Positions 1 to 61,979 of a stretch of DNA of 61,979 bases are shown here, in pieces. A model generated the notes under the pieces. That model made no database searches. It was not told the DNA's origin and saw only the letters and a program-made list of their open reading frames with translations. Within the stretch, counting starts at the first letter, position 1, and each line of letters starts with the position of its first letter. The DNA is taken from contig CAIKCJ010000009.1 of the NCBI GenBank assembly GCA_903825945.1, positions 1-61,979 on the forward strand, written 5' to 3'. The position numbers were made by a program, and so were the translations under genes. The DNA is from an uncultured Actinomycetes bacterium (GTDB taxonomy: Bacteria; Actinomycetota; Actinomycetes; Nanopelagicales; Nanopelagicaceae).

Positions 1-24
1 CGGGTTCAAGTCCCGTCTGGGTCG
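1..24 (+). tRNA. 3' end of a tRNA, cut by the window edge
   Basis: The first bases form a T-arm (stem CGGG/CCCG around the loop TTCAAGT), followed by a seven-base acceptor strand CTGGGTC and discriminator G. No CCA is encoded. The anticodon lies outside the window, so the isotype cannot be read. Confidence 0.6.
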
Positions 25-31
25 CGGTTAC

Positions 32-90
32 TACCTCTTCGGAGGTAATGACTACGGGAAGAGAGTGTCCACACGCTCTCTTCTTATTTA
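32..90 (+). terminator. UUCG hairpin followed by a terminator-like hairpin after the tRNA
   Basis: TACCTC/GAGGTA closes a TTCG tetraloop at 32-47. A second, longer stem at 59-82 pairs AAGAGA with TCTCTT plus an inner GTGT/ACAC, and is followed by the T-rich tract CTTATTT. The second hairpin fits an intrinsic terminator for the upstream tRNA. The first may be a processing or stabilising element. Confidence 0.6.
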
Positions 91-142
91 ATTAGAGGTT
101 TAATTAAAGATTTATTTTTGAATCTCTTTCAAATTAAATATT

Positions 143-216
143 GGCTCGGTAGCTCAGTTGGTACGTGCGCGCGACTGAAAATCGTGAGGTCGACAGTTCG
201 ATCCTGTCCCGAGCCA
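143..216 (+). tRNA. tRNA-Phe (GAA)
   Basis: A full cloverleaf is visible. The acceptor GGCTCGG (143-149) pairs with CCGAGCC (209-215), with discriminator A216. The anticodon stem CGCGA/TCGTG encloses the loop CTGAAAA with anticodon GAA. The T-arm is GACAG/CTGTC around TTCGATC. CCA is not encoded. It stands alone between a terminator hairpin and the convergent end of the wecA-like gene. Confidence 0.93.
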
Positions 217-261
217 CTCTTTTGTACATGTTTTATACACTTCTTAAATCGCTTAAATCTA

Positions 262-1332
262 TTACTCCGAAGGTCTCTCCATAACCTGCACCGTCTGTGT
301 ATCGGCGGTTTGTATAAATAACCCAAATAGCACTATCCACGACACCCATGCTGTCCCGACTATGAACTCTTCTGGCTTACGCGGTACGAGTGGAATTAGG
401 ACCGCACAAAATGCGTAAAAGCCCGTAAGCGCCCAGAGAGCGATCACTGCAATCGGACGTGAGACTCCTGCGCGAATCAGGCGATGTGAAAGATGATCTT
501 TGCCGCCCTGAAACGGCGAAACTCCTCGACGCAAGCGCGAGAGCACGGCGACTGATGTATCCATGATCGGGACTGCAAGCAACAGTAGTGGCGTCGAGAA
601 AGAAGTCCACTTTGTTTGAGCATTTGGCTCGAGGCGAATCGTGAGAATCGCAATCAAAATACCCAGAAAAAGCGCGCCAGCATCGCCCATATAAATACGC
701 GCCGGAGACTTGTTCCACAATAAGAATCCAATGGTCGCGCCAGCTAATACAGAAGACAACGCTGTCACAAAATACTGATGCCCGTTGTAGCCCAAAAAAG
801 CCAGCGCCGATGCGGATACTGCGACTGTGCCTGCTGCCCCGCCATCAACATTGTCAAAAAAGTTAATCGAGTTGCAGATACCGACAATCCATACAATCGT
901 GATGACAATATCGACCCATCTAAATCCTGTTGGATTACCGATTGTTTTGGTCGATACCAGAATTACAGCCGTGAATATTCCAGCCAAACTTTGTGCCAGA
1001 AAGCGTGGACCTGGACGAAGATTTTTCATATCGTCCCAAAGCCCGATGAGTCCCAGGATGAGCGCAGGCAGAAGCGCCGAACTTTCTAGCCAGAAATTTT
1101 TCGCTGAAAAAACTTTAACAAATAGTCCAACATAACTAACGGCCATAACGCCGATGATGATCGCAAGTCCACCGAGGTATGGCACAGGCTCGCTATGTGT
1201 CTTGTGTGAAAGTAATGGGCGATCAAAAATTTCTTTGTGAATTGCGTAGCGACGCATTACTGGCGTCAGCACTCCAACAATGACAAATGTGGTGACGGCA
1301 AGAGAAAAGTATTGCCACAGAGGAATATGCAT
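262..1332 (-). CDS. WecA/TagO-like undecaprenyl-phosphate sugar-1-phosphate transferase
   Basis: A 356-aa polytopic membrane enzyme of the MraY/WecA/TagO family. It moves a HexNAc-1-phosphate (usually GlcNAc-1-P) from the UDP-sugar to undecaprenyl phosphate, the first step of wall glycopolymer synthesis. Visible motifs are DDMKN (100-104), the NFFDNVDG active-site motif (157-164), MGDAG (215-219) and the cytoplasmic loop GGKDHLSHRL (about 276-285), which resembles the HxHH loop of WecA/TagO and points away from MraY. About ten hydrophobic segments are evident. It lies 9 nt downstream of bldC on the same strand and may be cotranscribed. The exact sugar donor cannot be told from sequence. Confidence 0.85.
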   Translation of the reverse strand: MHIPLWQYFSLAVTTFVIVGVLTPVMRRYAIHKEIFDRPLLSHKTHSEPVPYLGGLAIIIGVMAVSYVGLFVKVFSAKNFWLESSALLPALILGLIGLWDDMKNLRPGPRFLAQSLAGIFTAVILVSTKTIGNPTGFRWVDIVITIVWIVGICNSINFFDNVDGGAAGTVAVSASALAFLGYNGHQYFVTALSSVLAGATIGFLLWNKSPARIYMGDAGALFLGILIAILTIRLEPNAQTKWTSFSTPLLLLAVPIMDTSVAVLSRLRRGVSPFQGGKDHLSHRLIRAGVSRPIAVIALWALTGFYAFCAVLIPLVPRKPEEFIVGTAWVSWIVLFGLFIQTADTQTVQVMERPSE

Positions 1333-1341
1333 AGGAAGTAC

Positions 1342-1548
1342 TTAGCGTGATTCGGTAGAGCTTTTAGCCTCGCCCGGAATGGAATTCAAAAGCGCCTTTA
1401 CTTCTGATTCCTTGTAGCGACGATGCCCACCAAGTGTTCGAATGCTTGTGAGTTTTCCGGCCTTTGCCCAACGTGTGACTGTCTTAGGGTCTACGCGAAA
1501 GAGCGCAGCAACTTCTGAAGGGGTCAGCAAGACTTCTTGATCTGACAT
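1342..1548 (-). CDS. bldC: BldC-type MerR-family small DNA-binding protein
   Basis: A 68-aa protein consisting almost entirely of a MerR-type winged helix-turn-helix: LTPSEVAALFRVDPKTVTRW (8-27), then the wing with TLGGHRRY. It has no effector or dimerisation domain, as in Streptomyces BldC, a developmental regulator that binds direct repeats head to tail. Synteny supports the name: in Streptomyces bldC also lies near purM/purF and a DUF3073 gene. It has its own 196-nt upstream gap, so it probably has its own promoter. What it controls in a non-sporulating relative is unknown. Confidence 0.9.
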   Translation of the reverse strand: MSDQEVLLTPSEVAALFRVDPKTVTRWAKAGKLTSIRTLGGHRRYKESEVKALLNSIPGEAKSSTESR

Positions 1549-1596
1549 CTCGCTCCTTCCTTTTGGTTGCTAGCGATCACAATTACATGTCCAATT

Positions 1597-1612
1597 CGTC
1601 TACATCTAGACG
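1597..1612. promoter_or_regulatory. Inverted repeat in the bldC upstream region
   Basis: CGTCTA-CATC-TAGACG is a perfect 6-bp inverted repeat about 50 nt upstream of the bldC start, with no T-tract on either side. It could be an operator or a 5'-leader hairpin. No function can be assigned. Confidence 0.3.
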
Positions 1613-1744
1613 GCTTTGGCCCGATATGGGCAAGTATTCACAGGTCAACGGCTTACTGACAAGTGATTTGTGCGATTTTGTTCTGTTAGACGCAGAAAGA
1701 GAGCAATTTGGGTCCGAAAAGAGACTAAAGAGCCCGAAAAGAAC

Positions 1745-2560
1745 CTAGTTCGACTGCTCCATCGCAGCTACCTTGCGCCAGCGAGAGACTAGGCGTTCAT
1801 AGCCTTCGCCCGCCTTGGCTCCATAACCAGATGCCAAGCCGTTAAGTGAGAGCTGAATATCTTCGATAGAAGTATCGGCCTCAAGCCCACCTAGTCCATC
1901 GTTAATCAAAATCTTTTCGAGGTACCCGGCGAGTCCACCGTAATCACATTCGACAATTGATTCAGCATGAAAAATATTGAGCCACTCCAAGAGATCGGCA
2001 ATCTCTTCTTCGATAGGTCCTTCACCAAATGCCGATACAACGCTTTGATGCGTAAACATGCAACGACGTTTGGCATTGGCAATCGATGTGCGCATCACGG
2101 TAAATGGACCATCAACCGTCTCGCCACGCAAGCGCTCATCCGGTTCAAAGAGTCCAAACCAACGTGGAGGAATCATCCATGTATCGGTTTTGATATAAGG
2201 AACTTTGTCTTCGACTTCTTCGGCGTTGATACTGATAGCTTCTGCAACATTGGATGGTACAAAGAATTTGCCAACAGCTTCTGGCATACTCGCTTGAAAA
2301 TCTTCTAGCGCGGTTATACAACGAGTAACTGTTGTCCAAGGAGCGACATATCGCTTGCCCTCGAACTCCAAAATGTGCGCGCCATCTGCAACGAGTGCAG
2401 GAGGTTCGACAGTTATTGTGCGACGCATTGCGCGCGATTGTTCATCAATACCCGTTGTTGCCGTAATGGGAATTGAATTCCAACGAAGTTGCTCGGCAGG
2501 TTCGAAACTATCAATTGGCTCGTAAATGCGAAGCGAAGCGACATATGGAGTCGGACGCAT
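1745..2560 (-). CDS. Conserved actinobacterial protein of unknown function (bldC-DUF3073 neighbour)
   Basis: A 271-aa soluble protein with no signal peptide or membrane segment and no catalytic motif I can name. It begins MRPTPYVASLRIYEP and continues with a mixed, mostly acidic sequence. The ATG at 2560 is chosen over a TTG three bases upstream. It lies between DUF3073 (31-nt gap) and bldC. A gene of similar length is known at this place in other actinobacteria, which suggests a conserved role linked to the purine/bldC neighbourhood. I do not assign a function. Confidence 0.75.
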   Translation of the reverse strand: MRPTPYVASLRIYEPIDSFEPAEQLRWNSIPITATTGIDEQSRAMRRTITVEPPALVADGAHILEFEGKRYVAPWTTVTRCITALEDFQASMPEAVGKFFVPSNVAEAISINAEEVEDKVPYIKTDTWMIPPRWFGLFEPDERLRGETVDGPFTVMRTSIANAKRRCMFTHQSVVSAFGEGPIEEEIADLLEWLNIFHAESIVECDYGGLAGYLEKILINDGLGGLEADTSIEDIQLSLNGLASGYGAKAGEGYERLVSRWRKVAAMEQSN

Positions 2561-2591
2561 CAATTAAACCTGCACGCGAGTTGGGTATGAG

Positions 2592-2783
2592 CTACGCGCG
2601 TTGCGCGTAGTTGTCATCCGCGTATGGATCGTCTTCATCAACAGCCATGGATGTTTGGCTAGTGGCTACAGGAGCCTCTCCGTGAAGTTCTTTTGCAAGA
2701 CGATCAAGGTCCATTTCTGGGCCTGAATATTTGAGATCTCGTGCGACTCTGGTCGCTTTAGCTTTTTGTCGGCCACGCCCCAT
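2592..2783 (-). CDS. DUF3073 family protein
   Basis: A 63-aa protein starting MGRGRQKAKATRVARDLKYS, the signature of DUF3073, with an acidic, tyrosine-containing C-terminus (DDPYADDNYAQRA). A strong Shine-Dalgarno AGGAGGTC lies 8 nt before the ATG. The basic head and acidic tail suggest a nucleic-acid or ribosome contact, but this is inference, and the family has no known function. It follows purM by 63 nt on the same strand. Confidence 0.88.
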   Translation of the reverse strand: MGRGRQKAKATRVARDLKYSGPEMDLDRLAKELHGEAPVATSQTSMAVDEDDPYADDNYAQRA

Positions 2784-2846
2784 GGCTATGACCTCCTAAC
2801 TCTTGATGAATCTTTAGGTGCAATTAAATATCTTCAGGTGCGAAGG

Positions 2847-3902
2847 TTATCGCGCCTGGTAGGTACCTTCCAAAATTGAGCCTTCCAGGCCAGTTCTACG
2901 CTCAACTACGCCACAAACCCAAGCATTCATGCCGCGGGCCGCCAGGCTACGAAGGGCCAGATCGGCGCTATCGCGGGCCACGATGGCCACCATTCCAACA
3001 CCCACGTTCCAGGTCTTCTCCATATCAGGCTGAGCCACCCCACCCTGCTGAGCCAAAAACTCCATGATCAGCGGGAGTGACCAGGTGCTGCGATCGAATT
3101 TTGCGGTCAAATGAGCAGGGATCACGCGCGCGGTATTGGCTGCCAAGCCGCCACCGGTGATGTGTGAGTAGCCGTGCAGCTTGTCCTTAAGACCACGGTG
3201 CAGGGCAAGACAATCGAGTGAGTAAATCTCGGTCGGGGTTAAGAGCGCCTCACCGAGTGATCCGCCGAGCTCTACGATCTCTTGATCCACGCGCAAGTTC
3301 TTAGTTTTGAGAATATGGCGGACCAGTGAATAACCATTGGCGTGCAGCCCAGATGCAGCCATCGCGATGAGCACATCGCCCTCTTGAACTAAATGTTCGC
3401 CGAGTAAATTATCGTAATCAACCGCACCAGTAGCAGCACCTGCGATATCAAACTCATCTTCACCAAGTAGACCTGGGTGCTCCGCGGTCTCGCCACCGAC
3501 AAGTGCTGTGCCTGCTTTCTGGCAACCGACCGCAATACCGGAAACGATCTCTGCGATACGTGTTGGAAATACTTTGCCGACCGCAATGTAATCGGTCATG
3601 AAAAGCGGTTCTGCGCCGCAGACAACTAAATCATCAACAACCATTGCAACGAGATCTTCACCAATGGTTTCGTACTTGCCCATCAGGCGAGCGATCTCTG
3701 TCTTTGTTCCAACTCCATCAGTTGATGTTGCAAGGAGTGGACGTGTGAAATTCTTCAGAGCACTCACATCGAAAAGTCCAGCAAAGCCACCGATCTCACC
3801 AATAACTTCTGGACGACGAGCTTTAGCTAAATGCGATTTCATTAATCGAACGGCGAGATCGCCTGCTTCGATATCAACCCCGGCTGCTTCGTAAGTACTC
3901 AT
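2847..3902 (-). CDS. purM: Phosphoribosylformylglycinamidine cyclo-ligase (AIR synthetase)
   Basis: 351 aa, the normal length. It converts FGAM and ATP to AIR, step five of purine synthesis, in the cytoplasm. Diagnostic stretches are STDGVGTKTEIA (about 60-71), GGETAEHPGLLG (about 136-147) and the glycine-rich SHITGGGLAANTARV near residue 245. Its ATG overlaps the purF stop by 4 nt, so the two are translationally coupled. Confidence 0.97.
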   Translation of the reverse strand: MSTYEAAGVDIEAGDLAVRLMKSHLAKARRPEVIGEIGGFAGLFDVSALKNFTRPLLATSTDGVGTKTEIARLMGKYETIGEDLVAMVVDDLVVCGAEPLFMTDYIAVGKVFPTRIAEIVSGIAVGCQKAGTALVGGETAEHPGLLGEDEFDIAGAATGAVDYDNLLGEHLVQEGDVLIAMAASGLHANGYSLVRHILKTKNLRVDQEIVELGGSLGEALLTPTEIYSLDCLALHRGLKDKLHGYSHITGGGLAANTARVIPAHLTAKFDRSTWSLPLIMEFLAQQGGVAQPDMEKTWNVGVGMVAIVARDSADLALRSLAARGMNAWVCGVVERRTGLEGSILEGTYQAR

Positions 3903-5374
3903 TCGTATCGGTTCACAATCTCGAGCAAATTTTTTCCGGCGGACAAGTCAGTTGGAATCTCAATTGGGTATTGACCATTAAAGCAGGCCGTGCAGAGCTT
4001 TGATTCGGCAATTGTGGTCGCCTCGACTAGCCCCTCGAGTGAGACATAACCAAGTGAATCTGCGCCAATAGAACGGCGGATCTCTTCTACTTCGAGTCCT
4101 GCGGCGATGAGCTCGGCGCGCGAAGCAAAGTCGATGCCGTAATAACACGGCCATTTCACTGGTGGAGATGAGATTCGGACATGGATCTCAAGCGCGCCTG
4201 CTTCGCGAAGCATGCGAACTAGGGCGCGTTGAGTGTTACCGCGGACGATGGAGTCATCGACCACAACAATGCGCTTGCCCTCAATAACATCACGTAGCGG
4301 ATTGAGCTTGAGACGAATGCCAAGTTGGCGAATAGTTTGTGAAGGCTGGATAAATGTGCGGCCGACATACGAATTCTTGACGAGTCCTGCGCCGTAAGGA
4401 ATGCCAGATTCGCGCGCATATCCAACTGCAGCAGGTGTTCCAGATTCTGGAACCGGAATAACAAGATCTGCCTCGACTGGATGTTCTTTGGCCAACTGCG
4501 CACCAAGTGCAACGCGCGTAGTGTGAACGTTGCGACCAGCAATCAACGTATCTGGGCGAGCGAGATAAACATATTCAAAGATGCAACCCTTAGGTTCTGG
4601 TGTGGCCCAGTGAGTTGAGCGCAGACCATTCTCATCGATCGCAATAAATTCTCCGCACTCAACTTCACGAACAAACGATGCACCAACGATATCGAGCGCT
4701 GCAGATTCGGAAGCAACAACCCAACCATGATCGAGTTTGCCAATAACTAATGGACGTACGCCGTTGCGATCACGCGCTGCATACAATGTGTGTTCATCCA
4801 TGAAGACCATGGAAAAAGCGCCTTTAAGTTTTGGAAGAACTGCTAACGCTGATGCTTCAAAACTCTTGCCTTCTTGCGCGGCAATCAACGCGGTCATAAT
4901 TTCGGTATCAGTTGTTGCTTGTAGGCCGTGGGCCTTTTCTTCTTCAGTAATAATTCCTGCAAGCTCTTCGGCGAGATCTCCTGTGTTTGTGAGGTTGCCG
5001 TTGTGAGCAAGAGCGAGTGTGCCGTGATTTGTGGAGCGAAGAGTTGGTTGTGCATTGGCCCAGACTGAAGATCCTGTGGTGCTGTAACGGCAATGGCCGA
5101 TAGCTAATTTTCCGGTTAGGGTCGCGAGATCATTTTCGGTGAAGATCTGAGAAACCAGACCCATATCCTTAAATACAACGATTCGTTTTCCATCAGAAGT
5201 CGCGATACCCGCGGACTCTTGGCCGCGATGTTGGAGCGCATAAAGCCCGTAAAACGTGAGTTTTGCAACCTCTTCATCAGGAGCCCAAACGCCAAAAACT
5301 CCGCACTCATCCTGAGGAGAGTGTTCTTCTTCGAAGAGCTCAAAGGTGAGCTTTCCATCCGGGCGGCGGGTCAC
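3899..5374 (-). CDS. purF: Amidophosphoribosyltransferase
   Basis: 491 aa; makes phosphoribosylamine from PRPP and glutamine, the committed step of purine synthesis. The N-terminal Ntn-hydrolase domain has its catalytic Cys at residue 24 (DECGVFGVW), preceded by a 23-residue propeptide that must be removed, as in the Bacillus type. The PRPP loop is VVVDDSIVRGNTQRALV. Cysteines in LCTACF near the C-terminus fit the Fe-S cluster of that class. It starts 4 nt inside the preceding small SCP-like gene and ends 4 nt inside purM, so it is tightly coupled on both sides. Confidence 0.97.
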   Translation of the reverse strand: MTRRPDGKLTFELFEEEHSPQDECGVFGVWAPDEEVAKLTFYGLYALQHRGQESAGIATSDGKRIVVFKDMGLVSQIFTENDLATLTGKLAIGHCRYSTTGSSVWANAQPTLRSTNHGTLALAHNGNLTNTGDLAEELAGIITEEEKAHGLQATTDTEIMTALIAAQEGKSFEASALAVLPKLKGAFSMVFMDEHTLYAARDRNGVRPLVIGKLDHGWVVASESAALDIVGASFVREVECGEFIAIDENGLRSTHWATPEPKGCIFEYVYLARPDTLIAGRNVHTTRVALGAQLAKEHPVEADLVIPVPESGTPAAVGYARESGIPYGAGLVKNSYVGRTFIQPSQTIRQLGIRLKLNPLRDVIEGKRIVVVDDSIVRGNTQRALVRMLREAGALEIHVRISSPPVKWPCYYGIDFASRAELIAAGLEVEEIRRSIGADSLGYVSLEGLVEATTIAESKLCTACFNGQYPIEIPTDLSAGKNLLEIVNRYE

Positions 5375-5685
5375 TCTGCAATCCTAATTGTTGCGGCCGC
5401 TTTCGCGAAAAGGTCAGATAAATCAGAGCGTTCACCGCTGGCCGAGATATCGCCCGCATAGAGAGCATCCGCCCAGGTAGTACTTCCGTCAATCAGAGCG
5501 AATAAAACATCAGCCGACATCTCGACAACATTGGGTGGAGTCCCGCGCGTATGTTTTGGACCAGCAACGCATTGCACCGCTGCAAAAGGTGGAATACGAA
5601 GCTCGACCGATTTACCTGGCGCGATCTGAGTGATCTCTTCCAGCACAGCCTTCACTTGGGCAAGTACCAAAGGATCGCGCGCCAT
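5371..5685 (-). CDS. Small sterol-carrier-family (SCP2-like) protein in the purine operon
   Basis: A 104-aa soluble protein. The core (SVELRIPPFAAVQC, then VVEMSADVLFALIDG and the DALYAGDISASGERSDLSDLF end) matches what actinobacterial annotations call 'sterol carrier family protein', an SCP2/MDMPI-C-like fold. It sits between purL (12-nt gap) and purF (4-nt overlap), a placement shared by other actinobacteria as far as I recall. Nothing shows lipid binding. A role linked to PurF or PurL is possible but unproven. Confidence 0.75.
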   Translation of the reverse strand: MARDPLVLAQVKAVLEEITQIAPGKSVELRIPPFAAVQCVAGPKHTRGTPPNVVEMSADVLFALIDGSTTWADALYAGDISASGERSDLSDLFAKAAATIRIAE

Positions 5686-5697
5686 CAGGATTCGCCT

Positions 5698-7920
5698 TTA
5701 ACCGAAGAGCTTTGGAAGAGTTTCGGTATGAGCCTTGCGAAGTTCATCGAGCGGAATATGAGCACCATTAATGGTCAATACATCTCCACCAGATTGTCCT
5801 AAGCGATTGATCGCAATTCCATGCTTCTCTGCCAGCGCTTTGAGCGCTGCAGCGTTATGTGGCTCGAGCGAAATAATTGCGCGACCAGGAGTCTGAGCAA
5901 AGAGTTCGGCGGCGATATCGCCAACGAATTCAATTGTTGCGCCAATATTGTGCTTGAGGGTCACCTCTGTGATCGCAGCAGCAAATCCACCATCAGAGAG
6001 ATCATGTGCTGATTCAAAGAGTGGTTGACCTTCGAGCAAAAGATTGACCAAACGTGTTTCATGGTCAACATCTGCACGTGGAGCGCTATCGCCAATCTGT
6101 CCGTGGAGGTATGCCCATTCGCTTCCGCTGAAGTTGGCATCGGTTGTACCGAGTTGGTAAATATCTAGACCAGCCTTTGGAAGTCCCACCTTGGTACGTG
6201 TGCGAACATCTTGAATTACTCCAAGCACTCCGATTACGGGAGTTGGCAAGATCGCTACTGAACCGGTCTGGTTGTAGAACGAAACGTTTCCGCCGGTAAC
6301 AGGCAGACCCATCTCCAGTGCGATATCAGCAAGCCCACGCACGGTCTCGGCAAATTGCCACATCACACCTGGATCTTCAGGCGAACCAAAGTTGAGACAG
6401 TTAGTGATCGCGAGCGGCTTTGCGCCACCCACAGCGATATTGCGGCAAGACTCAAGCAGAGCAAGCTTTACGCCTTCGTATGGATCTAGGTAAGACCAGC
6501 GGGCATTTGCATCGGTCGAGATAGCAACGCCGAGATGGCTCTGCTCATCGATACGAATCATTCCTGAATCTTCTGGTTGTGAGAGAACAGAATCACCTCG
6601 AACATATCGATCGTATTGATCTGTCACCCATGATTTGTCAGCGATATTTGGAGATGCAACTAATTTGAGGATTGCATCTTTGATCTCAGCTGGTGTTTGT
6701 GGCAGTGGAATACTGATTGGTGTGAGCCCATCGAGATAAGCAGGACGAGCCATTGGTCGGTTATAGACCGGACCATCGTGCGCGACAGTGCGAGGTGGAA
6801 CATCGACAATCAATTCACCATTCCAGGTAATGTTGAGGCGATCACCAGATGTCACTTCACCGATAACAGTTGCGGTGACATCCCACTTCTTGCAAATCTG
6901 CATGAAGCGAGCGAGCTTGGATGGCTCGATAATTGCGCACATGCGCTCTTGGGATTCGGACATCAAAATTTCTTCTGGAGAAAGCGATGGATCGCGTAGC
7001 GGCACCTTTTCGAGCTGAATATCCATTCCGCCAGAGCCACCAGATGCAAGCTCACTTGTGGCGCAAGACAGTCCAGCGCCACCTAGATCTTGAATGCCAA
7101 CAACAAGATCCTCAGCAAAAATTTCAAGCGAACATTCGATCAAAACTTTCTCGGCAAATGGATCACCGACCTGCACAGCAGGGCGCTTAGCTGACTTTCC
7201 ATCGGCAAAGGTCTCGGAAGCAAGAACAGATACGCCACCGATTCCATCGCCACCAGTCTTGGCACCGAAGAGAACAACGAGGTTGCCTGTTCCGTGCGCG
7301 GTTGCCAGCTTGATATCTGAGTGCTTCATGACGCCAACGCAAAGAGCATTAACTAGTGGGTTTCCGGCGTATGTCTCATCAAAAACTACTTCTCCACCAA
7401 TGTTTGGTAGCCCGAGGCAGTTTCCGTAGCCTCCAACGCCAGCAACAATGCCAGGCAGGACGCGACGAGTATCGGGCGCATCAGCTAATCCAAAACGAAG
7501 TGGGTCCATTACGGCAATTGGGCGAGCACCCATTGTAAGAATGTCACGGACAATGCCACCCACACCTGTGGCTGCGCCTTGATATGGCTCAACAAATGAT
7601 GGGTGATTGTGCGACTCAATTTTAAATGTGATTGCGTAGCCCTGTCCGATATCGACAACGCCAGCGTTCTCACCAATACCTACAAGCAGCGCATCGCTCT
7701 TGACAGCTTTCTCGCCAAATTGCTTGAGATGAATCTTCGATGATTTGTATGAGCAGTGCTCTGACCACATCACCGAGTACATAGCTAGTTCTGATGATGT
7801 TGGGCGACGACCCAGAATCTCGCGAATGCTCTGGTATTCGTCTTCCTTGAGTCCAAGCTCGCGCCAAGGTTGCTTGTTATCCGGAGTGCTCTGCGCAACT
7901 GAAACTGTATCGAGTGCCAT
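5698..7920 (-). CDS. purL: Phosphoribosylformylglycinamidine synthase, large subunit (small PurL type)
   Basis: 740 aa, the length of the small PurL that works with separate PurS and PurQ; the fused amidotransferase of the proteobacterial enzyme is absent. It catalyses ATP-dependent FGAR to FGAM. Diagnostic motifs are [10 protein letters not shown] near residue 53, [20 protein letters not shown] near 100, [14 protein letters not shown] and GGNVSFYNQ. The start lies 1 nt after the purQ stop. All three subunits are encoded next to each other, as expected for a stoichiometric complex. Confidence 0.97.
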
Positions 7921-7921
7921 G

Positions 7922-8593
7922 TTAGCGAGCCACCAAACTTTGTAGGATCGATGAGAAGAAAATTAAGCCATCTTCACTTGGGCCAGTGAGCGATTCGATT
8001 GCTTGCTCAGGGTGAGGCATAACTCCAACAACATTGCCTCGAGCATTTGTAATACCCGCGATGTTGTTCTGAGAACCATTGGGATTCTTATCTGCATAAC
8101 GCAAGACAACGCGGCCTTCACCTTCAAGCTCTGCCAAGGTTTCTGCGCTAGCTTGATACGAACCCTCGCCATTTTTAATTGGAATAACAATGCGTTGGCC
8201 TTGTGTGTAGCCACGGGTCCATGGGGTATTGGTGTTCTCCACCGTCACTGGCTGGTCGGTGCAGATAAAGTGAAGATCCTGATTGCGGATCAAAGCGCCC
8301 GGAAGCAAGTGTGATTCAGTCAAAATCTGAAAGCCGTTACAGATTCCAAGGACAGGAAAACCGTGCTCGGCCGCCACAATAATGGACTCCATAATCGGGG
8401 CAAAGCGCGAAATCGCACCACAGCGAAGATAATCACCATAAGAAAATCCACCAGGGAGAACGACTGCCTGAACTTCCTTAAGATCATCACTTGCATGAAA
8501 AAGCGGAACTGCTTCTCCGCCAGCTAAACGGATTGCGCGCAGCGCTGATGAATCATCGAGTGAACCTGGAAAGGTGACAACTCCAATACGCAT
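7922..8593 (-). CDS. purQ: Phosphoribosylformylglycinamidine synthase, glutaminase subunit
   Basis: 223 aa, class I glutamine amidotransferase supplying ammonia to PurL. The nucleophile is Cys85 in GICNGFQIL. His194 and Glu196 in VMPHPEQA complete the triad. [15 protein letters not shown] (47-61) is typical of PurQ. Its start overlaps the purS stop by 1 nt. Confidence 0.97.
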
Positions 8594-8838
8594 TACTTTT
8601 CGACCTTAACAACGTAAGTTTCGATAACTGGATTAGAGAGCAACTTCTCGGCTGCTGCTTCTACTTCTGCAAGTTGTGTATGAGTGGGCTCGCCATCAAC
8701 AACAATTTCAAAACGCTTGCCTTGACGCACTGACTTAGCAAAATTAAATCCAAGACGTGGCAGCGCTGATGCAACTGCTTGGCCTTGCGGATCCAAAATC
8801 TCGGGCTTAAGCATTACTTCGACGATGATGGTGGCCAT
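8593..8838 (-). CDS. purS: Phosphoribosylformylglycinamidine synthase, PurS subunit
   Basis: An 81-aa subunit that bridges PurL and PurQ. I chose the ATG at 8838 ([19 protein letters not shown]) rather than an upstream in-frame start, because the family begins there and the ATG overlaps the purC stop in a TAATG junction. KPEILDPQG and the ending [11 protein letters not shown] are typical. Confidence 0.95.
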
Positions 8839-9701
8839 TAGATGGTCCTTCCGGTCAGCAGGGTATAGGCGGATGTGTAACGCTCTTGTGTCTTCTCCAC
8901 TACCTCTTGGGGCAATTGTGGAGGCGTGCTCTTGCGATCCCAACCAGATTGCAACAGCCAATCACGGACAAATTGTTTGTCAAATGAAGCTTGGGCAACG
9001 CCTGGCTTATAAGTATCAGCAGACCAAAAACGTGAAGAATCGGGGGTCAAGGCCTCATCGCCTAAGCAGATCTTACCTTCTGCATCCCGACCAAATTCAA
9101 ACTTGGTATCAGCCAGGATAATCCCGCGAGTAGCGGCATAGTCATGTGCCATGCCATAGAGCTCAAGCGTCAGAGTGCGAAGAGTCTGGGCATCTGCGTC
9201 GCCAATGATCGAACGTGCACGATCGAACGAGATGTTCTCGTCGTGATCTCCGACTTCAGCCTTGGTTGCTGGTGTAAAGATAGATTCTGTGAGCTTGGAA
9301 CCGTCCTGAAGTCCTGCTGGAAGTGGGATTCCGGTGACCGAACCAGATTGCTGATACTCCACCCAGCCAGAGCCAGTGAGGTATCCACGCGCAACGCATT
9401 CAATCGGGAACATCTCAAGTGGCTTAACAATGACCGCCCGCTCGGCCACAACATCGGGAACGTCGGTTGAGATGAGATGGTTGGGCACACTGTCTGCAAA
9501 CATCTCGAACCAGAATAGTGAGAGCTGAGTCAGCAAAATACCTTTGCCGGGAATTGTTGTTGGCAAGATGTAATCAAATGCCGAAATTCGATCGGAAGCA
9601 ACAAGCAACAACTCGCCACGATCATTGGTGTAGAGATCGCGCACCTTGCCGCTGCGTTGGTGTTGCCACCCAGGGACCTCAATAAAAGTTGGAGTTGTCA
9701 T
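8838..9701 (-). CDS. purC: Phosphoribosylaminoimidazole-succinocarboxamide synthase (SAICAR synthase)
   Basis: 287 aa, the longer form seen in actinobacteria. It joins CAIR and aspartate using ATP. It begins near SGKVRDLYTND, and ISAFDYILPTTIPGKG, PIECVARGYLTGSGW and LADTKFEFG are diagnostic. The gene is 5 nt downstream of purB and overlaps purS by one base. No purE or purK is present here, so CAIR formation is encoded elsewhere. Confidence 0.96.
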   Translation of the reverse strand: MTTPTFIEVPGWQHQRSGKVRDLYTNDRGELLLVASDRISAFDYILPTTIPGKGILLTQLSLFWFEMFADSVPNHLISTDVPDVVAERAVIVKPLEMFPIECVARGYLTGSGWVEYQQSGSVTGIPLPAGLQDGSKLTESIFTPATKAEVGDHDENISFDRARSIIGDADAQTLRTLTLELYGMAHDYAATRGIILADTKFEFGRDAEGKICLGDEALTPDSSRFWSADTYKPGVAQASFDKQFVRDWLLQSGWDRKSTPPQLPQEVVEKTQERYTSAYTLLTGRTI

Positions 9702-9706
9702 AAGTA

Positions 9707-11110
9707 TTATCTGATCGATCCTGGGCGATAACTCGCTGCGCCAGTGTGGAGTGATGCGATCGCTTCCACGCGCTTAATAACTCGTTCGGTTTGGGCGCGC
9801 GCATCACCAGTAAATTCCAGTGGCTCTGCAAGGAGCGCTTCGAGCGCAGCACGATCCAATGGAATTCGATTATCCATTGCAAGGGCATCCAACATTGAAT
9901 TTGGTTTTCCTTCGCGAATTCCCAGGGCTGCCGCAACTGCATGTTCCTTAATAGCTTCATGCGCGACTTCGCGACCCACTCCAGCTTTCACTGCTGCCAC
10001 CAGAATTTTGGTGCTGGCCAGGAATGGCAAGAAGCGAATGAGTTCAGCGGTGATGACTTCTGGGAATGCACCAAACTCCATCAGCACTGTCATGAATGTT
10101 TCAAGTAGTCCATCAATCGCGTAGAAAGCATCTGGAAGTGCTACTCGGCGAACAACGCTGCACGAAACATCGCCCTCGTTCCACTGGTCGCCAGACATTT
10201 CTCCGACCATTGAGGCGTAGCCACGAATGATCACAGATAGGCCATTTACACGCTCACAAGAGCGAGTATTCATCTTATGTGGCATGGCAGATGATCCAAC
10301 TTGGCCAGCTTTAAATCCTTCAGTCACCAGCTCAGCTCCGGCCATCAATCGAATTGATGTCGCAAGAGATGATGGGGCAGAAGCTAGCTGGACCAATGTG
10401 GTGACTACATCGAAATCAAATGAGCGAGGGTAGATCTGGCCAGTTGAATCCAGCACACGATTGAATCCCAGGTGCGCAGCAATCTCTTGCTCTAACTTGG
10501 CATGAGCATCACTTGAACCGAGCAGATCAACTGAATCTTGTGCTGTACCAACTGGGCCTTTGATGCCACGAATTGGATAGCGCTCAATGAGTTGCTCTAG
10601 ACGTTCATAAGCGAAAAGAAGTTCTTCGGCGGCACTAGCAAAACGTTTTCCGAGTGTGGTCACTTGTGCTGCAACATTGTGAGAGCGACCAGCAATTGGC
10701 TGATCAATGTATTGAGCCGCGCGATCTGCAAGCAGAACGAGTGAGGCAACAACGCGATCGCGAACCAAAAGCAGACCGTCGCGAATCTGCATCGCTTCAA
10801 CATTCTCAGTCAGATCACGAGATGTCATTCCTGCATGGATAGACTCATATCCGGCTAAATCATTAAATTCTTCGATACGAGCTTTTACATCGTGGCGAGT
10901 GGTTCGTTCGCGAGCATCAATCGATGTCAGATCAACGGTGTTGATAACGCGCTCATAAGCTGCGATAACATCATCAGGGATCGGGTGTCCGAGGCCAGAT
11001 TGCGCGCGCATGACTGCGATCCACAATTTGCGCTCCTGAATAATCTTGGATGTAGTGCTCCAAATATCTCGCATTGCTTGCGATGCGTAACGATCAGCTA
11101 AAACGCTCAT
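9707..11110 (-). CDS. purB: Adenylosuccinate lyase
   Basis: 467 aa; cleaves SAICAR and adenylosuccinate, so it serves both IMP and AMP branches. The fumarase/aspartase-superfamily signature GSSAMPHKMN sits at 272-281, and the conserved HAGMTSRDLTEN at 92-103. Its start is 2 nt after the purD stop, which suggests coupling. Confidence 0.96.
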   Translation of the reverse strand: MSVLADRYASQAMRDIWSTTSKIIQERKLWIAVMRAQSGLGHPIPDDVIAAYERVINTVDLTSIDARERTTRHDVKARIEEFNDLAGYESIHAGMTSRDLTENVEAMQIRDGLLLVRDRVVASLVLLADRAAQYIDQPIAGRSHNVAAQVTTLGKRFASAAEELLFAYERLEQLIERYPIRGIKGPVGTAQDSVDLLGSSDAHAKLEQEIAAHLGFNRVLDSTGQIYPRSFDFDVVTTLVQLASAPSSLATSIRLMAGAELVTEGFKAGQVGSSAMPHKMNTRSCERVNGLSVIIRGYASMVGEMSGDQWNEGDVSCSVVRRVALPDAFYAIDGLLETFMTVLMEFGAFPEVITAELIRFLPFLASTKILVAAVKAGVGREVAHEAIKEHAVAAALGIREGKPNSMLDALAMDNRIPLDRAALEALLAEPLEFTGDARAQTERVIKRVEAIASLHTGAASYRPGSIR

Positions 11111-11112
11111 CT

Positions 11113-13676
<2,564 letters not shown>

Positions 13677-13703
13677 TTATTACAGCTGATAATTAATTAA
13701 TTA

Positions 13704-14738
13704 TTACTTGTTGATTGTGGTGCCGACCGAGCGAAGGTCTTCGCAAGCCTCGACAACACGCTTTGCGATACCGGCTTCAGCAGCCTTGCCCCATGCACGT
13801 GGGTCATAAGCCTTCTTGTTGCCAACTTCGCCGTCGATCTTAAGAACGCCGTCATAGTTCTTGAAGATGTGATCAACAACTGGGCGTGTAAATGCATACT
13901 GGGTGTCAGTATCGATGTTCATCTTCACAACACCATAGTCAAGTGATTCGCGAATCTCAGAAAGAAGTGAACCTGAACCACCGTGGAATACGAGATCCAT
14001 TGGCTTTGATCCGGCTGGAAGACCAAGCTTTTCGACAACTGCATCTTGCAGTGTGCGCAAGATCTTTGGTTGTAGAACAACGTTTCCTGGCTTGTAAACG
14101 CCATGAACGTTTCCGAATGTTGCAGCGACCATGTAACGAGCTTTCGCATCGTGACCGAGAGTTTCGATGGTCAAGAGCGCATCTTCAGGTGTTGAGTAGA
14201 GCTTTGCATCGTGTTTCGCTTCGATGCCATCTTCTTCTCCGCCAACTACGCCAATTTCGATTTCAAGAATTGTGTTTGCAGCAACAGACTTCTCAAGGAG
14301 TTCCTTGGCGATAGTCATGTTCTCTTGCATTGATACTGCTGAGCCATCCCACATGTGTGAGTTGAAAAGTGGCTTCTGGCCAGATGCGTGACGCTCTGCG
14401 CCAATCGCAAGAAGTGGACGCATGAAGCCATCCAACTTTTCTGCTGGGCAGTGGTCTGTGTGGATTGCAATGTTAACGTTGTAATTTTTCGCAACAACAT
14501 GCGCGAACTCTGCGAGCGCAACCGCTCCATCAACCATGTTCTTTACGGTTGAACCAGAGAGGTATTCCGCTCCGCCCCATGAGATCTGGATGATTCCATC
14601 AGATTCTGCTTCTGCGAATCCTCGAATAGCACCGATCAAAGTCTGTGATGATGAGACATTAATTGCTGGGTAAGCAAAGGCGCCAGCCTTGGCACGATCC
14701 AACATCTGTGCATAAATTTCCGGGGTTGCAATTGGCAT
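13704..14738 (-). CDS. fba: Class II fructose-bisphosphate aldolase
   Basis: 344 aa from the ATG at 14738 (MPIATPEIYAQML), which has the Shine-Dalgarno GGGAG about 8 nt upstream; an 18-codon upstream extension has no such site. The zinc enzyme splits fructose-1,6-bisphosphate. Visible motifs are the metal- and substrate-binding HTDHCPAEK, EIEIGVVGGEEDG and VFHGGSGS. An AT-rich palindrome (TAATTAATTAATTA, about 13690-13703) separates it from purA. It shares orientation with the purine genes, so partial readthrough into them is possible. Confidence 0.95.
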   Translation of the reverse strand: MPIATPEIYAQMLDRAKAGAFAYPAINVSSSQTLIGAIRGFAEAESDGIIQISWGGAEYLSGSTVKNMVDGAVALAEFAHVVAKNYNVNIAIHTDHCPAEKLDGFMRPLLAIGAERHASGQKPLFNSHMWDGSAVSMQENMTIAKELLEKSVAANTILEIEIGVVGGEEDGIEAKHDAKLYSTPEDALLTIETLGHDAKARYMVAATFGNVHGVYKPGNVVLQPKILRTLQDAVVEKLGLPAGSKPMDLVFHGGSGSLLSEIRESLDYGVVKMNIDTDTQYAFTRPVVDHIFKNYDGVLKIDGEVGNKKAYDPRAWGKAAEAGIAKRVVEACEDLRSVGTTINK

Positions 14739-15247
14739 GGTGAGTCTCCCAAATAGTCGTGGAACTGGTCCGTAATCGTCCACCGGCGGCACATCATTGG
14801 GTCAGGCGGTCTGGCTTACGGCTAATCCCACCACATTTAGGGGCGGATTGGAAAACCACTCACGGCAGGAACTCTGCTTTTACTCAATGAGCTAAGGTCA
14901 TTCGAGCTTAGTTGAGTCCTAGGTGGTTCATAAGCGAGCTGAGCCCTAAAAATCCCACATTGCTATGAAAAAGTACCTTGGTCCCCTTGAGCAGCCAACT
15001 TGTGGCTACTTCTAGGGTGTGAAGATGGCTGACCACCTTAAATACGGTCCCAAATACGCTGAGCATCTCTTTTTCTCCCTTAAATCATGGTGCGCGATAG
15101 GCCCAGAGGCGGGCCTGATATGTCGGCAACGGTAGGAGAAAGCGGGATGAATAAGGTCGGGCCGACTCCCGCTATGTGGAGCCGACCCGACCTGTGGATA
15201 CTGCTTAAACGCCCCTGATCAGGGCTTTTAATAACTATTGCATGTGA
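14739..15247. other. 509-nt intergenic region with many paired segments; candidate structured RNA or leader
   Basis: No credible reading frame lies here. Pairings I can see are CTCAA/TTGAG with CTAAG/CTTAG (14883-14916), AGGTGGT with ACCACCT joined by TCA/TGA across a one-base bulge (14921-14930 to 15030-15038), CCCTA/TAGGG (14944-15017), AGCCA/TGGCT (14993-15007), AGGCCC/GGGCCT (15099-15116), AGCGGGA/TCCCGCT (15141-15173) and AGGTCGGG/CCCGACCT (15154-15193). The last two cross, so they are alternative or a pseudoknot. I see no match to tmRNA, RNase P or the common riboswitches. It could be a plus-strand RNA ending at 15230 or the fba leader. Confidence 0.5.
15211..15230. terminator. Palindromic terminator, stronger on the plus strand
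   Basis: The palindrome CCCTGATCAGGG is flanked by G/C and followed on the plus strand by TTTTAATAA. On the minus strand it lies 18 nt beyond the satP stop with only a weak T-tract, so it can serve satP but fits a plus-strand transcript better. Confidence 0.55.
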
Positions 15248-15793
15248 TTATGGAAGAACTGTTGAACCCCATGAGTCATTGATGAGGGTCTTAGCTGCGA
15301 TATAGATCGCGATAACTGCAGTTACAAGGCCAGTCCAACCGCCTACTTTCACTGCACCAGAATGGCCGTGGTCCCAGTTGCCATACGCCAAGAAGGCAAA
15401 GGTGATTGTGAGGGCCAAGAACAAGAGGTTGTGATGAATATCGATCTTGATTGCGCAGACCCAGAGTACAAAAGTCGCCAGGCCGAAGCACATGAAGAAG
15501 ACTCCCAATCCAGCTCCAAATCCAGGCATTCCATGGGTGAGGCCGTACCAAACGGTCAGCCAGAAGGCTCCAAATGAGCTAAATGCGGTGGCGCCAAAAG
15601 TGCTGCCTCGCATGAACTCCCACATTCCAGCAAGAAGCTGGGTCAATCCGCCGTAAAAGAGCGCTGCTGGGATTGCGGCACCTGCGCCGACACCACCCCA
15701 GAGTCCTGCGTTGGCACTGCTGAGCAAAATTGTTGTGACACCAAATGCCGCCAGGCCCAGAGGGGCCGGATTAGCGATATGCGAATTTGCCAT
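15248..15793 (-). CDS. satP: SatP/YaaH-type acetate (succinate) permease
   Basis: 181 aa from the ATG at 15793, preceded by GAGAAG at 5 nt; a TTG five codons upstream is the alternative. It belongs to the AceTr/GPR1-FUN34-YaaH family. The N-terminal motif NPAPLGLAAFG and six hydrophobic segments are visible, with FGAFWLTVWYG in the middle. It imports acetate with protons. It is divergent from acs, so uptake and activation of acetate share one intergenic region. Confidence 0.92.
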   Translation of the reverse strand: MANSHIANPAPLGLAAFGVTTILLSSANAGLWGGVGAGAAIPAALFYGGLTQLLAGMWEFMRGSTFGATAFSSFGAFWLTVWYGLTHGMPGFGAGLGVFFMCFGLATFVLWVCAIKIDIHHNLLFLALTITFAFLAYGNWDHGHSGAVKVGGWTGLVTAVIAIYIAAKTLINDSWGSTVLP

Positions 15794-15869
15794 TTCATCT
15801 TCTCTCAACTCAAAACTGCAGTCATCGGCTTTGATGACCCATATTTATTATCCTCGCCCGGCCTGGAAA

Positions 15870-15885
15870 AGTGGGTTGCGTCACA
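15870..15885. promoter_or_regulatory. Possible Crp/GlxR operator between satP and acs
   Basis: AGTGG-N6-TCACA matches the TGTGA-N6-TCACA type consensus at eight of ten positions. It lies 77 nt upstream of satP and 72 nt upstream of acs. A Crp/GlxR-type regulator is encoded at 20444-21136, and regulation of acetate genes by GlxR is known in Corynebacterium. A single imperfect site is weak evidence. Confidence 0.35.
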
Positions 15886-15956
15886 AGAAATCTTCATAAC
15901 ATTTTTGTTACTAACAGTCTCTTGAAGCCCTCATAACCTGAGCGTAGCCTCGAGAT

Positions 15957-17912
15957 ATGAGCTCACTCGAAAACCTCTCCCGCGAAGATCGCACTTTTCC
16001 ACCATCGCCAGAGTTTGCAGCCCAGGCCAACGCAACCGCTGCGCTCTATGACGAAGCAGCCGCCGATCGCCTTGGCTTCTGGGCCAAGCAGGCCGAGTAT
16101 CTGCATTGGGATAAGAAGTGGGATCAGGTTCTCGACTGGAAGCCGCCATTTGCTAAATGGTTCATTGGCGGAAAACTCAATGCTTCATACAACTGCCTAG
16201 ATCGCCATGTCCTTGAAGGTCGCGGAGATCGCGTCGCCTTCTACTTTGAAGGCGAACCTGGTGATGCACGCACAATCACATATGCACAGATGCTCCATGA
16301 TGTTAAGAAGGCTACCAATGCTCTGATTGAACTCGGAGTTAAATCTGGTGATCGCGTGGCGATCTATATGCCGATGATTCCTGAAGCTGCAGTTGCGATG
16401 TTGGCCTGCGCTCGCATCGGTGCGCTCCACTCTGTCGTCTTTGGTGGCTTTAGCGCAGACTCTCTGATAACTCGCATTAAAGATGCAGATGCAACGCTCG
16501 TCATTACTGCTGATGGTGGATTCCGCAAAGGGGCAGCTTTTGCACTCAAGCCAATTATTGATGAAGCACTTGCGATGGAACCAAACAATGTCCGCAACGT
16601 TCTCGTCTTCAAGCGCACTGGTCAAAATGTTCCATTTAATTCAGCAATCGATATCTGGTGGCACGACATTGTCGATCGCCAATCAGCAGAGCACACTGCA
16701 GAATTTTTCGATGCAGAACATCCGCTCTTTATTCTTTATACATCCGGAACCACTGGCAAGCCAAAAGGTATCTTCCACACAACTGGTGGCTATCTCACCC
16801 AAACATCATTCACACATCGCATGGTCTTTGATATCAAACCCGAAAAGGATGTTTATTGGTGCACCGCCGATATCGGTTGGATTACTGGACACTCATATGT
16901 TGTCTACGGGCCACTGATTAATGGCACCACGCAAGTGATGTATGAAGGAACACCAGATACTCCAACAAAGGGGCGTATTTTTGAGATCGTTGAGAAATAC
17001 AAAGTAACTATTTTGTACACAGCTCCAACTCTTATTCGTACCTGGATGAAATGGGGCGAAGAGTTCCCTAAGGCTCACGACCTCACATCACTTCGACTAC
17101 TTGGCTCTGTCGGTGAACCAATCAACCCTGAAGCGTGGATTTGGTATCGCGATGTCATCGGTGGCGGTAAGTGCCCAATCGTTGATACCTGGTGGCAGAC
17201 CGAAACCGGCGCGCTCATGATCTCACCGCTTCCGGGTGTGACTGTCTGTAAGCCTGGATCTGCGATGCGTGCACTGCCAGGAATTAGTGCACAAGTAGTC
17301 AACGATGAAGCAGTAGCGCTGGGCAATGGAAGTGGTGGTTACTTAGTTTTGACCGAACCATGGCCTTCTATGCTACGTGGAATTTGGGGCAGTGATGAAC
17401 GCTACCAAGAGACATACTGGTCTCGCTTTGAAGGAAAATATTTTGCAGGCGATGGTGCCAAGCTCGATGAAGATGGCGCGATCTGGTTGCTTGGTCGTGT
17501 TGATGATGTGATGTTGGTTTCGGGCCACAACATCTCAACAACCGAAGTTGAATCCTCGCTTGTTTCCCATCCAAACGTTGCAGAAGCTGCGGTTGTTGGC
17601 GCTACCGATGCGATGACAGGGCAGGCGATCGTTGCGTTCGTCATCTTGCGCGGTGGAATTCCAAGTGTGGGTGGTGATGAATTGATTAAAGATCTCAAGG
17701 CGCACGTTTCTAAACATATTGGACCTATCGCACGTCCAAGCAGAATTTTGGTTGTCAATGAACTTCCAAAGACGCGTTCTGGAAAAATTATGCGTCGCTT
17801 GTTACGAGACGTTGCCGAAAATCGTGCAGTAGGAGATTCGACAACTCTTGCAGATCCAAATGTTATGAAGTTAATACAAAGCGGATTGGCATCATCAACA
17901 TCTGACGATTAA
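15957..17912 (+). CDS. acs: Acetyl-CoA synthetase (AMP-forming)
   Basis: 651 aa, the usual length. It makes acetyl-CoA from acetate, ATP and CoA through acetyl-AMP. The adenylation motif YTSGTTGKPKG lies near residue 260. DTWWQTETGA and the hinge region GRVDDVMLVSGHNIST follow. The C-terminal PKTRSGKIMRR carries Lys610, the residue acetylated to silence the enzyme in other bacteria. A GNAT gene occurs at 23045-23740, but nothing links it to this lysine. Confidence 0.97.
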   Translation: MSSLENLSREDRTFPPSPEFAAQANATAALYDEAAADRLGFWAKQAEYLHWDKKWDQVLDWKPPFAKWFIGGKLNASYNCLDRHVLEGRGDRVAFYFEGEPGDARTITYAQMLHDVKKATNALIELGVKSGDRVAIYMPMIPEAAVAMLACARIGALHSVVFGGFSADSLITRIKDADATLVITADGGFRKGAAFALKPIIDEALAMEPNNVRNVLVFKRTGQNVPFNSAIDIWWHDIVDRQSAEHTAEFFDAEHPLFILYTSGTTGKPKGIFHTTGGYLTQTSFTHRMVFDIKPEKDVYWCTADIGWITGHSYVVYGPLINGTTQVMYEGTPDTPTKGRIFEIVEKYKVTILYTAPTLIRTWMKWGEEFPKAHDLTSLRLLGSVGEPINPEAWIWYRDVIGGGKCPIVDTWWQTETGALMISPLPGVTVCKPGSAMRALPGISAQVVNDEAVALGNGSGGYLVLTEPWPSMLRGIWGSDERYQETYWSRFEGKYFAGDGAKLDEDGAIWLLGRVDDVMLVSGHNISTTEVESSLVSHPNVAEAAVVGATDAMTGQAIVAFVILRGGIPSVGGDELIKDLKAHVSKHIGPIARPSRILVVNELPKTRSGKIMRRLLRDVAENRAVGDSTTLADPNVMKLIQSGLASSTSDD

Positions 17913-17939
17913 AAAGACTCAAAAGATTCAATGAAAAAA

Positions 17940-17969
17940 GCCCCCACATATTCGTGAGGGGCTTTTTTT
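17940..17969. terminator. Bidirectional intrinsic terminator after acs
   Basis: GCCCC-N12-GGGGC forms the stem, with seven T on the plus strand and six T on the complementary side. It can end both acs and the convergent secreted-protein gene. Confidence 0.9.
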
Positions 17970-17978
17970 ACGCTGTGG

Positions 17979-18617
17979 CTACTGTTGTGTGTTAGCAGAT
18001 GCGCTTGGAGCTGGCTGTGCACCACTAAAGTCGTGGTGTCCACCAAATCCAGGACCACCGAACTTAGGTGCGAGTGAGGCACAAGCTGTTAGGGCTGCAG
18101 CAGGTTCGTTGGCGCCCATTGGACCCATTGGTCCCATGTGGCTTGTCTGACCCGGCTGGCCCGGTGCTGGAGGCTGTCCTGGTAGGCCGCCAGCTCTGTG
18201 GAATCCACCAGATCCGCCGGGACCACCGAGTGTCATAGCCGTTCCGCCATGAGCAACGAGGCAGTCGCTGTACTTTTTCATCGCTGCATGGCGCGCAATG
18301 TCAGCTGCGCTACCTTCATCAGAAGGTCCGCCGGCGGCGCCACCTGCGATAGATGGCTTAGCTGCGCCACCTAGAGCTGATGAGCTCTTAAGAGTCCAGA
18401 CGAGTTTTCCGCTGAGCGCTTTCACGCAGCTATAACTCTTGCCTGCAATAGTTGTGGTTGCGCTAGCAGTGGCACATGTTCCGCCAACCTTAGCTGTCTT
18501 AGCTGCCGTGGCTGCCGTGGCTGCCGTGGCTGCCGTGGCTGCAATTGCGTTGCCACCGACAAGTACTGACGCGACAAGCGCGATCGTAGATACCGCTGTG
18601 AAATTTAACCTTTTCAT
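17979..18617 (-). CDS. Secreted Ala/Gly/Pro-rich protein of unknown function
   Basis: About 212 aa from the ATG at 18617; a GTG six codons upstream is an alternative, and neither has a clear ribosome site. A signal peptide (MKRLNFTAVSTIALVASVLV, then an A-x-A site) is followed by a threonine/alanine repeat region encoded by four 9-bp repeats. Next come a Cys-containing stretch (GGTCATA, YSCVKAL) and a Gly/Pro/Met-rich part with GPMGPMG. Two cysteines in KYSDCLV and LTACASL flank the Pro/Gly part. It is exported or wall-associated by inference; I recognise no enzyme. Confidence 0.7.
   Translation of the reverse strand: MKRLNFTAVSTIALVASVLVGGNAIAATAATAATAATAAKTAKVGGTCATASATTTIAGKSYSCVKALSGKLVWTLKSSSALGGAAKPSIAGGAAGGPSDEGSAADIARHAAMKKYSDCLVAHGGTAMTLGGPGGSGGFHRAGGLPGQPPAPGQPGQTSHMGPMGPMGANEPAAALTACASLAPKFGGPGFGGHHDFSGAQPAPSASANTQQ
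18502..18537. repeat. 9-bp minisatellite, four perfect copies, inside a coding sequence
   Basis: GCTGCCGTG is repeated four times without change and runs on into a partial fifth copy. On the coding (minus) strand it gives Thr-Ala-Ala units just after the signal peptide. Copy number change would stay in frame. Confidence 0.95.
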
Positions 18618-18647
18618 GAGATGAGGGTAAGCCACTTTGCTGAGAAT

Positions 18648-19136
18648 TTACTTAATGGCTTCTGCTTTTTTGGTGATCTCTTTAATCAATCCAGGCGAGT
18701 ACGAGTTGAGTTTTGTGTAGATACTGCTTGTGGGCACATTTTTCTGCGCCCATGACCATGGCGTAATAAGTACTAAGTGAGCCATGACCAAGAGCGCTAC
18801 CGCTGTGCGCACGAGCGAGAAAGTTGCGCCAAGCATTGAGTCGGCCCATTTAAATGGTCCGAAGAGCAATTTCTTGTGAAATGCCGCTGCGATCTTTTTG
18901 AGAAGAACTTCACCGATCCAAGAGCCAATGGAGATCATCAGAAGCAAAAGTGCAAATTTGCTCACGCCGCTGGTCCAACGATGCAGATAGTGGAGGCCGA
19001 TATATAAGCCACCCAGCCCACCAGCAATAAATCCAATCGCTCCAAAAATTGAAACGAGGAAACCCGCACGCCAGCCACGAAATATCGATGCGAGAAATGC
19101 CACTATAAAAATGTCATTTACCCAGTTGTGCAACAT
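18648..19136 (-). CDS. CvpA-family membrane protein
   Basis: 162 aa with four hydrophobic segments. The opening WVNDIFIVAFLASIFRGWRAGF and the later SIGSWIGEVLLKKIA and WADSMLGATFSLVRTAVALL pattern match the CvpA family, first linked to colicin V production and now to envelope stress. It is 2 nt upstream of the end of nothing and directly follows the TlpA-like gene (2-nt gap), so it is cotranscribed with nth and tlpA. Confidence 0.85.
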   Translation of the reverse strand: MLHNWVNDIFIVAFLASIFRGWRAGFLVSIFGAIGFIAGGLGGLYIGLHYLHRWTSGVSKFALLLLMISIGSWIGEVLLKKIAAAFHKKLLFGPFKWADSMLGATFSLVRTAVALLVMAHLVLITPWSWAQKNVPTSSIYTKLNSYSPGLIKEITKKAEAIK

Positions 19137-19138
19137 CG

Positions 19139-19681
19139 TTAGAGCTTAATTCCCAAATATTTCGTGACTTCTCCATTAAGGACGGCATCTGAGTGAATTA
19201 ACCCAATTTGACGATATGTGACTTTGCCATTGGCATCGATGAACCATGTCACTGGTACGCCCAGTCCAAATAGGCCACGTGTTACAGAATTAACATCGAA
19301 CAAAATAGGCCAATTCATACCTTTTTTAGCAACAAATGCTCGTCCAGCTTGCACATTAGCTTCCTCGACATCGATACCGACAATCGCGACTTTCTTGCTC
19401 TTAGCTAAATCGAGAAAGTGTGGAATCTCTTCCTGGCATGGCTCACACCATGATCCAAAAACATTGACCACAACAGGTCCACGAATACCTTGGAAAACAA
19501 CGTTGCTCTTTGAATCCAAACATGGCAATGAGATTCCCTTGGTCACACTTTTATCAACTTTGATTGTTGAACAACTCACCACTCCACTTTGTGCAGCATC
19601 GGCGCTTGTTGGTACAAGAAGTCCGCTGAGTAAAAGAGCGCCAGACAGGAGAACGGTACGAGAAGTTACTTTTATGTTCAC
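19139..19681 (-). CDS. TlpA/ResA-like exported thioredoxin-fold protein
   Basis: 180 aa from a GTG at 19681, which has Shine-Dalgarno AGGAAG 4-5 nt before it and lies 8 nt beyond the nth stop. The signal peptide ends near PTSADAA. The thioredoxin active site WCEPC follows FGSWCEPCQEEIPHF, and the cis-Pro is in LGVPVTWFID. Such proteins reduce or isomerise extracytoplasmic disulfides. Two free cysteines near the mature N-terminus (VVSCSTIKVD, LPCLDSK) are extra. It could serve the Cys-paired secreted proteins seen elsewhere in the window. Confidence 0.88.
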   Translation of the reverse strand: MNIKVTSRTVLLSGALLLSGLLVPTSADAAQSGVVSCSTIKVDKSVTKGISLPCLDSKSNVVFQGIRGPVVVNVFGSWCEPCQEEIPHFLDLAKSKKVAIVGIDVEEANVQAGRAFVAKKGMNWPILFDVNSVTRGLFGLGVPVTWFIDANGKVTYRQIGLIHSDAVLNGEVTKYLGIKL

Positions 19682-19689
19682 ATTACTTC

Positions 19690-20391
19690 CTAACGAAAAG
19701 CGGAATCTGGTTTGACCAACTTTAGTGCGAGTTCGGGATCGATCTCCCCAATTCCGTAGGCTGGACAGAGTTTTGCAAGCGGGCAGGCGCCGCATGCTGG
19801 CTTACGAGCGTGACAAATTCTGCGGCCGTGCCAGATCATTCGCTGTGAAAGATTGGTCCACTCCTTCTCGGGAATAAGTGCGCCGACTTCGTGCTCGACT
19901 TTCACCGGATCTTGCGATGTGCTCCAACCGAAGCGACGCGAGAGTCGGCCAAAGTGAGTATCGACAGTGATCCCCGGAATATCAAAGGCATGACCTCTCA
20001 CCACATTCGCGGTCTTACGACCGACGCCCGGAAGCGATGTGAGATCTTCGATGCTGCTAGGGACGATGCTGTTGTACTCCTCGACCAATTGCTGCGCCAA
20101 GCCCTGCAAGTTGCGAGCCTTCGCATGATAAAAACCTGTGGAGTGAATGAGCTCTTCTAGTTCGGCAATGTTCGAGCCCGCTAACGCTTTAGGAGTTTTG
20201 TAGCGCTTGAAGAGAGCCGGAGTTACCTTATTAACTAACTTGTCGGTGCACTGCGCCGAGAGCACGGTAGCGACCAAGAGCTGAAATGGTGTTATGAAAT
20301 CTAGTTCGCAATGGGCATCGGGATATCGCTTAGAGAGAGCGCGATAAAGCGCACGAGCCTTTTTTTGCTTCTCCGTAAGTGCCGCTGACAT
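19690..20391 (-). CDS. nth: Endonuclease III (base-excision DNA glycosylase/AP lyase)
   Basis: 233 aa; removes oxidised pyrimidines. Visible features are TVLSAQCTDKLVNKV, the helix-hairpin-helix LPGVGRKTANVV with the catalytic lysine, the catalytic Asp in VDTHFGRLSRRFG, and the 4Fe-4S cysteines with C-x6-C-x2-C-x5-C spacing near the C-terminus. It is divergent from the Crp-type regulator and followed by tlpA and cvpA. Confidence 0.96.
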   Translation of the reverse strand: MSAALTEKQKKARALYRALSKRYPDAHCELDFITPFQLLVATVLSAQCTDKLVNKVTPALFKRYKTPKALAGSNIAELEELIHSTGFYHAKARNLQGLAQQLVEEYNSIVPSSIEDLTSLPGVGRKTANVVRGHAFDIPGITVDTHFGRLSRRFGWSTSQDPVKVEHEVGALIPEKEWTNLSQRMIWHGRRICHARKPACGACPLAKLCPAYGIGEIDPELALKLVKPDSAFR

Positions 20392-20443
20392 ACGAGTAGG
20401 GTACTAATTTGGCCGCACTCGTACGCGGGGGTAGTGTTGTGCC

Positions 20444-21136
20444 GTGGCCAACCTAAAAGAAGACGACGCAACTATCCGCCGTGCTCCTCTCTTTAGCGCA
20501 CTCGATGACGCGTCTGCAGCAACACTGCGCGAGTCGATGTCCGCTATCAAACTCTCTAAAGGTCAGACCTTGTTCAAGGAAGGCGACTCTGGAGATCGTC
20601 TCTATGTTGTTGTCAGTGGCAAAATCAAACTTGGAACCGCAAGTGGTGATGGCCGCGAAAATCTTCTAGCGATTCTTGGACCTGGCGAGATGTTCGGCGA
20701 ACTCTCGCTCTTTGATCCAGAACCTCGCACTTCTACAGCGACAGCTGTGACCGATGTTCGTTTGGTCTCCCTTGCGCACGATCAAGTCATTGGCCTTGTT
20801 ACTAGCCACCCACAAGTCTCACTTGAAATTTTGCGTCGCCTTGCGCAACGTCTGCGTAAATCTAATGAAACTCTGGCCGACTTGGTCTTTGCTGATGTTC
20901 CAGGGCGTGTGGCAAAAGCAATCATCGATCTAGGTGTTCGATTTGGTAGCCAGAAAGAAGATGGCTTCCACGTTAATCACGATCTGACTCAAGAAGAATT
21001 GGCTCAATTAGTTGGCGCATCACGCGAGACTGTGAATAAAGCGCTTGCTGATTTCGCAGCGCGCGGTTGGGTGAAGTTAGAACCACGCGCCGTTCTTGTC
21101 GTCGATGTCGAGCGCTTAACTAAGCGCGGACGTTAA
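20444..21136 (+). CDS. Crp/Fnr-family transcription regulator (GlxR-like)
   Basis: 230 aa from a GTG. The N-terminal cyclic-nucleotide domain (RRAPLFSALDD, GDSGDRLYVVVSGKIKL, GEMFGELSLFDPEPRTSTATA with the cAMP-contact GELSLFD...RTSTA) is followed by a long helix and a C-terminal winged helix (QLVGASRETVNKALADFAARGW). Length and sequence resemble mycobacterial Crp and corynebacterial GlxR, global regulators of carbon use. No Fe-S cysteines of Fnr are seen. The nth-crp pairing is common in actinobacteria. Confidence 0.92.
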   Translation: MANLKEDDATIRRAPLFSALDDASAATLRESMSAIKLSKGQTLFKEGDSGDRLYVVVSGKIKLGTASGDGRENLLAILGPGEMFGELSLFDPEPRTSTATAVTDVRLVSLAHDQVIGLVTSHPQVSLEILRRLAQRLRKSNETLADLVFADVPGRVAKAIIDLGVRFGSQKEDGFHVNHDLTQEELAQLVGASRETVNKALADFAARGWVKLEPRAVLVVDVERLTKRGR

Positions 21137-21157
21137 AACCCGATTAATAAGGGCTCG

Positions 21158-21616
21158 TTAGGCAACTTCTACTACTAGTTCGATCTCTACTGGCGCATCG
21201 AGCGGCAACTCAGCAACACCAATTGCGGTGCGCGCATGTTTGCCGTTGACATCGCCCCAGATGTGAATCAAGACTTCTGAAGCACCGTTTACAACACCAG
21301 GAGCAGCAATAAAGCCAGGTTCGCCATTGACGTAACCACAGACGCGAACAACTTTCACGATCGAATCAACAGGGGCCACAAGCTCTACTGCAGCAAGTGC
21401 GTTGAGGATACAGATGGTTGCCATCTCTTTTGCTTGCTCAGGAGTAACTGGACCGCCAACTTTTCCGGTAAATGGAATTTTTCCATCGACAAGTGGGAGC
21501 TGACCCGCGGTGAAAACAAGATTGCCGGTACGAACTGCTGGCACATATGCAGCCACTGGTAGCGATGCAACTGGGAGCGTCAGATTAAGTTCTGCCAACT
21601 TTGCGCGAACATCCAT
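21158..21616 (-). CDS. RidA/YjgF-family protein
   Basis: 152 aa, longer than the 128-aa classical RidA and like the actinobacterial subgroup. YVPAVRTGNLVFTAGQLPLVDGKIPFTGKVGG is typical at the start, and VEIELVVEVA ends it. Classical members deaminate reactive enamines. The usual catalytic Arg is not clearly present where GEPGFIAAPGV occurs, so the activity is uncertain. Its ATG directly follows the stop of the 51-aa gene upstream. Confidence 0.88.
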   Translation of the reverse strand: MDVRAKLAELNLTLPVASLPVAAYVPAVRTGNLVFTAGQLPLVDGKIPFTGKVGGPVTPEQAKEMATICILNALAAVELVAPVDSIVKVVRVCGYVNGEPGFIAAPGVVNGASEVLIHIWGDVNGKHARTAIGVAELPLDAPVEIELVVEVA

Positions 21617-21772
21617 TTATTTCACTTCTCTCTTCATGTAGGCGACTAGGTTATCTCCGCCCCCTGGGGCAGGTACTACTTGTACGAGGTCCCATCCTTC
21701 TGAACCCCATGTATCTAAGATTTGCTTTGTTGCATGCGTAAGAAGTGGAACTGTTACATATTCAAACTTCAT
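21617..21772 (-). CDS. 51-aa DUF4177-like protein
   Basis: This short frame translates as a compact protein starting MKFEYVTVPLLTHATKQILD, with WGSEGWDLVQVVPAPGG in the middle and ending AYMKREVK. The YVTVPL and GWDLVQVV pattern is that of DUF4177 proteins, often found beside RidA in actinobacteria. The stop TAA is followed at once by the ridA ATG, and the start lies directly after the yqeY stop. These tight junctions support it being a real gene. Function unknown. Confidence 0.82.
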   Translation of the reverse strand: MKFEYVTVPLLTHATKQILDTWGSEGWDLVQVVPAPGGGDNLVAYMKREVK

Positions 21773-22231
21773 TTAATTTCCTCCAGTAAGTGCTGCTTTG
21801 ACCAAACTTGAAACCATTCCACCATCTGCCTTACCTGCTGTTTGTGGTGATATCAACTTCATGACTTGACCCATACCTGCAGGCCCTGATGCACCTGTTT
21901 GTGCAATTGCATCAGTAATCAATTTCTTAATCTCATCTTCCGAGAGTTGTTCTGGAAGATAGCGAGCGATCACTTCGCCTTCAGATTTTTCTTGTGCTGC
22001 GCGATCAGCACGACCTGCATCGGCAAATGCCTCTGCTGCCTCGCGGCGTTTCTTTGCTTCGCGCGATAGAACCGTAATGATCTCGGCATCGCTCAATGTG
22101 CGAGCCGTCTTGCCGGAGACCTCTTCGTTGGTGATTGCGGTCAAAACCATACGAATCGTGCCCGATGTGAGCTCATCGCGAGAACGAATCGCCTCGGTGA
22201 GATCGCTTTGGAGTGTCTCTTTAAGTCCCAT
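21773..22231 (-). CDS. YqeY/GatB-domain protein
   Basis: 152 aa, soluble and helical. The sequence from LKETLQSDLTEAIRSRD, through VLSREAKKRREAAEAFADAGR, to QLSEDEIKKLI and a final GxMGQVMKLISPQTAGKADGG is the YqeY family, related to the tail domain of GatB and glutaminyl-tRNA synthetase. It may bind tRNA. It heads the yqeY-DUF4177-ridA group and is divergent from the phosphoesterase (20-nt gap). Confidence 0.92.
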   Translation of the reverse strand: MGLKETLQSDLTEAIRSRDELTSGTIRMVLTAITNEEVSGKTARTLSDAEIITVLSREAKKRREAAEAFADAGRADRAAQEKSEGEVIARYLPEQLSEDEIKKLITDAIAQTGASGPAGMGQVMKLISPQTAGKADGGMVSSLVKAALTGGN

Positions 22232-22251
22232 AGCGGTATCTTCTCACGCCT

Positions 22252-23067
22252 ATGGGTTATCAACTGCGTGAAGCTAGCGTGCCGGTCCTTCCCCAAGGAC
22301 ACGCACCAATCCGAGTCCTGCATTTTTCCGATCTCCACCTGACTCCGTGGCGCGCGCGCGAAATTGCCGACATCAAAACGTGGGCGGCACTCAAACCCGA
22401 TCTGGTCATCAGCACAGGAGATTTCTTGGCGCACCCTGATGTTGTGCCAGTTCTTATCGATGCTCTTGGAGAGCTACTCGATCTGCCAGGGCTTTTCGTC
22501 TTTGGCTCGAACGATTATTACGCGCCTCGTTTCAAAAATCCACTCAATTATTTGAAGAAGGACCATGGCAAGCGAGTTTTAGGGCCAGATCTGCCAACGG
22601 AATCACTTCGCAACGCGCTGACTTATCGCGGCTGGAGCGACCTCAATTACTCGCGCACAACTCTGACGATCAATGGCACTGTGATTGAAGCCCGTGGCAC
22701 CGACGATGCCCACTTAGAACGCGACGACTACTCACTTGTTGCAGGTGAACCAGGACGTTGCGACCTTGCAATTGGTGTTACGCACGCGCCTTACTTGCGA
22801 CTCATTGAAGCGATGTCCAAGGATCAACTCGACATGATTTTTGCCGGACACACTCATGGTGGGCAAGTACGTCTGCCAATGTTTGGTGGTTCACGAGCGC
22901 TTACGACTAATTGCGATCTTCCTCATTGGCGCGCACGCGGAGTCACACGTGTTGAGGGTGAGCCATGGCTCAATGTTTCGGCCGGTATGGGTACATCACC
23001 CTTCGCCAGAATCCGCGTGGCTTCACCACCCGAGGTTTCGCTGATTACTCTTGAAAGTAGTTTGTAA
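22252..23067 (+). CDS. Calcineurin-like metallophosphoesterase
   Basis: 271 aa. All five metal-binding blocks are visible: FSDLHL, STGDFL, GSNDYY (replacing the usual GNHD), VTHAPY and AGHTHGGQVRLP. The GHTHGGQ ending and length fit the YkuE/YaeI-like group, whose members act on membrane-bound phosphodiesters or lipid-linked UDP groups. There is no signal peptide, but a short basic N-terminus. The 3' end overlaps the convergent GNAT gene by 23 nt. Confidence 0.88.
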   Translation: MGYQLREASVPVLPQGHAPIRVLHFSDLHLTPWRAREIADIKTWAALKPDLVISTGDFLAHPDVVPVLIDALGELLDLPGLFVFGSNDYYAPRFKNPLNYLKKDHGKRVLGPDLPTESLRNALTYRGWSDLNYSRTTLTINGTVIEARGTDDAHLERDDYSLVAGEPGRCDLAIGVTHAPYLRLIEAMSKDQLDMIFAGHTHGGQVRLPMFGGSRALTTNCDLPHWRARGVTRVEGEPWLNVSAGMGTSPFARIRVASPPEVSLITLESSL

Positions 23068-23740
23068 AAGCAGCAAGGCACATGAATCCTGCTTTTTCAT
23101 AAGCGCGCTTAGCAGCAAAATTATTATCACGAACGCCTAAACCAATCTCTGCAATACCTAGAGAATAAGCACGCGCGCCCATAGCCGCGACTAAAGCGGT
23201 TGCGTAACCTTTGCCACGATTTTCTTCGCGTGTAGCAACAGATGCAACGACATATTGCCCTGATTCCCACTTCACAAGGACACCGATCGAAGCCACTTCA
23301 CCAGCCTCGTTACGGATACCACCCCAGAAAATTTCTTCGTTGCCACCTGGTCTGACCGATGAATCTGGTGCGCTTTTATCGAGAATCTGATTAATCAACT
23401 CTGCATCTGTAATTACCTCAAAATAAGCGCGCGGATCCCCGTTTGCAATGGCGGTCTGAAGTGCCCAAAATTCAAAGCCATAGCGTGGTTTGGCACCAAG
23501 AATCTGCTCGGGATGTACATCTGCCACTGCCACTTTTCCCCAACGTGGGTCGTAGTACGGGGCAGAACCATAAGCATGTCCATAAACCGGGTCGCCTTTC
23601 ACCGTAAATGAGAAGGAGCTCCCGTTGCGATAGGCGTTTAAGAAATTGTTTGGCGAGATGTAGTACTTAGGAACGTTGCTCGAACCAAAAATCTCAGTCG
23701 CCCATTGAAGAGCAACTGAGATTTCGAAAGTTTCTTGCAT
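23045..23740 (-). CDS. GNAT-family N-acetyltransferase
   Basis: About 231 aa from the ATG at 23740; a longer frame would run into asd and is not used. The acetyl-CoA loop is in ENRGKGYATALVAAMG, and the C-terminal pattern NNFAAKRAYEKAGF is typical. The first 110 residues are a separate, unassigned part with aromatic-rich GHAYGSAPYYDPRWG. The substrate is unknown. It follows asd by 7 nt and is probably cotranscribed with lysC-asd. Confidence 0.85.
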   Translation of the reverse strand: MQETFEISVALQWATEIFGSSNVPKYYISPNNFLNAYRNGSSFSFTVKGDPVYGHAYGSAPYYDPRWGKVAVADVHPEQILGAKPRYGFEFWALQTAIANGDPRAYFEVITDAELINQILDKSAPDSSVRPGGNEEIFWGGIRNEAGEVASIGVLVKWESGQYVVASVATREENRGKGYATALVAAMGARAYSLGIAEIGLGVRDNNFAAKRAYEKAGFMCLAAFTNYFQE

Positions 23741-23747
23741 CTCTGAT

Positions 23748-24806
23748 TTATGCAGTGAATTCGGCTGCAACCAACTCAGCGATCTGAGCTGTGTTGAGGG
23801 CAGCACCCTTGCGCAAGTTATCTCCACACATGAAGAGATCGAGTGCGTGTGAATCATCAGGGCTACGACGAACGCGGCCGACCCAGGTTGGATCAGTATT
23901 AACGACATCGTTTGGTGTTGGCCAGATTCCCTTTTCTGGGTCATCAAGCAGTTCAATTCCGGCAGAACTCTTGAGGAGCGCTTGCGCAGCTTCGCGAGTT
24001 ACTTCCTTCTCGAAGATTGCGTGAACTGACAGTGAGTGAGTCGTGATCACTGGGACACGAACACAGGTAGCTGCAACTTTGAGATCAGGAAGTCCCAAAA
24101 TCTTGCGTGATTCAAAACGAACTTTGGTCTCTTCAGATGAGTATCCTCCGTCTTTGAGTGAACCAGCCCAAGGAATAACGTTGAGTGCAAGTGGCGCAGG
24201 GAATGCACCGAAATCTTTGATTACGGTACGTAGGTCACCAGGTTCGACACCTAAGTGCTTGCCCGCAACTTGTTGAATCTGATCGTACAAAGTCTCTGGA
24301 CCCGTAACGCCCATACCTGAGACTGCTTGGTATGAAGAAACGAAAAGTTCCTTAAGGCCATATGCCTTGTGAAGTGCACCCATCGCAACGATCATTGTCA
24401 TGGTTGTGCAGTTTGGATTAGAGATGATGCCCTTTGGACGATTCTTGATCGCTTCTGGGTTGATCTCTACAACAACAAGTGGAACCTGATCATCCATGCG
24501 GAAGAAGGTTGAGTTGTCGACAACAACTGCGCCACGGCTAGCCGCGATTGGCGCCCACTCTCCGGCGATGTCATCTGGTGTATCAAACATGGCAATATCG
24601 ATGCCATCAAAAGCTTCTGGAGAGATAGCGACTACTTCAACTTCTTCACCGCGGACCATGAGCTTCTTGCCTGCGCTACGCGCTGATGCGATTAAACGAA
24701 TCTCGCCATAAACATTTGGACGCTTGGTCAGAATGTCGAGCATGACGGTTCCTACTGCGCCGGTTGCACCGACAACAGCGAGTGATGGGAGCTTCTTCTG
24801 TGTCAT
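23748..24806 (-). CDS. asd: Aspartate-semialdehyde dehydrogenase
   Basis: 352 aa; reduces aspartyl phosphate to the semialdehyde with NADPH. It supplies lysine, threonine, methionine and diaminopimelate for peptidoglycan. The NADP loop [13 protein letters not shown] starts at residue 11, and the catalytic Cys133 lies in SNPNCTTMT. Its ATG overlaps the lysC stop by 4 nt. Confidence 0.97.
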
Positions 24807-26074
24807 CGACCTGTTCCTCCATATACAACGGCTTCGTCTTCGGAATCTAATTCGAAAGCGGTGTGCGCCGCTTTCACTGCCTTCTCAAGATCTGTATCGC
24901 GCAGGATTACTGAGATACGAATCTCTGACGTTGAAATCATTTCGATATTAAGACCTGCATCTGCAAGGCAGGCAAAGAAGGTTGCTGTCACACCAGGATG
25001 AGAGCGCATACCGGCACCTACGAGTGAGAGCTTGCCGATCTGATCGTCATATTGAATAGAACCAAATCCGATTTCGCCTTGGATCTCCTTGAGGAGTGCG
25101 ATCGCTTCAGGGCCATCTGTCTTAGGGCAGGTGAAAGAGATATCTGTAAGACCTGTTGCTGCTGCAGAAACATTCTGCACGATCATGTCGATGTTGATAT
25201 CTGCATCTGCAATAACTTGGAAGATTCGCGCAGCAATTCCCGTGCGATCAGGAACACCAACAACGGTGATCTTCGCTTCGCTCTTATCGTGTGCAATTCC
25301 GCTGATAATCGCCTGTTCCATATTGCCTGCTCCTTCTGGATGGTCTTTAACAATCCATGTGCCTTCGTGATTAGAAAAAGATGAACGTACGTGAATAGGA
25401 AGATTGAATCGACGCGCATATTCAACGCAGCGAAGGTGAAGAACTTTTGCGCCACTTGCAGCAAGTTCTAACATCTCTTCGTAAGTAACAGTGGTGAGTT
25501 TGCGAGCCGCTGGAACGACGCGAGGATCGGCGCTGTAGACGCCATCGACATCTGTATAAATTTCGCAGACATCTGCTTCTAGCGCCGCAGCTAATGCAAC
25601 TGCGGTTGTATCTGAACCACCGCGACCAAGAGTTGTTACATCATTCGTATCGCTAGAGATTCCTTGGAAGCCAGCAACAATTGCAATATGTCCAGTCTCA
25701 AGCGCTTCTTGGATGCGACCTGGGGTCACATCGATGATGCGCGCTTTGCCGTGGGTGCTATCTGTGATGACACCGGCTTGGGAGCCAGTAAATGACATCG
25801 CCTCGTGACCCAAGTTGCCGATAGCCATCGCAAGAAGCGCCATCGAAATGCGCTCACCTGCGGTCAGCAGCATGTCGAGCTCGCGGCCTGTTGGCATTGG
25901 TGAGACTTGGTTAGCGAGGTCGATCAACTCATCGGTGGTGTCACCCATGGCAGAGACAACGACGCAGACCTGATGGCCAGCCTTTTTGGTGGCCACGATC
26001 CGATTGGCGACTCGCTTTAGCCCTTCGGCATCAGCGACGGAAGAGCCGCCATATTTTTGAACAATCAAACTCAT
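24803..26074 (-). CDS. lysC: Aspartate kinase
   Basis: 423 aa from the ATG at 26074 ([15 protein letters not shown]), the usual family start; an ATG seven codons upstream is possible, and neither has a clear ribosome site, so leaderless translation is conceivable. KYGGSSV and [16 protein letters not shown] are kinase marks. Two ACT domains follow from about residue 265. A Met at the start of [13 protein letters not shown] could be the internal start of a separate beta subunit, as in Corynebacterium and Bacillus. It forms a coupled pair with asd. Confidence 0.95.
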
Positions 26075-26179
26075 GGCAAGATTTTGGCAGAACATGTGGG
26101 CTTATGGGACTTTAATCTAAAAAATCTCACATATTAAGACAAGGGAACGTATCAAATAATGAGATAAAAGCCAGTTTCG

Positions 26180-26776
26180 TTACTCGATCGTCCTTCGACC
26201 CTCAAATGCACGGCCCAAAGTGACCTCATCGGCGTACTCCAGGTCTCCACCAACAGGCAGACCTGAGGCCAAACGGCTCACTTTGATGCCCAAAGGCTTG
26301 ATCTGACGGATCAAATACGAGGCCGTTGCCTCACCCTCTAGGTTGGGATCGGTAGCGATGATGACCTCTTGGATATTGGTATCGCCCAAGCGAACCATCA
26401 ATTCGCGAATGCGCAGGTTCTCGGGGCCAACGCCATCGATCGGCGAGATCGCGCCGCCGAGCACGTGATACGTACCGCGAAACTCGCGTGTCTTTTCTAT
26501 CGCCATGACATCTTTTGATTCTTCAACAACACAGATCGTGGAGTTCTCACGACGAGGATCACGACAGATTCGACAGAGCTCTTCTTCGGAGATGTTGCCG
26601 CATGTAGTACAAAACTTCACACGCTCCTTGACTGTGCGCAGAACATCAGCAAGTCGCGATACATCTACGCGTTCGGATTGAATGATATGAAATGCAATGC
26701 GTTGTGCAGATTTAGGACCAATGCCAGGCAATCGCCCTAGCTCGTCGATGAGATCTTGAATCGCGCCTTCATACAT
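26180..26776 (-). CDS. recR: Recombination mediator RecR
   Basis: 198 aa, full length. It has a helix-hairpin-helix ([18 protein letters not shown]), a four-cysteine zinc finger ([16 protein letters not shown]), a Toprim domain ([18 protein letters not shown]) and a C-terminal Walker-B-like end. It acts with RecF/RecO in gap repair. It starts 2 nt after the dnaX stop, the common dnaX-recR pairing; the ybaB gene often between them is absent. Confidence 0.97.
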
Positions 26777-26778
26777 AG

Positions 26779-28515
26779 TTACTGCTCGAATTCTCTGATG
26801 ACTTGTGCACCAAGTTCGCGAGCAAGTAGCGCAGTACCGGAAAGCGCATCGGCATCATCATGTTCTTCGACTGTTCGTTCTGAAGTTGGAGCGTTAATGC
26901 TGCCATCGACGATTACTTCGATCTTCAAGTTGAGGCCAGTGATGTCGGTGAATGCAGCTTTAAGAATCTCATCACTGCCACTGCGCAAGAATGAATCACG
27001 TGCACCAACGTTGACGATTGCAATCGTGATCGCTTTATCGTCGACGGCCAATACTTGAGCACTTGCAGCAAGTAGTGACCAGGTCAATCTGCGACGCTTC
27101 TTTACATTCTCAATGACATCTGGCCACAAGCGACGTAGCGCAGCAATATCTACCGGGCCGTTGTGAACAACTGCTGGTGCAACTGGCGTTGATGGAACAA
27201 CAGGTGCAGCAACTGGTTCTGCAACATGTACAACTGGAGCAGTCTTAACTTCTTGCTTCTTTGGTGCGGCTTTTGGTGCTTGCACCGCCGCAGGAGCAGC
27301 AACTGGTGCACTGATCTCTGATGGCGCAGGAGTTAAATCATTAATAGGTGTGTGTGCAACAAGATTGACGCCACGCTCTAACCGTTCGATGCGTGCTATC
27401 ACCGCAGAATCATCACCAGCCGGAAGAAGAATTCGGCCGCAGATAAGCTCAAGAATCAAGCGGGGCGCAGTGGCACCGCGCATCTGGGTGAGGCCTTCAG
27501 CGGTTATATCCGCTGCCCTAATCAAGGTTGCGGCACCAATAATGTTGGCCTGAGTAGCCATTCGCTCTAATTGATCTTCTGGTAGCTCGCGCAGCAATTG
27601 CGACGCTTTATCTTTTGTCGCACCAACAATGATGAGGTCACGAAGTCGCTCTAAGAAATCTTGAGTGAAGCGGCGTGGATCTAAGCCAGATTCGATCACG
27701 CTATCAATTGCAGCAAACATCGTTGCGCCATCACGAGCGGCAAGTGCATCGATCGCTTCATCGAGTAGTGCGCCATCGGTGAATCCCAAGAGCTGAACTG
27801 CGATGTCGTAGGTGACACCGTCTGCTCCTGCGCCAGCAAGTAGCTGACCCAACACAGAAAGTGCATCACGAACAGAACCACCGCTTGCACGGACTACTAA
27901 TGGAATCACACCCTTCGCAACTTTGATTCCCTCAAGAGCGCAGATCTTCTCAAGGTGTTCACCAAGTACTCCAGGTGGAACCAGGCGGAATGGGTAGTGG
28001 TGTGTACGCGAACGAATTGTGCTGATCAACTTATCTGGTTCAGTTGTAGCGAAGATAAAAATTACGTGGGGAGGTGGCTCTTCTACAACTTTCAGCAATG
28101 CGTTAGCAGCGCCGGGTCCGAGTTGGTGGGCCTCATCGATAATGTAAATCTTGTAACGCGATTGCACTGGTGCAAAGAATGCTTTGTCGCGAAGATCGCG
28201 AGCGTCATCAACCAAACCGTGTGTTGCAGCATCAAGCTCCATGACATCGAGAGAGCCCGGGCCGTTTGCAACTAAATCTTTACATGATTGGCAGACCCCA
28301 CATGGATTGGGAGTCGGTCCCTGTTCGCAATTGAGGCTTCGAGCCATGATGCGAGCACTAGAAGTCTTACCGCAACCGCGAGGACCACTAAATAAATATG
28401 CGTGATGAATTGCGCCAGAGGCGAGCGCATTTGAGAGCGGCGTTGTTACATGTTCTTGCCCGATGACCTCACCAAAAGTTGATGGTCGGTACTTGCGATA
28501 CAGGGCGAGAGACAC
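26779..28515 (-). CDS. dnaX: DNA polymerase III subunit gamma/tau
   Basis: 578 aa from a GTG. It is the clamp-loader ATPase. Walker A is [11 protein letters not shown] (44-54), a cysteine-rich zinc module follows (NPCGVCQSC), and Walker B is IIDEAHQLG. The C-terminal third has an Ala/Pro/Val-rich linker (about 385-445) followed by the tau-type domain. I saw no obvious frameshift site for a short gamma form. It is transcribed just downstream of the SRP RNA. Confidence 0.96.
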
Positions 28516-28547
28516 AGTGCTCCTAACTAAATACTGCTAAATAAAGG

Positions 28548-28635
28548 GACCCTCCGCACACCCGCTAGAGCGGACCTACCCTTGCTGCCTTCCGGCCCTG
28601 GGGGAGTTCAGTACGGTAGCGCCGCACGGAGGATC
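28548..28635 (-). ncRNA. ffs: Small bacterial SRP RNA (4.5S type)
   Basis: The minus strand carries the universal Ffh-binding helix: GGGCCGGAAGGCAGCAAGGG holds the GGAA tetraloop and the asymmetric loop. Closing stem CCTCCG/CGGAGG pairs the ends (28551-28556 with 28627-28632). Ends are estimated to a few bases. Position beside dnaX is common in actinobacteria. It works with Ffh in membrane targeting. Confidence 0.93.
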
Positions 28636-28697
28636 TGGGGGTAATCATAGTTTCTAGAGCCGATAGGCTACGACCCGTTGGTCTTAGGACCTGCACT

Positions 28698-28785
28698 GGA
28701 GAATTCGCATAGCGGCCGAGTGCGCACGCTTGGAAAGCGTGTAAAGGGCAACCTTTCGAGGGTTCAAATCCCTCATTCTCCGCCA
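28698..28785 (+). tRNA. tRNA-Ser (GGA)
   Basis: Acceptor GGAGAAT/ATTCTCC with discriminator G and an encoded CCA. The anticodon stem CACGC/GCGTG encloses TTGGAAA, anticodon GGA. A long variable arm (AAAGGGCAACCTTT) marks class II serine tRNA. Confidence 0.96.
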
Positions 28786-28821
28786 GATTTGTCGTTGCGC
28801 CCTGACCTATAAAGTATCCCC

Positions 28822-28907
28822 GGAGGATTCGCATAGCGGCCGAGTGCGCGCGTCTCGAACACGCGTAGACGAAAGTCTCGAGGGTTCAAATCCCTCATCC
28901 TCCGCCA
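28822..28907 (+). tRNA. tRNA-Ser (CGA)
   Basis: Acceptor GGAGGAT/ATCCTCC, discriminator G, CCA encoded. The anticodon stem CGCGT/ACGCG encloses CTCGAAC, anticodon CGA. The long variable arm is AGACGAAAGTCT. The first 28 nt nearly repeat the GGA gene 124 nt upstream, so the pair probably arose by duplication. Confidence 0.96.
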
Positions 28908-29098
28908 CTTTTTATTGCGGGCTCTGTTCCTGGCTTAGAGAATTCTTGTTCTTAGCAATGGAGATTTGCTTCTTCGCTATGAGCTCACAGGCACGTATTC
29001 ACATTTCACAATTTCCGAAGATGGCGGCATGATGGTGTTGTGCTAGATCACGTCCTAAAATCTGACTCTGCTCTCCCTCACAGTACAAGAAGGACACC

Positions 29099-31444
29099 GT
29101 GCCAAAAGCCTGGATTGACGACGCCCCAAAGCCTCAAGCTCTCGCAGATCATGCGCACCTGAGAGACCCGCTTTCGTACAAAGTAAAGAAAGCACTCCTC
29201 GGAAGTCCGCTTAACCGTCACACTCTTTCGCACCAGAGACTCTCGAAAGTTTTTGCGCTCGGCATTCTTTCTTCCGACTGCATCTCATCTGCCGCCTATG
29301 GCACCGAGAATATTTTGTATTACCTCTTACCTGCTTTTGGTTTAGCTGGCTTTAGCATTTTGATGCCAATGACGATGGTCGTCCTGGCTGTCTTGTTAAT
29401 CGTCACACTCTCATACCGAGAGGTCGTGATGGTCTACACAAAGACCGGCGGCTCCTATGTCGTGGCGCGAGACAACTTTGGTGTTGTAGTCGCACAAATC
29501 GCAGCCGTGGCACTGATGCTCGATTACATCGTGACCGTTGCCGTCCAAACCGCTGCGGGTACTTCTGCGCTTACCTCTGCCTTCCCGGGTCTTGCTTCTT
29601 ACTCACTTGCAATCACATTAGGTGTTGTCGCAATTCTCTTTTACGGAAACCTCAAAGGCGTAAAAGAAGCTGGTCGGGTATTTGCTGCGCCTACTTATCT
29701 CTTCGTACTCTCTGTTTTTATCGTTATCGTCGTAGGCATCTATCGCGAATTTGCACACACTCTGCATCACGTCGTGGTTAACTCGGGCAACGTTGGATTT
29801 GGGCACTCACAACAGCTCATTACCGCTGTCTCAATCTTCGCATTACTCAAAGCATTCGCAAACGGTGGCTCATCGCTCACCGGCCTCGAAGCGATTTCAA
29901 ATGGCGTCTCGCTCTTCAAAGCACCTGAAGGTAACAACGCTCGCCGCACCACAGTCATCATGGCGAGCATCTTGGGATGCCTCGTTCTTGGAATCTCATT
30001 CTTCGCAAAAGCAACTCATGCTGTTCCATACTTAGCCGGAACACCTACTGTCGTTTCACAGATCGCCAATGTCGTTCTCGGCCACGGCACCTTGGGCCAC
30101 GTTCTCTACTTATTCGTGCAGTTCTCAACGATGTTGATCCTCTATACCGGTGCCAATACGCCATTTAGCGGATTCCCATTCTTGATGAATTTCATTGCCG
30201 AAGATGGCTTCTTGCCTCGCCAACTCACCAAGCGTGGACATCGCCTGGTCTTCTCAAACGGCATCATCTTCTTAACAATTGCAGCATCGACACTTCTCAT
30301 CGTTATTGGTTCTAACGTCGCTAAGTTGATCGCCTTCTACGCCATCGGTGTATTCACTGGTTTCACAATGGCTGGATTTGGAATGGCCAAACGTGCGTGG
30401 ACCCGTCGCGAGAAGAACTGGAAAGTTCGATTCTTTATCAACTTCCTATCTGGAAGCGTCTCATTCGCTGTCGTTATTATTTTCGCAGTTGTTAAGTTCA
30501 CCGAAGGTGCTTGGCTCATTGTTCTTATCTTCCCAATCGCTACGCTGGCTTTGATTCGTCTCAACCGCCAATATCGCATGGAGCAATCTGCTCTCAAGAT
30601 TAATCAAGATGGTTCTCGCGCAGTTACGATTTCTCGTCACGTTGTGACAGTCCTCGTTGACTCAGTAGATATCGCAACAGTTGGTGCAGTGCGTTATGCC
30701 CGCAGCCTCAACCCACGCAGTCTCGAGGCAGTCCACTTTGTTATCGATGATCAGCACGCCGATGAAGTCAAGCGCGCCTGGATGGAAAATCCTGCACTCG
30801 CAGATGTCTCACTCGAGATGATTGATTGCCCTGATCGCCGCCTTGCAAATGCTGCTGTTGATTATGCAATTCGCGCAACGACTGCGCCAGATGTCGAACT
30901 CACTCTGCTGTTGCCTCGTCGTGCCTATTCTGGGTTCTTAGGTCGCCTGCTTCACGATCGCACAGCTGAAGCAATTTCTGCACCTATCTCACAACTACCA
31001 CGCGTGGTTGCAACGATTATTCCTTTCGACGTCGACAAGATCATCTCTGGTCGTGGCATCTATAGAAAAGATGAAGCTACAACTGATCTCGTTGAAAAAG
31101 ATGAAGCGCCAAAGCCTCAGGCTCGTCGAGTTGAGGACACCCCTAATGTGGATGCTGAGACCAGCCACTACGCAGAAGATGTCCAACCAATCTCTGCAGC
31201 GGCCTGGCGTCACCGAGCTCACGTTCGTGGCCATGTCACATCAATCCGCAATGCGGCCGCTAACTCATCTCCGCATGTGGAAGTTGAGATCTGGGATGAG
31301 ACTGGCGGAATCACACTTCAGTTCATTGGTCGCCGTGAAGTGACTGGCCTTGAGATCGGATCAACTGTCTGTGCCGAAGGAATGGTGGGAGAGAATGAAG
31401 GATCGCTCGTGATCCTCAATCCATCGTACGAAATCATTATCTAA
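29099..31444 (+). CDS. APC-superfamily permease with C-terminal OB-fold domain
   Basis: 781 aa from a GTG. Residues about 45-480 are a 12-helix amino-acid/polyamine-type permease (SSDCISSAAYGTENILYYLLP, TGGSYVVARDNFG, NGGSSLTGLEAISNGV). About 500-660 form a soluble universal-stress-like part (VTVLVDSVDIATVGAVRYARSL). An acidic linker follows. The last 85 residues (AWRHRAHVRGHVTSIR to the end) read as an OB-fold of the kind that occurs as a separate small protein in other actinobacteria. The transported substrate cannot be told; related proteins are often called amino-acid permeases, and a potassium role is possible. Confidence 0.85.
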   Translation: MPKAWIDDAPKPQALADHAHLRDPLSYKVKKALLGSPLNRHTLSHQRLSKVFALGILSSDCISSAAYGTENILYYLLPAFGLAGFSILMPMTMVVLAVLLIVTLSYREVVMVYTKTGGSYVVARDNFGVVVAQIAAVALMLDYIVTVAVQTAAGTSALTSAFPGLASYSLAITLGVVAILFYGNLKGVKEAGRVFAAPTYLFVLSVFIVIVVGIYREFAHTLHHVVVNSGNVGFGHSQQLITAVSIFALLKAFANGGSSLTGLEAISNGVSLFKAPEGNNARRTTVIMASILGCLVLGISFFAKATHAVPYLAGTPTVVSQIANVVLGHGTLGHVLYLFVQFSTMLILYTGANTPFSGFPFLMNFIAEDGFLPRQLTKRGHRLVFSNGIIFLTIAASTLLIVIGSNVAKLIAFYAIGVFTGFTMAGFGMAKRAWTRREKNWKVRFFINFLSGSVSFAVVIIFAVVKFTEGAWLIVLIFPIATLALIRLNRQYRMEQSALKINQDGSRAVTISRHVVTVLVDSVDIATVGAVRYARSLNPRSLEAVHFVIDDQHADEVKRAWMENPALADVSLEMIDCPDRRLANAAVDYAIRATTAPDVELTLLLPRRAYSGFLGRLLHDRTAEAISAPISQLPRVVATIIPFDVDKIISGRGIYRKDEATTDLVEKDEAPKPQARRVEDTPNVDAETSHYAEDVQPISAAAWRHRAHVRGHVTSIRNAAANSSPHVEVEIWDETGGITLQFIGRREVTGLEIGSTVCAEGMVGENEGSLVILNPSYEIII

Positions 31445-31525
31445 GCGGGACGCGTTAAAGAATAAGCGGGACGCGTTAAAGAATAAGCGGGACGCGTTAA
31501 AGAGCTAGCGGGACGCGTTAAAGAG
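31442..31525. repeat. Four tandem copies of a 21-bp unit between convergent genes
   Basis: Unit TAAGCGGGACGCGTTAAAGA plus A or G, starting at 31442, 31463, 31484 and 31505; the fourth starts CTA instead of TAA. Copy one begins with the permease stop codon, and the array ends at the tadA stop (CTA read as TAG). The unit contains ACGCGT and is a multiple of three. Confidence 0.97.
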
Positions 31526-31984
31526 CTAGCGCAGGTTCTGGAAAAAAATCTGCAGTAGTTCGGCGCACTCATCCTTCATTATGCCTGAGACAACCTCGAC
31601 GCGGTGAGGACTTCGTGGGTCGCGCAGAATGTCCCAGACGGATCCAACTGCGCCAGCTTTCTCATCCCACGCGCCAAAAGCCAGAGTTGCGATGCGTGAT
31701 TGCGCAATCGCACCAGCACACATCGCACATGGCTCTAAAGTGACAACAAGCGTGTGACCATCTAAGCGCCAATTGTTATGTGCTCTAGCTGCTTGTCGCA
31801 TTGCAATTATTTCGGCGTGCGCGGTTGGATCATGTTCAGCCTCACGCAGATTGTGTCCTACGCCAACGACTGCGCCACTCTCATCAAGCACAACAGCACC
31901 AACTGGGACATCCCCGCTGCGTAAAGCTTGCCGCGCAATCTCTAGCGCCTGCTCCATAGGAGCTTTGAATTTATGGTCGCTCAT
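31526..31984 (-). CDS. tadA: tRNA-adenosine(34) deaminase
   Basis: 152 aa from the ATG at 31984, overlapping its upstream partner gene by 14 nt. It makes inosine at the wobble position of tRNA-Arg. The zinc site is His56 with catalytic Glu58 in HAEI and Cys86/Cys89 in PCAMC. The length is normal. The longer upstream reading frame would cover the partner gene and is rejected. Its 3' end abuts the 21-bp repeat array. Confidence 0.94.
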   Translation of the reverse strand: MSDHKFKAPMEQALEIARQALRSGDVPVGAVVLDESGAVVGVGHNLREAEHDPTAHAEIIAMRQAARAHNNWRLDGHTLVVTLEPCAMCAGAIAQSRIATLAFGAWDEKAGAVGSVWDILRDPRSPHRVEVVSGIMKDECAELLQIFFQNLR

Positions 31985-32465
31985 AAATTTCGTCGAACTG
32001 TTCACCAAATCCCAAGCGATGAGCGAGCGCAGTGATCTGCTCCTCTGGATAGAGATCCAAATCATCACTCATGAGTTCTAGCTCCATAGCGCTCACACCA
32101 AGATCGGTGAGAAGGGCAATATCTCCCCCAGGTTGTGGCTCATCATCTTCTTCTGGATAAGGCAGATCCAACATATCGATGACATCGGCAGCGATGTCGT
32201 ACTCAGCCGAGTAAGTCACATCACTCACCATTACTTGGAGCTGTGTACCGCGTGCGCGGGCAATGATGAAGAACTCCTCATCGATCGCAATCAGTGCGAC
32301 AGCGCCACCGTTGGTCTGCTGACCTTTAAGGACGTCGATGATCTCACTCAAATCTCGGGTTCCCGCTAGTTGGGAGACGCTCCAGACCCCATCCTCGTGC
32401 CAGGCAATAACTCCAAAGTCGTCATCGTTCCGTGAAGAATTACCAGAGCTTTCGACGGTGTCCAT
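31971..32465 (-). CDS. tRNA adenosine deaminase-associated protein
   Basis: 164 aa, acidic and soluble, from the ATG at 32465 with GAAAGAA 7 nt before it. The order 'this gene then tadA' is kept across actinobacteria, and the protein is usually named for that link. It has a repeat-like internal plan: [18 protein letters not shown] and a C-terminal [18 protein letters not shown]. No catalytic motif is visible. An accessory role in tRNA editing is inferred from position only. Confidence 0.85.
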
Positions 32466-32529
32466 GACCACATTCTTTCACCGTTATCCGCTAGCGACAA
32501 GGGCAGGCCCCCACTGTAAAGTGAAGGGT

Positions 32530-33174
32530 ATGAAAGTTCACGTCTCAGATCATCCATTAATTACACATAAAGTTACGGTCCTTCGAGATGAGAAGACTCC
32601 AACGTCTATCTTCCGTGAACTCATCAGCGAGATCGTCACCTTGTTGGCTTATGAAGCAACTCGCGAAATAAAAACTACTCCAACCCAAGTACGTACCCCT
32701 GTTGCAATGGCCGACGGTGCGCTTCTGAGAAAACCAGATCCCGTTGTTATCCCAATCTTGCGCGCAGGACTTGGCATGCTCGATGGAATGGTTCGCTTGA
32801 TTCCATCTGTCCAAGTCGGATTTTTAGGAATGGTGCGTGATGAAGAAACACTCCAACCATCAACATATGCCAATCGCTTGCCAGCAGATCTGCATGGACG
32901 TCAATGCTTTCTGCTAGATCCCATGCTTGCTACGGGTGGAACGCTTGTCGCAGCAATTCATTACCTGCTTGATCTTGGCGCATCAGACATAACGGTTATC
33001 TGCATCATCTCCTCACCAGAAGGAGTTGCGGCGCTCGAAAAAGAATTTGGCGATCTAGATTCTGATATCACCATCAACATTCTTACTGCGGCACTTGATA
33101 CCAAGCTCAACGAAAATGGTTACATCGTCCCTGGTCTCGGGGATGCCGGCGATCGACTATATGGAGTGGTGTAA
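32530..33174 (+). CDS. upp: Uracil phosphoribosyltransferase
   Basis: 214 aa from the ATG at 32530 ([20 protein letters not shown]), with AAGG just upstream. It makes UMP from uracil and PRPP. The PRPP loop is [15 protein letters not shown], and the uracil site is near [13 protein letters not shown] at the end. It is divergent from the tadA pair. Its TAA overlaps the malic-enzyme ATG by one base. Confidence 0.97.
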
Positions 33175-34559
33175 TGGAATCAACAAGTCCTGGTTATGCA
33201 ATCACTATCCGCGTTGATGGGCCGCCATCAGCCCAGCCAGTAGCCGAAATTACCGCGGCTATAACTGCAGCTGGAGCAAGCATCACTGCGCTAGACGTCG
33301 TTGAGTCACAGATTGACCGCGTTGTCGTAGACGTTTCATGCGATGCTCACGATAGCGACCATGCTCAGCGCATCACTGCTGCCATTGCACAGAACCCGTT
33401 ACTCACAGTCCGTAAAGTTAGTGACCGCACGTTCCTACTTCACCTCGGTGGCAAGATTGAGGTGACCTCCAAGGTTCCGCTCAAAACTCGTGATGATTTG
33501 TCCCGCGCCTACACACCGGGCGTAGCTCGCATCTCACAAGCTATTGCTGCGGACAAGGAAGACGCTCGCCGCCTTACGATTAAGCGAAATACAGTGGCTG
33601 TAGTGACCGATGGTTCTGCTGTTCTCGGCCTTGGAAATATTGGCCCCGAGGCTGCGCTGCCCGTCATGGAAGGTAAAGCTGCCCTCTTCAAGCGCTTTGC
33701 CGATGTAGATGCTTGGCCGGTCTGTCTTGATACCCAAGATGTTGATGAGATCGTCCGTACTGTCCAAATTATCGCTCCGGTTTACGGTGGAATTAATCTC
33801 GAGGATATCTCTGCGCCACGTTGCTTTGAAGTTGAGCGTCGCTTGCGCGAACTACTTGATATCCCAGTTTTCCATGATGACCAACACGGCACCGCAATCG
33901 TTGTGCTCGCAGCTTTGCAAAATGCACTCAAGCTCGTGAAGAAAAACATTGCCGATGTAAAAATTATTATGTCTGGTGCTGGAGCTGCAGGAACTGCGGT
34001 GGCACGACTTTTGGTTGCATCAGGAGCACGTAATATCATTGGCTTTGATAAAGATGGCGTGGTGCGCGAAGCAAAGAGCGATGATGACATCATGCGCAAA
34101 TGGTTTGTTGATAATTGCAATCCCGGCGATTTCAATGGCAGCATCTCAGATGCAATGAACGGTGCAGATGTATTTATTGGTGTGAGTGCACCAAACGTTC
34201 TCAAAGAAGCTGATGTCGCTTCGATGGCAGCGGGATCAATCGTCTTCGCACTTGCCAATCCTGATCCAGAGATCGATCCATCGATTGCGCGCAAATATGC
34301 AGCAGTCGTCGCAACCGGTCGCAGCGATCATCCCAACCAGATCAACAACGTCTTGGCATTCCCAGGAATTTTCCGCGGATTGCTCGATGGTCATATTCAC
34401 AAAATCACTGACCAAATGTTGGTCGCAGCAGCAAATGCCATCTCCGATTGTGTGTCGTCAGAACAACTCAACGCCAACTTCATTATTCCGAGTGTCTTTG
34501 ATCCACGAGTTGTCACAAACGTCGCAGCTGCTGTTCGCGCTGCGGCACCAAAAAATTAA
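33174..34559 (+). CDS. NAD-dependent malic enzyme with N-terminal ACT domain
   Basis: 461 aa. Residues about 5-85 are an ACT regulatory domain (YAITIRVDGPPSAQPVAEITA). The malic domain follows with SRAYTPGVARISQAI, and the nucleotide-binding domain with MSGAGAAGTAVARLL. HDDQHGTAIV carries metal-binding Asp residues. It makes pyruvate from malate. The ACT fusion is typical of actinobacteria and suggests allosteric control by an amino acid. It is coupled to upp by a TAATG junction. Confidence 0.93.
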   Translation: MESTSPGYAITIRVDGPPSAQPVAEITAAITAAGASITALDVVESQIDRVVVDVSCDAHDSDHAQRITAAIAQNPLLTVRKVSDRTFLLHLGGKIEVTSKVPLKTRDDLSRAYTPGVARISQAIAADKEDARRLTIKRNTVAVVTDGSAVLGLGNIGPEAALPVMEGKAALFKRFADVDAWPVCLDTQDVDEIVRTVQIIAPVYGGINLEDISAPRCFEVERRLRELLDIPVFHDDQHGTAIVVLAALQNALKLVKKNIADVKIIMSGAGAAGTAVARLLVASGARNIIGFDKDGVVREAKSDDDIMRKWFVDNCNPGDFNGSISDAMNGADVFIGVSAPNVLKEADVASMAAGSIVFALANPDPEIDPSIARKYAAVVATGRSDHPNQINNVLAFPGIFRGLLDGHIHKITDQMLVAAANAISDCVSSEQLNANFIIPSVFDPRVVTNVAAAVRAAAPKN

Positions 34560-34591
34560 CCAGATAAATACCTAATAAGGAGCGCTGCGCC

Positions 34592-35968
34592 ATGACTAAT
34601 TTTCCTACCGACTTTCTCTGGGGCGCGGCAACAGCTGCTTATCAAGTAGAAGGTGGCGCCAAAGAGGGTGGCCGCGGCCCTTCTATTTGGGACACATTTA
34701 GCCACACACCTGGCAAGACTCTCAACGGTGATACCGGCGATGTTGCGTGCGATCACCATCACCGCTACCCAACTGATATTGCACTCATGCAAGAGATTGG
34801 AATTAAGGCTTATCGCCTCTCATTCTCGTGGTCACGTTTATTTCCCAATGGTGATGACATCCGAGAAGAGCGCGGCTTTGCTTTCTACGACAACATCATT
34901 AGCACCTTAATTGCGGCAGGCATCACTCCGTATGTAACGCTTTATCACTGGGATCTTCCTCAAGCGCTCGAAGATAAAGGTGGGTGGCGCTCTCGAGAGA
35001 CTTTGGATGCGTTTGGAAAATATGCGGCAGCCGTCGCCGAACATTTTGGCGATCGCGTAAAACACTTTGCACCAATTAACGAACCGTGGTGTGTGGCCTG
35101 GCTAGGACATGGATTAGGTGTTCACGCTCCAGGAATTGCTGATCGCGCAACAGCATTTAAAGTTGCCCACCACACCGTGCTTGCACACGCGCTTGCAGCC
35201 CGCGCCATGCGTGCAGTGCGTAGCGATCTTAAAATTGGTCCGGTTGTTAATCACGCCAATTACCCTGCCGATGATCTCACTGATGCAGATCTTGTTCGTT
35301 CAAGTGAGATTTTGGATGCAGTTCAAAATCGTTTCTGGATGGATGCGATGTTCACTGGTACTTACCCAGAGATTTTATTTGAGACATTTGGCGCAGAGTT
35401 AGCCGATGCAATCTTGCCTGGCGATATGGAGATTGCAAAGATTGATAATGACTGGATTGGCATTAACTACTACTTCGATACCCGCGTCGGTAAATCAGAT
35501 AGCGCGAACCCCGTTCAATTCGATAATTCCGCCTTGCTCGGACTCAGCGTCGACTCCACTCCTGTTGAACCAGTTGGGGAGCTAACAGATATGGGTTGGC
35601 CTATTACTCCTGCTGGACTGACAAATATTTTGGTTCGCTGGAGCAAGGAATTCGGGGCTGCTCTACCCCCAATTTTCATCACCGAAAATGGTTGTGCATT
35701 TGGCGATGGACCAGGCAGCGATGGTCAGATTCACGATCAGCGCCGCATTGACTATCTCGATGCCCATCTCAAGGCGATCCAAGAAGCCATCGCCCAGGGG
35801 GTCAAAATGGGTGGATATTTCCAATGGTCGCTGATGGATAATTTCGAGTGGTCACTGGGCTATTCCAAGCGTTTTGGCATTATCTACGTTGATTACACCA
35901 CCCAGAAGCGAACCCTTAAGGACTCAGCCCTCTGGTATTCCCGAGTAATCAGCGAAAACGCCCTCTAA
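34592..35968 (+). CDS. GH1 beta-glucosidase (beta-glycosidase)
   Basis: 458 aa with no signal peptide, so a cytoplasmic enzyme acting on imported glycosides. The acid/base Glu164 is in INEPWC, and the nucleophile Glu365 is in FITENG. The start MTNFPTDFLWGAATAAYQVEG and the WSLMDNFEWSLGY near the end are typical. Shine-Dalgarno AAGGAG lies 10 nt upstream. It precedes a sugar ABC transporter, which suggests that beta-linked disaccharides or glycosides are one imported substrate. Confidence 0.95.
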   Translation: MTNFPTDFLWGAATAAYQVEGGAKEGGRGPSIWDTFSHTPGKTLNGDTGDVACDHHHRYPTDIALMQEIGIKAYRLSFSWSRLFPNGDDIREERGFAFYDNIISTLIAAGITPYVTLYHWDLPQALEDKGGWRSRETLDAFGKYAAAVAEHFGDRVKHFAPINEPWCVAWLGHGLGVHAPGIADRATAFKVAHHTVLAHALAARAMRAVRSDLKIGPVVNHANYPADDLTDADLVRSSEILDAVQNRFWMDAMFTGTYPEILFETFGAELADAILPGDMEIAKIDNDWIGINYYFDTRVGKSDSANPVQFDNSALLGLSVDSTPVEPVGELTDMGWPITPAGLTNILVRWSKEFGAALPPIFITENGCAFGDGPGSDGQIHDQRRIDYLDAHLKAIQEAIAQGVKMGGYFQWSLMDNFEWSLGYSKRFGIIYVDYTTQKRTLKDSALWYSRVISENAL

Positions 35969-35970
35969 CT

Positions 35971-36003
35971 AGGCCAGATGAGCTTCTTTCAGGCCTTTTT
36001 TAG
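35971..36003 (+). terminator. Intrinsic terminator after the beta-glucosidase gene
   Basis: AGGCC at 35971-35975 pairs with GGCCT at 35992-35996, followed by TTTTTTAG. The stem is short but the T-run is good. It separates GH1 from the transporter transcript. Confidence 0.7.
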
Positions 36004-36178
36004 ACCTTTATGAGTGTTGAGGCTGTTTATTACAGAAGTGTTATCTCTTTGGACCTGAATTTTCCCAGTATTTGTTCATCTGGGGCAGATCGTTCTGGCA
36101 AGATTAGCGCACACGCGGGGATCGGGCTTCATGGGGAGCACGGGCCGCTGGATCACCCTCACTTAAGAAGGATAAAAA

Positions 36179-37516
36179 ATGCAGATTCGCAAAAAAGGAA
36201 TGCTCGTAGCTGTTGCTGCGGCAACCGTTGCGCTTGTTGCAACATTCGTGGCTCCAGCTAACGCTGGAACTTCGAGTGCAGCATGTGCCAACGTTGGTTC
36301 TGGTTATGCCGTTAACAAGGGCGCAACAGTAGAGGTATTCACCTCTGTTGTCGGCGATGAACTCTCTCGCTACCAGGCTGCTTCAAAAGATTTCACAGCT
36401 TGCACAGGAATCACAATCAACTGGAACGGTTCAAACTCATTCGAGTCACAACTTCCAGTACGTGTCGCTGGCGGAACAGCTCCAGATCTAGCTTTGATCC
36501 CTCAGCCAGGCCTCCTTGCACAAATGGTTGCAACAGGCAAGGTAGCAACACCTCCATCAGCAGTGACCAACAACGTTAACCGTTACTGGTCAAAGAGCTG
36601 GCGTGACCTAGGATCAGTAAACGGCAAGTTCTATGCTGCTCCTAACTCAGCTAACCTCAAGTCACTTGTTTGGTACTCACCAAAGCAATTCGCTAAGTAC
36701 GGTTACACAGTTCCAACAACATGGGCTGCGATGCTCGCTCAATCAGACAAGATGGCTGCTGCAAAGCAGACAGCTTGGTGTGGCGGTCTTGGTTCAGGTT
36801 CAGCAACAGGTTGGCCTGCAACTGACTGGTTGGAAGAAGTGGTTGTCCGCGAAGCTGGCGCAACTGTTTACAACAACTGGATCAACCACACAGTTAAGTT
36901 CTCAGATGCTCCAATCATCCACGCTATGAACACAGTGTGGGGCTGGATGGGTAACTCTAAGTATGTTGGTACCGTTTCAACAATCGCTACAACAACATTC
37001 CAGAACGCTGGCGTAAACATTCCTACAGGTGGTTGCATGCAACTCCAGCAGGCATCTTTCTACGCTGCTTCATTCCCAACAGGTACCGTTGTCTCACCAA
37101 CAGGTGATGCATGGGTTTACTACCTCCCAGGAATCAACCCAGCTGTTACAACTCCAGTAGAAGGTGGCGGAGAGTTCTACGCTGCATTCAACTCAAACAA
37201 GGCAACACAAGAAGTTCAGACATACCTCTCAACACCACAATGGGCTGTTAGCCGTATTAAGGCTGCTGGTTCAAACGGTGGATGGTTGTCAGCTAACACT
37301 GGTGTACCTAACTCAGCATACTCAAACGCTCTAGATGCGCTTTCAGCTAAGTACCTTGCTGACAAGTCTTCTACATTCGTTTTCGATGCATCTGATGCAA
37401 TGCCAGCAGCAGTTGGTGCAGGCACAGAGTGGACTCAGCTTACAAACTGGTTCGCAACTGGCGCTTCTGCAACAACAATTGCTAAGGCAATCGATGCTTC
37501 ATGGCCAACTAACTAA
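36179..37516 (+). CDS. Sugar ABC transporter extracellular solute-binding protein
   Basis: 445 aa, family 1 binding protein. The signal peptide MQIRKKGMLVAVAAATVALV ends near PANA; there is no lipobox Cys. Then come VEVFTSVVGDELSRYQAASKD, GGTAPDLALIPQPG and many Trp/Tyr residues suited to sugar stacking. AGAAGGAT lies before the ATG. Codon choice is strongly biased (AAG, AAC, TTC, ACA, GCT) unlike the neighbours, a sign of very high expression. A strong terminator follows it, so it should outnumber the permeases. Ligand unknown; gene context suggests alpha- or beta-glucosides. Confidence 0.93.
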   Translation: MQIRKKGMLVAVAAATVALVATFVAPANAGTSSAACANVGSGYAVNKGATVEVFTSVVGDELSRYQAASKDFTACTGITINWNGSNSFESQLPVRVAGGTAPDLALIPQPGLLAQMVATGKVATPPSAVTNNVNRYWSKSWRDLGSVNGKFYAAPNSANLKSLVWYSPKQFAKYGYTVPTTWAAMLAQSDKMAAAKQTAWCGGLGSGSATGWPATDWLEEVVVREAGATVYNNWINHTVKFSDAPIIHAMNTVWGWMGNSKYVGTVSTIATTTFQNAGVNIPTGGCMQLQQASFYAASFPTGTVVSPTGDAWVYYLPGINPAVTTPVEGGGEFYAAFNSNKATQEVQTYLSTPQWAVSRIKAAGSNGGWLSANTGVPNSAYSNALDALSAKYLADKSSTFVFDASDAMPAAVGAGTEWTQLTNWFATGASATTIAKAIDASWPTN

Positions 37517-37553
37517 CTTCTAGTCTCTAGAACTAGCTAGTCCCAGTAGAAGT

Positions 37554-37592
37554 AAAACTGGCCGGTACCTTCGGGTATCGGCCAGTTTTTTT
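37554..37592 (+). terminator. Strong intrinsic terminator between binding protein and permeases
   Basis: ACTGGCCGGTACC-TTCG-GGTATCGGCCAGT with one mismatch and a run of eight T. The UUCG loop and long stem suggest efficient termination, leaving the permeases to readthrough or to a promoter in the 93 nt downstream. Confidence 0.95.
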
Positions 37593-37685
37593 ATCTCCTT
37601 AAGTTTTCCGAACCCTCTAAAACAAGTTAAAGTAGGCTCCTTCACGGGGATTGTTTGATATCAGTCAGTTATCGAAGGAGAGTGT

Positions 37686-38666
37686 GTGAGTAGTTTCTGG
37701 AGTGCGAATCTTCCAAAGATTGGACAGATGATCGCCGCCATTGCCATTTTCTTGGCAGTGCTTGGCGCAATCTTTTTTATCGCTGGACGCGCAAACGGTA
37801 AGAAGCAGAAGCCAATTGCTATCACAATCTTTCTTGGCCCCGCACTTGTATTGCTGACATTTGGACTTGTCGGCCCTGCGATCAAAACATTCCTCTTTAG
37901 TTTCAAGAACTCATACTCAACAAAGTGGGTTGGATTTAGGAATTATCAGTGGATCTTCACTGATCCTGATATGCGCATTGTTCTTCGCAACACGATTCTC
38001 TGGCTAGTTATCACCCCACTCATCACAACAGCACTCGGTCTAATTTTGGCAATCTTCTTAGACCGCATGCGTCGTGAGTCAATCGCTAAATCATTGATCT
38101 TCATGCCCATGGCGATCTCATTTGTGGGAGCATCGATTGTCTGGCAATTTGTCTACAACTTTGCAGACCCAAGTCAGCCACAAACTGGTCTACTTTCGAC
38201 AATTGTTAGGCACTTAGGTTTCTCACCAACTAACTGGATTTTGACTCAGCCGCTCAACACATTCTTACTTATGGTGATTTTCATCTGGGTTCAGGCTGGA
38301 TTCGCAATGGTGATTCTCTCCGCTGCGATTAAAGCTGTCCCGGCGGATATCGTCGAAGCATCAGCGCTCGATGGTGCGTCCGGCTGGAAGCAATTTAGAA
38401 GCGTTACCTTCCCAATGGTTCGCAGCACCTTCATTGTGGTTTTAGCGACTATGGTCGTTACTACTCTCAAACTCTTCGACATCGTACGCACCATGACGGG
38501 TGGAAACTTTGGTACATCCGTCCTCTCCAACGAGATGTATTCAGAGGTATTTGTTCGATTCGATACTGGTCGCGGCTCAGCTATGGCGATTGTCTTATTC
38601 GTCATGGTCTTACCAATTTTGATCTATAACATCTATAACCTGCGTAGAGAGCGGTCAATCGCATGA
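37686..38666 (+). CDS. Sugar ABC transporter permease (MalF-like)
   Basis: 326 aa from a GTG with AAGGAG 6 nt before it. An extra N-terminal helix precedes the typical six. The cytoplasmic EAA loop reads EASALDGASGWKQFRSVTFP. FSFKNSYSTKWVGFRNY is common near the start of MalF-type permeases. It pairs with the next permease, overlapping by 4 nt. No ATPase gene is nearby, so a shared MsiK-type ATPase is expected elsewhere. Confidence 0.93.
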   Translation: MSSFWSANLPKIGQMIAAIAIFLAVLGAIFFIAGRANGKKQKPIAITIFLGPALVLLTFGLVGPAIKTFLFSFKNSYSTKWVGFRNYQWIFTDPDMRIVLRNTILWLVITPLITTALGLILAIFLDRMRRESIAKSLIFMPMAISFVGASIVWQFVYNFADPSQPQTGLLSTIVRHLGFSPTNWILTQPLNTFLLMVIFIWVQAGFAMVILSAAIKAVPADIVEASALDGASGWKQFRSVTFPMVRSTFIVVLATMVVTTLKLFDIVRTMTGGNFGTSVLSNEMYSEVFVRFDTGRGSAMAIVLFVMVLPILIYNIYNLRRERSIA

Positions 38667-39619
38667 GTATTCTGAATCGAACACGAACCCCCAAGAGAGC
38701 CGCTAAGGGACTTGCCGAAAGCAACCCTGGTCGCAAACTGCTCGGCAGCAAATTTGCCACCATCACCGTGTGGACAATCGCCGCGCTCTGGACGATCCCA
38801 ACGCTGGGTATTTTCACAACGTCATTTCGTGACAAGAAAGACATCGTCACTAACGGATGGTGGAATATCTTCATCCACCCTCACCTGACTCTCGCTAACT
38901 ACCATGCGGTCTTTTTTGGCGATGGTCAGAGCGGGCTTACCAATGGAGTATTGCCATACTTCATCAACTCACTTGTCATCACAATTCCCGCAGTTCTCTT
39001 CCCAATCACCATCGCGACAATGGCTGCATACTGTCTCTCATGGGTGAAGTTCCGCGGAAGTGACTTCATCTTCTTCTTCATCTTTGCACTTCAGATTGTG
39101 CCTATTCAGATGTCGTTGATCCCACTACTCCAACTCTTTACAGGCGGAGTTCACCTAGGAACAGTGACCTTGATTCCAAAATTAGGAATCGCCGGAAAGT
39201 TTGCTGGTATCTGGCTTCCGCACACAATGTTCGCGCTGCCTCTTGCAATCTATCTCTTGCACAACTTCATCTCTTCTCTACCAAGAGACTTGATGGAAGC
39301 TGCTCACGTTGATGGCGCTAGCCATTTCACAGTTTTCCGCCGCATTGTATTGCCACTATCAGTGCCTGCGATCGCAGCATTCAGTATCTTCCAATTCCTC
39401 TGGGTATGGAATGACTTGCTTGTTGCGCTCTCATTCTCAGCTGGTACAGAGGGCATCGAGCCAGTGAATGCAAAGTTGGCTGGTCTCGTTGGAACATGGG
39501 GATCTCACTGGGAATACCTCACAGCAGGTGCCTTCGTGACGATCGCAGTTCCGCTGATCGTATTCTTCTCACTCCAGCGTTACTTTGTCCGTGGCCTGCT
39601 AGCAGGTTCCGTTAAGTAA
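38663..39619 (+). CDS. Sugar ABC transporter permease (MalG-like)
   Basis: 318 aa, six membrane helices. The EAA loop is EAAHVDGASHFTVFRRIVLP. TSFRDKKDIVTNGWW follows the first helix. It overlaps the partner permease by 4 nt (ATGA). The 3' end is convergent with the GH13 gene, 18 nt away. Confidence 0.94.
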   Translation: MSILNRTRTPKRAAKGLAESNPGRKLLGSKFATITVWTIAALWTIPTLGIFTTSFRDKKDIVTNGWWNIFIHPHLTLANYHAVFFGDGQSGLTNGVLPYFINSLVITIPAVLFPITIATMAAYCLSWVKFRGSDFIFFFIFALQIVPIQMSLIPLLQLFTGGVHLGTVTLIPKLGIAGKFAGIWLPHTMFALPLAIYLLHNFISSLPRDLMEAAHVDGASHFTVFRRIVLPLSVPAIAAFSIFQFLWVWNDLLVALSFSAGTEGIEPVNAKLAGLVGTWGSHWEYLTAGAFVTIAVPLIVFFSLQRYFVRGLLAGSVK

Positions 39620-39637
39620 TAAGTACGTAGTAAAGCT

Positions 39638-41266
39638 TTAACGCTCTAACCAGACGGTGGTATCTGCAGGCAACTGCAGGACACCGTCTGTTGCGCTTGT
39701 TCCCTCATGAGATGCAAGCAGGATCTTCTTGCCGGCCACCTTTACTGACTTCTCGACAGAAGAGGTATTTACAACTACTTCTAGAGCTGGCTCACGAGTG
39801 AAATGCATAATCTCTGGTTCGCTATCGATCCAAGTAATTGCGCCTTCGCCACCCAGAGAAGCGTTGCCACGACGTAACTGCAGAATCTGCTTGTAGAAAT
39901 TAAGTGAGCTGCCAGGGTCAGCAACTTCAACATTCATGCAGTATTGAGCCCAGTCAGCTGGTTGTGGCAACCAGGGAGTGCCAGTTCCGTATCCGTAATG
40001 CGGTTGCGTGGAATCCCAAGGAAGTGGAACTCGACATTCATCGCGGCCTTTATCAGTGCCACCGCTGCGAATAAACGCGGGGTCCTGACGAGTGGCATCA
40101 GGAAGATCAGCGCTCGGTAGACCGAGTTCTTCGCCCTGATAGATATACACGCCACCAGGAAGTGAGTGAATGAGTTGTGCCAACGCACGTGCTTTGCGTG
40201 GACTTCCGATTCGAGTAACAACACGTGGAGTGTCATGGTTATTGAGCACCCATGTCGCAGGAGCTTTGACATCTTTAAGTTCTTCCAGGGTGGTCTTGAT
40301 GCTCTCTGACATGATCTTGGCATCCCAGCCCAGCATCATGAAGTTGAAGTTAAAGACTTGGTGCAACTCATCGCTACGTACATAGCGCGCCGCGCGAGAT
40401 GATGGATAGACAAACGCCTCAGCAACGCTCATGCGATCTCCGCTGTAGCTATCGAATATTTTGCGCCACTTGCGATAAATGTCATGAACACCTTCGCGAT
40501 CGAAAAATGGAACATCAGAGAGCAGGCCGGCACGCTCCTCTGTTGTGATATCCAAGAAGTCCAGGCGGAGCGCATCGATCAATCGATTTGGGTCGCGGTG
40601 ATCGATACTAATTTCTTCTTTGACACATCCATGGGCAACGTCGATGCGGAATCCATCTGCGCCGAGATCGAGCCAGAAACGAAGCGTCTTCTCAAAATCA
40701 GCTTCGACATCTGGGTTCTCCCAGTTGAGATCTGGTTGGCTGGAATCAAAGAGATGTAAGTACCACTGACCGGCAGATCCATCAGGCTCAGTTACGCGAG
40801 TCCATGAAGGGCCGCGGAAAATTGAGATCCAGTTGTTTGGTGGGGTATCCCCGTTTGGACCACGACCGTCGTAAAACTGGAAGCGAGCGCGCTCAGGCGA
40901 TCCTTTGGGGGCCGCTAGAGCAGCCTTGAACCACTCGTGTTCGGATGAGAAGTGGTTAGGGACAATATCTGCGATGAACTTAATTCCGTGGGCATGGGCG
41001 GTGTCGATGAGCTTCTTGGCATCATCGAGCGTGCCAAATCGTGGATCTACATCGCGTGGATCTGAGACATCGTAGCCACCATCTTTATTGGGGCTCTTAT
41101 AGAAGGGGCTGAGCCAGATGGCATCCACCCCGAGATCGGCCAGATATGGAATACCTGCAATAACGCCGCCTAGATCACCCTCGCCATCCCCATTACTGTC
41201 CTTAAACGAACGCGGGTAGACCTGATAAATAACAGCATCACGCCACCAAATTTTCTTTTCGCTCAT
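39638..41266 (-). CDS. GH13 alpha-glucosidase (oligo-1,6-glucosidase type)
   Basis: 542 aa, cytoplasmic. Starts WWRDAVIYQVYPRSF. The nucleophile Asp209 is in GFRIDV, acid/base Glu283 in VAEAFV, and the third acid Asp345 in NNHDTPR. It hydrolyses terminal alpha-glucosidic bonds of maltose, isomaltose or sucrose-like sugars; the exact linkage is not readable. With the GH1 gene it brackets the transporter, so both alpha and beta linkages may be handled. Confidence 0.94.
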   Translation of the reverse strand: MSEKKIWWRDAVIYQVYPRSFKDSNGDGEGDLGGVIAGIPYLADLGVDAIWLSPFYKSPNKDGGYDVSDPRDVDPRFGTLDDAKKLIDTAHAHGIKFIADIVPNHFSSEHEWFKAALAAPKGSPERARFQFYDGRGPNGDTPPNNWISIFRGPSWTRVTEPDGSAGQWYLHLFDSSQPDLNWENPDVEADFEKTLRFWLDLGADGFRIDVAHGCVKEEISIDHRDPNRLIDALRLDFLDITTEERAGLLSDVPFFDREGVHDIYRKWRKIFDSYSGDRMSVAEAFVYPSSRAARYVRSDELHQVFNFNFMMLGWDAKIMSESIKTTLEELKDVKAPATWVLNNHDTPRVVTRIGSPRKARALAQLIHSLPGGVYIYQGEELGLPSADLPDATRQDPAFIRSGGTDKGRDECRVPLPWDSTQPHYGYGTGTPWLPQPADWAQYCMNVEVADPGSSLNFYKQILQLRRGNASLGGEGAITWIDSEPEIMHFTREPALEVVVNTSSVEKSVKVAGKKILLASHEGTSATDGVLQLPADTTVWLER

Positions 41267-41308
41267 GAGTAAATCCTATCTTGCCACGCTCTCAGTTAAG
41301 ATCAACCC

Positions 41309-42400
41309 ATGTCTTTCATCGCGCGTCATGAATGCAGAATGTTTGATGGCCGCGAAATTTTCTACTACGACAGTGTTGCCAGAGAGCGCAACGCCATCGA
41401 TACGCGCGAGTTTGAGCCACGTCCAGAAACTGCGGTACTTCGCCTAGATCTTTTAACTAACGAGTGGATCGCAGTGGCAGCTCATAGACAACGTCGAGCT
41501 TTTTTGCCGCCAAAAGAATTGTGCCCACTCTGTCCTACGAGTGATGGCTTAAAAACCGAGATTGCGGATAGCGATTATGAAGTCGTTGTCTTTGAAAATC
41601 GCTCACCTTCATTTGCAGAGCCAGATGAAGGCTGGACCATGGCGGACAACGAAGGAATAGAGACAGAAATACATCAAGCTGCTGGTCGATGTGAGGTTGT
41701 CGTCTTTTCAGATAAGCACGAAGGTAGTTTTGCAAATCTCTCAGTACAACAAATTCGTACCATCATGGAAGCGTGGCGTGATCGCACCCGCGAAATCTCC
41801 AAGCTCTCTTATGTCGAACAAGTTTTTATCTTCGAAAATCGTGGCGAGGAAGTTGGCGTCACTCTCAATCATCCGCATGGCCAGATCTACGCCTACCCGT
41901 TTATCACTCCTCGCACACAACGGATGTTGGTCGTGGCCCAGGATTATTACGACAAGCACAACCGTCCGCTATTGACTGACATTATTGACCGAGAGATCAA
42001 TGATGAAGTTCGAGTTATTGCACAAAATGAACACTGGATCGCCTATGTCCCATTTGCAGCTCGCTATCCATACGAAATACATGTAGCTCCGAAGGAGTTT
42101 GTCCCAGATTTAGTAGCGCTCTCTACCGCTTCAGCAGATGCATTCCCGGAGATTGCTAAAGAAGTGCTGACTCGCCTTGATGGGGTTTTCGGTATCACAA
42201 TGGCCTATATCGCTGCATGGCACCAAGCTCCGGTGCGCGTTGGTCGAGATAGCCTCGGGCTTCATTGGCAGATCACAAGCGTGCGCCGCGCACCCGGCAA
42301 ACTTAAGTATTTAGCTGGATCTGAATCAGCGATGGGTGCTTTCATTATGGATCTCACACCCGAGCAAGCTGCGCAAACTTTGCGCGATGTCCAGCTCTAA
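41309..42400 (+). CDS. galT: Galactose-1-phosphate uridylyltransferase
   Basis: 363 aa, class I GalT of the HIT superfamily. Zinc cysteines are in LCPLCP (72-75). The active site NHPHGQIYAYP has His188 and the nucleophile His190. It transfers UMP from UDP-glucose to galactose-1-P. galK and galE are not in the window. Its 3' end is 4 nt from the convergent ABC-F gene. Confidence 0.95.
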   Translation: MSFIARHECRMFDGREIFYYDSVARERNAIDTREFEPRPETAVLRLDLLTNEWIAVAAHRQRRAFLPPKELCPLCPTSDGLKTEIADSDYEVVVFENRSPSFAEPDEGWTMADNEGIETEIHQAAGRCEVVVFSDKHEGSFANLSVQQIRTIMEAWRDRTREISKLSYVEQVFIFENRGEEVGVTLNHPHGQIYAYPFITPRTQRMLVVAQDYYDKHNRPLLTDIIDREINDEVRVIAQNEHWIAYVPFAARYPYEIHVAPKEFVPDLVALSTASADAFPEIAKEVLTRLDGVFGITMAYIAAWHQAPVRVGRDSLGLHWQITSVRRAPGKLKYLAGSESAMGAFIMDLTPEQAAQTLRDVQL

Positions 42401-42404
42401 CTAA

Positions 42405-44171
42405 TCACATGTTAAGAAGAAGCCACTCTTCTTCAAGCGCTGCATATTCCTTCTGCAAATTTTCTAACTCGGTATTGAGCTCAGCCAGTTTGGTGTAATC
42501 CGTTGCATGAAGATCTAGCTCTGACTTAATCTGAGCGATACGTTCATCACGACGTTCCATCTGCTTTTCAAGTCGAGCAATATCTTTCTTGAGCGCCTTC
42601 TCTTCCACAATGCTTAGCTGCTTCTTCCCTGACTTCTTACTTGAATTACTGGTTGAATTTTCGGAGCTACTCTTTTTGCGACGAAGAGCTAAGTACTCCT
42701 CGATTCCTCGTGGGAGATCACGAATTGATTTATCCCCGACTAGGCCGATAAATGTGTCGCATACTCGCTCCAAGAAGTAGCGATCGTGAGAAATCACAAT
42801 CAGGGTTCCTGCGAATGAGTCCAAGAGATCTTCTAGCGCAGTAAGTGTTTCGACATCAAAATCATTTGTTGGCTCATCAAGCAAAAGAACATTGGGGCTA
42901 TCCATGAGCAGGCGAGTGAGTTGTAGCCTGCGACGCTCGCCACCGCTGAGGTCCCTTACCGGGGTCCATTGCTGATCTTTATTGAAACCCAACCGTTCAC
43001 AGAGCTGAGATGCTGACAGCTCTTTGCCGTTGCCGAGCTCTACTCGAGTTGCGACTTTCTCAACCGCTTCAAGCACTCTCCATGTGGGATCAAGCTCTTC
43101 TAGGTGCTGCGAAAGGAAGGCACGCTTAACTGTTACGCCCGTGACCAGCTTGCCAGCGCTAATGGCATGATCACCGGAGATCGCACGCATGAGTGTGGTT
43201 TTGCCAGCGCCATTCACACCCACAATGCCAATACGATCGCCCGGACCGATATTCCAATAAATGCTATCGAGCAGCTCTAAGTCACCCGCGTTAATGGATG
43301 CCTGATGGAGTTCATAGACAGTGTTGCCAAGGCGGTTGGCTGCAAAACTCAGTAGATCTGCCTCATTACGTGGCGCAGGCTCGTCGGCGATCAAGGTATT
43401 GGCAGCTTCGATGCGGAATTTTGGTTTTGCAGTACGGGCTGGAGCGCCACGGCGCAACCATGCAAGCTCTTTTCGAATGAGCATGTTGCGTTTGTTCTCT
43501 TCGACACCGGCCTGACGCGAACGTTCGGCTTTAGAGAGAACAAAGGCAGAGTATCCACCTTCGTATTCCAAAACTTTTCCATCAACGACTTCCCAGATTG
43601 CATCAGCAACTTCATCCAAGAACCAGCGATCGTGAGTAATAACAATCACTGAAAGATCGCTACGTCTCTTTAGGTGTTCAGCAAGCCAGGCAACACCTTC
43701 GACATCGAGGTGGTTGGTTGGCTCGTCGAGCAAAATCAGGTTAAGTTCATCGACTAATAACTTTGCAAGATTGACTCGGCGACGCTCGCCACCAGAGAGC
43801 GAATGAAAATCGCGATCCAACAACTCATCGCTGTAACCACCAAAGAGGCCGGTCAGTACTTCGCGGATTCTGCTATTGCTGGCCCACTCATGAACTGGAA
43901 TATCGCCGAGAACAACTTCGCGAACACTTGCACCTGGTGCCGCAGTATCAGCTTGAGAGAGTATTCCGACCTTCACTGCATTAGATCGTGATACGCGACC
44001 TGAATCGGGTTCGAGTGTTTGGGCAATGATTTTAAGTAAGGTGCTTTTACCGCCACCATTTCGACCGACAATTCCTATCCGCTCATTTTCGTTCACGCCA
44101 AGAGAGACGCCATCTAGTAGTGGGCGAATATCGAAGGCTTTAGAGACAGACTCTAGATTTATCAGGTTCAC
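42405..44171 (-). CDS. ABC-F family ATPase (Uup-like)
   Basis: 588 aa with two nucleotide-binding domains and no membrane part. Walker A motifs are GRNGGGKSTLL and GVNGAGKTTLM; signatures are LSGGERRRVNL and LSGGERRRLQL. A linker between them contains the ELAWLRRGAPARTAKPK motif, which in Uup-like proteins is the ribosome-exit or DNA-facing arm. The C-terminus is a charged coiled coil (about 510-588). Such proteins act on ribosomes. It is not a transporter. Confidence 0.94.
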   Translation of the reverse strand: MNLINLESVSKAFDIRPLLDGVSLGVNENERIGIVGRNGGGKSTLLKIIAQTLEPDSGRVSRSNAVKVGILSQADTAAPGASVREVVLGDIPVHEWASNSRIREVLTGLFGGYSDELLDRDFHSLSGGERRRVNLAKLLVDELNLILLDEPTNHLDVEGVAWLAEHLKRRSDLSVIVITHDRWFLDEVADAIWEVVDGKVLEYEGGYSAFVLSKAERSRQAGVEENKRNMLIRKELAWLRRGAPARTAKPKFRIEAANTLIADEPAPRNEADLLSFAANRLGNTVYELHQASINAGDLELLDSIYWNIGPGDRIGIVGVNGAGKTTLMRAISGDHAISAGKLVTGVTVKRAFLSQHLEELDPTWRVLEAVEKVATRVELGNGKELSASQLCERLGFNKDQQWTPVRDLSGGERRRLQLTRLLMDSPNVLLLDEPTNDFDVETLTALEDLLDSFAGTLIVISHDRYFLERVCDTFIGLVGDKSIRDLPRGIEEYLALRRKKSSSENSTSNSSKKSGKKQLSIVEEKALKKDIARLEKQMERRDERIAQIKSELDLHATDYTKLAELNTELENLQKEYAALEEEWLLLNM

Positions 44172-44225
44172 TATCTAGAGTCTGTCACGAAAAGCGGGAG
44201 AAGCAGTAATCGGGTTGGCTACTAA

Positions 44226-45392
44226 TTAGGAATTAGATGGGGCCGATCCCAAAGTGAGTTGATAGACCTTGCTTCCGCCGGTTGGCAGAGTGACGGTGAT
44301 CGAAACACTTGCTCCAGGTGCATACGAGCGGATCTTCACGATCGCAGTTTCCTGATCCGGAATACGAGTGCCAGCAATGTTGGTGATTACGGCTCCGATA
44401 GGGACTCCAGCGAGCGCTGCAGGGTCTCCAGTCACAAGCTGGGAAATCTTCGCTCCGACGCCGGTGTAAGACGTGTCGAAATAGACACCAAGCACTGGAC
44501 GAGTCGACGTATGAGTTGGACTTGTGATGATCTCATTCACGGTGCGCATTGCTTCGTTAATTGGAATAGCAAAGCCGAGCCCGATTGAGCCACTAGTTGA
44601 TTGGCCATTGAGACTAGCGATCGCACAGTTGATTCCGACAAGACGTCCCATCGAGTCAGTGAGTGCACCACCTGAGTTACCAGGGTTGATCGCAGCATCG
44701 GTCTGAATCGCATCAACATAGGACTGGGTGTTTGATGTATCGCTCTGGGTTGTCACTGGACGATTAAGTGAAGAGATAATTCCAGCAGTAACAGTTCCAT
44801 CTAGTCCTAGTGGAGAACCGAATGCAATAACGGGGTCACCAATTGAAAGAGTGGATGAATCGCCAATTGCAATTGCTGGCAAATTAGGTGTGCTGACATG
44901 CAAGACAGCTAGATCGTATGCAGTATCTCGGCCAACGATCGTTGCGGTGATGTTGCGACCATCGCTGAGATCAACGCTCAACTTATACGTGGCGCTGTCT
45001 TGCGCGAAAGCATCAATGACGTGATTGTTGGTAACGATGTAACTGCCGGTCGAATCACTCTTGATGATTTCACCAGAACCCGTATCGCCCGTTCCATCAC
45101 TTGCTGTGACATTGACTGTCACTACTGAAGGTTCAATTTTAGGAACGATCGCTTTGATACCGCTGCCACTACCTAAAGTCACTGCGCTACGACCAGCAGG
45201 GCAGACAGTGGAGCTAGAGCCCGCGTTGGCGTAGAGCGCACCGGTGCTGTTATCCACACAAGCATTGACGACTGCCCCAGAGAATTGACCAGCGGCTGTT
45301 GCTACGCCGCCTACAAGTGTTGCTCCGATGACGACGCCAATGGCGATCTTAGATAGCGTTCCCAAACTTTGGATCTTCTTCATAATTGGCAT
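44226..45392 (-). CDS. HtrA/DegP-type serine protease with PDZ domain
   Basis: 388 aa from the first ATG; a Met three codons later is equally possible. One N-terminal hydrophobic segment (12-34) anchors or exports it. A short module with two cysteines (VVNACVDNST and STVCPAGRSAV, 42-72) comes before the protease. The triad is His124 (TNNHV), Asp160 (YDLAVL) and Ser240 (NPGNSGGAL). A PDZ domain ends it (about 290-380). It should degrade or chaperone misfolded exported proteins. Confidence 0.93.
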   Translation of the reverse strand: MPIMKKIQSLGTLSKIAIGVVIGATLVGGVATAAGQFSGAVVNACVDNSTGALYANAGSSSTVCPAGRSAVTLGSGSGIKAIVPKIEPSVVTVNVTASDGTGDTGSGEIIKSDSTGSYIVTNNHVIDAFAQDSATYKLSVDLSDGRNITATIVGRDTAYDLAVLHVSTPNLPAIAIGDSSTLSIGDPVIAFGSPLGLDGTVTAGIISSLNRPVTTQSDTSNTQSYVDAIQTDAAINPGNSGGALTDSMGRLVGINCAIASLNGQSTSGSIGLGFAIPINEAMRTVNEIITSPTHTSTRPVLGVYFDTSYTGVGAKISQLVTGDPAALAGVPIGAVITNIAGTRIPDQETAIVKIRSYAPGASVSITVTLPTGGSKVYQLTLGSAPSNS

Positions 45393-45451
45393 TACCTCTC
45401 AAATATCTTCAGATTTATGAGTGTGCAGGGCCCTATTTAAGCCCGCAATAC

Positions 45452-46705
45452 CTAAAGAATAGTTGAGGATTCCTGCGAGCTCTCTGTGAGCTGCATGCGC
45501 CAGACAGAGGGCATCGCCAGCACTCCCAGGACAATGAGAGCACTCGCCACCGAGAAGAGCTCGAGCACCCGGGTAAGGCCCATAAGAGAGGCCAGCGGGG
45601 CTGCAATGGCTAACCCAACTGGGCGCAAGAGCAGGGAGCCCAGCCCATCCCAAGCCGAAACCCGAGAGAGCGCCTCTCGTGGGACTTCGCGCGCCATCGC
45701 GGTGCTCCACATAGAACCCCAAAGATCCAGCATTACGCCAGTAACGAAAGCTGCAGCGGCAATGATCCACAGTCGTTCTGGTTTTGCCAAGGTGAATACA
45801 TAGAGCGGAAATACGAAGGTGATGATCGTGAGAAAGCGCATTGGATACTTCACTTTGATCCGCATTCCGACCAACGATCCAACGAGCAGCCCCACCGCCT
45901 CAGAGCTCATGACAAACGCCCACGACTTTGGGCCGTGGAAATATTTAACAGCGATCAGTGGCCCAAGCACGCTATCTGTTGCCGCCCAAACCAATACAAA
46001 AAATGAGAATCCAGCAACTGTTGCGACAATCCAACGAAATGAGAGAAAGACGTGCCAACCTTCACGCAGGTCAGTGAACATCGATGTCCCAGTCTGCTCA
46101 CGCGGTGGGGTCAAACGTCGCAGACCAATGACCAAACTTCCGGCAATAACAAACGTTGACGCATCGATCGCTAGTGCAAGAGTGCTACCAAATGCTGTGA
46201 TCAGCCAACCACCAACCGCAGTGCCAATGATGAGAGATCCATTTGAGATAAATTGATTGATCGAATTACCTTGCTGGAGCAGCTCTTCAGGAAGTATTGA
46301 TGGAAGTACTCCAGAGAATGCTGGCCAAAAAATTCCCCACATAAGCCCAAAGACGGAGTTGCAGATGAAAAGTGCAGCGATCGGGACATGTCCAGTATGA
46401 AAATAAAAAGCTTGCGCAATTAACGCCGCACCACCGATGATGTCGGCTGCTCCAATCATAAAGATGCGACCGTATTTATCCGCAAGCACCCCACCGAATG
46501 GGATCACGCAGAGCATGGCGAGTGTTTGCGCGCCAAGAACAAAACCTAATTCGCGCGCACCTGAATTAAGGTTGCCAGCGCGATGAAGATGTAGCAGTCC
46601 AAAGGCGAGTGCAATCGGCCCCATGCCATTACCAAAACTAGAGATCAGCCGTGAGAGATAAAACCGCTTTACGTGGGCGTGGGAGAGTGTTCTACGTAAG
46701 CTCAC
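45452..46705 (-). CDS. MFS transporter
   Basis: 417 aa from a GTG that overlaps the upstream gene stop by 4 nt. About 12 hydrophobic segments. The loop 2-3 motif is GGVLADKYGRIFMIG, and the C-terminal half carries PMRFLTI and a long helix pattern. It resembles the MFS_3/EntS-like exporters of siderophores or drugs, but no substrate can be read. It is cotranscribed with the small membrane gene upstream. Confidence 0.85.
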   Translation of the reverse strand: MSLRRTLSHAHVKRFYLSRLISSFGNGMGPIALAFGLLHLHRAGNLNSGARELGFVLGAQTLAMLCVIPFGGVLADKYGRIFMIGAADIIGGAALIAQAFYFHTGHVPIAALFICNSVFGLMWGIFWPAFSGVLPSILPEELLQQGNSINQFISNGSLIIGTAVGGWLITAFGSTLALAIDASTFVIAGSLVIGLRRLTPPREQTGTSMFTDLREGWHVFLSFRWIVATVAGFSFFVLVWAATDSVLGPLIAVKYFHGPKSWAFVMSSEAVGLLVGSLVGMRIKVKYPMRFLTIITFVFPLYVFTLAKPERLWIIAAAAFVTGVMLDLWGSMWSTAMAREVPREALSRVSAWDGLGSLLLRPVGLAIAAPLASLMGLTRVLELFSVASALIVLGVLAMPSVWRMQLTESSQESSTIL

Positions 46706-47103
46706 TTTTGAGTTGCATCAAGACGTTTAAGAAGTGCATGCATATCGCGTGCGATTTCCTTCAGCTCTTTGATCTCCTCATTGTTGAGTTGGCGAGCCTC
46801 TTTTGCTAACTCGAATTCACCCAAGCTGGCAGTGTGGGTCTCGTTGATTTTCTGCTCAACGCTGGCAGAGGCAACGTTCTGACCCACCATGATGATCGAG
46901 AGCAGCACCAACTGCAGGAAAGTCTGGGCAACCCAAGCAACGATTGTGACGATATCGCCAGTCTTAATGGCTGATGGGAGCGAGATGAGAGCAATAATCG
47001 CGAAGATGTAGGCGCACCACATGGTCGCAACACCCGAAGTGATTCGGGCAGCCAGCTTTTCATTAAAAACGCTGATTCTGCTCTGTTTATTGCTCATACT
47101 CAT
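46702..47103 (-). CDS. Small conserved membrane protein with coiled-coil tail, unknown function
   Basis: About 133 aa from the ATG at 47103 (a later ATG at 47097 is possible, and no ribosome site is clear). Two hydrophobic helices (MWCAYIFAIIALISLPSAI and IVAWVAQTFLQLVLLSIIM) flank a short loop. The C-terminal 55 residues are a charged helix. The two-helix core is common in bacteria without an assigned role. It is followed by the MFS gene with 4-nt overlap. Confidence 0.75.
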   Translation of the reverse strand: MSMSNKQSRISVFNEKLAARITSGVATMWCAYIFAIIALISLPSAIKTGDIVTIVAWVAQTFLQLVLLSIIMVGQNVASASVEQKINETHTASLGEFELAKEARQLNNEEIKELKEIARDMHALLKRLDATQK

Positions 47104-47147
47104 AGCCAAAGTTTATCGGTTGGCCTATTCAAATGTAAGATCACCCC

Positions 47148-48308
47148 ATGCGTGCGAAAAAGACTATTGCGACCCTTTCGATTGCAATCACCCTTCTTTC
47201 GCTCAGCTTCTATCTCCTTGACCGGACCGCTGGTACCTCCATTCCGCGTTCTAACGTCCTCAATGGTTCGGTGAAATCTGCTGGTGGGGATGTCAACATC
47301 CTTCTTCTTGGCCTAGATTCTCGCCGCGCGAATGATGGCTCTGACCTGCCTCGCAAACTTTTGGACATCATGCATGTGGGCTCATCAAGCCAAGTCGGTG
47401 GATACAACACCAACACCATGATCTTGATTCACATCCCAGCTGATGGCTCTCACGCTGTAGCTATCTCTATTCCGCGTGATGACTATGTAGCTGTTCAGGG
47501 CTATGGGATGCAGAAAATTAAAGAGGCTTATGGCTTAGCCAAATATGACTCTGAATTGAAGTTGATTAAGGCTGGTGTCCAAAACCCTGCGCGCGAGCAA
47601 CAGAGTCGCGATGTTGGACGCACAGCAACGATCAAAACAATTAGCACCTTGCTCAACGTTCCTATCGATCACTTTGCTGAAGTCAACCTCGTAGGTTTCT
47701 ACGATCTTGCCAACGCCGTCGGTGGTGTCCAGGTCTGTCTGAACCACGCAGTTAATGATTCACAATACTCTGGCGCTGTTTTCCCAGCGGGGCTTCAGAC
47801 AATCACCGGTGCGCAAGCACTCGAGTTCGTCCGTCAGCGTCACGGGCTTCCAAATGGCGACCTAGATCGAACCCACCGCCAGCAAGCATTTATTACTGGC
47901 GTAATTACAAAATTCCGCACCCAAGGTCTTTTTGGCGATATTGGAAAACTTCAAAACCTTCTGAATGTAGCCAAGAAGGATGTCGTTATTGATAGCGGCT
48001 GGGATGTCCTTGGCTTCTTGCCACAAGCAAAAGCCTTGACCGGTGGTCATATCACTTTCCATACCTTGCCAATTGCTGGCTATGCGCTTCGTAATGGCCA
48101 AGATGTCAACATCATCGATATTCCAACCGTCCAGAAGTATGTACATGATCTCTTCTATCCTGTTGTTGCTCCAAAACCTGCCACATCAGCAAGCGGTGCT
48201 ACAAAGAGCAGCACAACAAAGGCAGCAAAGGCAATTTCTACAGCTGCCACAAACAATGGCGCTAACGGCAATTCAGTTGATGGTTCAAATATCCCTTGCG
48301 TTAACTAA
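47148..48308 (+). CDS. LytR-CpsA-Psr (LCP) family phosphotransferase
   Basis: 386 aa, one N-terminal membrane helix, then the LCP domain: VNILLLGLDSRRA with the pyrophosphate-binding Asp/Arg, VAISIPRDDYV, and TGAQALEFVRQRHGLPNGDLDRTHRQQ. The C-terminal 40 residues are low-complexity Ala/Ser/Thr/Lys. LCP proteins attach lipid-linked glycopolymers to peptidoglycan, which fits the WecA/TagO-like enzyme at the other end of the window. Confidence 0.93.
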   Translation: MRAKKTIATLSIAITLLSLSFYLLDRTAGTSIPRSNVLNGSVKSAGGDVNILLLGLDSRRANDGSDLPRKLLDIMHVGSSSQVGGYNTNTMILIHIPADGSHAVAISIPRDDYVAVQGYGMQKIKEAYGLAKYDSELKLIKAGVQNPAREQQSRDVGRTATIKTISTLLNVPIDHFAEVNLVGFYDLANAVGGVQVCLNHAVNDSQYSGAVFPAGLQTITGAQALEFVRQRHGLPNGDLDRTHRQQAFITGVITKFRTQGLFGDIGKLQNLLNVAKKDVVIDSGWDVLGFLPQAKALTGGHITFHTLPIAGYALRNGQDVNIIDIPTVQKYVHDLFYPVVAPKPATSASGATKSSTTKAAKAISTAATNNGANGNSVDGSNIPCVN

Positions 48309-48325
48309 CTAGAGGAAACCCTCCT

Positions 48326-49276
48326 ATGTTGTTTGCAATCTTGGCGAGCATTGTTGGCGCCCTCACAACCTTGCAATCACGCTTCAATGGCCAACTCTCA
48401 ACTGACATTCATAATGGCGTTGCAGCGGCAATCATTTCATTTATCTCTGGCTGGGTAATTCTGATTGGCTTCTGTGGCTTTTATAAGCCAGATCGAGATG
48501 GCCTCAAAATTATTTGGAGTTCGCTACGCAATCGTAGGTTGAAGTGGTGGGAGATTCTCGGCGGAATGGGCGGTGGATTTTTTGTCGCTTTACAATCAAC
48601 GCTGGTCCCCACACTCGGCGTAGCAATCTTCACAATCTGCATTGTTGGTGGTCAAACAACTCTCTCGATCATCGTAGATCTCATGGGACTCTCGCCTTCT
48701 GGCAAGCATCGCCTCACACCTATTCGCGCTTTCACAACAGTGATCATCCTGATCTCAGTCACGATTGCGGTCTATCCAGATCTCAAGAACTCGACCTTTA
48801 AATTTCTACCGATCCTTCTGACTTTATTAGTCGGTGGTGTTGTCGCATTTCAGCAGGCACTTAATGGTCGTGTGAATGTGGTCTCGCAGCGTCCGCTAGC
48901 GACAACGTTCGTCAATTTCTTAATGGGAACGCTCGTTCTTATTGTGGCCCTAGCAATTAATCTATCTCGGGGTGGACATATAGGTGCGCTGCCGCATAAT
49001 CCCTGGGTCTATATGGGTGGACCACTCGGCTTAGTCTTTATCGCAATGAGTGCCATCACCGTGAAGCATTTGGGCATTCTTAATTTCGTACTCTTTAGCG
49101 TCACCGGGCAGTTGATAGGTGGGCTAGCAATCGACTGGATTGCACCAGCTTCCCACACACGTATTACTAGCTACCTTGTAACAGGAACCGCGATGACACT
49201 TGTTGCTGTTGTGTCATCGCGGTTCCTTACTTCACGTCAGAGTAAATCTGATACGCAAAGTCTTACAAGTAATTAA
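48326..49276 (+). CDS. DMT-superfamily membrane protein, DUF606 (YdcZ) type
   Basis: 316 aa with about ten hydrophobic segments in two homologous halves. Each begins with a QSRFNGQL/QQALNGRV-type motif (TTLQSRFNGQLS at 15-26; VAFQQALNGRVN at about 171-182). This is the fused double DUF606 form. Shine-Dalgarno AGAGGA lies 8 nt upstream. Substrate unknown. It follows the LCP gene by 17 nt. Confidence 0.88.
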   Translation: MLFAILASIVGALTTLQSRFNGQLSTDIHNGVAAAIISFISGWVILIGFCGFYKPDRDGLKIIWSSLRNRRLKWWEILGGMGGGFFVALQSTLVPTLGVAIFTICIVGGQTTLSIIVDLMGLSPSGKHRLTPIRAFTTVIILISVTIAVYPDLKNSTFKFLPILLTLLVGGVVAFQQALNGRVNVVSQRPLATTFVNFLMGTLVLIVALAINLSRGGHIGALPHNPWVYMGGPLGLVFIAMSAITVKHLGILNFVLFSVTGQLIGGLAIDWIAPASHTRITSYLVTGTAMTLVAVVSSRFLTSRQSKSDTQSLTSN

Positions 49277-49286
49277 TTAAGCGCTA

Positions 49287-49895
49287 TTACAAACTTGCGC
49301 GTGCTGCTGCAGCGGTCTTAGCTGCTGCAATTGATGCTGCCTTGTTATCAACAAAAGCTTCTAGTCCTGGAGCGATTCCAGCTAGACCAAACTCAGAGAC
49401 GATAACTTCGATATCAGTTGCGCCGATTGATTCGAAGAGTTGCTTCATGAAGCCGCTCTCCCAGTCCCAGCCTGCACGTGGTGCACCTGGAGCATATGAA
49501 CCACCCTGAGAGATGATGACAGTGACCTTGCCGGTAACTGCTACAGCACCAGGAATGATGATCTGATCGATCCAAGCTTTAAGAACTGAAGGAACTGAGA
49601 AGTTCCACATTGGTGTTGAAACCAAGATGTGCTTCGCTTCGTTAACTTCCTTGATAAGACCAAGACGATAGTTGTGCTTGGCTGCTGCGCTTACGCTGCG
49701 AGCATCTTCTGGTGTGTAACCAGCACCGATAGCTTCGCCATCTAGGTGTGGGATTGATTCGATCGCAAGGTCATGGGTGATGATATCTGCGGTCGCGTGA
49801 CGAGCCTTGAATGCCTCAATAAACGCACCATCAACGGCACGTGAGATTGAGTGGTCGCCCATTGGGCTAACTGCAATATGGAGTAGATCTGACAT
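49287..49895 (-). CDS. FMN-dependent NADH-azoreductase (AzoR-like)
   Basis: 202 aa from the ATG at 49895 with AGAGGGA 6 nt upstream. It is a flavodoxin-fold NAD(P)H quinone/azo reductase: SPMGDHSISRAVDGAF, STPMWNFSVPSVLKAWIDQI and the SQGGSYAPG loop are diagnostic. It reduces quinones, lowering oxidative stress. A divergent TetR gene 145 nt away is the likely repressor. Confidence 0.93.
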   Translation of the reverse strand: MSDLLHIAVSPMGDHSISRAVDGAFIEAFKARHATADIITHDLAIESIPHLDGEAIGAGYTPEDARSVSAAAKHNYRLGLIKEVNEAKHILVSTPMWNFSVPSVLKAWIDQIIIPGAVAVTGKVTVIISQGGSYAPGAPRAGWDWESGFMKQLFESIGATDIEVIVSEFGLAGIAPGLEAFVDNKAASIAAAKTAAAARASL

Positions 49896-50040
49896 GTAAT
49901 TCCCTCTGTTTCGATAGATACAAGCGTTGAATATCTCGTTGTAAGCATAGGGTAGTTTAATGTTCAACTAAAATCTAATCGGAGGCGCTCAGCGAAGGTT
50001 AAGAGTGGATGAATTAAGGGCGAAGGAGGATACTTACGCC

Positions 50041-50625
50041 ATGCCAAAAATCTCGGCCCCAACCCTGGCTCTCCATCGCGAGAGTCGCCGGCAAGAGCTC
50101 ATCGCTGCTGCGCTGGAGTTGGCGATGGATGAAGGAGCAAGCGCGGTCTCTGTCTCGGCAGTAGCCAAGAAGGCTGGCCTAGCTCGTACCTCTATTTACG
50201 AATACTTTGCATCTAGCGCAGATTTGATTGCCGACCTTGTGATTGAAGAGCTTCGCTATTTCAACTCACGCCTTACTCAGGCCATTTCTGTGACCCAAGA
50301 TCCATTTGAACAGATCGCACTCTGGCTTGAAGAAGGTTTGCGTTATGCAGCCGATGGCCGACATATGCTCGTTAAGTCTTTGAACGCAATCGGAACATCA
50401 CAATCACGTAGTGAAGATATTGCGCAAGAGCACCGCGCGCTCCTTGCACCGCTCCAAGGAGCAATTCTTGCAACGGGTGTAGCTGATCCACGCACAGCTG
50501 GCACGCTGCTGGCTGCGATATCTGATGCAGCAAGTATGCGCATTGATGCTGGCGCAGATCCAGACGCGCAGATCGCTAGCGCTCTTACATTCGCACTAGC
50601 GGGTCTGCGAGCCTTAGTTCGTTAG
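50041..50625 (+). CDS. TetR-family transcription regulator
   Basis: 194 aa from the ATG at 50041 with a strong AGGAGG about 11 nt upstream; a GTG 12 codons earlier is less likely since it would hide the ribosome site in coding sequence. The HTH lies at about 30-50 (VSAVAKKAGLARTSIYEYF). The C-terminal ligand domain is helical. It is divergent from azoR, so it likely controls it in response to a quinone-like compound. Confidence 0.92.
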   Translation: MPKISAPTLALHRESRRQELIAAALELAMDEGASAVSVSAVAKKAGLARTSIYEYFASSADLIADLVIEELRYFNSRLTQAISVTQDPFEQIALWLEEGLRYAADGRHMLVKSLNAIGTSQSRSEDIAQEHRALLAPLQGAILATGVADPRTAGTLLAAISDAASMRIDAGADPDAQIASALTFALAGLRALVR

Positions 50626-50632
50626 AGTTTTT

Positions 50633-51073
50633 TTACTTTGCTGCGAAGGTAAAAGGAATTACCTGATCTTGTGAGCGATCTGCTGCAGCTGTGTGATCGT
50701 TAGAGATATAGAAAACACATGTTGTGTGAACACAATCTGCATTTGTGAAGTATGGGACTGGGTGTTCTAGCACCTTGCCTGCTGCTGATGTTGCACCCTG
50801 TGCGATATCAGCTTTAGCAGCGCTTACCCACGCTTGAGTTGTCTGATCTGAATCACAGACTGTAGGAGCAGCACCCTTAGTTGTTGGAGCCATGCACTCT
50901 TGAATGTATAGGCCATTCTTTGCTGGCATCTTTGCAAACTTAAATGTAACGACGCCGCCTTTTTGAGCAATGTTTTTGAGTGGTGTTGCTGTAACAGTTG
51001 CCTTTGCGTTAGCAAGAGGCGCTGCTGCAATCACAAGAGCGATTGAGAGACCTGCGATCATCTTCTTTTTCAT
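50633..51073 (-). CDS. Secreted protein of neocarzinostatin-like fold, heme-locus paralogue 1
   Basis: 146 aa. Signal peptide MKKKMIAGLSIALVIAAAPLANA. The mature part is beta-rich with two cysteine pairs (IQECMAP...TVCDSD and NADCVHTTCVFYI), the arrangement of neocarzinostatin, whose second pair sits in DCTTAACQV. It ends with DHTAAADRSQDQVIPFTF. No enzyme motif. It lies just before a similar gene and a heme-type ABC transporter. A role in binding heme or another iron ligand outside the cell is inference. Confidence 0.75.
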   Translation of the reverse strand: MKKKMIAGLSIALVIAAAPLANAKATVTATPLKNIAQKGGVVTFKFAKMPAKNGLYIQECMAPTTKGAAPTVCDSDQTTQAWVSAAKADIAQGATSAAGKVLEHPVPYFTNADCVHTTCVFYISNDHTAAADRSQDQVIPFTFAAK

Positions 51074-51106
51074 TGTTTTCCTCTTTTATCTTCTGTGTAT
51101 AGGGGG

Positions 51107-51619
51107 TTATTTGGAAAAATTGAGTGGAACATGCGCATCGTGTGTGCGATCTTGGGTGCGTAAGTGATCTGCGCGAATGTAGACGGCACAAGCGGTTTTG
51201 CGGCAATCAAGTGTGCCTATCATCGGAGATACCTTGAGATTGACCTTAAATGTGCCACCGGCACCGTACGGGATTGCGAGGCCACGACCATAGCTTGGTG
51301 GGTTAGACGAGATCCAAAAGCTGGCGGCAGATGCACCTGATTGATTTACTCCGCCACCACATGGACTTGGAAGAAGTGTTGGCGCAACCACTTTGCACAT
51401 TGCCACATAAATTCCGACAGTTGTATCAAATCCCTTTCCGGTGACTACCAATGTATCGCCACTTTTTACTCCACTGACTTTTGAGACTGTGAGTGTCTGG
51501 CCCTGAAGGCCAACTGTGGAGCTGGGGTTGCTTGCTGCAAATGTGGCTGCTGTACTTGTTGCGGTGAGCGCCAGAAGTGCGGTGAGCAATGCAGCGCTGC
51601 GAACTAATTTCATATCCAT
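51107..51619 (-). CDS. Secreted protein of neocarzinostatin-like fold, heme-locus paralogue 2
   Basis: About 170 aa from the ATG at 51619 (or 51613). Signal peptide MKLVRSAALLTALLALTATS ending in A-rich sequence. The core begins LTVSKVSGVKSGDTLVVTGKGF, a typical Ig-like opening of the neocarzinostatin family. The cysteine pairs are YVAMCKVV...LPSPCGGG and TLDCRKTACAVYI. It ends DHLRTQDRTHDAHVPLNF, closely like its paralogue. It is divergent from the binding-protein gene (77 nt between starts), so both may share one control region. Confidence 0.78.
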   Translation of the reverse strand: MDMKLVRSAALLTALLALTATSTAATFAASNPSSTVGLQGQTLTVSKVSGVKSGDTLVVTGKGFDTTVGIYVAMCKVVAPTLLPSPCGGGVNQSGASAASFWISSNPPSYGRGLAIPYGAGGTFKVNLKVSPMIGTLDCRKTACAVYIRADHLRTQDRTHDAHVPLNFSK

Positions 51620-51696
51620 AATGTACTTGGCGCGTGCGATTCTTGCTCCGACACTTTTCTCACCACTGTCGGTCAAGACAGTGCGATAATTATTTC

Positions 51697-52629
51697 ATGA
51701 TGCGCCAGAGTCGGTTATTCGCAATCTCCACGCTCATAGCCACAGCTCTTCTCTCGTTATACATAACACCGAGCCAGGCAGTGTCGGCTAAAAATGTGAC
51801 CAATATTTCTGACACAGATATCGCACTTCCGATTATTCATAGTGGTGAAACCCCGAAATACAAGCGAGTCGTAGCACTAGCCGATGGCAGTGCAGAAATT
51901 ATTGCCGCACTCGGTTATAAAAACATTTTGGTAGGACGCGATATCGCCTCAACCATGCCAGCACTCGCTCAAGTACCTATCGATGAATCTGCCATGCAGG
52001 TATCGTCAGAAACGGTTCTCTCGCAAAGCCCTGATCTCATCTTTATCGATTCGAATACGAGCCCAGCTACTGCACTTGCGACCTTCAAACAATCGCACAT
52101 CCCGATGATCACAATTAGCGACTCTTACTCGCTCAGTGCAATTGTGTCTAAAGAGGTGGCGATCGCAAACGCTTTGGGTGTTCCTAAAGCTGGCGTGCTC
52201 TTGGCATCGCAAGTTCAAGCACTGCACTATCCAAGTACTGGCATCAAAGTTGCATTTCTCTACCTGCGTGGCACCGCTTCTATCTATTTGATCGGTGGAG
52301 CGGGATCTGGCGCGGACTCATTACTAAAAGCCACCGGCTTTACCGATGTGGGTGCTGCGCAACTTAAACTCCCTTTCAATGCGCTTACCTCTGAAGAGTT
52401 AATCAAACTCCAACCGGATGTTCTGCTCCTGATGACTAAGGGACTTGTTTCGGTGGGTGGCATTAATGGATTGGTGCAGATTCCCGGAATCGCCCAAACA
52501 CCCGCAGGTAAGAATCGCGCCGTAGTAACGGTGGATGACTCACTCCTGCTTTCATTTGGTCCTAGAAGTGTTCCCATGGCGCGAGCACTTCGTCCCCTTC
52601 TCATCGCTGCAGCGAAGAAGAGTGCGTAA
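51697..52629 (+). CDS. ABC transporter heme/metal-chelate-binding protein (HmuT-like)
   Basis: 310 aa from the ATG at 51697. The signal peptide has no lipobox cysteine. The family (PF01497-type) pattern is clear: KRVVALADGSAEIIAALGYKN, LVGRDIAST and LIGGAGSGADSLLKATGFTDVG. This resembles heme-binding HmuT of corynebacteria more than B12 or siderophore proteins, but ligand choice is inferred. It is followed 3 nt later by a FecCD permease. Confidence 0.85.
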   Translation: MMRQSRLFAISTLIATALLSLYITPSQAVSAKNVTNISDTDIALPIIHSGETPKYKRVVALADGSAEIIAALGYKNILVGRDIASTMPALAQVPIDESAMQVSSETVLSQSPDLIFIDSNTSPATALATFKQSHIPMITISDSYSLSAIVSKEVAIANALGVPKAGVLLASQVQALHYPSTGIKVAFLYLRGTASIYLIGGAGSGADSLLKATGFTDVGAAQLKLPFNALTSEELIKLQPDVLLLMTKGLVSVGGINGLVQIPGIAQTPAGKNRAVVTVDDSLLLSFGPRSVPMARALRPLLIAAAKKSA

Positions 52630-52632
52630 CCG

Positions 52633-53625
52633 ATGACGCTCAAAACTAAGAAAATCATGATTTATATCGGCGCCTTACTAGTGATGTTGGCGCTCTTTAT
52701 TCTCTCGCTCACTACCGGAATTGTTCATATCCACGAATCGCTTTGGTCGCTGATCGGCAAGAACAACGTTGATGCAACTACTGTCTGGCAGCTGCGCTTT
52801 CCACGCGCACTTGGCGCAATCATTATCGGCGCAGGGCTGGGAATAGCTGGTTCAATCGCACAGGGAATATTCCGCAACCCGCTAGCAGAGCCAACTCTGA
52901 TTGGTTTATCAAGTGGAGCAACGCTCGGCACTATCGCTGTCATAGCTACTGGAGTGGGGACATTCGCAACCCGCACAATCGTTGCGGCCGCAGTGCTCGG
53001 CGCAGCTCTTACCGCACTACTCGTGCAATGGCTAGCACCAGCCCGTGGCTTTGGATTCTTGCTCACCGGTATTGCACTCTCCTCAATTCTGACCTCTGTT
53101 GCAGGTTTATTAATAAGCATGTCCGCCAAACCAGGAATTCAATCTCTTTCGTTCTGGGACTTCGGATCGCTCTCACTTCTCAACAACTCAACAGTTGGAA
53201 TGATTGCGCCATATATTGAGGTCGGAATTATCACGGCCTTCTTTGTAGCCAGACGTTTAGATATCTACTCACTTGGCGATCACTCAGCTCATTACATGGG
53301 AGTAAATCCACGCCGGCTTCGCTTGTGGGCTGTACTAGCTCTAGCATTTTTGGTTGGCGCATCAGTAAGTGCAGTTGGCTCTATTGCATTCTTGGGACTC
53401 TTGGTTCCACATATCGTGCGATTGATGATTGGGCCAGCGCATCGTCGCATGCTCTCGCTTAGCGGTTTAATTGGAGCGTGTGTTCTCCTGCTTGCAGATT
53501 TATTGGCCCGCACACTCTTTGAGCCGAACGAAATTCCGTTAGGGCTTCTTACATCGCTCTTAGGCGCACCTGCTCTTATTGTCTTGTTGCGCTTAAAGCG
53601 AGAATCATGGGTGAGCCATGATTGA
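52633..53625 (+). CDS. FecCD-family ABC permease (HmuU-like)
   Basis: 330 aa, about nine to ten hydrophobic segments. RFPRALGAIIIGAGLGIAGS, RNPLAEPTLIGLSSGA and GSIAFLGLLVPHIVRLMIGP are the standard FecCD blocks, the last being the contact with the ATPase. It imports heme, siderophores or cobalamin. It overlaps the ATPase gene by 8 nt. Confidence 0.93.
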   Translation: MTLKTKKIMIYIGALLVMLALFILSLTTGIVHIHESLWSLIGKNNVDATTVWQLRFPRALGAIIIGAGLGIAGSIAQGIFRNPLAEPTLIGLSSGATLGTIAVIATGVGTFATRTIVAAAVLGAALTALLVQWLAPARGFGFLLTGIALSSILTSVAGLLISMSAKPGIQSLSFWDFGSLSLLNNSTVGMIAPYIEVGIITAFFVARRLDIYSLGDHSAHYMGVNPRRLRLWAVLALAFLVGASVSAVGSIAFLGLLVPHIVRLMIGPAHRRMLSLSGLIGACVLLLADLLARTLFEPNEIPLGLLTSLLGAPALIVLLRLKRESWVSHD

Positions 53626-54220
53626 GATTAAGAACGTTTCATTTAGCCGTGGCAAGAAATTGGTACTGATTAATTTTTCTGCAACTTTCAATACTGGAGA
53701 AGCAGTGCTCGTCACTGGCCCCAATGGCTCTGGCAAGACAACGATGCTTCAGTTAATTGGTGGCTTATTGCAACCAGATTCTGGTGAAATCGCTATCGAT
53801 GGGAAGAAGCTGGCAGAGCTAAACGTTAAAGAGCAAGCTACTTTGCGCTCGGTCGCCCCAGCCCGTCGCTCTTTTGCGCTGGCATTCACGGTGGCCCAAG
53901 TCTTGGAGTTTGTGCCTAAAAAGAGGCGAGCTACGCATATTCCACTCGTTATTGACTCACTTGGACTCACAGAGCTTCTAGGTCAGAATGTCACAGAACT
54001 CTCTACGGGCCAGATCGAGCGAGTCAGCTTGGCCTTGGCCTTGAGCCAAGAAGCTGAGTATTACTTGTTAGACGAGCCGTTTAGCGCACAAGATCAGTTC
54101 TATACAGAGGCAATAGTTAATCTATTAACGCAGATTAAAAAGACGAAGGGCGTCCTCGTTATTAGCCATAACCAGGACGCCCTTGCGAAATATTTCGATA
54201 GAGAGATTAGCCTCGCTTAG
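53618..54220 (+). CDS. ABC transporter ATPase (HmuV-like), short form
   Basis: 200 aa, clearly shorter than the 255-270 aa usual for HmuV/FecE. Walker A GPNGSGKTTML and Walker B YLLDEPFSAQD are intact. The signature is LSTGQ instead of LSGGQ. The region between Walker A and the signature is compressed: a Q-loop equivalent is hard to see (RSVAPARRSFALAFTV). It overlaps the permease start to end and runs 14 nt into the convergent helicase gene. Confidence 0.88.
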   Translation: MIEIKNVSFSRGKKLVLINFSATFNTGEAVLVTGPNGSGKTTMLQLIGGLLQPDSGEIAIDGKKLAELNVKEQATLRSVAPARRSFALAFTVAQVLEFVPKKRRATHIPLVIDSLGLTELLGQNVTELSTGQIERVSLALALSQEAEYYLLDEPFSAQDQFYTEAIVNLLTQIKKTKGVLVISHNQDALAKYFDREISLA

Positions 54221-56111
54221 GCTTTGGACGGCCTGCGCTCTTCTTTTTGAATCCACCAGCTGATGCTGGCTTCTTCTTAAAACCACCAGCAGATGCAGCA
54301 GCCTTACCAACGCGTGCGCGTGATTCTGCCTTCTCCATTGCGATGCGCTTTTCAAGCGGCATACGTGCTGTTGATTTTGGTGCACGGTCTAGACCTTCGA
54401 CGCGACCACGGTTGCCAGCTTTCGGAGCGCGCTCATCGCGTGAATCACGGACTGGGCGTGCATCACGACTGTCACGACTGTCGCGGGTATCTCGTGAATC
54501 GCGGGTATCTCGTGAATCGCGAGCTGCCGGACGTGCCTTCTCTTCCCACTTCTTTGGAGCGCTGCGGAATGGACGACCACCTTGCGATGGGCGCTCACTG
54601 CGAGCAGGACGATCTTCGCTCTGTGCGCGGAATGATTGGGCTGGACGTTCTGATCGCTCTGATCGCTCTGGACGGAATGAACGTTCTTGACGCTCTAGCG
54701 TGCGATCAGCTTTGGTGAATGTACGTGGTGCGCTCTCATGTGATGACGAGCGCTCGGTGCGATCTGTGCGCTCTGAGCGATCTTCGCCGAACTTACGCTC
54801 GGTGCGAACTGGACGCTCTTCGCGTCCGCCACCAGCGCTACGTGGGCGGAAGTTGCCTTCGCGTGGAGTGCGGTTGCGAGAACCTGGCTTACGATCACTG
54901 CGAGATGACTTTTCGGCCTCTACGATAACTGGAATTCCAGAAGGCTCTTGTGCACCTGTGATCTGGACGAGCGTGGTGTCACCAGGGCGGACTTGGTTTT
55001 CGATCAACTTCACCGCTGCCCGGTTAGTGATTCCAAAGACTGCCTTCTTCTGCTTGTGTGTAGCAAGAGTGACGACTGTTCCTGTTGCGCCAGCACGAGC
55101 TGTACGGCCTGCACGGTGTAGATAATCCTTGTGATCTGCTGGAGCATCGACGTGCACAACAAGTGAAACATCATCAACGTGGATACCGCGAGCAGCAACA
55201 TCGGTTGCTACAAGTGCGTTAGCGCGACCATCTTTAAATGCTTTAAGAACGCGGGTGCGTTGTGCCTGAGACTTGCCACCATGGAGTACGCCAACTGGTA
55301 CACCGCTACGAAGCATCTTGTCGGCCAACTTATCTGCGCCATGCTTTGTGCGTACGAAGAAAATTGTGCGACCTTCGCGAGCAGCAATTTGTGTTGATAC
55401 TTCATCCTTATGACCTTGATCCATGATCAAGATGTGGTGTTGCATATCAACTGAACGAGATTTTTCATTCTCAAGTGAGTGAGTGATTGGATCTTTGAGG
55501 AAGCGCTTAACAAGTGCATCTACATCGCGATCAAGAGTTGCTGAGAATAAGAGGCGCTGACCATTGTCTTTAGTAAGTGACAAGATCTCTTTAACGACAG
55601 GCAAGAAGCCCATGTCAGCCATCTGATCTGCTTCATCAAGAACAGTGACCATGACATCTGAAAGATCAATGTGCTTCTTTTCGAGAAGGTCGATTAAACG
55701 TCCTGGGGTTGCAACGATGATAGGAACGCCGCGCTTAAGAGCTTGGATCTGGCCGATGTAAGAAAGGCCACCAGCGACAACTTGTGATGAGAGACCAATG
55801 CGGCGTGAAAGTGGAGAAACAACTTCGTTGATCTGCACTGCGAGTTCACGGGTAGGAGAAAGGATGAGTCCTAGTGGCTTATGAGGCTTGGCGGTACGAC
55901 CGTTAAGGCGGGTCATCATGGCCAAGCTAAAAGCGAGGGTCTTGCCAGAGCCGGTCTGACCGCGGCCAAGGACATCGCGTCCGCCGATTGCGTCAGGAAG
56001 TGTTGCACTCTGGATAGGGAATGGAGATGTTTTGCCTTCTGCTTCTAGTGCATCGCACAGGGCAGGAGTAACTCCAAGAGAACGGAAAGTGATTTCAGGC
56101 GAATTAGACAT
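54207..56111 (-). CDS. DEAD-box RNA helicase with long basic repeat tail
   Basis: 634 aa from the ATG at 56111. The core (1-380) has a Q-motif FRSLGVTPALCDALEAEG, GQTGSGKT, PTRELAVQI, VLDEAD, SAT and HRAGRTARAG. The tail is over 200 residues of Arg/Asp/Ser/Glu-rich repeats (RDSRDTRDSRDTRD and similar) ending in two SAGGFKKK units. It unwinds structured RNA and likely helps ribosome assembly or cold growth. The tail should bind RNA and could support condensation. Several tail segments are recent DNA duplications. Confidence 0.94.
   Translation of the reverse strand: MSNSPEITFRSLGVTPALCDALEAEGKTSPFPIQSATLPDAIGGRDVLGRGQTGSGKTLAFSLAMMTRLNGRTAKPHKPLGLILSPTRELAVQINEVVSPLSRRIGLSSQVVAGGLSYIGQIQALKRGVPIIVATPGRLIDLLEKKHIDLSDVMVTVLDEADQMADMGFLPVVKEILSLTKDNGQRLLFSATLDRDVDALVKRFLKDPITHSLENEKSRSVDMQHHILIMDQGHKDEVSTQIAAREGRTIFFVRTKHGADKLADKMLRSGVPVGVLHGGKSQAQRTRVLKAFKDGRANALVATDVAARGIHVDDVSLVVHVDAPADHKDYLHRAGRTARAGATGTVVTLATHKQKKAVFGITNRAAVKLIENQVRPGDTTLVQITGAQEPSGIPVIVEAEKSSRSDRKPGSRNRTPREGNFRPRSAGGGREERPVRTERKFGEDRSERTDRTERSSSHESAPRTFTKADRTLERQERSFRPERSERSERPAQSFRAQSEDRPARSERPSQGGRPFRSAPKKWEEKARPAARDSRDTRDSRDTRDSRDSRDARPVRDSRDERAPKAGNRGRVEGLDRAPKSTARMPLEKRIAMEKAESRARVGKAAASAGGFKKKPASAGGFKKKSAGRPKPKRG
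54463..54516. repeat. Short perfect tandem duplications in the helicase tail
   Basis: TCACGACTG occurs twice in tandem (54463-54480) and TCGCGGGTATCTCGTGAA twice in tandem (54481-54516). Both are multiples of three and encode Arg-Asp-Ser/Thr units. Confidence 0.93.
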
Positions 56112-56278
56112 AGCTATACCAATCGAGACATAGATGCGTGTCTCGTGGTGCTTAGTGATTAAGACTCGCAAACGGACGTGAGTTCACTTTCAAGTGAAGA
56201 ATCAGAGGTCCTCATTAAATGCTTGGCTATATCGGGGGAAGTAGCCAGCGTGTCGCGGATGCAACACCTAATTGTAAC

Positions 56279-57001
56279 CTACTTAATAACCGACCTGCGC
56301 CATTGGGCATAACGCTGCGCGAGCTCGTCGTTAGCCTCAATACTTGCTGGCAGATTCGTAGCGCCGAGCGCACGCGCCAGCAAGAGATCGGCGAACTCTG
56401 GATTGCGTGCAAGCACAGGCCCGTGAAGGTAGGTACCAAATACGTTGCCGCTCACAGCGCCATCAACGCCAGCTATGCCATCAACGCCAGCTATGCCATT
56501 GCCGTTACCTGCAATGACCCTGCCGAAAGGGGTCGCATCGCTACCGAGCGTTGTGACGCCGCCATGATTTTCAAAACCCGTCAGTGGCTCAGCGAAAAAT
56601 TTAGACTTTATAGCAATATCACCAACTAATCTGCGAGAGCCTGGCGCAGTCGTGACATCAAGTAACCCAAGACCTTCGACAGTTTCGTCGCGAGAGATGA
56701 ATGTCGAGCCAAGAATTTGAAATCCTGCGCAGATTGCCAGGACTACGGCGCCCTTCTTGACTGCCTTGTTGAGCGCCATCTTCTTTTTCATGGCCTCGAG
56801 TGAAAGAGCTTGCGCAGCATCTTCGGCACCGCCGAGCAGATAAATATCACCAGTACTTGGGAGCTCATCTGGATATGAAATATCGGTGATGCGAGCCTTG
56901 ATACCAGCCAGCTTGGCACGGAAGGCAAGTACATCTGCATTGCCACGGTCGCCATACGTACCCAGGAGTTCGTTGTGAATGCGAATAATTTCTAGCATCA
57001 C
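56279..57001 (-). CDS. gatD: Lipid II isoglutaminyl synthase, glutaminase subunit
   Basis: 240 aa, class I amidotransferase of the CobB/CobQ-like type. The nucleophile is Cys91 (LAICAGFQILG), and His193 is in GTYLHGPVL. It frees ammonia from glutamine for MurT, which amidates the D-Glu of lipid II. Residues 169-180 contain GIAGVD twice, from an 18-bp duplication in a surface loop. It overlaps murT by 4 nt. Confidence 0.93.
   Translation of the reverse strand: MMLEIIRIHNELLGTYGDRGNADVLAFRAKLAGIKARITDISYPDELPSTGDIYLLGGAEDAAQALSLEAMKKKMALNKAVKKGAVVLAICAGFQILGSTFISRDETVEGLGLLDVTTAPGSRRLVGDIAIKSKFFAEPLTGFENHGGVTTLGSDATPFGRVIAGNGNGIAGVDGIAGVDGAVSGNVFGTYLHGPVLARNPEFADLLLARALGATNLPASIEANDELAQRYAQWRRSVIK
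56462..56497. repeat. 18-bp perfect tandem duplication within gatD
   Basis: ATCAACGCCAGCTATGCC occurs twice without change. It stays in frame and duplicates six residues (GIAGVD) near residue 170. Confidence 0.95.
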
Positions 57002-58119
57002 ATCACCAACCCAAAGAAGGCGGTGTAAGCAGCCAAGACTGAGACTTCGTTGCTGCGAGTCAGAGGTAGCGCTTGCTCAAATGTTTCTACAACAACCGAT
57101 TCGATCCCCTGCACGTGTAAGCGATAAGCCATATCGAGTGCACGCTCACCACAGACAATCACGTTCTTACCTTTAAGTGCCGCGAAGGAGACATCCCAGA
57201 GCCATGACGTATCAATGCCATCAACTTGGCGGGCGTTGAGGATAAGAATGACATCGCTCTTATGTTGACCAGCTAGGGCTTCGGTCCAGGAGGCAGGATT
57301 TTTTGTGAGACGAATATAAGCAGTCTTCTCGCCATAGTTTTTGGTTACAGAGCGTTCGAGCTCTTCTTGACTAAATTCAATCGGAGGTGCACCTAGCGCT
57401 TCTGCCACAACATTAGCCAGAGTCGCATTGCGATAAGCAGCGTTTCCCTTTGGGAATTTGCGATCTGTAATCTTATTTGTCAGCCCACAGACGCATGAAT
57501 ATTTATCGCCCACCCACACTAAGTATTTGCCGCAGCGAGGACAGACTGCGCCATCTTGATGCTTGCGTCCACCGAATGACACACGAACAACGTTATGAGC
57601 TTGGGCCATCGCATAGTTGATATATGGGTCATCGATATCACCGATGAATAGTGTGTTTTCGGCGTCGGCGCACTCAACGTGCCAGCGATCGGCCACTCGC
57701 TTCACTTCATGCATACGATGAAGCTGATCTCGAGTGAGGTTGAGCAGTAAGACAATTTCAGGATCGCATTGCGCAATCACTGATGGTAAGTGAAGTTCAT
57801 CAATCTCGAGAACTGCATACGGCGCTTTACTCATCAGGGCATTTGCAGCGCCCCATGAAAGATTAGAACCCGAGCCACTTGTTGTTACTTCACCGAGTTG
57901 ACGAACTATCCCTGCAACGGCTTTAGTTGTTGAGGTCTTACCGTTAGTGCCAGAGACTAAGACGATTTTCTTCTTGGCAGCCAGCAACGCAATTGCATCA
58001 GGTTGAAACTTCAGGAGAATTCGTCCAGAGAGAGTCTCGCCCTTGTTACCGACAGCCTTTGAGGCAGCGCTAGCCGTTTTGGCTACAGCGATTCCTAGCA
58101 GCAGTCGTAGATCGGGCAC
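56998..58119 (-). CDS. murT: Lipid II isoglutaminyl synthase, Mur-ligase subunit
   Basis: 373 aa from a GTG. The Mur-ligase ATP loop is VSGTNGKTSTTKAVAG (54-69). A zinc ribbon with four cysteines (CPRCGKYLVW...YSCVCG, about 193-211) is the MurT insertion. A C-terminal DUF1727 domain completes it. With GatD it makes D-isoglutamine in peptidoglycan. The N-terminus is hydrophobic (LLLGIAVAKTASAASKAVG), fitting a membrane-near site where lipid II is made. Confidence 0.94.
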   Translation of the reverse strand: MPDLRLLLGIAVAKTASAASKAVGNKGETLSGRILLKFQPDAIALLAAKKKIVLVSGTNGKTSTTKAVAGIVRQLGEVTTSGSGSNLSWGAANALMSKAPYAVLEIDELHLPSVIAQCDPEIVLLLNLTRDQLHRMHEVKRVADRWHVECADAENTLFIGDIDDPYINYAMAQAHNVVRVSFGGRKHQDGAVCPRCGKYLVWVGDKYSCVCGLTNKITDRKFPKGNAAYRNATLANVVAEALGAPPIEFSQEELERSVTKNYGEKTAYIRLTKNPASWTEALAGQHKSDVILILNARQVDGIDTSWLWDVSFAALKGKNVIVCGERALDMAYRLHVQGIESVVVETFEQALPLTRSNEVSVLAAYTAFFGLVM

Positions 58120-58136
58120 GAGCTCAGTCTAAACGT

Positions 58137-60323
58137 TTATTTAATAGTGATGACACGAGAATAGATAACTTTGTTATCAAATTCGACGATCACCAAGTTG
58201 TCTCCTGCTTTTACAGTGTTAGAACCGACCTTGGCTGGGGCACCATTGATAGTGACAACTACTGCGCCACCTTTGGCCGCAACCTTGATCGCATGGCCAG
58301 CACTTGAGACTGTGACAACCGGAACGACTGCTGAAGAAGCCTTCTTTACTACTGCTTTTTTGGTCGCAACCTTTTTAGTGGTGGACTTTTTAGTGCTGCT
58401 CTTTTTCACAACTGGCTTAGCAGGCTTTGTTTTCGCTGGTGCTGGTGATGCAGCCGCCGCTGGCTTTGGGGCCGCACTCACAGTGACCGTAAAACTTACT
58501 GTCGCATCACCGAAGGTAGGTGTTGCAGCTTGCGTGGCAATAACTACTGCCTTGCCTGCTGCGACCGGAGTAATGCTCGAACCATTGACCGTGATCACCG
58601 AACTATCTGCGCTTTGGAATGTCCACGCACCCGTTGAATCTGATGATGGGTTAGCTATAGAGGCTGCTGCTGCTCCAGCAACAAGAGAGAGATTAGGCAG
58701 AGATCCAACTGTAGGCGCAGGCAAGACAGTGAGCACTGCTTGCACAGTATTGGATTGTCCATATTTGCCTGCGGGAGCTTGGGTTGCAGAGATCATGGTC
58801 TTGCCAGCTTTGATACCAACTAATACGCCATTAACAAGGCTTGCAATTGTTGGATCCGCTACTGAATAACTCCATGTACCGGTGGAGTTTGAGGTTGGGT
58901 TAGGGATAGAAACAACTTTGTCACCAACTCCAATTGTGATTGGAGCAAAGGTTGCGAGGGTTGGAACTAATCCAGCGACAGAGACGGTGAATGTTATTTT
59001 GCCAGCAAGGTAAGCACCAGCTGCTGCCTGACTTAGGGTGATTGTTGCAGTACCTGCATTGCCAAAAGCGAGAGATAGTCCATTAACAGAAGCGATTGTG
59101 GAATCTGACGAGCTCATCGTCCATGCACCAGAAGATGGTGATGTTGGCGGAGTAATAGTTCTAGCAGGATCTCCAACTACTTGGCTTAAGTTAGGTAGGA
59201 CCGTATAGGTAGGGGCCACGTTGACGACGAGTGCAACCGTTTGTGGAGCAGATAAGCCGTAGTTTCCAGAAGCCTGCTGCGTTGCCGTGATCGTTGTTGT
59301 TCCGGCCTTTACTACCGTGAGGAGGTTTCCAGAGACGCTCGCAATTGTTGGATCGCCAACGCTAAAACTCCAAGCACCTGGTGAGTTCGATGTTGGGTTT
59401 GTGAGAGTGAGTGTATTTCCTACGATCGATCCAAGTGTGTAAGCAATTGACGCAAACGCTCCCACTGTAGGCGCAGCAGCCGTGACCGTAACTGTCATTG
59501 TTGCTCGTGCGCTGCTATAGCCATTTACAGGCGCTTGATAAGCGGTGATAGTTGCCTGACCGACGTTGAGTGGAGTCAGGGTTGATCCGGAAATGCTGGC
59601 GATGCTTGAATCAGATGAAGTGAATTGCCAGGTGCCACTACTTGTCGATGTTGGGCTTATGAGAGTGACCGAAGAGATGCTGTCTTTTGCAATCGTGATA
59701 TCGGTAAAAGTTCCGACAATCGGCGTAATGGCGGTGATGGTTAAAGTAGTTGTGGCAGTAGTCGACTTCCAATTGCCTGTTGCATATTGGGTCGCATTAA
59801 TCGCCACTGTGCCGGCATCATCGAGTGTCACTGTGGAGCCAGAGACGGTAGCGATTGGGTGTCCCGCAACTGAATTGTTACTCAGACTGTAGAACCAAGA
59901 GCCGTTTGAAGTTGATACCGGGGCTGGGATCGTGAATGTTCCAGCAGAGAGTGCAGCGTGAAGAGGTGCCCAGGCACCAATTACTGGAGTTCCTGGTTGG
60001 ACAATCAGAACAGCCATTCGAAAATCGCTATTGAAACTTCCGGATGCTTGTTGAGTATAGGTAATCTGAGTTGAGCCAGCTTTGAGTAAGGTAAGAGTGA
60101 GCCCATTTACTGAAGCGATTGTTGGATCAGCTACTGAGATCACCCAAGTGCCGGGTGAGTTGGATGTTGGCGGGGTGAGCGTCACAGTTTTTTGATCAAG
60201 GCCAACTGTTGTCGTTTTAACTGTGCCTAGGCGTGTAGCCGTAGCGAAAGATGCTGGTGCCTGAGTAGCGACTAAGCCAATTGTAGAAATGACAATGGCG
60301 GCGCTGAAAATAATTCTTCTCAT
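58137..60323 (-). CDS. Large secreted protein with seven Ig-like repeats and a Lys/Ala-rich tail
   Basis: 728 aa. A signal peptide (MRRIIFSAAIVISTIGLVAT) precedes seven repeats of about 80-90 residues. Each has a TxPTSNSPGxWxFSVxDPTIASVxG core, a KAGTTTITATQ-like strand and a turn before the next. This is a bacterial Ig-like (BIG-type) array. The last 110 residues have Lys/Ala/Thr-rich KSSTKKSTTKK and then a small beta region. No sortase motif or TM anchor is seen, so it may bind the wall through its cationic part. It is convergent with nothing and sits just downstream of a putative permease gene. Confidence 0.82.
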   Translation of the reverse strand: MRRIIFSAAIVISTIGLVATQAPASFATATRLGTVKTTTVGLDQKTVTLTPPTSNSPGTWVISVADPTIASVNGLTLTLLKAGSTQITYTQQASGSFNSDFRMAVLIVQPGTPVIGAWAPLHAALSAGTFTIPAPVSTSNGSWFYSLSNNSVAGHPIATVSGSTVTLDDAGTVAINATQYATGNWKSTTATTTLTITAITPIVGTFTDITIAKDSISSVTLISPTSTSSGTWQFTSSDSSIASISGSTLTPLNVGQATITAYQAPVNGYSSARATMTVTVTAAAPTVGAFASIAYTLGSIVGNTLTLTNPTSNSPGAWSFSVGDPTIASVSGNLLTVVKAGTTTITATQQASGNYGLSAPQTVALVVNVAPTYTVLPNLSQVVGDPARTITPPTSPSSGAWTMSSSDSTIASVNGLSLAFGNAGTATITLSQAAAGAYLAGKITFTVSVAGLVPTLATFAPITIGVGDKVVSIPNPTSNSTGTWSYSVADPTIASLVNGVLVGIKAGKTMISATQAPAGKYGQSNTVQAVLTVLPAPTVGSLPNLSLVAGAAAASIANPSSDSTGAWTFQSADSSVITVNGSSITPVAAGKAVVIATQAATPTFGDATVSFTVTVSAAPKPAAAASPAPAKTKPAKPVVKKSSTKKSTTKKVATKKAVVKKASSAVVPVVTVSSAGHAIKVAAKGGAVVVTINGAPAKVGSNTVKAGDNLVIVEFDNKVIYSRVITIK

Positions 60324-60402
60324 GCCGCCATTATCTTGCGCTCATCCCTCAAAGTGTGGGAGGTGAAGCGAGTTAATTCCTTATAACTTGATGATAACTA
60401 AA

Positions 60403-61845
60403 TTAGAGCAGCTCCTCGAGATCATCGAGTACTGCAATGCGCTCGGCCTTGGTAGGGAGCTTGAAATAGACATGTCCTCGTGACCAATACCAGAACATTG
60501 GAATAAGTCCGATAGCGATTGAACCTAGTCCAATCCACTTGGTAGTGGTGTTGAGAGTAGGCAAAACCTTGAAGAACATAATGGTCATAAAGACGCCACC
60601 AAGCAGTGGCCACAGTCCCATGAACAAGAAATTCTTCGGCTTCTTCCACATTTCTTTGCGGAACAAGACCACGACAGCGTATGCAGAGAGCGCATAATAA
60701 ATCGCGATTTGCAGGCCGATTGCTGAGATCGCATCGCCCATGATTGTGCCGATCGAGCCAATGAACTGTGATCCCACAAACAGGCCAAGTCCGACAACTG
60801 TCATGGTCAAAGTTGCAACAACAGGTGTCTGATACTTCTTATGAACGTGGCCAAGCTGGCTGATCAGAGTGCGATCGCGACCCATTGAGAAGAGTGTGCG
60901 AGTCACCTGAATGAGCTGGGTTTCGAGCGTCGCAACGGTTGAAAGAAGCACAGCAACAACAAGGAGCTTGCCGCCATTGCCCTTCCAGACTTCCTGGCCG
61001 AGTACTCCAAGAACGTTGGCTGCGTTATCGCTAACCTGCTTATTCGTAAGGACCATATTTGATCCCACCGTGAACACTTCAAATAGTAAGAATGTAATGA
61101 TCATTCCGATGATTGCACCTTGGCCAGGAGTCTTCTTAGAACCCTTGGTTTCTTCGTTGAGGTTAGCTGTTACATCCCAGCCCCAATAGTAGAAAGCTGC
61201 AAGAAGTGCACCGGCGAAGAAGACTGACTTAGAGCCAAATGGATTAGACCATGCAAACCAATGCCATGAGAATGGATGAACTGGGTGGCTATGGAAGATT
61301 GCGAGAACTCCGAAAAGCAAGAGCAATCCGACTTCGATTGTTGACATGATGACCTGCACCTTTGCGGTGATTGTTACACCGAAAGCAACTGCTGCGACCA
61401 TCAACAAGAAAAAGACTGTACCAAAGAGTGTTACCCAGCCCTTTGAATTCGAGAGGCTTTGAGAGAAAAGCCCTAAGAAAGATGAACCTGCCGGAAGTGT
61501 GGCTGCAACCATGAAGATGGAAGAGCAGACAATCAACGACCAACCTGCGATGTAGCCAAGTGCTGGATGCAGTCCGCGACGAACCCACGCATATGTTGCG
61601 CCTGAATTTGATTCTGTGCGGCCTAGATAATTAAAGGCAAAGACAATTCCAAACATTGCGATTCCGCAATAGAGAAGTGATGCTGGTCCAGCTAAACCAA
61701 CTGCTGCTACTAAACCAGCCGTTGTTGCTGCGATTGAATAAGCGGGAGCAGATCCTGCAACGCCCATGACAGCAGACTCAAATAGACCCAAAACATTGGG
61801 TGCGAGTTTGTGTTCATTGTTTGCGTGCTTGTGGGAGCTTGCCAT
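60403..61845 (-). CDS. APC-family amino-acid permease
   Basis: 480 aa from the ATG at 61845 with GGAGG 7-8 nt upstream. Twelve hydrophobic segments. VMGVAGSAPAYSIAATTAGL near the N-terminus and GRTESNSGATYAWVRRGLHP at the helix 2-3 turn are diagnostic. YWGWDVTANLNEETKGSKK lies in helix 6. Substrate unknown; amino acids or polyamines are likely. The C-terminus is an acidic DDLEELL. Confidence 0.9.
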   Translation of the reverse strand: MASSHKHANNEHKLAPNVLGLFESAVMGVAGSAPAYSIAATTAGLVAAVGLAGPASLLYCGIAMFGIVFAFNYLGRTESNSGATYAWVRRGLHPALGYIAGWSLIVCSSIFMVAATLPAGSSFLGLFSQSLSNSKGWVTLFGTVFFLLMVAAVAFGVTITAKVQVIMSTIEVGLLLLFGVLAIFHSHPVHPFSWHWFAWSNPFGSKSVFFAGALLAAFYYWGWDVTANLNEETKGSKKTPGQGAIIGMIITFLLFEVFTVGSNMVLTNKQVSDNAANVLGVLGQEVWKGNGGKLLVVAVLLSTVATLETQLIQVTRTLFSMGRDRTLISQLGHVHKKYQTPVVATLTMTVVGLGLFVGSQFIGSIGTIMGDAISAIGLQIAIYYALSAYAVVVLFRKEMWKKPKNFLFMGLWPLLGGVFMTIMFFKVLPTLNTTTKWIGLGSIAIGLIPMFWYWSRGHVYFKLPTKAERIAVLDDLEELL

Positions 61846-61979
61846 TAAAGGACCTCCGATTTGAGAGGGCATCCGAAGAGGCTAGGGGTGAACAGATACA
61901 GCGCGGACTTTACAACCTAGCTGCCACTCACAGCCATACATTGGGCAATAAATCTCGCCAAAGGTTCGTAGGTAAGTCC

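Follow-up and report, generated by a model that had tools for sequence, protein, structure and literature searches.

The closest described counterpart of the locus analysed here is the corynebacterial heme-import system HtaA/HtaB–HmuTUV, in which a binding protein with Tyr and Arg ligand residues (HmuT), a FecCD-type permease and an ATPase are joined by genes for dedicated extracellular partners. To our knowledge, the neocarzinostatin fold, found in the secreted, two-disulfide apoproteins neocarzinostatin, macromomycin and C-1027, has hardly any described role other than carrying antitumour enediynes, and a text search of the open literature found no paper joining ‘neocarzinostatin’ with ‘HtaA’. 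In HmuT of Corynebacterium glutamicum, heme is bound via His141 and Tyr240, and Arg242 is bonded to Tyr240 (PMC4926363). The NEAT-domain (Isd) relays of Bacillota work in a comparable way, with carriers in the wall or near the membrane that feed an ABC importer (PMC12494546 and general knowledge). C. glutamicum also encodes ThiX, an accessory lipoprotein of the bcc–aa3 supercomplex with an unresolved soluble domain and an unknown function (PMC8795186).

Here we describe a predicted heme importer that is encoded beside two secreted proteins, P1 and P2, with a predicted neocarzinostatin-type (NCS) fold. The window, a stretch of 61,979 nucleotides, is one of the 51 contigs of a 1.26-Mb genome of an uncultured member of the Nanopelagicaceae. 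As originally predicted, it carries a five-gene block (P1, P2, HmuT, the FecCD permease and the ATPase) at 50633–54220 (Table 1), and other Nanopelagicaceae records bear the same block. The locus resembles the corynebacterial system in its HmuT ligands, permease, ATPase and dedicated extracellular partner genes, but the window lacks an HtaA (CR) domain and encodes free rather than anchored proteins. P1 and P2 lie in tandem on the minus strand, 33 bp apart, so that the arrangement first called divergent is so for the pair relative to hmuT and not for P1 relative to P2. The listed reading frame of P2 starts too early (TTG, 51676); a start at the ATG at 51613, with its signal peptide, matches relatives. 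Signal peptides open both P1 and P2 and, as far as the sequences can be read, a membrane anchor is absent from both. The neighbouring genes seen at the locus have heme-import and housekeeping functions. At some distance (58137–60323, minus strand) lies a gene for a secreted 728-aa protein with repeated Ig-like units and a Lys-rich tail, adjoined by a MurT/GatD-like pair (56279–58119).

Table 1 Features of the P1–P2–hmuTUV locus in the window.
Feature	Coordinates	Strand	Assignment	Basis
TetR	50041..50625	+	TetR-family regulator beside P1	PF00440 2.5e-11; position conserved
P1	50633..51073	-	secreted 146-aa protein, predicted neocarzinostatin fold, short form	ORF, AlphaFold2, structure alignment
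P2	51107..51613	-	secreted 168-aa protein, predicted neocarzinostatin fold	ORF with revised start, AlphaFold2, conservation
Inverted repeat CCGACA-N13-TGTCGG	51648..51672	no strand	P2–hmuT divergent promoter region, probable operator	
HmuT	51697..52629	+	predicted HmuT-type heme-binding protein	homology and ligand residues
HmuU	52633..53625	+	FecCD-family permease	PF01032 1.4e-79
HmuV	53618..54220	+	ABC ATPase	PF00005 1.1e-24

The original prediction had given both secreted proteins a two-disulfide neocarzinostatin-type fold and had asked for structure prediction. AlphaFold2 models built with alignments from related loci reached a pLDDT of 89.0 for P1 and 86.9 for P2 (92–97 in the P2 core). 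Structural alignment with VIA-align placed NCS-type chains in the top ten rows for each model, with neocarzinostatin, macromomycin, C-1027 and actinoxanthin as the top matches. The best match of P2 had a Z score of 11.9 (2.2 Å over 103 residues), and its NCS-type rows (Z 9.8–11.9) stood above the next unrelated row (8.3); for P1, the best match was 2cbq (Z 11.5, 2.9 Å over 102 residues), with NCS-type rows at 8.8–11.5 against 7.4. Foldseek alone gave no significant match for P1, and VIA-align ranked NCS-type chains first among the same candidates. Placing P1 by Pfam or NCBIfam alone failed, as no PF00960 match was found for it in Pfam, and P2 was reached only under the cut-off (16.4 bits against a threshold of 25), which one P2 relative from Nonomuraea passes at 25.8. 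In a profile–profile comparison, P1 and P2 match with a probability of 99.8%. All four cysteines are kept in 59 of 59 P2 sequences; of 56 P1 sequences, every one has the second pair and 44 have the first, and the window’s P1 has both (Cys60/73 and Cys114/119). The models thus confirm the predicted NCS-type fold, and the two-disulfide pattern holds as well.

Besides its cysteines, P2 has invariant Y69, W100, Y108, R147, D149, H150, R156 and D159 (59/59). The last five of these residues sit past the second disulfide and, with Y108, could be candidate holders of heme and its propionates. The Tyr, Trp and Cys common to all NCS forms may serve only to hold the fold. In P1, H127 is kept in 47/56 sequences and is not universal; the C-terminal region of about 180 aa in long P1 forms matched no Pfam family. 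P1 and P2 share with the enediyne apoproteins their fold, two disulfides and secretion, but differ in their low identity (about 20–25%, below the Pfam cut-off), their position beside a heme importer and an extra invariant DH...DR..D loop. Unlike the Isd relay proteins, they have a different fold, with no NEAT match in Pfam scans of either.

P2 is tightly linked to HmuT. Counting strong P2 matches, 68 of the 151 genomes surveyed from the order carry both and the other 83 carry neither. A sample of 395 genomes from the class contained 73 P2-family genes, of which 62 lie no more than 3.3 kb from hmuT; these 62 places span 58 genomes and nine of ten families, with the genes mostly divergent and elsewhere in a same-strand operon. 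Chance linkage is ruled out by these counts (68/68 against 0/83 genomes, and 62/73 near hmuT). Among related loci, the TetR–P1–P2–hmuTUV block stays intact where the outer genes differ. Most of the unlinked P2-family places come from a single family whose tandem NCS pair lies elsewhere, and the remainder had no HmuT match on the same contig. A Streptomyces-like family (L186, L187 and L191) is a genuine exception: its tandem NCS-type genes lie far from hmuT and form a separate branch. The original prediction would have been contradicted by a pair found mostly away from heme loci; for P2, the opposite holds.

That prediction had further suggested that a different fold may fill the place of HtaA. 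The HtaA family (PF04213) was found in 0/151 genomes of the order, including that of the window, although the C. glutamicum control was detected, and PF04213 was not found in P1 or P2 by Pfam. In larger actinobacteria, both kinds of partner share one locus. The surface protein facing the P2–hmuTUV operon has the architecture HtaA–WxL in Actinoplanes and HtaA–NCS–WxL in Micromonospora, in which hhalign matches the fused middle NCS domain to the profile of P2 at 99.1%. Actinomadura has an NCS–WxL protein and a second NCS protein beside P2–hmuTUV, with no HtaA nearby; in Nonomuraea, NCS–WxL lies beside P2–hmuTUV and HtaA–WxL downstream. Longer HtaA/NCS mixtures also occur next to P2–hmuTUV in these bacteria (in representatives, Pfam was used to verify the HtaA matches and part of the WxL matches; the others were found with models built from those). 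P2 of larger actinobacteria ends in a C-terminal transmembrane anchor, which the acI forms do not have. Among 126 genomes of the class with HmuT, 25 have P2 at the locus together with HtaA, 33 have P2 without HtaA, 55 have HtaA only and 13 have neither HtaA nor P2 at the locus. The fusions, swaps and genome counts indicate that NCS-type and HtaA domains behave as partners or substitutes, and the idea of dedicated extracellular partners where relatives use HtaA is borne out to this extent. At one locus (L183, genome G276; 3461–10199), a reading frame some 2,600 codons long, encoding several HtaA domains and weak NCS-type domains, lies beside P2–hmuTUV.

We consider it likely that this locus encodes a heme importer in which secreted P2, and less surely P1, relays heme to HmuT. 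HmuT would capture heme outside the membrane and HmuU and HmuV would carry it inward; P2, and with less certainty P1, would act before HmuT by taking extracellular heme or heme-bearing material and passing it on, in the role that HtaA has in corynebacteria. We infer both that the NCS-type cleft would hold the heme and the direction of the transfer. P2 (the more surely) and P1 are probably extracellular parts of the importer, probably with heme carriage to HmuT as their task. An alternative to which we give a minor but real share of the probability is that P1 and P2 are docking proteins for hemoproteins (catalase, cytochromes or hemoglobin-like proteins) or wall-tethering modules, with heme passing directly to HmuT. 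The linkage of P2 to hmuT fits this equally, the NCS fold is an Ig-like β-sandwich of a kind that often serves protein contacts (general knowledge), P1, P2 and the fused forms have no universal metal ligand and the first disulfide is lost in some P1 forms. The docking role is harder to reconcile with the invariant Y108, R147, D149, H150, R156 and D159 of P2, most of which lie in the loop that follows the second disulfide, and with the planar hydrophobic ligands carried by known members of the fold, whose ligand-bound forms are among the structural matches.

The top PDB matches of HmuT are heme-binding proteins (5gj3, 6.5e-37; C. glutamicum HmuT 5az3, 1.7e-32), and further matches are other hemin-binding proteins. 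Tyr189 and Arg191 of the window’s HmuT correspond to Tyr240 and Arg242 of the C. glutamicum protein, and the Tyr/Arg pair is kept in 57/57 homologues. At residue 100, the position of C. glutamicum His141, 51/57 homologues have His; the window’s HmuT and those of five close relatives have Met there, and the clade with Met100 is the same one that has short P1. The second axial His is a feature of C. glutamicum HmuT and is not general to heme-binding proteins of this kind. The FecCD permease and the ABC ATPase are in one operon with hmuT. The best NCBIfam models are the heme ABC ATPase PRK13548 for HmuV (118.8 bits, under the cut-off of 261) and, among permease models, BtuC for HmuU (201.6 bits, under the cut-off of 334); HmuT and HmuV both score under the NCBIfam equivalog cut-offs. 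These homologies and ligand residues support the predicted identification of HmuTUV as a heme import system, in agreement with the ‘heme-type’ transporter first proposed. Although the BtuC match and the Met at the His ligand position could suit an importer for another iron chelate or tetrapyrrole (siderophore, coproporphyrin or cobalamin) captured by P1 and P2, we regard this as improbable, given that the solved HmuT relatives are mostly named as heme-binding, that the Tyr/Arg pair is universal, that Met is workable as a heme ligand and His is present in most homologues, and that HtaA heme-binding domains sit at the same locus in relatives.

The tie of P1 to heme is weaker than that of P2. Stand-alone short P1 genes, some with a TetR gene, occur away from hmuTUV in several genomes, with no consistent neighbour genes among the loci compared, and the seven genomes whose only matches are weak and P1-type have no HmuT. 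That P1 is exclusive to the heme locus is ruled out, since short P1 groups (100/99) with these stand-alone copies. The same gene set was thus recovered in other genomes as far as P2 is concerned, mostly beside hmuT, and less strictly for short P1; the ‘pair’ is better described as P2 and a less exclusive P1. The stand-alone short P1 loci comprise L092:6537–7001, L192:6503–6949, L196, L197, L198, L199, L200 and L202; most of their genomes have no HmuT, and the neighbours vary (glnA, an NhaA-like antiporter and others).

ThiX (7qhm chain M) is the only clear sequence relative of P1 and P2 found among solved entries (5.4e-9 and 4.6e-7), and the three have a DC...C and a DH motif in common. That P1 and P2 are general accessory proteins of the envelope or respiratory chain, comparable to ThiX, and share no more than their regulation with heme import is the least probable reading and a very unlikely one: this relationship and the short P1 and Streptomyces-like tandem pairs away from heme genes speak for it, but P2 tracks HmuT exactly and remains linked in rearranged loci, and neither protein has the lipid-anchor Cys of ThiX near the end of its signal peptide. 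The soluble domain of ThiX itself appears to be NCS-type; neocarzinostatin goes unmentioned in the text of the ThiX paper (PMC8795186).

Bacteria of this order appear to need external heme. In our survey of one step of the heme pathway, hemC was missing from the window’s genome; across the order, 141 of 151 genomes lack it, and only one of the ten genomes with hemC has HmuT (p = 0.02). The lack of hemC in the window’s genome is in line with the published heme auxotrophy of Nanopelagicales (PMC10202952). About half of the order (~74/151 genomes) has neither hemC nor HmuT; this locus is therefore not the sole answer to the auxotrophy, and another heme uptake route must exist. If P2 and P1 do relay heme, they would give the neocarzinostatin fold an ordinary physiological function, extend the known classes of heme carrier by one and provide a route to heme for very abundant freshwater actinobacteria unable to make it. 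The chances seem to us evenly divided that NCS-type domains are a new structural type of hemophore in Gram-positive bacteria, on a par with NEAT and HtaA/CR domains and used across the Actinomycetes beside or instead of HtaA, and that they supply heme to some of the freshwater Nanopelagicales, which are abundant and heme-auxotrophic.

A single conserved inverted repeat, CCGACA-N13-TGTCGG, lies between the divergent P2–P1 and hmuTUV gene sets, in the P2–hmuT intergenic region; it is 24 bp upstream of the hmuT start codon (ATG) and is the sole exact site in the window’s genome. With no more than one mismatch, it was found in 44 of 58 related loci, as against 2 of 1,160 random windows. The repeat is a probable operator, and the TetR-family protein encoded beside P1 is the natural candidate for its reader; a TetR gene accompanies P1 in stand-alone modules too.
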